The translations under genes were made by a program, and so were the position numbers. Below the pieces are notes generated by a model. It ran no database searches. It had not been told where the DNA came from and worked only from the letters and a program-made list of their open reading frames with translations. A DNA stretch of 33,745 nucleotides, taken from Leptolyngbyaceae cyanobacterium SM1_4_3 (GTDB lineage: Bacteria > Cyanobacteriota > Cyanobacteriia > Elainellales > Elainellaceae). Below, in pieces: positions 1 to 33,745 of the stretch. Positions within the stretch are counted from its first letter, which is position 1; the number at the start of each line of letters is the position of its first letter. The DNA lies in contig JAAUTN010000031.1 in NCBI GenBank assembly GCA_012031415.1, forward strand, positions 1 through 33,745, written 5' to 3'.

Positions 1-1
1 A

Positions 2-52
2 CGCGGTCGCCTTTTCTGGCTTGCTGCGCTCACCGAATTGCGGTTGATTTAG
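2..52 (+). CDS. possible 3' end of an upstream gene (partial)
   Basis: One + frame is open from the window edge to a TAG at 50-52 and reads as a short Leu/Arg-rich C-terminus (RGRLFWLAALTELRLI). A factor-independent terminator-like hairpin follows 15 bases later, which is the main reason to suspect a real gene end. Sixteen residues are too few to name a family, and chance cannot be excluded. Confidence 0.25.
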   Translation, partial: RGRLFWLAALTELRLI

Positions 53-66
53 GGTTATGAATAAAC

Positions 67-98
67 CCCTCCAGCCGTTAGCTGAAAGGAGCTTTTTT
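67..98 (+). terminator. rho-independent terminator-like hairpin
   Basis: A CAGC/GCTG stem with a CGTTA loop sits inside an outer CTC/GAG pairing and is followed by a run of six T on the + strand. It fits the end of the gene entering from the left edge. On the minus strand no comparable T run follows, so it is unlikely to serve the 175-969 gene. Confidence 0.5.
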
Positions 99-174
99 AT
101 CTTATATGCACGTCCTTGAGCAGTATGACCTGACTGTAGGGAATTTTTGACGGATGCGCGATGAATTGCCGCGT

Positions 175-969
175 CTACAAGGTCACTTCAGCGGGCTGTC
201 TAGCAGCAACGGTGTTTTCTAGAGAGCCAATTCCTTCAATTTCGATGCGGACGCGATCGCCAACCTGCAAAGGCCCAATCCCTTCTGGTGTTCCCGTTAG
301 CACAACATCTCCAGGCAGCAGGGTCATAACCTGACTGATGTAGGACACCAAAACATTAGGAGCAAATACCATTTCGCTGGTTAGCGCAGACTGCACGGGG
401 TCAGGATTTTCATTTAAGAAAGTTTGCAGTTGTGCGCCTACACTTAGCTCCCGCACAATCCAGGGACCCAGCGGGCAGAAAGTATCAAAGCCTTTTGCTC
501 TTGTCCATTGCCCGTCCCGCTTCTGCAAATCCCGCGCGGTTACGTCATTGGCAATAGTGTAGCCCCAGATTTTAGACTGAGCCTCTTCAGCGGTGCAGTC
601 TACACAGCGATCGCCAATCACCAGCGCCAATTCTCCTTCATAATCTACCCGCTGAGCCTGAGAAGGATAGTGAATTGGGGATTCTGGTGCCGTCACCGCA
701 GTAGACGGTTTGATAAACAACAGCGGCTCTTGGGGCACTTCACCCCCCATTTCAGCCGCGTGCTTCATATAATTCTTGCCAACCGCAACAACTTTTGAAG
801 GCGCACAAGGCGCTAAAAGTTGGTATTTGTCTGGCGCTATTTCCTGGTCGGTTAGCTGTCCTTTTAGCCACGGAGGAGCATCCAACACCTGCACTCGCCG
901 ATCGAGGTGCAGCAGCCCATAGTGAAGTTTCCCTGCTAAAGTCTGAATTCGGACGTAGCGTTGCGCCAT
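175..969 (-). CDS. fumarylacetoacetate hydrolase (FAH) family protein
   Basis: This 264-residue protein belongs to the FAH superfamily of metal-dependent hydrolases, decarboxylases and isomerases acting on 2-oxo acid type substrates in the cytosol. The family core starts near residue 58 (KVVAVGKNY). E111 and E113 in YEGELALVIG and D142 in IANDVTARD correspond to the divalent metal ligands, and K159 in RAKGFDTFCPLGPW lies in the conserved active-site loop. The C-terminus has the usual LTGTPEGIGPL and GDRVRIEIEGIGSLEN motifs. The length is normal for a single-domain FAH protein. It starts at ATG and runs divergently from rpsF. The exact substrate cannot be read from sequence; acylpyruvase or oxaloacetate decarboxylase activity is known for relatives. 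Confidence 0.9.
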   Translation of the reverse strand: MAQRYVRIQTLAGKLHYGLLHLDRRVQVLDAPPWLKGQLTDQEIAPDKYQLLAPCAPSKVVAVGKNYMKHAAEMGGEVPQEPLLFIKPSTAVTAPESPIHYPSQAQRVDYEGELALVIGDRCVDCTAEEAQSKIWGYTIANDVTARDLQKRDGQWTRAKGFDTFCPLGPWIVRELSVGAQLQTFLNENPDPVQSALTSEMVFAPNVLVSYISQVMTLLPGDVVLTGTPEGIGPLQVGDRVRIEIEGIGSLENTVAARQPAEVTL

Positions 970-1016
970 AGTTATGAGTTGACGATAAGTAAGTAATTCT
1001 GATTAAACATCTTCGT

Positions 1017-1045
1017 AAAAACTGGGCCGCTCTCCCGGTTTTTTT
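1017..1045. terminator. symmetric terminator-like hairpin in the FAH/rpsF gap
   Basis: AAAAACTGGG, a CCGCTCT loop and CCCGGTTTTTTT form a six-pair stem with one T-G wobble, flanked by A and T runs, so it could act in both directions. It lies about 48 bases upstream of the FAH gene start, where it would block minus-strand transcription from the right. The rest of the 970-1278 gap holds no gene I can support. A TACAAT near 1145 could be a -10 box for rpsF but has no good -35 partner. Confidence 0.5.
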
Positions 1046-1278
1046 AGATCTTAAAGAAAACATTTTTTAGCAAGTGTTTTAGCAAACGGGAAATTGCCCA
1101 TCGCGTTGGTGAGCAAATAGTGGGTAGATTAACGACAACTAGGATACAATTGTAATTCCTTGCTTCTGGTCAAAAGCTCAATGTGATGAAATGGGTAAGC
1201 TGACTCAGGTCCTCCTACTTTCCTAACACCAGGTAATTTTGCAATCAGAAGCCACTAGTCCACAAGGAGATTACTGGC

Positions 1279-1614
1279 ATGAACTATATCTATGAAACCA
1301 TGTATATTCTGCGTTCTGATCTGGGAGACGAACTAACCGATCAGGCGATCGAGAAATATCAAAGCCTGCTGCGAGAGCAGGGAGCGCAGGATGTTGAAAC
1401 CCAGCACCGGGGCAGACGGCGCTTGGCGTATGAAATTCAGAAGCAGCGGGAGGGAGTCTATATTCAAATGAACTATAAGGCTCCTGGCGAAGCCGTTGCC
1501 ATTCTAGAGCGGGCAATGCGCTTGAGTGAGGAGGTGATTCGCTATCTCACGACCAAGCATGAAGTGCCTTCTGTTGAGGTTGAGGTTGAAGAAGAGGCGA
1601 TCGCCGAGGTTTAG
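1279..1614 (+). CDS. rpsF: 30S ribosomal protein S6
   Basis: The product is ribosomal protein S6, a primary component of the 30S platform that binds 16S rRNA together with S18. The 111 residues begin with the typical [15 protein letters not shown] strand and continue through the characteristic [21 protein letters not shown] segment; a short acidic tail ([13 protein letters not shown]) follows, as in many bacterial S6 proteins. A clear AAGGAG ribosome binding site lies at 1264-1269, nine bases before the ATG. The gene stands alone, with no rpsR or rplI beside it, which is common in cyanobacteria. Confidence 0.97.
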
Positions 1615-1639
1615 TGACTTCACCAATGCCGTTTTTACA

Positions 1640-1851
1640 TGAATCTGAATTGTTTGGTGTATGTCCACGCGTGGGGGTTACGCTCCAAACAGTTCAGCCT
1701 CACAGAGAACTGGTATAACTAACTTGGGAACTTGGAGATATAGTTTGGGCTATCTGAAGCCTTCTTACACCAAGAGCGATCAAGGTTCAAGCGCTAGGCT
1801 GAAGGAGGGATATCCTTCCTTCACTTTGGTGTTTAGCGAATCAGGTAGGCC
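1640..1851 (+). other. structured non-coding region, possible transposon scar or 5' leader
   Basis: The gap between rpsF and the flavoprotein gene contains nested inverted repeats. ACACCAA at 1767-1773 pairs with TTGGTGT at 1826-1832 and encloses a near-perfect hairpin at 1801-1822 (GAAGGA...TCCTTC). AGCCT at 1757-1761 can also pair with AGGCT at 1796-1800, which would make a pseudoknot. Two frames are open across the left part: a 64-codon one that ends in an ATGA overlap with the next gene, and one ending NWYN-stop near 1720. Neither resembles a protein I recognise. The arrangement recalls the right end of an IS200/IS605 element (TnpB 3' end plus omega RNA), or it may be a leader controlling the gene at 1852. 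Confidence 0.35.
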
Positions 1852-2859
1852 ATGAAACTTTCTAAAAAGAACCTGGATGAACGGTTGAGCCATCTCTACG
1901 ACGTAATCATTGTAGGCGGTGGAGCGGGTGGGCTATCAGCCGCAATTTACCTTCAGCGCTATCGGCTCTCTTGTCTCGTCATCGAAAAGGGACGGGGGCG
2001 TTCCTTCTGGATGCAGGACTTGCGAAATTATCTTGGCCTACCGCCTGACACCCCCGGACGAGAGTTGTTGCAGCAGGGGCAAGACCACCTGATTTCCTTG
2101 GGAGGCGATCACCTGCGAGGTTTTGTGGAAGATGTCCAGGATGAAGGAGACACCTTTGCCGTCAAGGTCAAACTGGGCAAGCAAGACAGCATCTATCCTG
2201 TATTTCGCTCCAAATATTTAATTGCAGCGAGCGGCATCATTGATCATCTGCCGCAGCTTGAAGATATGCAAAATGTGTATGACTACGCAGGCTATAACCT
2301 GCACGTTTGCATGATCTGTGACGGCTACGAAATTGCCGATCGCAAATGTGGCTTATTCGTCAACACCGAAGCTGCTATTAATACTGCTTTCGTACTCAAC
2401 TGGTTTACCCCTTACATTACCGTGTTCACTCAGGGTTTGACCGAAGTGAGTCCCGAAATGCGGCAAAAGCTTAGGGATTATGGCTATCCGCTGGTTGAAA
2501 CGCCAATTCGCCGTTTCTTAGGACACAATCACGAGATGGCTGGTGTAGAGCTAGCAGATGGTTCCACAGTCGAGTTAGAAACTGGACTAGTGGCAATGGG
2601 TTCTCACTATTACAACGAGTACTTGAAAGGGCTAGATCTTCAGTGGAAAGGCAACAATCTGGTGACAGATTCGATGTGCCGCACTTCACATCCCCGCATT
2701 TTTGCGGTTGGAGATTTAAAAGACGGTTTAAATCAGGTGTCAATTGCCGTCGCAGATGGTACATTAGCTGCAACAGCAATTTGGCGAGACATCCGCCGCG
2801 CTTCACCCCCCCGCCGTTGGGAACAAAATCTGATTGAGCCTATCGGAGCCGTAACGTGA
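1852..2859 (+). CDS. thioredoxin-reductase-like FAD disulfide oxidoreductase lacking an NADPH motif
   Basis: A 335-residue flavoprotein of the thioredoxin reductase fold. The FAD dinucleotide motif VGGGAGG is at residues 21-27, the redox pair is C153/C156 in CMICDGYE (compare CATCDG in bacterial TrxR), and the second FAD motif is at about 282-303 (RIFAVGDLKDGLNQVSIAVADG region). Where canonical TrxR has GxGxxA and the HRRxxxR NADPH-binding segment, this protein has GLFVNTEAAINTAF followed by ITVFTQG, so the pyridine nucleotide site appears absent. That matches the cyanobacterial DDOR-type (diflavin-linked disulfide oxidoreductase) group rather than NADPH-TrxR; the assignment is from memory of the family. 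It heads a unit with the next two genes, joined by a GTGA overlap. Confidence 0.85.
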   Translation: MKLSKKNLDERLSHLYDVIIVGGGAGGLSAAIYLQRYRLSCLVIEKGRGRSFWMQDLRNYLGLPPDTPGRELLQQGQDHLISLGGDHLRGFVEDVQDEGDTFAVKVKLGKQDSIYPVFRSKYLIAASGIIDHLPQLEDMQNVYDYAGYNLHVCMICDGYEIADRKCGLFVNTEAAINTAFVLNWFTPYITVFTQGLTEVSPEMRQKLRDYGYPLVETPIRRFLGHNHEMAGVELADGSTVELETGLVAMGSHYYNEYLKGLDLQWKGNNLVTDSMCRTSHPRIFAVGDLKDGLNQVSIAVADGTLAATAIWRDIRRASPPRRWEQNLIEPIGAVT

Positions 2860-3407
2860 CTTACTCCCACACTCCTAATCCCGATCTTCAAGCCGAAGTA
2901 GCCAGCCTGCGCGAAGAGTTGCAAATGCGCGACCAGCTTGTGCAGCAGCTATCTCAAGAGCTGTTTCGCCTGGTCAAGGGCAATACGGGCTTTATGCCCA
3001 GTCCAGAAGTTTCTGAGCGCCATCAGGCAGAAATGCGGGCGCTGCGGGAACAGCTTCAGGGCGTTGAGCAACAGGTGACGTTTTATCAAGAACAGATCTC
3101 AGACCGAGATAGCGAAATTTATCAACTGCGCCAGTCTGCCCAGGAACTCAACGATCGCTCCCGAATGCTAGAGCAAGTTGTGCAAGAGCTACCCAATATC
3201 TACCGCCAAAAGTTTGCGGAGCGAATGATTCCGGTGAGAGAAAAGGTGGCTCGAATTCAGCGAGAAAATCGCCAGCTTCACGCCGAACTGCAAAGCGTCA
3301 GCTATCGGCTAGCAGTGAGAAGCCGCCGTTCTAGCCAGATTGACCTGCCGAGCTTCCCCCGGATTGGCTCTAGCACGAAGCCAATTCCCTCCTTTGGCAA
3401 TGTCTAG
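2856..3407 (+). CDS. coiled-coil protein of unknown function
   Basis: The product has 183 residues. Residues ~8-160 are rich in Glu, Gln, Leu and Arg with heptad-like spacing (ASLREELQMRDQLVQQLSQE, later REKVARIQRENRQLHAELQ), indicating long coiled coils; the basic, Ser-rich tail (VRSRRSSQIDLPSFPRIGSS) looks disordered. There is no signal peptide or membrane segment. The GTG start overlaps the flavoprotein stop as GTGA, so translation is probably coupled. The stop TAG shares one base with the GTG start of the next gene. I do not recognise a characterised family. A scaffold or partner role for the flavoprotein is inferred only from gene coupling. Confidence 0.8.
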   Translation: MTYSHTPNPDLQAEVASLREELQMRDQLVQQLSQELFRLVKGNTGFMPSPEVSERHQAEMRALREQLQGVEQQVTFYQEQISDRDSEIYQLRQSAQELNDRSRMLEQVVQELPNIYRQKFAERMIPVREKVARIQRENRQLHAELQSVSYRLAVRSRRSSQIDLPSFPRIGSSTKPIPSFGNV

Positions 3408-4144
3408 TGGCGCGAGTTTTAATTCTCGTTGACGCAAAAGATCAGCAAGGATGGGCTAAAACCTCGGTGGAACTGGCTCAAGGGATAGCTGCACTGAAGC
3501 AGGCGATCGCCACCTTCCCAGCTAATCCCTCAAATTCAGTTCACGTTGCGGTAGAAGTCTCAGCAGCATCTTCTCCGATCTCTTTAGAAGAAGCTGATCA
3601 GGTTTGTCCACTGACGTTAAACTTACCGAATTTCGTTACATTTCCGGGACGAGAAATCTATCGCGCTTGTCAAAACATTTTAGATATGCGGCGGCAGGTT
3701 GAGAAGTTAGGTTGTCCAACGGGCACAGGGCAATTTTGGCTACCCATCGTCTTAACGGCAAAGGGGGCGCTTTACGCTGAGGCAATCGGGGTTGAAGCTG
3801 CTAGTGAGGCGGCTGCGTCACCCACCTTTTTCCAGCCACTACATCTGTCAGACCGCTGGCGACAGCCCCTCTATCGGCTGGGTCAGCGGCTGTTGCGATC
3901 GCTCTCTGCCCCGCCTGCGACTTATCTAATCCAGTTTGGCTTTCAGGGAGAAGCAACTTATTTTGATCGCTTGCTGCCCTTTCCGGCGGCTCCGGCGATC
4001 GCCAGTTTGGGCGTTCAATCTCCCGATTTGTTTGCCTGCCACTGGCTTTGCATCACCAATCAACCCATTTTAGATCTCACGATTTCGTCCAATGCTGCTT
4101 ATCGGGTTTGTGAACCTGCGTCTGAAGCAGCCAGATTATCGTGA
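3407..4144 (+). CDS. conserved hypothetical protein, third gene of the flavoprotein unit
   Basis: This 245-residue protein starts at a GTG that overlaps the preceding TAG by one base. It begins with a beta-strand-like MARVLILVDAKDQQGWAKT and contains FPGREIYRACQNILDMRRQV and CPTGTGQFWLPIVLTAKGALYAEAIG. The middle is Ala-rich and there are no clear membrane helices. The composition suggests a soluble alpha/beta protein. I cannot name the family or a catalytic motif. The overlap with two upstream genes on the same strand supports a single transcript. The next gene (dedA) is 90 bases further on and may belong to the same transcript. Confidence 0.75.
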   Translation: MARVLILVDAKDQQGWAKTSVELAQGIAALKQAIATFPANPSNSVHVAVEVSAASSPISLEEADQVCPLTLNLPNFVTFPGREIYRACQNILDMRRQVEKLGCPTGTGQFWLPIVLTAKGALYAEAIGVEAASEAAASPTFFQPLHLSDRWRQPLYRLGQRLLRSLSAPPATYLIQFGFQGEATYFDRLLPFPAAPAIASLGVQSPDLFACHWLCITNQPILDLTISSNAAYRVCEPASEAARLS

Positions 4145-4234
4145 AATTCCCTCAATTCGGTTGATTGACACAATCCGCTGGTATGAGCCATGATCATGAG
4201 AGAGGTTCATAAAACTTTGTGAAGGCTGTATTGA

Positions 4235-4864
4235 ATGTCTTTTGAACTGGTATCGTTGGAAACCGTAAAGGAAATCGCACATCAATACGGCTATTGGTCA
4301 GTTTTTTTCGGAATTATGCTGGAGAATGCCGGAATTCCCATTCCGGGGGAGACCATCACTCTAGTTGGCGGGTTTTTGGCGGGCAGCGGTGAGTTGGATT
4401 ATTGGCTTGTGTTGGGAAGTGCGATCGCTGGAGCCGTAATTGGCGATAGCTGCGGCTATTGGCTTGGCTTTTACGGCGGTTGGTCACTCATTACCCGCTT
4501 AGGACGCATCTTTCGGATCGAAGAATCGCAACTCGAAGAAGTCCGCAATCAGTTTAGCCAAAATGCTGGTAAAGCAGTCTTTCTAGGACGATTTATTGCA
4601 GTCTTAAGAATTTTTGCTGGACCGCTAGCGGGCATTGCCCAAATGCCCTACTACCAGTTTTTCCTCTGCAATTTAGCGGGTGCGGCAACTTGGGCTTCCG
4701 TCACGGTTAGCCTGTCTTACTTTGCGGGTCGTCTAATTCCGCTGGATCAGCTAGTAGGCTGGGCGGCTCAATTCACAATCGTTGCCCTGCTAGTTCTGGT
4801 CGCATGGATTGCTATTCCTCTAGTGCTAGAGTCCCGCAGAAATAAATTGAGTGCCAGAGACTAA
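4235..4864 (+). CDS. DedA family membrane protein
   Basis: A 209-residue integral membrane protein of the DedA/VTT family, whose characterised members act in lipid transport (for example undecaprenyl phosphate or phosphatidylethanolamine flipping) and membrane-potential maintenance. Family hallmarks are the N-terminal MLENAGIPIPGETITLVGGFLAGSG (re-entrant helix with the E..G.P.PGE motif), GDSCGYWLGFYGG, and FLGRFIAVLRIFAGPLAGIAQM, which has the conserved R and G residues of the second half. A last hydrophobic helix covers about 178-198, before a basic RRNKLSARD end. The length is typical. It lies between the flavoprotein unit and the DUF6888/DUF6887 pair on the same strand. The substrate cannot be told from sequence. 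Confidence 0.9.
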   Translation: MSFELVSLETVKEIAHQYGYWSVFFGIMLENAGIPIPGETITLVGGFLAGSGELDYWLVLGSAIAGAVIGDSCGYWLGFYGGWSLITRLGRIFRIEESQLEEVRNQFSQNAGKAVFLGRFIAVLRIFAGPLAGIAQMPYYQFFLCNLAGAATWASVTVSLSYFAGRLIPLDQLVGWAAQFTIVALLVLVAWIAIPLVLESRRNKLSARD

Positions 4865-4917
4865 GCTAAAACGCTTGCTACGATGGATGGCAGCGGGCGC
4901 AATGTAACTAACCTCGA

Positions 4918-5067
4918 ATGCCTACTGTTGCTCAACTAACGAGCCTATATCGTATCGGTTATCAACTAACATTTGCGCTGCTTCAACCGATACATTTAAT
5001 TTGCGTTGATGCACGAACCCTAAACGTATACGTTCTTGCTGAATACGACGAGGAGCTTGAGTTTTAA
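4918..5067 (+). CDS. DUF6888 family small protein
   Basis: A 49-residue ORF begins at ATG 4918 and ends at TAA 5065-5067. Its core ALLQPIHLICVDARTLNVYVLAEYDEE matches what I remember of DUF6888: a short cyanobacterial protein with a QPIHLICVD core and an acidic C-terminus. It sits 25 bases upstream of a DUF6887 gene, the usual partner. No membrane segment is visible. Function is unknown; the constant pairing of two tiny soluble proteins makes a toxin-antitoxin-like or regulatory module conceivable, which is inference only. Confidence 0.75.
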   Translation: MPTVAQLTSLYRIGYQLTFALLQPIHLICVDARTLNVYVLAEYDEELEF

Positions 5068-5092
5068 ACTCTGCCTAGCGGAGAGTTATTTG

Positions 5093-5341
5093 ATGAGCCA
5101 AACTAATTACGATGCCATGTCTGACGCTGAATTGAAGCAGTATTTTCTTAAACATCGTGGTGATCATGCTGCTCTTCAGGCTTATCTAGACCGAATCAGT
5201 CAACGCCCTCGCAGAATTATTGCTAGCCCTGATGACCCTAATTTTGATGAGAAGGTGCAAGCTGCGATTCGACAAAAGCTAGAAGCCGCTGGAAGTCGCA
5301 GCAAGCAACAAGCTAATGATTCAAATGTAACAAATGGTTAA
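5093..5341 (+). CDS. DUF6887 family small protein
   Basis: An 82-residue protein beginning MSQTNYDAMSDAELKQYFLK, followed by HRGDHAALQAYLDR, the signature N-terminal region of cyanobacterial DUF6887. The C-terminal half, with IIASPDDPNFDEKVQAAIRQKL, is highly charged and probably helical. I chose ATG 5093 because it has a GGAGAG ribosome binding site at 5080-5085 and starts the conserved region; a longer in-frame start at 5036 would overlap the upstream DUF6888 gene and add unconserved residues. Function is unknown. It forms a two-gene unit with the DUF6888 gene. Confidence 0.8.
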   Translation: MSQTNYDAMSDAELKQYFLKHRGDHAALQAYLDRISQRPRRIIASPDDPNFDEKVQAAIRQKLEAAGSRSKQQANDSNVTNG

Positions 5342-5420
5342 AATTCATCGATACCAAATTTGCCGCTATGCATCAATAACTCATGCAGCATTAAGAAGTT
5401 AATTTGTGAACGATACATAG

Positions 5421-6629
5421 TCATAATGAATGTGTTAGCGGATAAATCACAAGTCCAATTACAGCAGAAGCAATCACAATTAAAGGTTCGGGTAGCTTCT
5501 TTTTGAAGACTAAAAGCAACACAAGAGTAATGACTGCAATGGCTGTAGTGGGAATATCAACTAGCGATCGCCGTCCCAACACAATTACAGCTCCTGTAAT
5601 GGCTCCTATTGCGGCAACCGTTACACCTTCCACAAAGGCAGCAACCGCAGGCTGTTTGCCATGTTTCTTAAAGTAGGGAGCTGGAATAATCGTAAACAGA
5701 TAGCAGGGGAGAAACGTGGCAAGGGTCGCAACCACTGCTCCTGATAAGCCTGCAACCAAAAAACCAATAAACCCAACGGTAATCACGATTGGTCCCGGCG
5801 TAATCATAGCAACCGCAACAGCATCTAAAAATTCTTGAGAGTTAAGCCACTGCAACTCATTGACTAACCCCCCATAGAGAAATGGAACGATCGCCAAACC
5901 ACTACCAAACACGAACGCTCCTGCCTGTCCAAAGAAGGTAAAAATGTTCCATAGAGTTCCTGAGGTTGCAGCAGGCGTTATGGCTAGCGTTGTCAGCAAA
6001 GGTGGAATCGCAAATCCAGAGAGCCTTTTACTACTTCCCCGATATTTGGGAGGAGTTTTAACCAACCACACCAAAACTCCTGCACCTAAGATCAAGAGGA
6101 TTTTTTCTGATTCGGTGATCGCCGTAACAGCGGCAGACAGGATGTAGATGCTCCAGAATAACCAGTCTTTGCCGATCGTTTTAACTGTTAGTTTGTAGCT
6201 GCTATTGGCAATGATGCCAATAACGGTTGCGCCAACGGTATAGAACACCGCCTGCATCCAGGGCAACCCACCATAAAGTGTGTAAGTCCAGCCGAGCGCA
6301 AGAACCATGAGAAATGCGGGTAAAGGAAAAAACAAACCTGTCAGAGTTGCTCCGAGAAGGCCGTAGTGGATATATCCCATGTAGATGGCTAATTGCTCTG
6401 CCAAGGGACCGGGAGCAAGCTGCGCCAGCGATAATCCTTCTTTATAGTCTGATTCAGAGATCCAGTTTCGCTCTTCAACTAAATCTCGTTTCATGTAGCC
6501 TACCAAAGCAATAGGTCCACCAAATCCCCAGGTTCCTAACTTCAGGAAATACAGAACGAGTTGCCAAAGCGAGTATTGGGGTTGAGGTTGAGATTGCAGG
6601 TTCTCGTGAAATTCTGTTGCTTCAGTCAT
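5421..6629 (-). CDS. chrA: chromate transporter ChrA
   Basis: A 402-residue inner-membrane protein of the CHR (chromate ion transporter) family, which exports chromate driven by the proton motive force. It is the long bidomain type: the first repeat opens with FLKLGTWGFGGPIALVGYM and LSLAQLAPGPLAEQLAIYMGY, and the second, from about residue 230, has FFGQAGAFVFGSGLAIVPFL and VAVAMITPGPIVITVGFIGF. Multiple hydrophobic segments cover most of the length. It is the last gene of the minus-strand order chrB, phosphatase-like, chrA, with 105 bases of spacer upstream that carry inverted repeats. ChrA plus ChrB in one cluster strongly supports chromate resistance. Confidence 0.93.
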   Translation of the reverse strand: MTEATEFHENLQSQPQPQYSLWQLVLYFLKLGTWGFGGPIALVGYMKRDLVEERNWISESDYKEGLSLAQLAPGPLAEQLAIYMGYIHYGLLGATLTGLFFPLPAFLMVLALGWTYTLYGGLPWMQAVFYTVGATVIGIIANSSYKLTVKTIGKDWLFWSIYILSAAVTAITESEKILLILGAGVLVWLVKTPPKYRGSSKRLSGFAIPPLLTTLAITPAATSGTLWNIFTFFGQAGAFVFGSGLAIVPFLYGGLVNELQWLNSQEFLDAVAVAMITPGPIVITVGFIGFLVAGLSGAVVATLATFLPCYLFTIIPAPYFKKHGKQPAVAAFVEGVTVAAIGAITGAVIVLGRRSLVDIPTTAIAVITLVLLLVFKKKLPEPLIVIASAVIGLVIYPLTHSL

Positions 6630-6734
6630 CGGTTGAACCTCTTAGCCGGATAAAGCTTTTTGAACAGGTTTAGAAATTGTTCAACCATAAGTGTAACATT
6701 TGTTTAGTCTAGACGCAATATATGTTGTAAAAAC
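6630..6734 (-). promoter_or_regulatory. chrA upstream region with inverted repeats
   Basis: This 105-base spacer contains GGTTGAAC (6631-6638) inverted against GTTCAACC (6679-6686), TGAACA (6661-6666) inverted against TGTTCA (6678-6683), and AACATTTGTT at 6695-6704. The last resembles AACAAATGT at 8166-8174 in front of chrB. An AGAGG ribosome binding site precedes the ATG. The dyads could be a regulator site or simply RNA hairpins; ChrB is the obvious candidate regulator. This is inference from symmetry only. Confidence 0.4.
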
Positions 6735-7169
6735 CTAGCTTGTTTGTTTCAGGTCATCGATAAGTTGTTCAACGTGTTCAAAGATTTTTTCTCGTGCAAC
6801 CATCAAGTTTTGGCTAGCGGGTGGTACATCATCCCAATAGACGAATATCTCAGAGGAGGAAGTACTTTGCATCGCTGTTTCAGGGGGAGCTAGCTCACTG
6901 ACATCACAGCCAAGCGATACAACTCGAAATGCATCTGCTAGTTCTTCACGAATGACGTATCGAGGAACGTACTTTGATACATCCATTCCTTCTTTTTCGA
7001 GCATCTCAACAACCGCCGTTGCTACTTTGGCATCGGGTTCCGTTCCGGCTGATGTTACGCAAAAATCCAGTCCGTGTTGAGTTGCTAACTGCTCAAAATA
7101 AGCCGCAGCTATTACACTTTTGGCAGCGTTGTGAGGACACAGAAATAAAATTGTGCGGCTCATATTCAT
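6735..7169 (-). CDS. low-molecular-weight phosphatase/arsenate-reductase-like protein of the chr cluster
   Basis: A 144-residue protein of the LMW protein tyrosine phosphatase fold. The P-loop near the N-terminus reads C11-PHNAA-K17-S, that is C-x5-K instead of the C-x5-R of active phosphatases and ArsC-type arsenate reductases. The rest of the fold is recognisable (SAGTEPDAKVATAVVEMLEKEGMDVS, later SLGCDV and VYWDDVPPAS). The CPH.AAKS form is, as I recall, usual for this subfamily, so the Lys is probably a subfamily trait rather than damage. It overlaps the chrB stop by four bases (ATGA), so the two are translationally coupled. Its role in chromate handling is unknown. Confidence 0.8.
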   Translation of the reverse strand: MNMSRTILFLCPHNAAKSVIAAAYFEQLATQHGLDFCVTSAGTEPDAKVATAVVEMLEKEGMDVSKYVPRYVIREELADAFRVVSLGCDVSELAPPETAMQSTSSSEIFVYWDDVPPASQNLMVAREKIFEHVEQLIDDLKQTS

Positions 7170-8137
7170 TTCTTTGGTGAACGATGGCGAGTGGTAGCGG
7201 GTGCTTTTGCAGCATTTTGCGATAAAGCAGCATATAAGCCTTCAAATAACGCAACTCCATGAGTTTCCAAGGCTTCATCTGAGAAATTAGCGAGTAACCA
7301 TCCTCTGAGTAAGGCATCCACTCCGGCGGTTTGAGGCTGCATATACAGACCATCACGCAGATCAATTTCGTGAACGATCTGCCCCAAGACTTGCAATCCT
7401 GAGTAGTCTAAACCAAAGGATTTAACCATCACCTCAAAAGTACAAAGATCACCTTGATGGTGAAATTCGCCCGTGTCCATGTCAAATGCGACTTCATGGG
7501 GTGAAGCTTCTTTGGCATAGCGAATCACTGCATCCGGATTAATAAATTGTCGAATCAGCCAAATACAAGCTAAACGGTCAACATGAGGTCGAGGTCGAGT
7601 AACCCACTGCTTATCTCGATAGTGTTCAATGGCTGTAGAAGCAATCTCTAGAGGCTTGGTGGGAGAAACTTCTTGAGCGATTTGATTTAAATGAGCAATT
7701 ACTTGTGTTCCTTCAGGGCAGTCAAAAAAGTCGATTCGACCGATTTCTGCATGTTGTTTGTAAAGCTTTTCAAGGCTCTCTTGGATGTGGGCACGCTCGT
7801 CTGGCTCAGTCATAATTTTTACCGCTTGTTCAAGTTCTTTGGCTTGAGTTTCAATTTCTGCATACTCCTCTCGACGTGCTTCTCGAAACTGTTCGATTAT
7901 CTCTTGGTCAGCTAACCCTTCAAATTGCTCAACGCGCATGATGAGTACTTCTCCCTTCGCCTGTTGAACTTCTTGAGCTAACCACTTGAATGCTTCAAAG
8001 CACTCCTCTCGTTCTGGCAGAATTTGGACACCGCTGAGGGCGATCGCTCCAATGCGGCGCAATCGTCTCCACAACGTGACCCTTGGACTAGAAGAGATTT
8101 TAGAGGGAAGAGAATAGGAAAAGACCAGCCAACTCAA
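7166..8137 (-). CDS. chrB: chromate resistance protein ChrB
   Basis: A 323-residue ChrB protein. The N-terminal domain begins SWLVFSYSLPSKISSSPRVTLWRRLRRIGA and continues with LPEREECFEAFKWLAQEVQ; the C-terminal ChrB domain contains WVTRPRPHVDRLACIWLIRQFINPDA and GEFHHQGDLCTFEVMV. Characterised ChrB proteins are chromate-responsive regulators or accessory factors for ChrA. The start is TTG at 8137, chosen because a strong GGAGGT ribosome binding site (8144-8149 on the complement) lies six bases upstream and the conserved domain begins at once. It is the first gene of the minus-strand chr unit and is divergent from a universal stress protein gene. Confidence 0.9.
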   Translation of the reverse strand: MSWLVFSYSLPSKISSSPRVTLWRRLRRIGAIALSGVQILPEREECFEAFKWLAQEVQQAKGEVLIMRVEQFEGLADQEIIEQFREARREEYAEIETQAKELEQAVKIMTEPDERAHIQESLEKLYKQHAEIGRIDFFDCPEGTQVIAHLNQIAQEVSPTKPLEIASTAIEHYRDKQWVTRPRPHVDRLACIWLIRQFINPDAVIRYAKEASPHEVAFDMDTGEFHHQGDLCTFEVMVKSFGLDYSGLQVLGQIVHEIDLRDGLYMQPQTAGVDALLRGWLLANFSDEALETHGVALFEGLYAALSQNAAKAPATTRHRSPKK

Positions 8138-8342
8138 TCTAGCACCTCCATTTGAGTGTTAGAGTAACAAATGTATCTTTTAAATGCAACAAGCGTTGCT
8201 CAATAGATGGAATCTACCTAATTTCCAGGTTTTTTACATATCTTGTTATCAAGAGGCATATCGGTTAATTTTTTAGTCTTCCTCGCAAAATCTTCAATTT
8301 GTTCTTATATAACGAAGGTATCGGGACGTTGGAGGAAACTAT
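8138..8342. promoter_or_regulatory. divergent chrB/usp control region
   Basis: This 205-base spacer holds the promoters of both divergent genes. It contains a GCAAC-AAGC-GTTGC dyad at 8186-8199 and AACAAATGT at 8166-8174, which is the complement of ACATTTGTT found upstream of chrA. For usp, a GGAGG ribosome binding site lies at about 8331-8335. No textbook -35/-10 pair stands out. Confidence 0.4.
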
Positions 8343-8876
8343 ATGTTTCACAAGATTCTGGTTGCGCTAGATAAGTCTGACATGGGTGCGTCGGTGCTTG
8401 AAAAGGCAGTATCTCTGGCAAAACAGATGGATGCTTGTCTGATGTTGCTCCACGTTTTATCTAGCGATGAGGACGGTAGCCCAGTTTTTCCTGGTTTCTA
8501 TGGTTTGGAGTATTACCCAGGTCTTCACAGTGATGCTTTGGATGCTTATCAGCGTCAGTGGGAGAGTTATAAACAGGAAGGAATTGACTTTTTGCGGCTG
8601 CGGACAGAAGAGGCGATCGCCCAGGGCATTCCCACAGAATTCACTCAAAATGCGGGTAGCCCTGGTGTAACAATCTGCAACTTAGCAAAGACCTGGGGGG
8701 CTGACCTGATTGTATTAGGACGACGAGGGCGATCGAGTATAAGTGAGTTGCTCTTGGGCAGCGTTAGCAACTACGTTTTGCATCATGCATCATGTTCTGT
8801 TTTGACGGTGCATCGCTCGTCTTGCACGACTTCTGACAGTGTTCAGCCTGAAGCGGCTCAGGTTGCAAGTCGATAA
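8343..8876 (+). CDS. universal stress protein (UspA family)
   Basis: A 177-residue single-domain UspA protein, probably a cytosolic ATP-binding dimer. It begins FHKILVALDKSDMGASVLEKAVSLA, the usual beta1/alpha1 segment with the adenine-contacting Asp. The C-terminal nucleotide motif is present as LGRRGRSSISELLLGSVSNYVL, fitting G-2x-G-9x-G-(S/T). A moderately long insert (GSPVFPGFYGLEYYPGLHSDAL) lies between the first strand and the helix, as in many cyanobacterial members. It is divergent from chrB, so shared regulation with chromate resistance is possible but unproven. Confidence 0.93.
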   Translation: MFHKILVALDKSDMGASVLEKAVSLAKQMDACLMLLHVLSSDEDGSPVFPGFYGLEYYPGLHSDALDAYQRQWESYKQEGIDFLRLRTEEAIAQGIPTEFTQNAGSPGVTICNLAKTWGADLIVLGRRGRSSISELLLGSVSNYVLHHASCSVLTVHRSSCTTSDSVQPEAAQVASR

Positions 8877-8923
8877 CGGGTGAATGCTTACAAAGGTGTT
8901 GCAAACTTCTTCCAAGCCTCTGG

Positions 8924-8967
8924 GACGGGCATCTTGCCCGTCTAAGTCCAACCAGGTATCTTGCCTG
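8924..8967. repeat. paired GC-rich hairpins (dispersed-repeat type)
   Basis: GACGGGC-ATCTT-GCCCGTC at 8924-8942 is a perfect seven-pair hairpin. Eleven bases on, a degenerate sister (CAGG-TATCTTG-CCTG, 8953-8967) keeps the same ATCTTG loop core. Such hairpins are commonly scattered between cyanobacterial genes. Here they lie between the convergent usp and ftsH genes and may also help end the usp transcript. Confidence 0.5.
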
Positions 8968-8994
8968 CTCCACAGGGCGAATAACAATCGCACG

Positions 8995-9028
8995 AAAAAA
9001 GCGAGATGTATGAACCACCCCGCTTTTT
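8995..9028 (-). terminator. terminator-like inverted repeat after ftsH
   Basis: AAAAAAGCG at 8995-9003 is inverted against CGCTTTTT at 9021-9028, with a 17-base loop. Read on the minus strand it ends in a T run about 50 bases past the ftsH stop. It could also serve usp on the + strand. Confidence 0.4.
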
Positions 9029-9075
9029 GCTTAGCACTGGAATGCTGTTGCTATTTTGTTGAACGCTTGATTTGT

Positions 9076-10916
9076 CTAAGCGATCGCCGCCACTTTCACG
9101 TCGCTGGTTGCCAGCAGATCCTGAAGTTCTTCAGCATCTACAGTTTCCCGCTCGACCAGCATTTCTGCCAGACGATCTAGTACGGGGCGGTTTTCAACTA
9201 GAACTGCTTTTGCTCGACGGTAAGCTTGCTCGACCAAGTTACGGACTTCATCATCAACAGCGGCGGCTGTTTCTTCAGAAAAGTCACGCTCGGAGGCAAT
9301 GTCTCTTCCCAGGAACATATTGCCCTGCTGACGACCTAGAGCGACGGGTCCGAGGCGATCGCTCATGCCAAAGCGCATTACCATTGACGAGCGACTCGTG
9401 CCACCTGCTGAAGGTCATTGGAAGCACCCGTTGTGACTTCCTCCTCACCGAAGATGATTTCCTCAGCGATGCGACCGCCCAGGGCAACTGCCATCTGGTT
9501 TTGCAGATAGGAGCGAGAGTACAAGCCAGAGTCCATTCGGTCTTCACTGGGGGTGAACCAGGTCAAACCGCCCGCACGACCGCGAGGAATGATGCTGATT
9601 TTTTGTACCGGATCGTAGTCAGGCATTAGCGCTCCAACTAGGGCGTGTCCGGCTTCGTGGTAAGCCACCAGAGACTTACGCTTTTCGCTCATGACCCGAT
9701 CCTTCTTCTCGGGACCAGCCAGGACGCGATCGATTGCGTCGTTGACTTCATCCATTGAGATTTCGGTGAGGTTGCGACGGGCTGCCAGAATTGCAGCCTC
9801 GTTCAATAAGTTTGCCAGATCAGCACCCGTAAAGCCAGGAGTCCGACGAGCAATCTTCTCCAGGTCAACATCCTTTGCTAGCGTTTTGCCACGAGCGTGA
9901 ACGTTGAGGATTTCCAAACGTCCGGCATAGTCAGGGCGATCAACCACAACCTGACGGTCGAAACGTCCTGGACGCAGCAGAGCAGAATCCAATACATCGG
10001 GACGGTTTGTTGCAGCAATGATGATGATGCCCGTGTTGCCTTCAAAGCCGTCCATCTCGGTGAGCAACTGGTTGAGGGTTTGCTCTCGCTCGTCGTTGCC
10101 GCCACCCAAACCAGCACCGCGCTGACGACCCACTGCGTCAATCTCATCAATGAACACGATGCAAGGAGCGTTTGCTTTGGCCTGCTCGAAGAGATCCCGC
10201 ACACGGGAGGCACCCACACCCACGAACATTTCCACAAATTCAGAACCGGAGATTGAGAAGAAGGGAACGCCTGCCTCTCCAGCAACCGCCTTTGCCAGGA
10301 GGGTTTTACCTGTTCCAGGAGGGCCAACTAGCAGCACTCCTTTAGGAATCTTTGCGCCAACAGCGGTAAAGCGATCAGCATTCTTCAAGAAGTCCACCAC
10401 TTCGCTGAGTTCTAGCTTTGCCTGCTCAATGCCCGCTACGTCACCGAATGTTACCTGCGTCTGAGGCTCCATCTGAACTCTGGCCTTGGATTTACCAAAG
10501 TTCATTGCCTGACTGCCAGGCCCATTCTGGGCACGCCGCAATACAAAAAACAGAACAACCAGCAGCAAAAACGGAATTAGTAGAGTACTCAGAACTCTTA
10601 CCCAAACGCGGTCATCCGTTTGAGGAGAAACTGAAATATCTACATCGTTCTCGATCAAGATGTTGAGCAGTTCCGGGTCGTTCGGCAAGTTCACCAGGAT
10701 CTTTTGACCATCTTGGGCAGTCACCTGCGCTTTAGTCCGGTCAGAACTGATGATTACCTTTTCGACTCGGCCTGCCTGGACTTCGTTAATGAATTGGGGG
10801 CTGTATCGCCACGTTTCCCGCGCTTGGGGCTGCCTGTCAAACAATGCTGTTGCCAAGAAAAGCACCACTACGACTAACAGTGCATACAGTCCCGCATTTC
10901 TCCACCGCTTATTCAC
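9076..10916 (-). CDS. ftsH: ATP-dependent zinc metalloprotease FtsH (FtsH3-type), one-base frameshift in the data
   Basis: This thylakoid or plasma membrane AAA protease removes damaged or unassembled proteins. Two N-terminal membrane helices (about 8-26 and 107-126), Walker A GPPGTGKT (198-205), Walker B FIDEIDA, the second region of homology ([18 protein letters not shown]) and the zinc site HEAGH (420-424) with D501 are all present. The sequence is closest to what I recall of the Synechocystis FtsH3 type, from [13 protein letters not shown] onward. The frame breaks at 9383-9386: the complement reads CGTCAATGG where CGTCAAATGG would restore [12 protein letters not shown] and the remaining 100 residues. 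Full length would be about 613 residues. The GTG start at 10916 has AGGAGG upstream. A missing A is most likely a sequencing error. Confidence 0.93.
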
Positions 10917-11004
10917 TGAGGCCTATCCTCCTACTAATCTGTGATCGTGACTTTGTGATTGTGATGCGAAAACGATTTTTAGATTTAATTATTGTTAACT
11001 AATA

Positions 11005-11898
11005 TTAACGTATATCAGGAATCTGCGGGCCGTTGGCTGAAAATAGCCCCTGCAACTGCTGGAATACCTGATGGTTGGGGTTATAGGTCAGATTACCTGT
11101 AGAAGAGAGAACGGTGTGAATCGGGACAACCTGCACGACGCTGTTGCTGTAGGCGATCGCCTCAAAACTTGACACCCGCTCTTCCCCCCAAGGTTCCTCT
11201 CTAGTATTCTCATTTTGGCACTTGAGCCAGGAAATGAGTTGCGATCGCACCAATCCTGGCAAAATTCCTGCCTCCAGAGGTGGAGTCCACCAGCAACCTT
11301 GCGCCCATCCCCACAGATTCCCGGTGCCAGATTCAAGCCAATTTCCGTTGAAATCGGTCAAAATCGCTTCTTGTGCGCCGTGCCGCTGGGCTGACTGCCG
11401 TGCTAACCAGGCAGCCAGATAGTTTCCAGTTTTGTGAAGTGCGAGGGAGCGATTTGTTTCTGGAGGAGACAGCCAGGCGATAACTCCGTTTTGTTGCAGA
11501 ATTGCCAAATCAGGCAAACTGCGCCCGGTGATCCACTCGCGCCCATCGGGAAACAGAGTGATTCGCAGCACCGGAAAATATGAGAGCAAGATTTCTGCTC
11601 CATAACGGACTCGCTGCCAGTCGGGAGACTTCCAGCTAAAGGCTTCTAAGGTGGATTGGAGGCGATCGCAGTGCCCCTTCCAATTTGTCAAAGGATGATC
11701 CAAAGACTGCCGATAAACTCGCAGCGTTGTAAAGGCAGTCGCGCCATACAGCAAGCCCGGATCATCGATCGCTAATTCCACCATGCCGCTGTGAATCAGC
11801 TTGCCGTCATACCAGCAGGTTTTAGAGGAAAGCGTTTCCGGTTGGTTTGGCTGAGGCTGTTCAGGACAGCTTGGGTTAGAATCATGAGAGTAATTCAC
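11005..11898 (-). CDS. class IV aminotransferase (aminodeoxychorismate lyase/BCAT-like)
   Basis: A PLP enzyme of fold type IV, about 297 residues. It shows the domain start CWYDGKLIHSGMVELAIDDPGLLYGATAFTTLRVYRQ, the PLP-lysine segment LALHKTGNYLAAWLARQ, ILTDFNGNWLESGTGNLWGW, and GILPGLVRSQLISWL. Such cyanobacterial proteins are usually annotated as PabC-like 4-amino-4-deoxychorismate lyase (folate synthesis) or as branched-chain/D-amino acid aminotransferases; the sequence alone does not decide. The start is uncertain: a TTG at 11910 shares a base with the divergent ATG, while GTG 11898 avoids this. The first ~25 residues are Pro/Gln-rich and unconserved. No Shine-Dalgarno sequence is evident for either start. 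Confidence 0.85.
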   Translation of the reverse strand: MNYSHDSNPSCPEQPQPNQPETLSSKTCWYDGKLIHSGMVELAIDDPGLLYGATAFTTLRVYRQSLDHPLTNWKGHCDRLQSTLEAFSWKSPDWQRVRYGAEILLSYFPVLRITLFPDGREWITGRSLPDLAILQQNGVIAWLSPPETNRSLALHKTGNYLAAWLARQSAQRHGAQEAILTDFNGNWLESGTGNLWGWAQGCWWTPPLEAGILPGLVRSQLISWLKCQNENTREEPWGEERVSSFEAIAYSNSVVQVVPIHTVLSSTGNLTYNPNHQVFQQLQGLFSANGPQIPDIR

Positions 11899-11909
11899 AA
11901 AACTTAACA

Positions 11910-12725
11910 ATGAAGCGGTTGAGGACGGATTTGGAGGGGAGAGAGGCGATCGCAGATTATCTGCAAGCGGAGTTCCCCTTTCTTGAAGATACGGGCGTTT
12001 TGTCTCCTTATCCTGGTGGGCGATCGGCGGGTCTACAAAGATTAGAGCAGTTTCAGCTTGAGAAATATGGCAAGCAGCGCAACTTTTTGGACGGAGAGGT
12101 GGGGCGGCTTTCCCCCTACATCAGTCGCGGCTGCATGGAACTGGAGGAGGTGCGGCAGTGGGCGCTGAAGCGCGGCAAGTCTAACTCGGTGGAAAAGTTT
12201 GTCTCAGAACTGGCGTGGCGGGCGTTTTTTCATCTGGTTTATGAAGAAGAGGGCGATCGCATTCTTAAGGATATGGAGAAGCCCAAAGTCTCCATGCGCC
12301 AGCATCAAACAACGCTACCCGAAGACATTGCCAACGGTGAAACAGGCATTCCCTCAATGGATACCTTCATCGCCATGCTGAAGGAAACGGGGTATCTACA
12401 CAATCACGCCCGGATGTATCTGGCAAGCTACATCGTTCACTTTCGTCACGTTTCCTGGCGGGCAGGTGCCGACTGGATGTATGGTCTGCTGATTGACGGT
12501 GACTTTGCCAGCAACCATCTGTCCTGGCAGTGGGTTGCCTCCACTTTTTCCCACAAGCCCTACATCTTCAACCGAGAAAACCTGGAGCGCTACGCCGGAT
12601 CGGTGCTGCCAGGTGATCCGCGCAAAGGCGACCCGTTCAACTATTCCTACGAAGAACTTTCGGAACAACTGTTTGGCGGTGAATATCAGCCAGAACAGAG
12701 CCGTACCTCTGGGAGCTATCGATAA
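11910..12725 (+). CDS. stand-alone photolyase/cryptochrome FAD-binding domain protein
   Basis: A 271-residue protein that is only the helical FAD domain of the photolyase/cryptochrome family; the N-terminal alpha/beta domain is missing. Family motifs in order are GEVGRLSPYISRG (the TSxLSPYLxxG region), FVSELAWRAFFHLVY (equivalent of E. coli W277), YLHNHARMYLASYIVH (N341 and R344 equivalents kept), VSWRAGADW (W359), and LLIDGDFASNHLSWQWVAST (D372, D374, N378 and W382 equivalents kept). So the flavin pocket and two electron-transfer Trp residues look intact, and activity in DNA repair or light sensing is plausible. The missing alpha/beta domain appears to be encoded by the next gene, three bases after the stop and in the same frame. 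Confidence 0.88.
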   Translation: MKRLRTDLEGREAIADYLQAEFPFLEDTGVLSPYPGGRSAGLQRLEQFQLEKYGKQRNFLDGEVGRLSPYISRGCMELEEVRQWALKRGKSNSVEKFVSELAWRAFFHLVYEEEGDRILKDMEKPKVSMRQHQTTLPEDIANGETGIPSMDTFIAMLKETGYLHNHARMYLASYIVHFRHVSWRAGADWMYGLLIDGDFASNHLSWQWVASTFSHKPYIFNRENLERYAGSVLPGDPRKGDPFNYSYEELSEQLFGGEYQPEQSRTSGSYR

Positions 12726-12728
12726 ATT

Positions 12729-13139
12729 ATGTCTGCACTAGTTTGGTTTAACGAAGACGGTCTGAATCCTCAGCATCAGATGGTGCAAGACTACGCTGAT
12801 TCGCCAAAGGTATATGTGTTTGATGTGGAATATCTACAGCGGTGGGCGATCGCCAAACACCGCATCCAGTTCATCTACGAATCGCTCCTGGAAATTCCCA
12901 ACATCGAAATCTACAAAGGGGAAACGGTAGCCGTTCTGCGTCAACTCATCACCGACTATGGGGTAAATGAAGTTGTCACCAGTGAAACGCCAAATCACCT
13001 AGTCAAATCCTGGCAGGATGAGCTTTTGAAATACACCAGTTTGATTACCTATCCTGAAGTTTATCCAACGATAGATAGTCGTCCCAGACGGTTTTCTCAC
13101 TATTGGCGAAAGTGCGATCGTGAATGGTTGACACTATGA
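12729..13139 (+). CDS. stand-alone photolyase-like N-terminal alpha/beta domain protein
   Basis: A 136-residue Rossmann-like protein beginning SALVWFNEDGLNPQHQMV, resembling the photolyase opening VWFRxDLRxxDN. Further strands follow at KVYVFDVEYLQ, IEIYKGETVAVLRQLI and VNEVVTSETPNH, matching the antenna domain order (helix, FREVDD-like strand, VTHLFYN-like strand). It ends after SHYWRKCDREW, without the linker to a FAD domain. The gene is in the same frame as the upstream FAD-domain gene, with TAA and three bases between them, so the pair encodes both halves of a photolyase in reversed order. Remote similarity is judged by eye. Its last 40 bases overlap the convergent gene at 13100-13375. 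Confidence 0.65.
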   Translation: MSALVWFNEDGLNPQHQMVQDYADSPKVYVFDVEYLQRWAIAKHRIQFIYESLLEIPNIEIYKGETVAVLRQLITDYGVNEVVTSETPNHLVKSWQDELLKYTSLITYPEVYPTIDSRPRRFSHYWRKCDREWLTL

Positions 13140-13375
13140 CCAATTGCAATCAACCTACGCTTCACAGCCTCACTAAGGGCAGTTGCTTTTCGCAGTAGCC
13201 CTTCCTGGTAGATTTGCATGAGTGATTGCAGTTCTAGTCGCTCATTTTCAAGTAGAAAACCTGCTTGCTGGCGATCGAGTAATTCGCTTAATCGAACATC
13301 CTGATCTGGTTCCATCCGTAGCTCTGTTAGCATTAGAGCCTGTTTGTCAGAAAGGTTGGAAGTGCCTCTCCTCAC
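13100..13375 (-). CDS. small protein coupled to the PIN toxin gene
   Basis: A 91-residue, mostly helical, charged protein (LSDKQALMLTELRMEPDQDVRLSELLDRQQ, later LMQIYQEGLLRKATALSEAVKRR). The GTG start overlaps the PIN-domain stop as GTGA, so it is very likely co-translated with the toxin. I recognise no characterised family, although similar EGLLRKAxALxEAVxR tails occur in small cyanobacterial proteins next to toxin-antitoxin genes. It could be an accessory component or an independent gene carried along. Its 3' end overlaps the convergent photolyase-half gene by 40 bases. Confidence 0.65.
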   Translation of the reverse strand: MRRGTSNLSDKQALMLTELRMEPDQDVRLSELLDRQQAGFLLENERLELQSLMQIYQEGLLRKATALSEAVKRRLIAIGHSVNHSRSHFRQ

Positions 13376-13818
13376 TCACCCAAAAGATTATCTAAAGCCA
13401 AAACTTCCAGATCTGGAACATCAACCAAACGGACATCGTTTGTCAAGAAGAATGATGCCCTTCCCCGTATGGCAGTCGCAATCTGAATCGCATCTGGGGT
13501 TCGCAAGTTGTGCCTTGCTCTTATGTGAGCCGCCGTTTCAGCAATTTCAAAAGATACAGGCAGAGCCGTCAAATTTGCTTGGTCAGAAATAATCTCACGA
13601 TACTGTGCCGCAAGTTTTATATTGCCTGCTCGTATTGGATGAACTAAAACCTCTGTCAGCGTTAACGTGGATGTAACGACTCGAAACTCACCCTGATTCA
13701 TTGCTTGAAAGAAAGCACGAACAAGATCTAAATATATTTCATTCTGTTCAATGAAATATATTAATGGTGCCGTATCTAAACCAACAGTTTGGTTTTGTAG
13801 CCTAATCAACCATTCCAT
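13372..13818 (-). CDS. PIN-domain ribonuclease toxin (VapC-like)
   Basis: A 148-residue PIN-domain protein. Acidic residues expected to bind Mg2+ are all present: D15 in VGLDTAPLIYF, E56 in TLTLTEVLVHP, D109 in LRTPDAIQIATAI and D128 in FLTNDVRLV. The order and spacing are those of an active VapC-type toxin RNase, which cleaves tRNA or rRNA in characterised cases. Its ATG lies 13 bases inside the end of the upstream antitoxin gene, the usual arrangement for a toxin-antitoxin operon. A third small gene overlaps its stop. Confidence 0.88.
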   Translation of the reverse strand: MEWLIRLQNQTVGLDTAPLIYFIEQNEIYLDLVRAFFQAMNQGEFRVVTSTLTLTEVLVHPIRAGNIKLAAQYREIISDQANLTALPVSFEIAETAAHIRARHNLRTPDAIQIATAIRGRASFFLTNDVRLVDVPDLEVLALDNLLGE

Positions 13819-14021
13819 GAAGCACGTTCCTGATCAACGTACTCTTGAGCATCAAGTCCTTGCCAAGTTTCTTTTCCTAATCCTTCCAATTCCATAATGT
13901 TACGTTTAGGCTTAGCAATCATGCGGTGACGCAATATGGCGGCTAAATCTTCCAACAACTGAAGTTGCTCATCTGGAGTAAGATTTTCAACCTGACGACG
14001 AACTTCTTGATAGGTAGTCAT
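13806..14021 (-). CDS. antitoxin partner of the PIN toxin (VapB-like)
   Basis: A 71-residue protein (MTTYQEVRRQVENLTPDEQLQLLEDLAAIL, then RHRMIAKPKRNIMELEGLGKETWQG), typical of small cyanobacterial antitoxins that end in a toxin-binding helix and a LEGLGKExWxGxDAQEYVDxER motif. I chose ATG 14021 because GAGG ends five bases upstream; a GTG at 14027 would lie within that ribosome binding site. It overlaps the PIN toxin gene by 13 bases. A perfect ten-base inverted repeat lies directly upstream and is a likely autoregulatory operator. Confidence 0.82.
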   Translation of the reverse strand: MTTYQEVRRQVENLTPDEQLQLLEDLAAILRHRMIAKPKRNIMELEGLGKETWQGLDAQEYVDQERASWNG

Positions 14022-14035
14022 GTTCACCTCATATA

Positions 14036-14060
14036 CAAAGCAATATTGATTATTGCTTTG
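14036..14060. promoter_or_regulatory. palindromic operator candidate upstream of the vapBC-like pair
   Basis: CAAAGCAATA and its exact reverse complement flank a five-base TTGAT spacer. The palindrome ends 15 bases before the antitoxin ATG, where antitoxins of this kind usually bind and repress their own operon. The position and perfect symmetry are seen; the binding is inference. Confidence 0.55.
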
Positions 14061-14087
14061 CTGGTTTGGTTTAAGCTGGTTTCTAAC

Positions 14088-14324
14088 TTACCACTCCAAC
14101 TGGCGATCGCACTCCTCAATCGGTGTTGCCAATCCTTCTCGAATTGACTCCCGCATTCCTGGAATTGAGAGAAGGTATAGGGTTTCCTGTACTGCTGCCC
14201 AATCTGCTTCAGACAACAGCACTGCATTGCTATTTTGTCCTGCAATTACAATCGGTTGATGCGACTGACTGACTGAATCAATCAAATCTTGTAACGACTG
14301 CTGAGCTTCGTTAACTAGGATCAT
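14088..14324 (-). CDS. Phd/YefM family antitoxin, apparently orphan
   Basis: A 78-residue YefM/Phd antitoxin: the N-terminal DNA-binding fold shows NEAQQSLQDLIDSVSQSHQPIVIAGQNSNAVLLSEADWAAVQETLYLLS, followed by a toxin-binding tail (PGMRESIREGLATPIEECDRQLEW). Its normal partner (YoeB or Doc) would follow directly, but only 60 bases separate it from the next antitoxin-toxin pair and no YoeB-like ORF is present. A seven-base inverted repeat (AAAGTGA at 14358-14364, TCACTTT at 14373-14379) lies 34 bases upstream. It may regulate the PIN operon, be a relic, or act against a toxin elsewhere. Confidence 0.85.
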   Translation of the reverse strand: MILVNEAQQSLQDLIDSVSQSHQPIVIAGQNSNAVLLSEADWAAVQETLYLLSIPGMRESIREGLATPIEECDRQLEW

Positions 14325-14357
14325 AATTCTCTAACCGCCTAATAGTAAGCTCTAGAA

Positions 14358-14379
14358 AAAGTGACGTGCGATTCACTTT
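14358..14379. promoter_or_regulatory. dyad upstream of the yefM-like gene
   Basis: AAAGTGA (14358-14364) and TCACTTT (14373-14379) are exact inverted repeats separated by eight bases, 34 bases before the YefM start on the minus strand. This is a plausible antitoxin operator, or a short RNA hairpin. Confidence 0.4.
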
Positions 14380-14436
14380 ATGTCCTGAATATATCTCAGC
14401 TTTAGTGATGTTCCCAGCCTTGTTGAATCAGTTGAA

Positions 14437-17400
14437 CTAGGACAACTCGGCGGTTAGGGCGGATGTCCAGACTCGCTCGAAGTTGGCCTGTTTTAGGGCA
14501 TTTACGGTTGCAGTGGGGTCTTGGACGCGGAAGCGGGAGCCGAGACGGACGAATTGGCGCTGGTGGTTGTCAGTGACGATCGCCACCACCGGAACTTTTG
14601 CCTTAGATTCTTCGGGGGCTTGGTCTAGCAAAATGGACTTGAGCCGATATTGTTCTTGCCCGTCTCTCGCTTGCTGGCAGTCTAGCTCAACCATCACCAT
14701 TTGCACGGATTCAACAGGTTCTGCGTCTTCGACGATTAGCTGGGCGCGATCGTCGCGGCGATCGACTTTGCCCCAAACCATCAGACGGGCATCCACAATC
14801 AGATAGTTGCCGATGCGCTCGAAGGATTTGGGGAAGACGACGGCTTCGGCTTGTCCGGTCAGGTCTTCCAGTACGAGAATGGCCATGCGATCGCCCTTTT
14901 TGGTCATCACGGGCTTGATTGAAGCGATCAGGGCGATCGCACTCAACATCACGTTGTCAGGCAGGTCAGCCAAATCACTCAGGTTGATTGGAGCCAAGAC
15001 TTTAGCTGCTTGCTGCACAGATTTAAGCGGGTGGTCAGAGATGTAAAATCCTAATAATTCTTTTTCTAGCTTGAGCTTTTCTTGGGGCGGAAAGTCTTCG
15101 ACCGGGGAGGCTTTGGGAACTGCCTCAAAATTGGTGCTGCCCATTGAAGTATCGCCCAGCATATCGAACAGATTGCCCTGACCGATCGCTCGATCTTTAG
15201 CGCGAGACTGGGCCCAGTCCAGCACATAGTCGAGGTCTTGGGTCAACTGATTGCGATTAGGGGTGAAGCAGTCCAGCGCCCCACACTGAATCAAGGCTTC
15301 TAAGGCGCGACGGTTGACGGCGCGGGGGTCAATGTTGGGGTCTTCGGGGCAGGTGATGCGATCGCACAAATCCGCTAATGACTCAAATGCTCCACCCTGC
15401 TCTCTCACCGCTAGAATACATTCGATCGCCCCCTGACCCACATTTCGCACCGCCGACAGTCCAAACAAAATGCTGTTCTTTAAGGGCGTGAAGTCTACAC
15501 CAGAGCGGTTGACGTGGGGCGGCTCTACCACAATTCCCATTGAGACGCAGGTGCTAAGGTACTTCTGTACTTTGTCCTGGTCGCCGCTGTTAGAAGTCAA
15601 CAGTGCCGCCATGTATTCAACGGGATAGTTTGCCTTCAGGTACGCCGTCTGGAACGTGACGTAACCATAGGCGGTCGAGTGGCTTTTGTTGAAGCAATAC
15701 TCAGCAAAAAGCACCATCTGGTCAAACAATTCTTCGGCGATCTTGGGTTTGACTCCGTTTTGGGCGGCTCCGTCGATGAAGATTTCACGGTGTTTTTGCA
15801 TTTCGGAGACTTTCTTTTTCCCCATCGCTCGACGCAGCAGGTCAGCCTGCCCCAGCGAATAGCCTGCCATGTCCTGAGCAATCTTCATGATCTGCTCCTG
15901 GTAGACCATGATTCCGTAGGTTTCGTTCAGGATGGGTTCCAGGATGTGGTGCGGGTAGTCAATTTTTCGCGTCCGTGTTTACGATTGATGAATTTGGGAA
16001 TCAGTCCGGCATCAAGCGGTCCTGGACGATAGAGCGCCAACACAGAAGAAATGTCTTCTAAACCAGAAGGCTTCAAATCCCGCACAATTTGCCGCATTCC
16101 TGACGATTCAAGCTGGAATATCCCTTCTAATGCACCTCTTGCCAAGAGCTTGTAGCTTTCAGGATCATCCAGCGGCAAGTTGTCCAGGTCAACGGACTGC
16201 TTATGGGTCTGTTCAATTAAGTCCACTGCTTTCTGAATCGTGGTTAGATTTTTTAGCCCCAAAAAGTCCATTTTCAGCAAACCCAGGGATTCAATATCTT
16301 CCATGAAATATTGGGTGAACACCGCTCCATCGGCGTTGCGCTGCAAGGGCACGATTTCATCCAGCGGGTCTGATGAAATCACGACCCCTGCCGCGTGAAT
16401 GCCAACACTTTTATTGGTGCCTTCGATTCGCATTGCCATGTCAAGCCAGTGGCGAACCTGAGGTTCTTTGTCGTACTTCTCTTTGAATTCGGGGGCGGGT
16501 GTTTGCTCGGACACCATCACCGCTAGCTTGGTGGGCTTCCCCCGAACGACCGGGATCATTTTTGCCATGCGGTCTGCGTCACCGTAGGGAATGTCCAGCA
16601 CCCGCGCTACGTCCTTCAGCACGGCTTTGGAGGTCATGCGGTTGTAGGTGATAATTTGGGCGACTCGTTCGGTGCCATATTTGTCGGTAACGTAGCGGAT
16701 GACTTCATCGCGGCGATCGATACAGAAGTCGGTGTCAATATCCGGCATAGACTTCCGCTCTGGATTGAGGAATCGCTCGAACAGCAAGCCGTGATGTACC
16801 GGATCGATATTGGTGATTCGCAGCGCGTAGGCAACCAGAGAGCCAGCGGCTGAACCTCTGCCTGGCCCAACGGGAATGCGATGATCTCTGGCAAATTTAA
16901 TGTAGTCCCACACTACTAAAAAGTAGGTGGAGAACCCCATCTGCTGCATCATTTTTAGCTCATATTCCAGCCGTTCCCGGTAAGCGGGGTCGATTTGCTC
17001 ACGGGAGGTGCAGTTGCGGCGTTCGAGCAGTCCTTTCCAGGTGACTTCTTCGAGATATGTGTCGGCGGTGTGCCCTGAGGGAACGGGATAGTCGGGAATG
17101 CGGGGTTCGCCCAACAGCCCCTCGTAGGGTTCGATTTTTTTGGACACTTCTAAGGTGGTGGCGATCGCCTCTTCAATCACTTCATCGGTCAAATGATCGC
17201 GAAATAGCTGCCGCATCTCATCGGCTGACTTGAGGTATTCCGTGCCGCTGTAGCGCAGTCGCTTATCTTCGGTAATCAGCTTCCCGGTTTGAATGCAGAG
17301 CAGCGCATCGTGCGCTTCTACGTCAAAGCAGGAAATGTAATGAGAATCATTCGTTGCAATAATCTTGATGTCTAGCTCACGGGCAATTTTAATGATCTCA

Positions 17401-17963
17401 ACGTTAACAATACGATCTTCTTGAGAGCCATGATCCTGAATTTCTAGATAATAATCGTCGCCAAACAGGTCTTTGTACCACTGCGCGACTCGACGGGCGA
17501 TTTCGGGTCTGCCCTGCATGATTGCCTGAGGCACTTCGCCGCCCAAACAGGCACTCGTGACGATCAGCCCTTCGTGATATTGCTCTAACAGTTCTTTGTT
17601 GATGCAGGGTCGCGAGAAAATTCCTTTACCCTGCGTACCTTGCAGGTGAGAAACGGTGGTGAGTTTGACTAAATTTTTGTAGCCGTGAGTGTTTTTGGCC
17701 AGAACGACCTGATGGTAGCGGGGGCGGCGTTCTTGCTTGGTGATGTCGCCGTTAATCACATACATCTCGTTGCCGACGATGGGCGTGACTCCCTTGCTGC
17801 GGCAAACTTTGATTAGCTCGATTGCCCCATACATGACACCGTGATCGGTGAGGGCGATCGCAGGCATTCCTAGTTCCACCACGCGATCGAGCAGTTTAGG
17901 CAACTGACTGGCTCCGTCTAGCAAGCTGTAATCGCTGTGAATGTGCAGGCCAACAAAGGACAT
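14437..17963 (-). CDS. dnaE: DNA polymerase III alpha subunit, uninterrupted by the split intein; one-base frameshift in the data
   Basis: Replicative DNA polymerase catalytic subunit. The N-terminal PHP domain starts [12 protein letters not shown] (residue 6). The polymerase core has [10 protein letters not shown] (367-376) and catalytic aspartates in PDIDTDF (D408, D410). The C-terminal part carries an OB fold ([28 protein letters not shown]). Full length would be about 1175 residues, as in other cyanobacteria. The frame breaks in a T run at 15963-15967: one extra A on the coding strand gives [20 protein letters not shown] and joins both parts. At the cyanobacterial split-intein site the protein reads [17 protein letters not shown] without interruption. 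Starting at ATG 17963, it is transcribed away from the kinase-like gene's terminator side. The break is most likely a sequencing error. Confidence 0.93.
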
Positions 17964-18107
17964 AGTTTCTCAAGCCATCAGGGTTGAGTTTAGAGTAACG
18001 GATTTTAACCACTATATCTAGCACTTTGTATGTAGTTTTTGAAGCAATTTACTCTATTTGTGGAGTAGGGCGATCGCCATCAGTTCACAAAAATCCAACC
18101 CTCTGTA

Positions 18108-18127
18108 GGGCGAACGGACGTTCGCCC
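18108..18127. repeat. GGGCGAAC-GGAC-GTTCGCCC palindromic repeat
   Basis: A perfect eight-pair inverted repeat with a four-base loop in the 274-base gap between dnaE and the kinase-like gene. The form, preceded by TGTA and followed by extra C, is that of dispersed GGGCGAACG-type palindromes common in cyanobacterial intergenic DNA. The rest of the gap shows no gene. Confidence 0.55.
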
Positions 18128-18237
18128 CCACCTGGAATTCTTTGCTTAAATTTTTAATTTCGTTAAAGATGTATAGTACTAATGTATCAAATCAGGAGAG
18201 AAGCGCAACTCTTTCTAGAAGCTGTTAAGCCCCGATC

Positions 18238-19895
18238 TCAGGGCACCGTCACAGGGGGTTCTGGGTCGGGCAATGGCGTTGGGGCGACTGAGCGAACATT
18301 AGGGTTGCGATCGGAGTCTAGCGAGGGATAGAGGTTGGAATCAGGCGAGGTAGAGGGTTCTGTTGGCAGGGGAGCAATATCTAGCGGTTCGAGTGATTCG
18401 ACAGATTCGGGCAGTGGCTCGACTTTTAACGGGGGTTCGGATTCCGTTAGCGTCGGTTCTTCTAGCGGCAGCGGCTCTGACTCTGACTCCAGGTTATAGT
18501 CCGAGTCATACTCTGGTTCGTAATCGGGGTCGTACTCTGGGGTAAAATTTTCAATCCCGTAATCGGTTGAGTCGCCGCTGGCTGAGGGTCGTCTCTCAAC
18601 CGGAATGTCAACCTCAGACTCAAAATCGTAGGTGTCTGCACCGGGCCAGTCCTCAATCGGCGGAAAGGTTTGATCGCGACCAAACCCAGTGGTGCCGTTG
18701 CTTGTGTCTCCAGGTGTGTTTAGCCGTAGCGCTAAACCAAACCCCGCACCCCCAATGGCAGCGATCGCTGAGGTCATCACCAGCGCAATGGGGAGCCAGC
18801 GTACAGGTTTACGCGCAGGCTGGGGTGGCTCCGGCAAAATTGGACGCGGGACGACGGTGGACACTCTGGTTAACCCTGCTGCCAAGTCGTCAAATTGGGG
18901 CAATAGGGGTTCTGTTGTGGGGGGCGATCGCTTCCCCAACGATCTTCAGCTTCATCTGAAAGAGAAGTTTCCAAAGAATGTCCATTCGTCTGCACCGATC
19001 TCGGTAACGAAGAGAAGCTATCAATCGGCTCAAATGGTTCAAGAATTAGCGGATTAGGGTGCAGATTGTCGAGAATGTCTAGCCACTCGCTGATGGACTG
19101 AGGACGCAGGTGAGCAGGCTGCAATCCTTTCAAGATTGCCTGCTCTACGCCAGGGCTAAGTTGAGGGTGAAGCTGGCGCAGCGCAATCAGAGAATTTTGG
19201 TCGAGCGTTGTTTGGTTTAACGAAACAAAATCGATTGTTCGGGTCGCGGGGTGTTGTCCGGTCAGCAAATAGTAGAGCGTGATCGTTAGCGCCTGAATGT
19301 CTGTGCTGGGATCAGGCGGCGGCAGAAAGGCTGGTGCTGCCTCAATGGATGTTGAGGATTCAGAATTCTTTAAGGAAGGGAACTGGGTGAAGGGCGATCG
19401 CCCCTGATTGGCAATCTGAACCCCTGTCAGCACGACCTCATCTGTTCCCCGTTTCAGCACAATGTTTTGTGGCTTTACCCGCTGGTGTACCAGCCCCTGA
19501 CGATGCAGCGCTTGCAGGGCAGAGGCAACCTGGCGAATGTATTGAACCGCAACAGCTTCCGCAAAAGGATGGCTGAACTGCACCCGGTCTGCAAGCGTCT
19601 GCCCTGACACAGACTCCAATACAGCAAACGGTATCGTGTCTTCCTGAAACACATCTAGCAGGCGGGCAAGGTGAGGATGGGAGCATTGAGCCAACTGCTT
19701 AGCTGTGACCAAGAACTGCTGCTGCCGCTGAGTCAAGTCCCTATCGGGTTCCTCCCGTAACGTTTGCAGGAGGACGGTCTGGTCTAGCCCAGAGTGAGTA
19801 GCCTGGTAGGTCAGGTCATCCCCCTGACCTAAGACCGAGTGGACAACGTATTTGCCGCTTTGCAGAACTGCTCCAGCCGCCAAATTCATAAGCAA
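18238..19895 (-). CDS. membrane-anchored protein kinase-like protein (predicted pseudokinase), one-base frameshift in the data
   Basis: A kinase-fold domain (about 15-275) is followed by a single membrane helix (WLPIALVMTSAIAAIGGAGFG) and a long acidic, Pro-rich tail predicted to lie outside the cytosol. Key residues are missing: Gln44 replaces the VAIK lysine (VLLQTL), the catalytic loop is H137-QRVKPQN instead of HRDLKPxN, and DFG is replaced by TGVQIA. It is therefore probably inactive as a kinase. The frame breaks in the run of six G at 18919-18924: seven would join RWGSDRP to PTTEPLLPQFDDLAAGLTRV and the tail. The combined length is about 552 residues. The tail repeats PDYEPEYDSDY-like acidic motifs. 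A peptidoglycan- or protein-binding scaffold role is only a guess. Confidence 0.8.
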
Positions 19896-19982
19896 GACGA
19901 AGTAAGATACTAGTTTAAATTCTTCAGCCTATACTACCGCCTTCGGGAAGGGGAGAGCGATCGCCAACAAATCTGAACACAC

Positions 19983-21404
19983 TCACTGGGGAAAATGTTT
20001 TGCCAGAAAAGCGATCGCTTGGTCGCGATCGCCCACCACGCCATCCAGCGTTGCCAGCAGCAGCGCTGCCAAAATTTCTTTGAACTGCTGACCTGGCTTA
20101 TATCCCAAAGCTTTGAGGTCATTGCCGTCCAGGGGCGCTTTGACCTGTGACCAGGTAGTGCGATAGCGCCAGATGATTTTACGAATCGACCGGGGACTGG
20201 CGATCGCCACCAGCAGCAGCGTTGGCCAATCGTACTGACGCAAACGCTGAACTACCTGGCTGGGTTGCTGACAGTCTGGCAAGTCCGCTAGTGCGGCTTC
20301 AACCTGATCCAACTGCTGAAGCCGCTGGATACTATCTGCCGCAAGCTGTAAATTTTCTGCGACCTTTCCTCGATCGGCGAGATCAAGCGCCATCAGCAAG
20401 ACTTCCAGAAGGACTTGCCAGTGTTCAAGTGAGCCTGCGGGATCAAAGCGAGTGAGCCAGCGATCGGCCAGTCGAAGCTGTTTCCAGCGATCGCCCAACT
20501 TCAAGTCGGGGTAAATGCACTGAAGCGCATCCAGATCAGACAGCAGTTGAATGGCGGCTTTCCAGTACGGAGCTTGCAGAATGTACTTTAGCTCTTGCTT
20601 TAACCGAGTTTGCAGGGCAGGTGTTTTGTCTGCTTTTGCCTGAACGCGCTGATAGATACCGCTGGCGATCGCATGGCGAATATAGCCCTCCGTTTGGGGA
20701 TCAATCTGAAAACCCAGCCGCACCGCAAACCGCACCGCCCGAAAAATCCGCGTTGGGTCTTCGATAAAACTGTTGGTGTGCAGCACCCGAATTTGCTGCA
20801 ACTGCAAATCTAGCAGCCCGCCAAAGAAATCTAGCAGTTCCCCAGAGCGAGGAGCCGTCAGCCGAATCGCCATCGCGTTGACTGTGAAATCGCGACGGTA
20901 AAGATCCTGGCGAATCGAACTTGCTTCCACCTCTGGATTTGCCGCTGGGTAGGGGTAAAACTCCGTCCGAGCGGTAGCAATGTCAATCCACAGGGAGCCA
21001 AGCTGGGGATCATCGTGCCATAAAAGCGCCGCTGTTTGGAATCGACCGTGAACTTGCAGCCGCGCTTCGGGATACGTTTGTTGCAAATCCTTCGCTAACT
21101 CTACGCCCGCCGCCGCGTCCGCTGCTCGGTGAAAACCATCGACGACGAGATCGATATCTTGAATCAGCAATCCATCCTCCGGTGCCAGCAGCAGGTCGCG
21201 CACCGCCCCTCCCACCAGGTAAAGCTGCCAGCCGCGCTGTTCTGCTAACCGGGCTGTGGTCATTAGCACTTCCCAAAGTGCTGAAGTGAAGCGATCGTGC
21301 AGCCACCTCTTGACTACCTCTGGCAGCGGACAAGACCTCACCAAACGGCGCTCCCTGGCAGGTGTCTCTCCGAGATTGCCTTTCCCCTTTTGCCCATTCC
21401 CCAA
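19983..21404 (-). CDS. tRNA nucleotidyltransferase/poly(A) polymerase family protein
   Basis: A class II polymerase-beta superfamily nucleotidyltransferase of the CCA/poly(A) polymerase type. The active-site head has [17 protein letters not shown] and the metal-binding DIDLVVDG; then [13 protein letters not shown], the flexible loop, and [24 protein letters not shown] (neck motif) follow. The C-terminal half is helical, as usual. The TTG start at 21404 is weak and the first 30 residues are low-complexity. The upstream DHH-CBS frame overlaps by 67 bases, and a single added G in the G-rich linker would fuse both into one protein of about 920 residues, an architecture known in cyanobacteria and in the Aquifex A-adding enzyme. 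CCA addition, A addition and poly(A) synthesis cannot be told apart here. Confidence 0.88.
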
Positions 21405-22762
21405 ACCCCACTCCCCCGCTCCCCCCGCTCCCCATCCTGCTGCAACTGTCGCAACACATCTGTGCGCGTCACAATGCCCACAAGCTGCTGGTTCTCTAAA
21501 ACAGGTAGCCGCCCCACATCATAAGTCACCATGAGAGACTGAATTTCTGACAAAGGCGTATCGGGGGCGATCGTTTTCAAACTGGTTGCCATGTAGCCCT
21601 TCACGGGAGCATGACTGAAGCCGTGATGCAAAGCAATATCTAGATCACGGCGAGAAATTATCCCAACTAACTGATCTTGCTCATTCACCACCGACAGCCC
21701 AGAATGCCCGTAGCGCAGCAAAATCCGCTGAGCCTCATCGATCGTCGTCTCAGGGCGAATCGTGCGAACTGGCGAAGACATCAAATCCCTGGCAGTCGGC
21801 GGATGGGGAATTTCTGCCTTGATCTGCTCGATGAGTTGCGCCAAAACAGCCTTAGGGTCAGAAGTTCTCAGAGTTGCTGCCGCCGCCCTGGAATGCCCGC
21901 CTCCACCCAGTGGTTCGAGCAGTTTTCCTAAATTGATCCCTTCCAGTTGAGAAGTCGCTAAAGAACCACTGTGCAATCGGGCGATGATATTCAGCCGTTC
22001 TTCGTTTGAGTCGGCAGTAGGGTAGCAAACTGACAGCAGCAAAATGTTAGTTTCGGTCAGGTTGATCAGGTGTGAAGCCAAATGAGATAAGCCCTGCACA
22101 TACCCTTCCTGGGGCAACAGCAGTGAGGCGATCGCAATTCCCCAAATCGTCTCAATCTGAATCTGATCGAGGGCTTTAGCCAGCAAATCCTGAAGCTGAG
22201 GCGACAGTCCTGGCTCTACGTATTCGGCGATCGCCCTTAAATTTGCCCCCTGACCCATCAGCCAGGTCAACGCTGCCGCATCTCGCACCGTCGTATGCTC
22301 AAAGGTGAGCGATCCCGTATCCACGTGAATCCCTAGCGCCATTACCGTTGCTTCTGCTGCTGTCAAGGTAATTTGAGAGGCTTGAAGCCGCTCGGCGATT
22401 AGAGTTGCTGTTGCACCGACTGCCTCGACATAACGTTTTGTTGCGGCAACGTCTCCCGCTGCGTCCTGATGATGGTCATAAATGGTGATCTCCACATCTG
22501 GCAGATCGAGCCACTCTGCCGCTTTGCCGAGGCGATCGCGCCACTGCGTATCTACCACTGTCACTGTCCGAATCTGGTCTGTCCGCACCGACCGACGCTC
22601 AATCAAAGCATATTCATCGCGATGCAGCGCCAAAAACTCTCGCACCGTCGGATGTGCCCCTCCACTCAGCACAACCCTGGCTCCTGGCAGCAAACGGGAT
22701 AAACCGACCGCTGCCCCCAGCGTGTCGAAGTCTGCTGTAGTGTGGCAAAGGATTAGATCCAT
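21338..22762 (-). CDS. DHH phosphoesterase-CBS pair domain protein, probably the N-terminal half of a nucleotidyltransferase fusion
   Basis: The N-terminal DHH phosphoesterase domain starts [22 protein letters not shown] and has [15 protein letters not shown] and [14 protein letters not shown]; the DHHA1 motif [10 protein letters not shown] is near residue 295. Two CBS motifs follow ([20 protein letters not shown] and [21 protein letters not shown]), usually adenosyl-nucleotide sensors. After [20 protein letters not shown] the reading frame enters a G-rich low-complexity linker and ends with a non-conserved tail ([11 protein letters not shown]). The next gene's frame differs by a one-base deletion, as in three other genes of this window. 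A full DHH-CBS-nucleotidyltransferase protein is therefore the likeliest native form. Confidence 0.88.
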
Positions 22763-22767
22763 GATGA

Positions 22768-22788
22768 GGGGCTAGGGGCTAGGGGCTA
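22768..22788 (+). repeat. GGGGCTA heptamer tandem repeat (3 copies)
   Basis: Three exact GGGGCTA units lie between the DHH-CBS gene start and psbZ. An inverted, degenerate array of the same heptamer sits at 23787-23814 beyond ribH. This is a short tandem heptamer of the kind known from filamentous cyanobacteria. Confidence 0.7.
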
Positions 22789-22944
22789 AAGACTAACCCC
22801 TTCCCTCAATCTTGCCAGAGAACCTGTTTGCGTGGGTCAATTTCTGATAGCTTACTATTCAGGGCTAATTCAGTGCTGGAGGTGGTTTCACCTGAGACGG
22901 TCTAGCCTTACTTTTGTTAAGAAAAAAGTTGGGAGAAAACAATA

Positions 22945-23133
22945 ATGTCAATTGTATTTCAGATTGCACTGGCGGCTCTAGTGCTAATGTCTTTTGCCAT
23001 GATTATTGGGGTTCCAGTTGCCTATGCCTCTCCGCGCAACTGGGAGCAGTCTAAGCGGCTGATTTTGCTCGGCTCGATTGTTTGGATAGCGCTGGTGCTG
23101 TTGGTGGGCGGACTCAACTATCTGGTGGTTTAA
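22945..23133 (+). CDS. psbZ: photosystem II protein PsbZ (Ycf9)
   Basis: A 62-residue thylakoid membrane protein with two transmembrane helices (about 5-28 and 39-60) joined by the short [10 protein letters not shown] loop. [37 protein letters not shown] is the classic PsbZ sequence, and the length is exact for the family. PsbZ sits at the periphery of the PSII core near CP43 and stabilises PSII supercomplexes. GGGAG lies about nine bases upstream of the ATG. It precedes ribH by 40 bases, the same adjacency as in Synechocystis, and both are likely co-transcribed. Confidence 0.96.
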
Positions 23134-23173
23134 GCTGGAGGAAAGAGTCAATTACCCCCGTTAGCGAGAAAAC

Positions 23174-23758
23174 ATGGCAGTTTTTGAGGGTAGCTTTACC
23201 CAAACAGAATCCTGGCGATTTGCGATCGTCATTGGTCGTTTCAACGATTTAATCACTGACAAGCTACTGTCGGGCTGTCAAGACTGCTTGAAGCGGCATG
23301 GCATTGACCCTGATCCTCAAGGGATGCAGGTTGATTACATCTGGGTTCCAGGCAGCTTTGAGGTGCCGCTAGTGGCGCGTCAGCTTGCGCTGACTCACCG
23401 CTATGATGCTGTGATTTGCCTGGGAGCCGTAATTCGTGGGCAAACGCCCCACTTTGACTATGTTGCAGCTGAAGTGTCTAAAGGAATTGCGGCGGCTGGT
23501 TTTCAGACAGGCGTTCCAGTAATCTTTGGGATCTTGACCGCTGACACAATGCAGCAGGCGCTAGAGCGGGCTGGAATCAAAAGCAATAAGGGCTGGGACT
23601 ATGCCATGAACGCAATTGAGATGGCGAGTCTGATGCATCAGGTGAAAACGATCGCCCCTGACCTGTATGGCAATGGGTTGACGGGTAGCGCCAATCCTCA
23701 AACTTTGCCCGCCTCCATGAAGCGGGCGATCGCCCCTGAAGCGACAGAGGAAGGATGA
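23174..23758 (+). CDS. ribH: 6,7-dimethyl-8-ribityllumazine synthase
   Basis: RibH condenses 5-amino-6-ribitylamino-uracil with 3,4-dihydroxy-2-butanone 4-phosphate in the penultimate step of riboflavin synthesis; it forms icosahedral or pentameric shells in the cytosol. Substrate-binding motifs are visible: F23-N24 in [16 protein letters not shown] (59-65), and [14 protein letters not shown] (84-97) with the catalytic His93. The C-terminal helix EIASLMHQ-like region ([12 protein letters not shown]) is normal. The tail after ~165 is a Pro/Ala-rich extension. It follows psbZ on the same strand. Confidence 0.96.
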
Positions 23759-23786
23759 GGGAAATGCTCTCTTGTCCTTGTTTCTC

Positions 23787-23814
23787 TAGCCCCTAGCCCC
23801 CAGCCCCTAACCCC
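23787..23814 (-). repeat. TAGCCCC-type heptamer array (4 degenerate copies)
   Basis: TAGCCCC, TAGCCCC, CAGCCCC and TAACCCC follow each other between ribH and the tRNA. Read on the minus strand this is GGGGCTA, the same unit as the array at 22768-22788, so the psbZ-ribH pair is bracketed by inverted copies. Confidence 0.65.
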
Positions 23815-23869
23815 TAAATGACTTGACAAGCTAATCAAATTCTGACAACATACATAATAGTCCAAATTT

Positions 23870-23941
23870 GCGGGTATAGCTCAGTGGTAGAGCGTCACCT
23901 TGCCAAGGTGAATGTCGCGCGTTCGAATCGCGTTACCCGCT
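23870..23941 (+). tRNA. tRNA-Gly (anticodon GCC)
   Basis: A complete 72-base cloverleaf. The acceptor stem GCGGGTA pairs with TACCCGC, with discriminator T at 23941. The D arm contains GCTCAGTGGTAGAGC. The anticodon stem TCACC/GGTGA encloses loop TTGCCAA, with GCC at 23902-23904. The T arm GCGCG-TTCGAAT-CGCGT includes one G-T pair. CCA is not encoded. The 291 bases after it, up to 24232, contain no gene I can support. Confidence 0.97.
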
Positions 23942-24232
23942 TTGAAAGTCTTTACACCCCTAAGGTGCTTTCCTGACCTGAGTCTTTTGCAGTCAAGGGT
24001 TTTCTCGAAAAAGATCTTGCCCGTTATAAGAGCAGATGGGTTTTGAGCTAAATTTAGGAGTGTTAGAATCGAACTGGCTGGACTAAGTTAGCCGTTGTTA
24101 CTTCTGATAAGGTTCAGCTTTCGGGTGTACGATAGATTTCCGTCACAGCCGTCAGGAATAGGTAGTTAACCACTCCTGCTAATCGATCGTTCTAGTATTC
24201 CTAACTCCAGTCACCTCGCGCTGCCGCTGCTT

Positions 24233-24640
24233 GTGCAATCTCAGAAGAATCACAAGATTGACCTGAACTCTGACTATCCTTGCCCCTGCCGCCGCCGTGG
24301 TCGGCTTACTCCGATCGCATTGACCGAGGCGTTTGGCTGCAATCGATGTCAGCAAATATTTGTAGTGCAGGAGGGGGGTTACGTAATTGAGCAGCTTTCC
24401 ACCAATTACCCTTACAAACGGGCTTGGCGCTGGTCTGGGCATCAGTGGAGCATGGCACACTCCAGTTTGGGCAGGGGCTATTTGTCGCTGACTCTAGCGA
24501 TTATTTTTGGATTAGTTTTTTTGCTGCTGATTACCACCTTGCAGTCACCTCTGAGTACCAGTATCACGTTTCGAGTGATTGCGGCTCTTTTCCTCTCGGT
24601 GCTGCTTGTCTTTATGCTTTGGCTGGCTTGCAGACGTTAG
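24233..24640 (+). CDS. zinc-ribbon-like membrane protein, unknown function
   Basis: A 135-residue protein. The N-terminal half has paired cysteines in YPCPCRRRGRL and GCNRCQQIF, spaced like a small zinc ribbon, followed by FVVQEGGYVIEQLS. The C-terminal half has two hydrophobic segments (about 83-101 and 110-131) and ends in CRR. The GTG start at 24233 was chosen because no upstream start is compatible with the reading frame. Its stop lies three bases before the ProA-like gene, so the two are probably co-transcribed. I recognise it only as a conserved cyanobacterial hypothetical. Confidence 0.75.
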   Translation: MQSQKNHKIDLNSDYPCPCRRRGRLTPIALTEAFGCNRCQQIFVVQEGGYVIEQLSTNYPYKRAWRWSGHQWSMAHSSLGRGYLSLTLAIIFGLVFLLLITTLQSPLSTSITFRVIAALFLSVLLVFMLWLACRR

Positions 24641-24643
24641 CTG

Positions 24644-25906
24644 ATGGTAGTGAATTCTTCAAATTCTTCATCTGACGTAGTGACGACTGCTCTTTCTGCC
24701 CACCAGTCTTCTCTGGTTTTAGCGGCGATGAAAGGAGCAGATCGCAGTCGTGCCCTTCAGGGAATGGCAAAAGCTTTGAATAAGCGGCAGGATGACATTC
24801 TAGAGACAAATACGCTAGACTTGGAAGCTAGTCGTGAAATGGCCGTGCCGGAGTTAATTTTGGACTGGCTAAAGCTAACACCTGAACGGCTTCAAACAGC
24901 AGTACAAATTTTGCAGCGGTTGGGAGAGCTATCTGATCCTATTCAGCAAGTGTTAAACACACCCTTTCAAGTAGATCAGTGCCAAACGTACTGTCAACTC
25001 ATGCCCTTAGGGGTAATCGCGCTGATCTACGAAGCTTTCCCAGAACTGGCGGCGATCGCAGCAGGTTTGTGTATTCGCACGGGCAATAGCTTGATTCTCA
25101 AGGGAGGCAGTGAGTCCAGCCATTCCAATCAAGTGATTGCTGAGATTTTGCAAGATGCAATTGAAGATGCTGGCTTACCGCGAGATGCCTTAAAACTAAT
25201 TCCGGCTGATCAGGGCGACCCGATCCGGGAACTGGTGACGCAAGATCAGTACATTAACCTGGTGATTCCTTATGGTCGGGCTAGCCTGGTACAGCAGGTG
25301 ATTCGGCAGGCGACAGCGCCCGTCTTGAAAACTGCAATTGGCAATTGCTGTCTTTACTGGTCGCCTTCTGGCAGTATGGATGTAGCACGCTGGATGATTT
25401 TAGACAGCCATCAGAGCGATCCTGATCCGGTGAATGCGATCGAGAAGGTGCTGATTCATCGCGAGCATCAAGCCTCTTCTTTAACAACCCTTTGGCATAG
25501 CCTGAAGGAAAAGGGCTTCAAGATTAAAGGCGACATCGAGTTAGCAGCCCATTTTCCGGAACTGTCTCCGGTTGACTCTATTGAGTGGGGACGAGCCTAC
25601 TTAAATAAAACGATTGCCTTTAAAGCAGTGGATGGATTGGAGACGGCGATCGCCTGGATTAATCAGCATAGTAGCGGTCATGCTGACTGTCTGGCCACTG
25701 AGTCTTACCAGGAGAGCCGCCAATTTGCCCTGGGAATTAATAGCGCCATGACCTATATCAACGCTTCTCCGCGATTCAGGCGCAACCCCAAACCGGGCAA
25801 CCCCATTTCGTTAGGAGTGTCTAACCAGAAGGGACATCGCCGAGGGTTAATTAGCTTAGAGACATTAACCACCGTCAAGTACATCGTTCAGGGCAATGGA
25901 TTGTGA
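24644..25906 (+). CDS. gamma-glutamyl phosphate reductase (ProA)-like protein lacking the catalytic cysteine
   Basis: A 420-residue member of the ProA branch of aldehyde dehydrogenases, which makes glutamate-5-semialdehyde in proline synthesis. ProA-like features include ALSAHQSSLVLAAMKGADRSRALQGMAKAL, LMPLGVIALIYEAFPE, GNSLILKGGSESSHSNQVI and the C-terminal ISLETLTTVKYIVQGNG. In true ProA the active-site segment reads like QRPxVCNAxETLLV; here it is DPDPVNAIEKVLIH, with Val263 in place of the nucleophilic Cys. The flanking residues are also changed (GHRRGLISLE for ARGPVGLE). It is probably a second, divergent ProA paralogue without dehydrogenase activity, so no gene symbol is given. It follows the zinc-ribbon gene by three bases. 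Confidence 0.85.
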   Translation: MVVNSSNSSSDVVTTALSAHQSSLVLAAMKGADRSRALQGMAKALNKRQDDILETNTLDLEASREMAVPELILDWLKLTPERLQTAVQILQRLGELSDPIQQVLNTPFQVDQCQTYCQLMPLGVIALIYEAFPELAAIAAGLCIRTGNSLILKGGSESSHSNQVIAEILQDAIEDAGLPRDALKLIPADQGDPIRELVTQDQYINLVIPYGRASLVQQVIRQATAPVLKTAIGNCCLYWSPSGSMDVARWMILDSHQSDPDPVNAIEKVLIHREHQASSLTTLWHSLKEKGFKIKGDIELAAHFPELSPVDSIEWGRAYLNKTIAFKAVDGLETAIAWINQHSSGHADCLATESYQESRQFALGINSAMTYINASPRFRRNPKPGNPISLGVSNQKGHRRGLISLETLTTVKYIVQGNGL

Positions 25907-25937
25907 GTTCAGCAAGCTCTTTAGTTAAACGCAAGGG

Positions 25938-26213
25938 CTACTCTTCTGGCGGCAATTCAGGCTTGGGCGGCTTTGGTTCAGTGAGCAAGCTGTCTTTAGA
26001 TTTTTTCAGTTCCTTCCAAAGTTGCTTGATTTGATGGTACGCGTCCTCAGGAGGCACTTTGCCCCCTGTCTCCAGGCCGCAAATGAGAGATACTCGTTGA
26101 GCAAATTCTTGCAGATTAGCGTCAAACGCTAAATGCTCCGGAGAAAATTCTCCCCGAAAACGCGCACGGGGATAAAGAAATTGATCGATATTTTCTTCAT
26201 TGTTATCTGTCAT
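25938..26213 (-). CDS. small conserved cyanobacterial protein (DUF7219-like)
   Basis: A 91-residue acidic protein with FLYPRARFRGEFSPEHLAFDANLQEFAQRVSLICGLETGGKVPPEDAYHQIKQLWKELKKSK followed by a Pro/Glu tail. This matches my memory of a short cyanobacterial family (DUF7219) of unknown function; the family number is uncertain. There is no membrane segment or signal peptide. The gene lies alone on the minus strand, downstream of the PLP-enzyme gene, whose terminator separates them. Confidence 0.75.
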   Translation of the reverse strand: MTDNNEENIDQFLYPRARFRGEFSPEHLAFDANLQEFAQRVSLICGLETGGKVPPEDAYHQIKQLWKELKKSKDSLLTEPKPPKPELPPEE

Positions 26214-26293
26214 ACCGTATTCTCACTTGGAATTCTCAATATTCATAACCTGCCCACATCTTAAAGGAAACTATCTGAGGATAGGAATAAGGC

Positions 26294-26321
26294 AAAAACC
26301 CGCTTCCAGCTTGATTGGAAG
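26294..26321 (-). terminator. rho-independent terminator of the PLP-lyase gene
   Basis: On the minus strand CTTCCA-ATCAAGC-TGGAAG is followed by CGGG and five T, two bases past the stop at 26323. It has a six-pair stem with a T run. Confidence 0.6.
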
Positions 26322-26322
26322 T

Positions 26323-27552
26323 TTAAGCAGCCCCGATCGCTTCAATCGCGGCTTCCAGGGCGATCGCCACGTGCGTCCAGTGCGTTCCTCCCTGACAGAA
26401 GACGGTGTAGGGTTCTCGCAGCGGGCCATCTGCCGAAAACTCGGAGGTACTGCCATCGATAAAGGTGCCGCCTGCCATCACTAACTGACTCTCATAACCC
26501 GGCATTTCAGCCGGAACGGGGCTGAGATAGGAACCAATGGGTGAATGCTGCTGAATCGCTCGACAGAAGGCAATCAGCTTTTCGGAGGAACCCAACCGCA
26601 CTGCCTGAATCACATCGCGACGCGGCTCAAACGGCAGCGGGTTGACAGGATAGCCCAACTGGTCAAACACGTAGGCCGTCAGGTGATTGCCCTTCATCGC
26701 TTCCCCAACCATCTGCGGCGCGAGAAATAGCCCCTGAAACAACAGCCGATTTTGGTCGAAGGTGGCTCCCCCAGCGCTGCCGATGCCAGGGGCAGTGAGC
26801 CGACAGGTGGCGGCTTCTACCAGGTCAGCCCGTCCTGCCACGTAGCCGCCTGCGGGAACAATGGTGCCCCCCGGATTTTTGATTAGCGATCCGGCGATCA
26901 GGTCGGCCCCGACTACGGGTGGCTCTCGGTCTTCGATGAATTCGCCGTAGCAATTATCGACAAAGCAAACGGTATCAGGGTTTTGCTGTTTAACCAGACG
27001 GACAATTTTTTCGATGTCGGCGATCGCCAAACTCCGCCTCCAGGAATAGCCGCAAGAGCGCTGAATTAAGACTAAACGAGTATGCTTCTGCACCGCAGAC
27101 TCTAACCCTTGCCAGTCCAGAATGCCTTCGGAAATAAGGTCTAATTGACGGTATGAGATGCCAAATTCCTTTAGAGAACCTTGACCCTGCCCCCTTAAAC
27201 CAATTACTTCTTCTAAAGTGTCATAGGGGGCACCTACTACGGCTAGCATCTCGTCTCCGGGGCGAAGCACCCCATACAGGGCAGAGGCGATCGCATGAGT
27301 GCCTGAGACAAACTGCACCCGCACGGCAGCAGCTTCAGCACCCATAACCTCGGCAAACACCTGATCCAGGATTTGCCGACCCAGATCATCGTGTCCATAG
27401 CCCGTCACTCCGGCAAAGTGATGGACTCCGACCCGGTGATGACGCAGGGCTGTTAGCACTCGCTTCAGGTTTTTCTTGACCTGAGCGTCAATTCCAGAAA
27501 AAATCTGGAATAGTGCCTGTTCTGCTCGTCGCAGTCGTTCAACGCTGTTCAC
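26323..27552 (-). CDS. methionine gamma-lyase family PLP enzyme (aluminium resistance protein type)
   Basis: A 409-residue PLP-dependent protein of the fold type I family annotated as methionine gamma-lyase family or aluminium resistance protein. Typical blocks are HHFAGVTGYGHDDLGRQILDQVFAEVMGAEAAAVRVQFVSGTHAIASALYGVLRPGDEML, CFVDNCYGEFIEDREP (PLP Asp/Asn region), DLIAGSLIKNPGGTIVPAGGYVAGR, with the probable Schiff-base Lys in SLIKNPGG, and GSAGG. The C-terminus is a glycine/alanine-rich sequence ending in EAIGAA. The substrate is not known with certainty in cyanobacteria; a C-S lyase role is suggested by the family name only. It is monocistronic, with its own terminator. Confidence 0.92.
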   Translation of the reverse strand: MNSVERLRRAEQALFQIFSGIDAQVKKNLKRVLTALRHHRVGVHHFAGVTGYGHDDLGRQILDQVFAEVMGAEAAAVRVQFVSGTHAIASALYGVLRPGDEMLAVVGAPYDTLEEVIGLRGQGQGSLKEFGISYRQLDLISEGILDWQGLESAVQKHTRLVLIQRSCGYSWRRSLAIADIEKIVRLVKQQNPDTVCFVDNCYGEFIEDREPPVVGADLIAGSLIKNPGGTIVPAGGYVAGRADLVEAATCRLTAPGIGSAGGATFDQNRLLFQGLFLAPQMVGEAMKGNHLTAYVFDQLGYPVNPLPFEPRRDVIQAVRLGSSEKLIAFCRAIQQHSPIGSYLSPVPAEMPGYESQLVMAGGTFIDGSTSEFSADGPLREPYTVFCQGGTHWTHVAIALEAAIEAIGAA

Positions 27553-27775
27553 AGTTAACCTCCTCGCAAAAATGAGTTGAATTCACGGGTTTTCTAAACC
27601 TGCCATCTGATTTCTGCCGGAGGTTAAATATCTTGTCCCCCCAGTCTTGGGAGAAGATGTCTGTGTTTCGACCGAAGCAAGGTTGGCAAAAACCCTGCCA
27701 GTGTTCGCTTCTTCAAGATTCACAGAGCTTATTGTCGCGCAGATTGGGCTGCAAAATTCACATTGAGATTACTGC

Positions 27776-28591
27776 ATGACTATTGCAACATCAACCGAAC
27801 CTCGTATTACCTGGCCCATTATTTTCTTTATGGCAGCGATTCACATTGGAGCGCTGTTCGCTTTCCTTCCCAGTAACTTTAGCTGGACGGCGGTCGGCCT
27901 TGCCGTATTTCTGCACTGGCTCACGGGCGGTCTAGGCATCACGCTGGGATGGCATCGCCTGGTGACGCACCGTAGTTTCCAGACTCCTAAATGGCTAGAG
28001 TACCTCCTGGTTTTTTTTGGTAGCTTATCGCTCGAAGGTGGCCCGATTGAATGGGTTGGGCTACATCGCCATCACCATGTTCACTCTGACCAGGAATTGG
28101 ATCATCACAATTCTAGTAAGGGGTTTTGGTGGAGTCACATGAGCTGGATGCTGCACGAAGTGCCCGCCAAACAAGAAGTTGCTCGATATACAAAAGATAT
28201 CGCCAATGATCCGGTCTACCAGTTTTTAGAAAAGTATTTTCTGCCTATTCAGATCGTTTTTGCTGCGATTCTTTACTTGATTGGAGGCTGGTCTTTTGTC
28301 GTTTGGGGAATCTTTCTACGGCTGGTTGTGGTGTATCACTGCACCTGGTTCGTCAATAGCGCAACCCACAAGTTTGGCTATCGTACCTATGAGTCGGGCG
28401 ATCGCTCCACCAACTGCTGGTGGGTTGCTCTGCTCACTTACGGTGAGGGCTGGCACAACAACCATCACGCTTTTCAATATTCTGCCCGTCACGGTTTGAA
28501 ATGGTGGGAAATTGATATGACCTGGATGACGATCCGGTTTCTACAATCGCTCGGTTTAGCTACTAAGGTAAAGCTGGTAGAAGCAGAATAG
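27776..28591 (+). CDS. desC: acyl-lipid delta-9 fatty acid desaturase
   Basis: A 271-residue integral membrane desaturase that introduces the first double bond into acyl chains of membrane glycerolipids, using ferredoxin as the electron donor. The three histidine boxes of the stearoyl-CoA desaturase type are present: HRLVTH (60-65), HRHHH (97-101) and HNNHH (227-231). Four hydrophobic segments surround them (about 14-31, 37-57, 76-90, 160-190). Length and sequence (WVGLHRHHHVHSDQELDHH) are typical of cyanobacterial DesC. A 223-base upstream region from the PLP gene may hold a cold- or light-regulated promoter; none is obvious. Confidence 0.94.
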   Translation: MTIATSTEPRITWPIIFFMAAIHIGALFAFLPSNFSWTAVGLAVFLHWLTGGLGITLGWHRLVTHRSFQTPKWLEYLLVFFGSLSLEGGPIEWVGLHRHHHVHSDQELDHHNSSKGFWWSHMSWMLHEVPAKQEVARYTKDIANDPVYQFLEKYFLPIQIVFAAILYLIGGWSFVVWGIFLRLVVVYHCTWFVNSATHKFGYRTYESGDRSTNCWWVALLTYGEGWHNNHHAFQYSARHGLKWWEIDMTWMTIRFLQSLGLATKVKLVEAE

Positions 28592-28698
28592 TTGGGCTAT
28601 GAGCAGTTAGCTAACTCTAGTTCCTAAAGTATCTGACTAGATTAGCTAGTTGCCACCTTTTTGTTTTGATTCTTAGCATCATGGATTAAATGAAGCCT

Positions 28699-28747
28699 GA
28701 TATTTTTTGGAAGTGCCGTGCGGAGCGCGGCACTTCCAAAAAATATC
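28699..28747. repeat. 20-bp perfect inverted repeat with 9-base loop
   Basis: Left arm 28699-28718 and right arm 28728-28747 are exact reverse complements, each with a GC-rich inner half (AAGTGCCG) and an AT-rich outer half (GATATTTTTT). The loop is TGCGGAGCG. It lies between convergent desC and the gamma-glutamylcyclotransferase-like gene and can act as a terminator in both directions. The size and perfection are more than a usual terminator and may mark a small palindromic mobile or repetitive element. Confidence 0.6.
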
Positions 28748-28784
28748 GCAGGTTAATTAATTCACGATCCTTAATTAGTTTGGA

Positions 28785-28806
28785 GCCTGCGTAAGCAGGC
28801 TTTTTT
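28785..28806 (+). terminator. rho-independent terminator
   Basis: GCCTGC-GTAA-GCAGGC followed by six T is a textbook + strand terminator, 194 bases past the desC stop and behind the 20-bp hairpin. Confidence 0.75.
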
Positions 28807-28824
28807 AATTGCTTCAGGGTAGCT

Positions 28825-29397
28825 TTAAGCTGAGCGCAGAAGTTGAGTCTGCGATCCGTATCGTTGCTGAAGCTGATGCATATGGTTAAATAGCTGCCAG
28901 CAATATGGCTCAGGCAAACCACAGGTGACAGCACCCCGTAGCACCACATTAAAATACCAGTCGTTGGGAGCGAGTTCTTCAGTTAGCTTGTCCAAAACAA
29001 CGTAGGTACGAACGTTTTCATACTGCCGCCCCCGATGGTGAACGCTCACGATCTCGTGCTGATAGCCTTCCTCTCGTAGATCCAGGCGATCGCTCAACCG
29101 CTGCGGCAGGCGATACAAAACGCCTTCCACAAATGCAGTCGGATCTCTAACTACGTCTAAAACACCGCAATTCCTTAACTGGGATTGCCGAAGAAATCCC
29201 AGCCGATAGCCTTTCAGCGTCGCCGCCCCGATCACGTAAGCGTGAACGTTTTCACCGAGCGATCGCTTCAGATCAACGGGACACATACAGGAGCCGTAAG
29301 CAAAGTAGTAGAACGTTGGTTCTTGGGACGATTTTGCATCGGCTGCTCGAGCATTCGCTATCTGAGCAAGATGGATCTGAGCAGGTACTCCTGTCAT
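28825..29397 (-). CDS. gamma-glutamylcyclotransferase-like protein
   Basis: A 190-residue protein with the GGCT-fold signature FYYFAYGSCMCPVDLKRSLGENV, then GAATLKGYRLGFLRQSQ, GVLDVVRDPTAFVEGVLYRLP and LDLREEGYQHE. The YGS substrate loop and the catalytic Glu of the LREEGY segment are in place. GGCT-like enzymes cleave gamma-glutamyl peptides to 5-oxoproline; the exact substrate here is open. I chose ATG 29397 (MTGVPAQIHLAQ); a TTG start at 29415 would add six residues. The C-terminus ends in a Gln-rich segment (HMHQLQQRYGSQTQ). It is convergent with desC. Confidence 0.82.
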   Translation of the reverse strand: MTGVPAQIHLAQIANARAADAKSSQEPTFYYFAYGSCMCPVDLKRSLGENVHAYVIGAATLKGYRLGFLRQSQLRNCGVLDVVRDPTAFVEGVLYRLPQRLSDRLDLREEGYQHEIVSVHHRGRQYENVRTYVVLDKLTEELAPNDWYFNVVLRGAVTCGLPEPYCWQLFNHMHQLQQRYGSQTQLLRSA

Positions 29398-29555
29398 GGT
29401 TACAAGTCTCGCCAATCACTTTAGCCTGTGATTGTAACAGAACAAAACTCGAATTGTCACCTATTCCGACGTATAAACCGTAGATTTATTTTACTTTCAA
29501 ACCTGCCGGGAGATAGGCTTAGGTTCTTTCTCAGAAGTCTATAAGGGGCGATCGC

Positions 29556-30743
29556 CTAGCGAGTGGGTCGCCGTCTCTGCAAAAACTCAGGAATATCTAA
29601 ACCGGGCTTATTTCTGGATTCAGGAACTGTAGAAGGTGTCGGGATAATAGCTGGAGCGCTGACGCTGCGCTTTAGCGTGGTCACTCTAGAGGTAGGCGCG
29701 GCCTGCGGTTCAGCCGAGAAGCCAGTAGCAATTACCGTAATCCGAACTTCACCCTGGAGGCGATCGTCAATCACCGCGCCAAAAATAATATTTGCGTTGG
29801 GATCAACCGCCTCATGAATAATTTCTGCGGCTGAGTTAACTTCATGCAGGGTCAAATCAGAGCCGCCCGTAATATTCAGCACGACTCCTTTCGCCCCATC
29901 AATCGAAGACTCCAGCAGTGGAGAAGAAATTGCCGTCATCGCCGCTTCTCTGGCCCTCGACTTACCAGAACCCACGCCAATACCCATGAGGGCTGAGCCT
30001 GCATCTGCCATCACTGCCCGAACATCTGCAAAGTCAACGTTGACCAAACCTGGGATTGTAATAATGTCTGAAATACCCTGTACGCCCTGACGCAAAATAT
30101 CGTCTGCGACTCGAAAAGCATCCTGCACCGGAGTTTGTTCTGAAATCACCGATAGCAGCTTGTCATTGGGGATCATGATTAGCGTATCGACTCGGCTTTG
30201 CAAAGCAGCAATGCCTTCGTCTGCCTGACTGGTGCGCCGTCTACCCTCAAAGGTAAAAGGACGAGTAACAACGCCTACGGTCAAAGCCCCAACTTCTTTT
30301 GCGACTTCTGCGACGATGGGAGCCGCACCCGTGCCCGTTCCGCCGCCCATACCAGCCGTAATAAAGACCAGATCAGCGTGTTCTAACGCGGAGGCAACCT
30401 CATCTCGCGATTCTTCAGCCGCCTTTTGTCCGATCGCCGGATTGCCGCCAGCACCCAAACCGCGTGTCAGCTTTTGCCCGACCTGAAGCCGATTCTGAGC
30501 GGATGCGTTGGTCAGAGCCTGAGCGTCTGTGTTAATAGACCAAAACTCTACGCCCGAAACCTCACTGGCAATCATCCGATTGACAGCATTACACCCACCA
30601 CCACCGACCCCAATCACTTTGATTCTGGCTATGCTGCTAGGCACGATTTCATCGCTCCTGGATTCCTCTCCCAGCACGGCTCTGGCATCGCGAACTTGAC
30701 TTAAGTGTAGCCCAGAGTTGGTAAAAGGATTTGAAGTATTCAT
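29556..30743 (-). CDS. ftsZ: cell division protein FtsZ
   Basis: The tubulin-like GTPase that forms the division ring. There is an N-terminal extension of about 40 residues, a [12 protein letters not shown] nucleotide-binding segment (47-58), the [10 protein letters not shown] signature (133-142), [18 protein letters not shown], and [22 protein letters not shown] (catalytic T7 loop). A Pro/Thr-rich linker leads to the conserved C-terminal peptide [10 protein letters not shown] (383-392), which binds division partners. Its 395-residue length is normal for cyanobacteria. The ftsQ gene lies upstream on the same strand, separated by 428 bases that may hold an independent ftsZ promoter. Confidence 0.97.
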
Positions 30744-31128
30744 TGATACTGGAAGAGTAAATTGATTTCACTTACTAAAAACTGCGTGGGCGATAGATCA
30801 CTAACTGCTGAGCGCTAATTCAGGCTTAAGATATAGCGATTCAGTGGACTTCTAACCCGCAAATCTATGGGATCAGTGGACAAAACTCAAAAGACGCAGA
30901 TTTAAATCTATTTGAGTAGCGCATTAACCGTGTCTGGCTAAAACTAAACCTTGTCCACTCGCTAACTCTAGTCAACTATAGGGTAAGTTGCTTGAAAAAC
31001 CAATAATACACAATAGTTAGACTAATGGAAGACCAATTGAATCTAAAAGGTAGAAATTTATTTTTCAACTGCGTTTTTTAGAGGAATGTCCTGGCACCGA
31101 CCCGTCAACCTGTTAACCCTAATTTTCA

Positions 31129-31164
31129 ACGCAGAATTAGCAATAGACGCAGAATTAGCAATAG
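31129..31164. repeat. 18-bp tandem duplication
   Basis: ACGCAGAATTAGCAATAG occurs twice head-to-tail (31129-31146, 31147-31164), just after the ftsQ stop in the 428-base gap to ftsZ. Apart from this the gap (30744-31171) is AT-rich and shows no ORF or hairpin I can support; it presumably carries the ftsZ promoter and leader. Confidence 0.75.
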
Positions 31165-31171
31165 CCAAAAA

Positions 31172-32056
31172 CTAAGGAGAGATGGGGACTGCTGTATTCT
31201 CTGGCACAGCATCAGTTTCAGTCATATGGAGCGAGGGATTATCAGGATTTCGCAAGTCGATGTAGTCGATCTGGCTGCTGTCTACATTTTCAGGCAATTC
31301 TTGCATCTGGTTTAAGGCATTCAATTGTTTTGGAAACTGGGAACTGTATGAACCTAAATGCACAACTCCTAGCTCTGTCTTGAGAATCAGGTTAGCTGGG
31401 TCTCGCCAATCAATTTCGGTAATTGTAATTGGGCTGCGGCTGACCTGAGAATAGAGTTTTGACCATTCAGCAAGATATTGGCTGGGCATTCCTACAACCC
31501 TGAGATTGGGAAGCGGGGACTGATTCAACCCCACATAGTTTGCCAGGGGCACTGATATTCCTGTTTCGTCGAGTAGCTTAATCTGAGAAGTCCCTGGCAA
31601 CGCGGTAGATGGAGTTTGCTCAGGAGACTGAATTGTGGCAGTGGCTACTGGGTCTTGTGCTAGTAAAACTGCAACGGGACGACGTTCCTGAACCTGTACG
31701 GTCAGTCCTGGTGGAAATAGATGACGAGTTACGGTTGCATCAGTAATGAATGCCTGAGATTTGAGCTGAGCTGTTAGCGTCTGCGGCTGTAGCTGTAAGA
31801 GATGCTGAGGATAGGCGATCGGGAGGAGAGCCTGAACTGCCTCTTTGGAAAGGAATTCATTGCCCTCGATCGCGATTTGTTCTGGTGCTCGAATGGTCCA
31901 GGCGGGTAAGGTGGCTCCCCAAACCAGCCCGCCTGCCAGCCCACTCACTGCTAGCGATCGCCAACCCGCCTGAACTACTTTCAAACGGCGCTGGCGGCGT
32001 AATTTTTGCCGTCTTTCTGTCAATTCTGTGCGAGAAACGGATGCAATGTTAGTCAT
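31172..32056 (-). CDS. ftsQ: cell division protein FtsQ/DivIB
   Basis: A 294-residue bitopic protein. A basic cytoplasmic N-terminus (ERRQKLRRQRRLK) is followed by one membrane helix (about 31-52), then the POTRA domain (IAIEGNEFLSKEAVQALLPIAYPQHLLQLQPQTLTAQLKSQAFITDATVTRHLFPPGLTVQVQERRPVA) and the FtsQ beta domain with LLDETGISVPL and ITEIDWRDPANLILKTELG. It ends with IDYIDLRNPDNPSL. FtsQ links FtsB/FtsL and FtsZ-ring components in septum formation. The ftsQ-ftsZ order is typical for cyanobacteria. Confidence 0.93.
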   Translation of the reverse strand: MTNIASVSRTELTERRQKLRRQRRLKVVQAGWRSLAVSGLAGGLVWGATLPAWTIRAPEQIAIEGNEFLSKEAVQALLPIAYPQHLLQLQPQTLTAQLKSQAFITDATVTRHLFPPGLTVQVQERRPVAVLLAQDPVATATIQSPEQTPSTALPGTSQIKLLDETGISVPLANYVGLNQSPLPNLRVVGMPSQYLAEWSKLYSQVSRSPITITEIDWRDPANLILKTELGVVHLGSYSSQFPKQLNALNQMQELPENVDSSQIDYIDLRNPDNPSLHMTETDAVPENTAVPISP

Positions 32057-32241
32057 CGCGGTTAAGACAAGGGGATGAAGTAGAAGTCCGATTTCTATGC
32101 AGTTTTTCTAAGCAATTCGAGCCTTTTCGAGTTCGCCCAATTTTGCAGTCTGTTTGTGTCAGTCCTGATTTTTTTGGATCGACCGATTTATGACTGCATG
32201 ATATAGCAGGTTTCGAGTATCAAGGTACGAATTTTATCAGG

Positions 32242-32688
32242 TTATGATCCAGCGGATTCGGCAGATTCAGCCTGGAGGTGGCGCAGGTCTTGCTGAAGGT
32301 GCTTGCCCCACTGAAGCGCGAGAGACATCTCGGTGAAGGGAATGCGGATTGGCTCTACATTGGGCGATCGCTCAAATTCCAGGGCTATTTTGCGGCCACT
32401 GTGCGGCGGCGTTTCTAAATCAAAGGATTGGCTGTCTGCCCAGAGTCGAATGGCGTAAACCTGCTCCAGTGAAAACGTTTGTAAATCAACTGGAGCTTTG
32501 CGCGTCGGTTTGCCCCAGGTTAGGGTGCTGCCATTCTGTCCTAATACTGAATAGATGTCGTACTTCGCTCGCTCAAACTGCTCTGCCCAAACCCGATAAG
32601 CTTCCAGTTTTTGATATTCGTTCCAACCGGCCCAGGCCAACCCAATAAAGACGGCTAGCAGCGGCAACCAGAGAAGTCCTCTTGTCAT
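32242..32688 (-). CDS. membrane-anchored hypothetical protein
   Basis: A 148-residue protein with an N-terminal membrane helix or uncleaved signal (LLWLPLLAVFIGLAWAGW), followed by a soluble domain beginning NEYQKLEAYRVWAEQFERAKYDIYSVLGQNG. I chose ATG 32688, which has AGGTG about seven bases upstream; a TTG at 32703 would add five residues. No family is recognised. It precedes ftsQ by about 185 bases on the same strand, so an envelope or division role is possible but unsupported. Confidence 0.75.
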   Translation of the reverse strand: MTRGLLWLPLLAVFIGLAWAGWNEYQKLEAYRVWAEQFERAKYDIYSVLGQNGSTLTWGKPTRKAPVDLQTFSLEQVYAIRLWADSQSFDLETPPHSGRKIALEFERSPNVEPIRIPFTEMSLALQWGKHLQQDLRHLQAESAESAGS

Positions 32689-32820
32689 AATTCTGCACCT
32701 CAAATTTAGGACTGCGATCGCAATAACTTTCAGTAATGTTTTTTAAGCAACGCTCAACTTCCATTGGAGTGAGCTTGAGCTATCTTGGTGAATAACTGAT
32801 GCTGTGGCAAAGCGGGTTTT

Positions 32821-33745
32821 ATGAAAAGGTTTTTATTAACTGGCTTGTTCTTGATGGGGCTGTTTTTTGCTCTGGCTAGTTTCCCTGGTCTGGCAAATAA
32901 AGGTGAATATGAGTCTATTGTGCTGGATTTTAGGGATGACTTGACGGCAGGGCAGATCGAAAGCGAATTGGGCGCGATCGCCCAACAGTTCAACGCGGCT
33001 CCTCGGCTGAATAGCATTTTTTCTGAGCAAGATAACGTCTATGTGGTGGAAGGCGATCGCCAACTGCTCAAGCGGCTCAGACGCTCAGACCTGAAGCAAT
33101 ACACCGAATCAATCGAGCCAAACTACATCTATGCCACTCAAGAAGTTCCAAACGACCCCGACTATGCCAAGCAGTGGAACTTCCTCAACATCAAAGTTGA
33201 GTCTGCCTGGGATGAAACCAAAGGCGCTGGCGTAACAGTTGCCGTAATCGACACTGGAGTAAGCCAGGTTCCTGATCTCCGCAGCACCAAATTTGTCGCA
33301 GGTTATGATTTCGTCAACGATCGCACAGAAGCTACAGACGATAACGGTCACGGAACGCACGTTGCCGGAACCATCGCCCAGTCCACTAACAACGGCTACG
33401 GCGTAGCCGGGATCGCCTACGAAGCCAGCATCATGCCGCTGAAAGTGCTGGCGGCTTCTGGTGGCGGCACGGTGGCTGACATTGCCGAAGCGATTCGGTT
33501 TGCCGCAGACCACAACGCCGACGTGATTAATATGAGCCTGGGGGGGGGTGGCGACACTGACCTGATGAGAGAGGCGATCGACTATGCCCACAGCAAAGGG
33601 GTTTTGATTGTCGCCGCAGCAGGCAACGCCAGCAGCAACTCTGCCTCCTATCCGGCCCCGCTACCCCAAAGTCAATTTGCCGTTCTGCCCTGGATTCTAC
33701 TGGAGTCAAAGCTCCCTACTCTAACTTTGGCGCGGGGTAGACATT
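32821..33745 (+). CDS. secreted subtilisin-like serine protease (S8), truncated by the window end
   Basis: An N-terminal signal peptide (MKRFLLTGLFLMGLFFALASFPGLA) is followed by an inhibitor-like propeptide (about 27-105) and the S8 catalytic domain. D144 in VAVIDTGV, H177 in NGHGTHVAGT and the oxyanion Asn269 in VAAAGNASS are visible; the catalytic Ser lies beyond the end. The gene is open from ATG 32821. From about 33657 the frame no longer matches the family: expected ARYPK is disturbed by an extra C, later bases show a shift near GTCAATTTGCC, and the frame for STGVKAPYSNFGAG reappears before a missing G at GCGGGGTAG. These are most likely sequencing errors at a contig end. Confidence 0.88.
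   Translation, partial: MKRFLLTGLFLMGLFFALASFPGLANKGEYESIVLDFRDDLTAGQIESELGAIAQQFNAAPRLNSIFSEQDNVYVVEGDRQLLKRLRRSDLKQYTESIEPNYIYATQEVPNDPDYAKQWNFLNIKVESAWDETKGAGVTVAVIDTGVSQVPDLRSTKFVAGYDFVNDRTEATDDNGHGTHVAGTIAQSTNNGYGVAGIAYEASIMPLKVLAASGGGTVADIAEAIRFAADHNADVINMSLGGGGDTDLMREAIDYAHSKGVLIVAAAGNASSNSASYPAPLPQSQFAVLPWILLESKLPTLTLARGRH

Follow-up and report, generated by a model that had tools for sequence, protein, structure and literature searches.

The closest described relatives of the gene analyzed here are proA, which encodes gamma-glutamyl phosphate reductase (GPR), and the GPR domain of P5CS (ALDH18A1). In DmP5CS, the thioacyl intermediate forms on the nucleophile C598, R525 touches the adenine of NADPH (PMC8963878), and R712 and D715 bind gamma-glutamyl phosphate (G5P) (PMC11061531). 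A broad survey of P5CS and ProA counted a single ProA for each of 27 cyanobacteria and described the catalytic Cys as conserved (PMC11061531). In Synechocystis PCC 6803 proA is annotated twice, as sll0461 and sll0373, and both genes rise under nitrogen starvation by RT-PCR (PMC12386471). Disruption of sll0461, called a gamma-glutamyl phosphate reductase in the papers concerned, increases PHB in standard medium in a strain that is viable (PMC3859321, PMC3766872). Pseudoenzymes are already known as protein families; in the literature searched, no description was found of a Cys-less ProA in cyanobacteria or of a ProA pseudoenzyme that spans a whole clade and has a conserved membrane partner.

The window, the whole stretch of DNA analyzed here, comprises 33,745 nucleotides of contig JAAUTN010000031.1 from Leptolyngbyaceae cyanobacterium SM1_4_3. 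It carries a gene for a ProA-like protein lacking the catalytic Cys, together with a gene for a small membrane protein, as follows.

24233..24640, + strand: operon partner, a zinc-ribbon membrane protein of 135 amino acids with a GTG start, ending 3 nt before the ATG at 24644.
24281..24349, + strand: zinc-ribbon motif of the partner, CPC...GC..C (C17, C19, C36, and C39), from an alignment of 38 proteins.
24479..24634, + strand: two predicted membrane helices of the partner (residues 83-104 and 109-134), from AlphaFold2 (mean pLDDT 70.5) and hydrophobic stretches.
24644..25906, + strand: Cys-less ProA-like protein with the ALDH fold, 420 amino acids, probable orthologue of Synechocystis sll0461.
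25037..25039, + strand: codon of Phe132; by alignment, Arg in 32/32 canonical ProA (ESRP motif) and Phe, Leu, or Ile in Cys-less proteins.
25271..25273, + strand: codon of Tyr210; by alignment, Arg in 32/32 canonical ProA (IPRG motif) and Tyr in 96/99 Cys-less proteins.
25430..25432, + strand: codon of Val263, aligned with the catalytic Cys of ProA and P5CS (DmP5CS C598; PMC8963878).
25781..25783, + strand: codon of Arg380; by alignment, the G5P-binding Asp (DmP5CS D715) in canonical ProA and Arg in 99/99 Cys-less proteins.

The ProA-like open reading frame is uninterrupted over 420 codons, from the ATG at 24644 to a stop codon ending at 25906. The best solved relative of the protein is T. maritima ProA (1o20), which aligns with residues 26 to 417 (E value, 1e-66); PF00171 matches residues 10 to 228, and a Foldseek search with a predicted model, itself weak, ranked ProA structures at the top. 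As judged from its whole-length homology, the protein belongs to the ALDH superfamily by fold and descent. The segment PGTCNAAEKLL of 1o20 pairs with PDPVNAIEKVL, which places Val263 in the column of the catalytic Cys, and the adjacent Asn264 is retained. The preliminary description of the window had recognized an intact gene, a retained ALDH-like fold, the replacement of the catalytic Cys by Val263, and alteration of the surrounding segments. The unbroken frame, the 1o20 and PF00171 matches, the clade-wide Val or Ile, and the replaced canonical columns described below bear it out on each of these points. The protein scores 339 bits against NF001221 (cutoff, 289) and 286 bits against TIGR00407 (cutoff, 317.45); its acceptance by NF001221 would explain why two proA genes are annotated in cyanobacteria.

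Val or Ile occupied the Cys column in all 22 orthologues from other cyanobacteria (60 to 97% identical, with the motif DSHQSEPDPVNAIEKVL; sources include Leptolyngbyaceae, Oculatella, Elainella, Nostoc, Kamptonema, Lyngbya, Hydrococcus, Snowella, and others), as well as in about 80 further genomes. A chance substitution or sequencing error behind Val263 is ruled out by this clade-wide replacement. In a sample of 291 genomes of the phylum, 141 of them Cyanobacteriia, the Cys-less gene was present in 102 of the 141 and was not found in other classes; in family f19, all 36 of the small genomes sampled lacked it as well. The column held Val in 95 and Ile in 4 of 99 typical members and Ala, Ala, Gln, and Val in four divergent ones (Cys in 0/103 overall), compared with Cys in 32/32 canonical proteins. 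In trees the Cys-less proteins formed a single clade (SH-aLRT, 99; 100/100 in a smaller, careful tree), and the window protein lies within this monophyletic group, in which Val or Ile fills the Cys column and Arg the Asp column. The conserved Cys-less clade that the preliminary description had proposed looking for is thus found in both alignment and trees.

Nei-Gojobori dN/dS values between close relatives were 0.02 to 0.08 for the ProA-like gene, which is under strong purifying selection, and 0.015 to 0.06, where unsaturated, for the zinc-ribbon partner. The low ratios together with the invariant new residues argue for a changed function under maintenance. Further drift, with Ala or Gln at the Cys column, was seen in the Cys-less proteins of loci L125 and L126 (genus g27), L083 (family f25), and L085. 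C235 is gone in L125, L126, and L083, and the C terminus is shortened in L125; in all of these lineages the zinc-ribbon gene still adjoins the Cys-less gene. The additional drift in L083, L125, and L126 fits a weakening of constraint there.

Members of the Cys-less clade are about 30% identical to cyanobacterial ProA, versus 33 to 36% to Bacillota ProA (Priestia highest), and they branch apart from cyanobacterial ProA on a long stem in an unrooted tree. The matches listed from plasmid and phage collections reached only 32 to 37% identity, and the six plasmid-borne proteins examined all have the Cys. The clade's identities to ProA and its branching make a recent copy of the resident gene a less likely origin than acquisition or duplication in the distant past. 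The suggestion of a repurposed ProA paralogue thus holds for the repurposing, but the protein is no obvious duplicate of cyanobacterial ProA, being nearer the Bacillota type.

To define which positions had changed, 66 canonical columns, each at least 94% conserved in a set of 32 canonical sequences (cyanobacteria, sister classes, T. maritima, B. thailandensis, E. coli, and plant P5CS), were compared with the 99 typical Cys-less proteins. The latter keep 36 of these columns and replace 19, many of them by one new residue. The replacements are R75W, R132F/L, R191G (Gly in 86/99), R210Y, H236Y, D240S, K256H, and C263V/I, followed by V292F, H338W, T376P, D380R (99/99), E389F, and T394N. The Rossmann-region landmarks G123, N148, L152, and G154 are retained. 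Of the DmP5CS residues C598, R525, R712, and D715, only R712 survives, as R377, which is kept in 92/99. A relocated active-site Cys was looked for in the alignment and rejected: C235, the sole Cys invariant in typical members, is equally canonical (32/32), and some divergent members lack it, while C143 and C349 are not invariant. The preliminary description had named a conserved Cys elsewhere in the active site as grounds against its reading, and none was seen. The AlphaFold model of the ProA-like protein is weak (23 close sequences; mean pLDDT, 62.5; poor superposition, with a TM score of about 0.4), and statements on the pocket accordingly rest on alignment to solved ProA.

The remaining Arg, His, and Lys columns of canonical ProA would, judged by their invariance, be expected to line the cleft as well. 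The exchange of Arg, His, and Lys for Phe, Tyr, His, and Trp, of the G5P-binding Asp for Arg, and of the Arg contacting the NADPH adenine for Gly makes it likely, we infer, that the old cleft binds a different, less phosphate-like ligand. Loss of the Cys would make the thioacyl chemistry of gamma-glutamyl phosphate reductase impossible, and the protein is almost certainly devoid of GPR activity, as far as its residues allow this to be predicted.

The partner has no match in Pfam or NCBIfam. Among 38 partner proteins C17, C36, and C39 are invariant and C19 nearly so, and a W.W.G..W stretch is conserved. A clear orthologue was detected in 97 of the 141 Cyanobacteriia genomes, in 95 of them with the ProA-like gene, and in 94 of those 95 the partner lies directly upstream on the same strand, typically with 15 to 80 nt between the matched regions. 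The co-occurrence is significant by Fisher's test (p = 2e-24) with kinship ignored, and a single family contributes the majority of double absences; as evidence, the conserved adjacency weighs more heavily. Cotranscription with a zinc-ribbon membrane protein, as first proposed from the window, gains support from this conserved order and the short gaps. Seven genomes have the ProA-like protein with no partner detected, including the Synechocystis-type G070 and G087. In the reduced genomes of one genus the partner has two in-frame stops (G177), is a partial match (G262), or has no clear orthologue (G141), and the ProA-like frame is open in all three. Retention of the ProA-like gene where the partner is undetected, broken, or weak indicates that the partner is not obligatory.

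Several other features of the locus were recorded. A weaker second relative of the partner (about 60 to 80 bits; e.g., G000:C144:15573-15815 in the window's assembly) occurs elsewhere in most genomes that have the first, and these second relatives are a small uncharacterized family of their own. No NtcA-type site (GTAN8TAC) was found near the operon, and the count of such sites across the window matches chance. Upstream on the same strand lie a psbZ-like open reading frame (22945-23133), ribH (lumazine synthase; 23174-23758), and a tRNA-Gly gene (23870-23941). On the other strand, positions 26323-27552 encode a PF06838 methionine gamma-lyase-like protein (654 bits), which falls far under every NCBIfam equivalog cutoff.

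We consider that the ProA-like gene probably encodes a repurposed, catalytically dead ProA with a new ligand. The alternative that survives best, unlikely as it is, would be a thiol-free enzyme that uses the ALDH scaffold for another reaction, with His256, Arg377, Arg380, or Tyr210 serving, for example, in hydride transfer or isomerization. Strict conservation of the replacing residues Y210, H256, and R380, as in an active site, would suit such an enzyme, as would the retained Rossmann-region residues. However, the R191G replacement removes the Arg that contacts the NADPH adenine and the IPRG loop is altered, making cofactor binding doubtful, and the gene has no conserved metabolic neighbor, ribH and psbZ lying upstream in only 27 of 74 loci.

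The preliminary description had asked for a canonical proA elsewhere in the genome, and a search of the window's assembly found one on another contig (G000:C527, locus L001; 544 bits, with PSACNAIE). As this assembly is a draft of 700 contigs with 4.3% estimated contamination, that copy alone is not proof, but two matches, one Cys-less and one canonical, also occur in closed genomes of the class, for instance in G011, which belongs to the same family. Two ProB-like genes also exceed the cutoff in the draft (G000:C664:3348-4373, 457 bits; G000:C317:7516-8586, 327 bits), representing either a true second copy or contamination. Canonical ProA accompanies the Cys-less gene in nearly all genomes, and the coexistence of both in about 100 genomes fits a regulatory subunit of the proline pathway that modulates flux by binding ProB or by entering oligomers together with canonical ProA. 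The shared fold, the oligomers formed by ProA and P5CS, and the joint rise of the two Synechocystis genes in nitrogen starvation (PMC12386471) point the same way. Against it, the Cys-less gene is unlinked to proA or proB, its product shares only about 30% identity with canonical cyanobacterial ProA, and the 36 sampled f19 genomes have ProA and not the Cys-less gene. Moreover, profile, protein, and flanking-DNA searches did not find canonical ProA in two closed Nostocaceae-type genomes, G046 and G278, which retain the Cys-less gene, ProB, and ProC (loci L074/L135 and L075/L136 on C1). The Cys-less gene is thus not kept there only to assist ProA, and we regard a role as a proline-pathway subunit as less probable still than that of a thiol-free enzyme.

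The same two genomes bear on whether the protein could be a true second ProA, making gamma-glutamate semialdehyde independently of Cys or via Cys235. G046 has ProB and ProC with only the Cys-less copy and no match to TIGR00300 or to ornithine cyclodeaminase (PF02423). In gene content alone, G046 resembles the case named at the outset as counting against repurposing, in which canonical proA is missing while proline would still be made by this route; the window's own genome does not. G278 has a TIGR00300-type protein, which we liken to ArgZ/AgrE and which may presumably supply proline from arginine. The Cys-column motif of the Cys-less copy is unchanged in both genomes, and the absence of ProA there is therefore no demonstration that this copy makes proline; G046 may be auxotrophic for proline, or a stretch may be missing from its assembly. 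A clean deletion of canonical ProA was also considered for the two genomes, but local order is too rearranged for an empty-site reading, with matches limited to part of the ProA flank in G278 and to repeat-like sequence in G046. Annotation as proA and the NF001221 score favor a second ProA. These are outweighed by the TIGR00407 score under its cutoff, a Cys235 that is canonical too and dispensed with in divergent members, Arg in place of the G5P-binding Asp in 99/99, and the published mechanism, in which the catalytic Cys forms the thioacyl intermediate (PMC8963878), and this reading is very improbable. A decaying, pseudogene-like remnant without function, which the lost catalytic residues and the drift or loss in some lineages might suggest, is contradicted by the dN/dS of 0.02 to 0.08, the intact frames in about 100 genomes, and the many invariant columns and can be set aside.

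Within the preferred reading of a dead, repurposed ProA, the protein may on balance be a nonenzymatic ligand-binding or regulatory protein. The rebuilt cleft would take up another ligand in place of gamma-glutamyl phosphate, binding of which would alter contact with the membrane-anchored zinc-ribbon partner or another protein, and the altered contact would tune the partition of carbon and nitrogen. That it acts with the partner as a membrane-linked carbon/nitrogen regulator is a tentative proposal.

Synechocystis offers a phenotype to which this proposal can be compared. In G070, a genome of that genus, a Cys-containing proA lies directly before a UrtE-like gene. In PCC 6803 urtE is sll0374, and proA is depicted as one of the neighbors of the urea genes (PMC6737895). 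Taken together, these positions make sll0373 the canonical gene. The Cys-less gene of G070 adjoins a Cph1-like phytochrome gene (recognized by eye), which agrees with the location of sll0461 near slr0473 in PCC 6803. By gene order in this related Synechocystis, rather than by the 6803 sequence itself, sll0461 is very probably the Cys-less protein. Since the disruptant grows, sll0461 is dispensable in standard medium, and its viability is easier to understand if sll0461 is not the proline enzyme. Under the tentative proposal above, the increase in PHB would come from a loss of regulation and not from a proline block; a transposon insertion in sll0461 may also act on neighboring genes. The fullest form of the proposal, a widespread cyanobacterial sensor in which the dead ProA pocket reads a metabolite of carbon or nitrogen status and signals via the zinc-ribbon partner, its loss explaining the sll0461 PHB phenotype, is speculative and rather doubtful.

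If the protein is indeed no reductase, the supposed second proA of most cyanobacteria is misannotated, metabolic models wrongly include it among the proline enzymes, and the PHB result for sll0461, so far explained by a blocked proline route, needs another reading. With the replacement pocket and the membrane partner both conserved, a concrete new function could be tested in a model strain.

Compared with known systems, the protein resembles ProA (TIGR00407 and NF001221; structures 1o20, 4ghk, and 8zok) and the GPR domain of P5CS in full-length homology and in 36 of 66 canonical columns, including N264, R377, G233, and C235. It differs from them in having Val or Ile for the Cys and Arg for the G5P-binding Asp, and the canonical R132, R191, R210, H236, K256, and E389, among others, are all replaced. 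Its probable orthologue sll0461 differs in setting, as the Synechocystis genome G070 has no detected zinc-ribbon partner, unlike the window locus. Outside the ProA family, ALDH16A1 of mammals is a member of the ALDH superfamily reported to be without the catalytic Cys. Its orthologues, like the Cys-less clade, would be a conserved group from which the ALDH nucleophile has disappeared; ALDH16A1 differs in ALDH family and lineage and in having no related operon.
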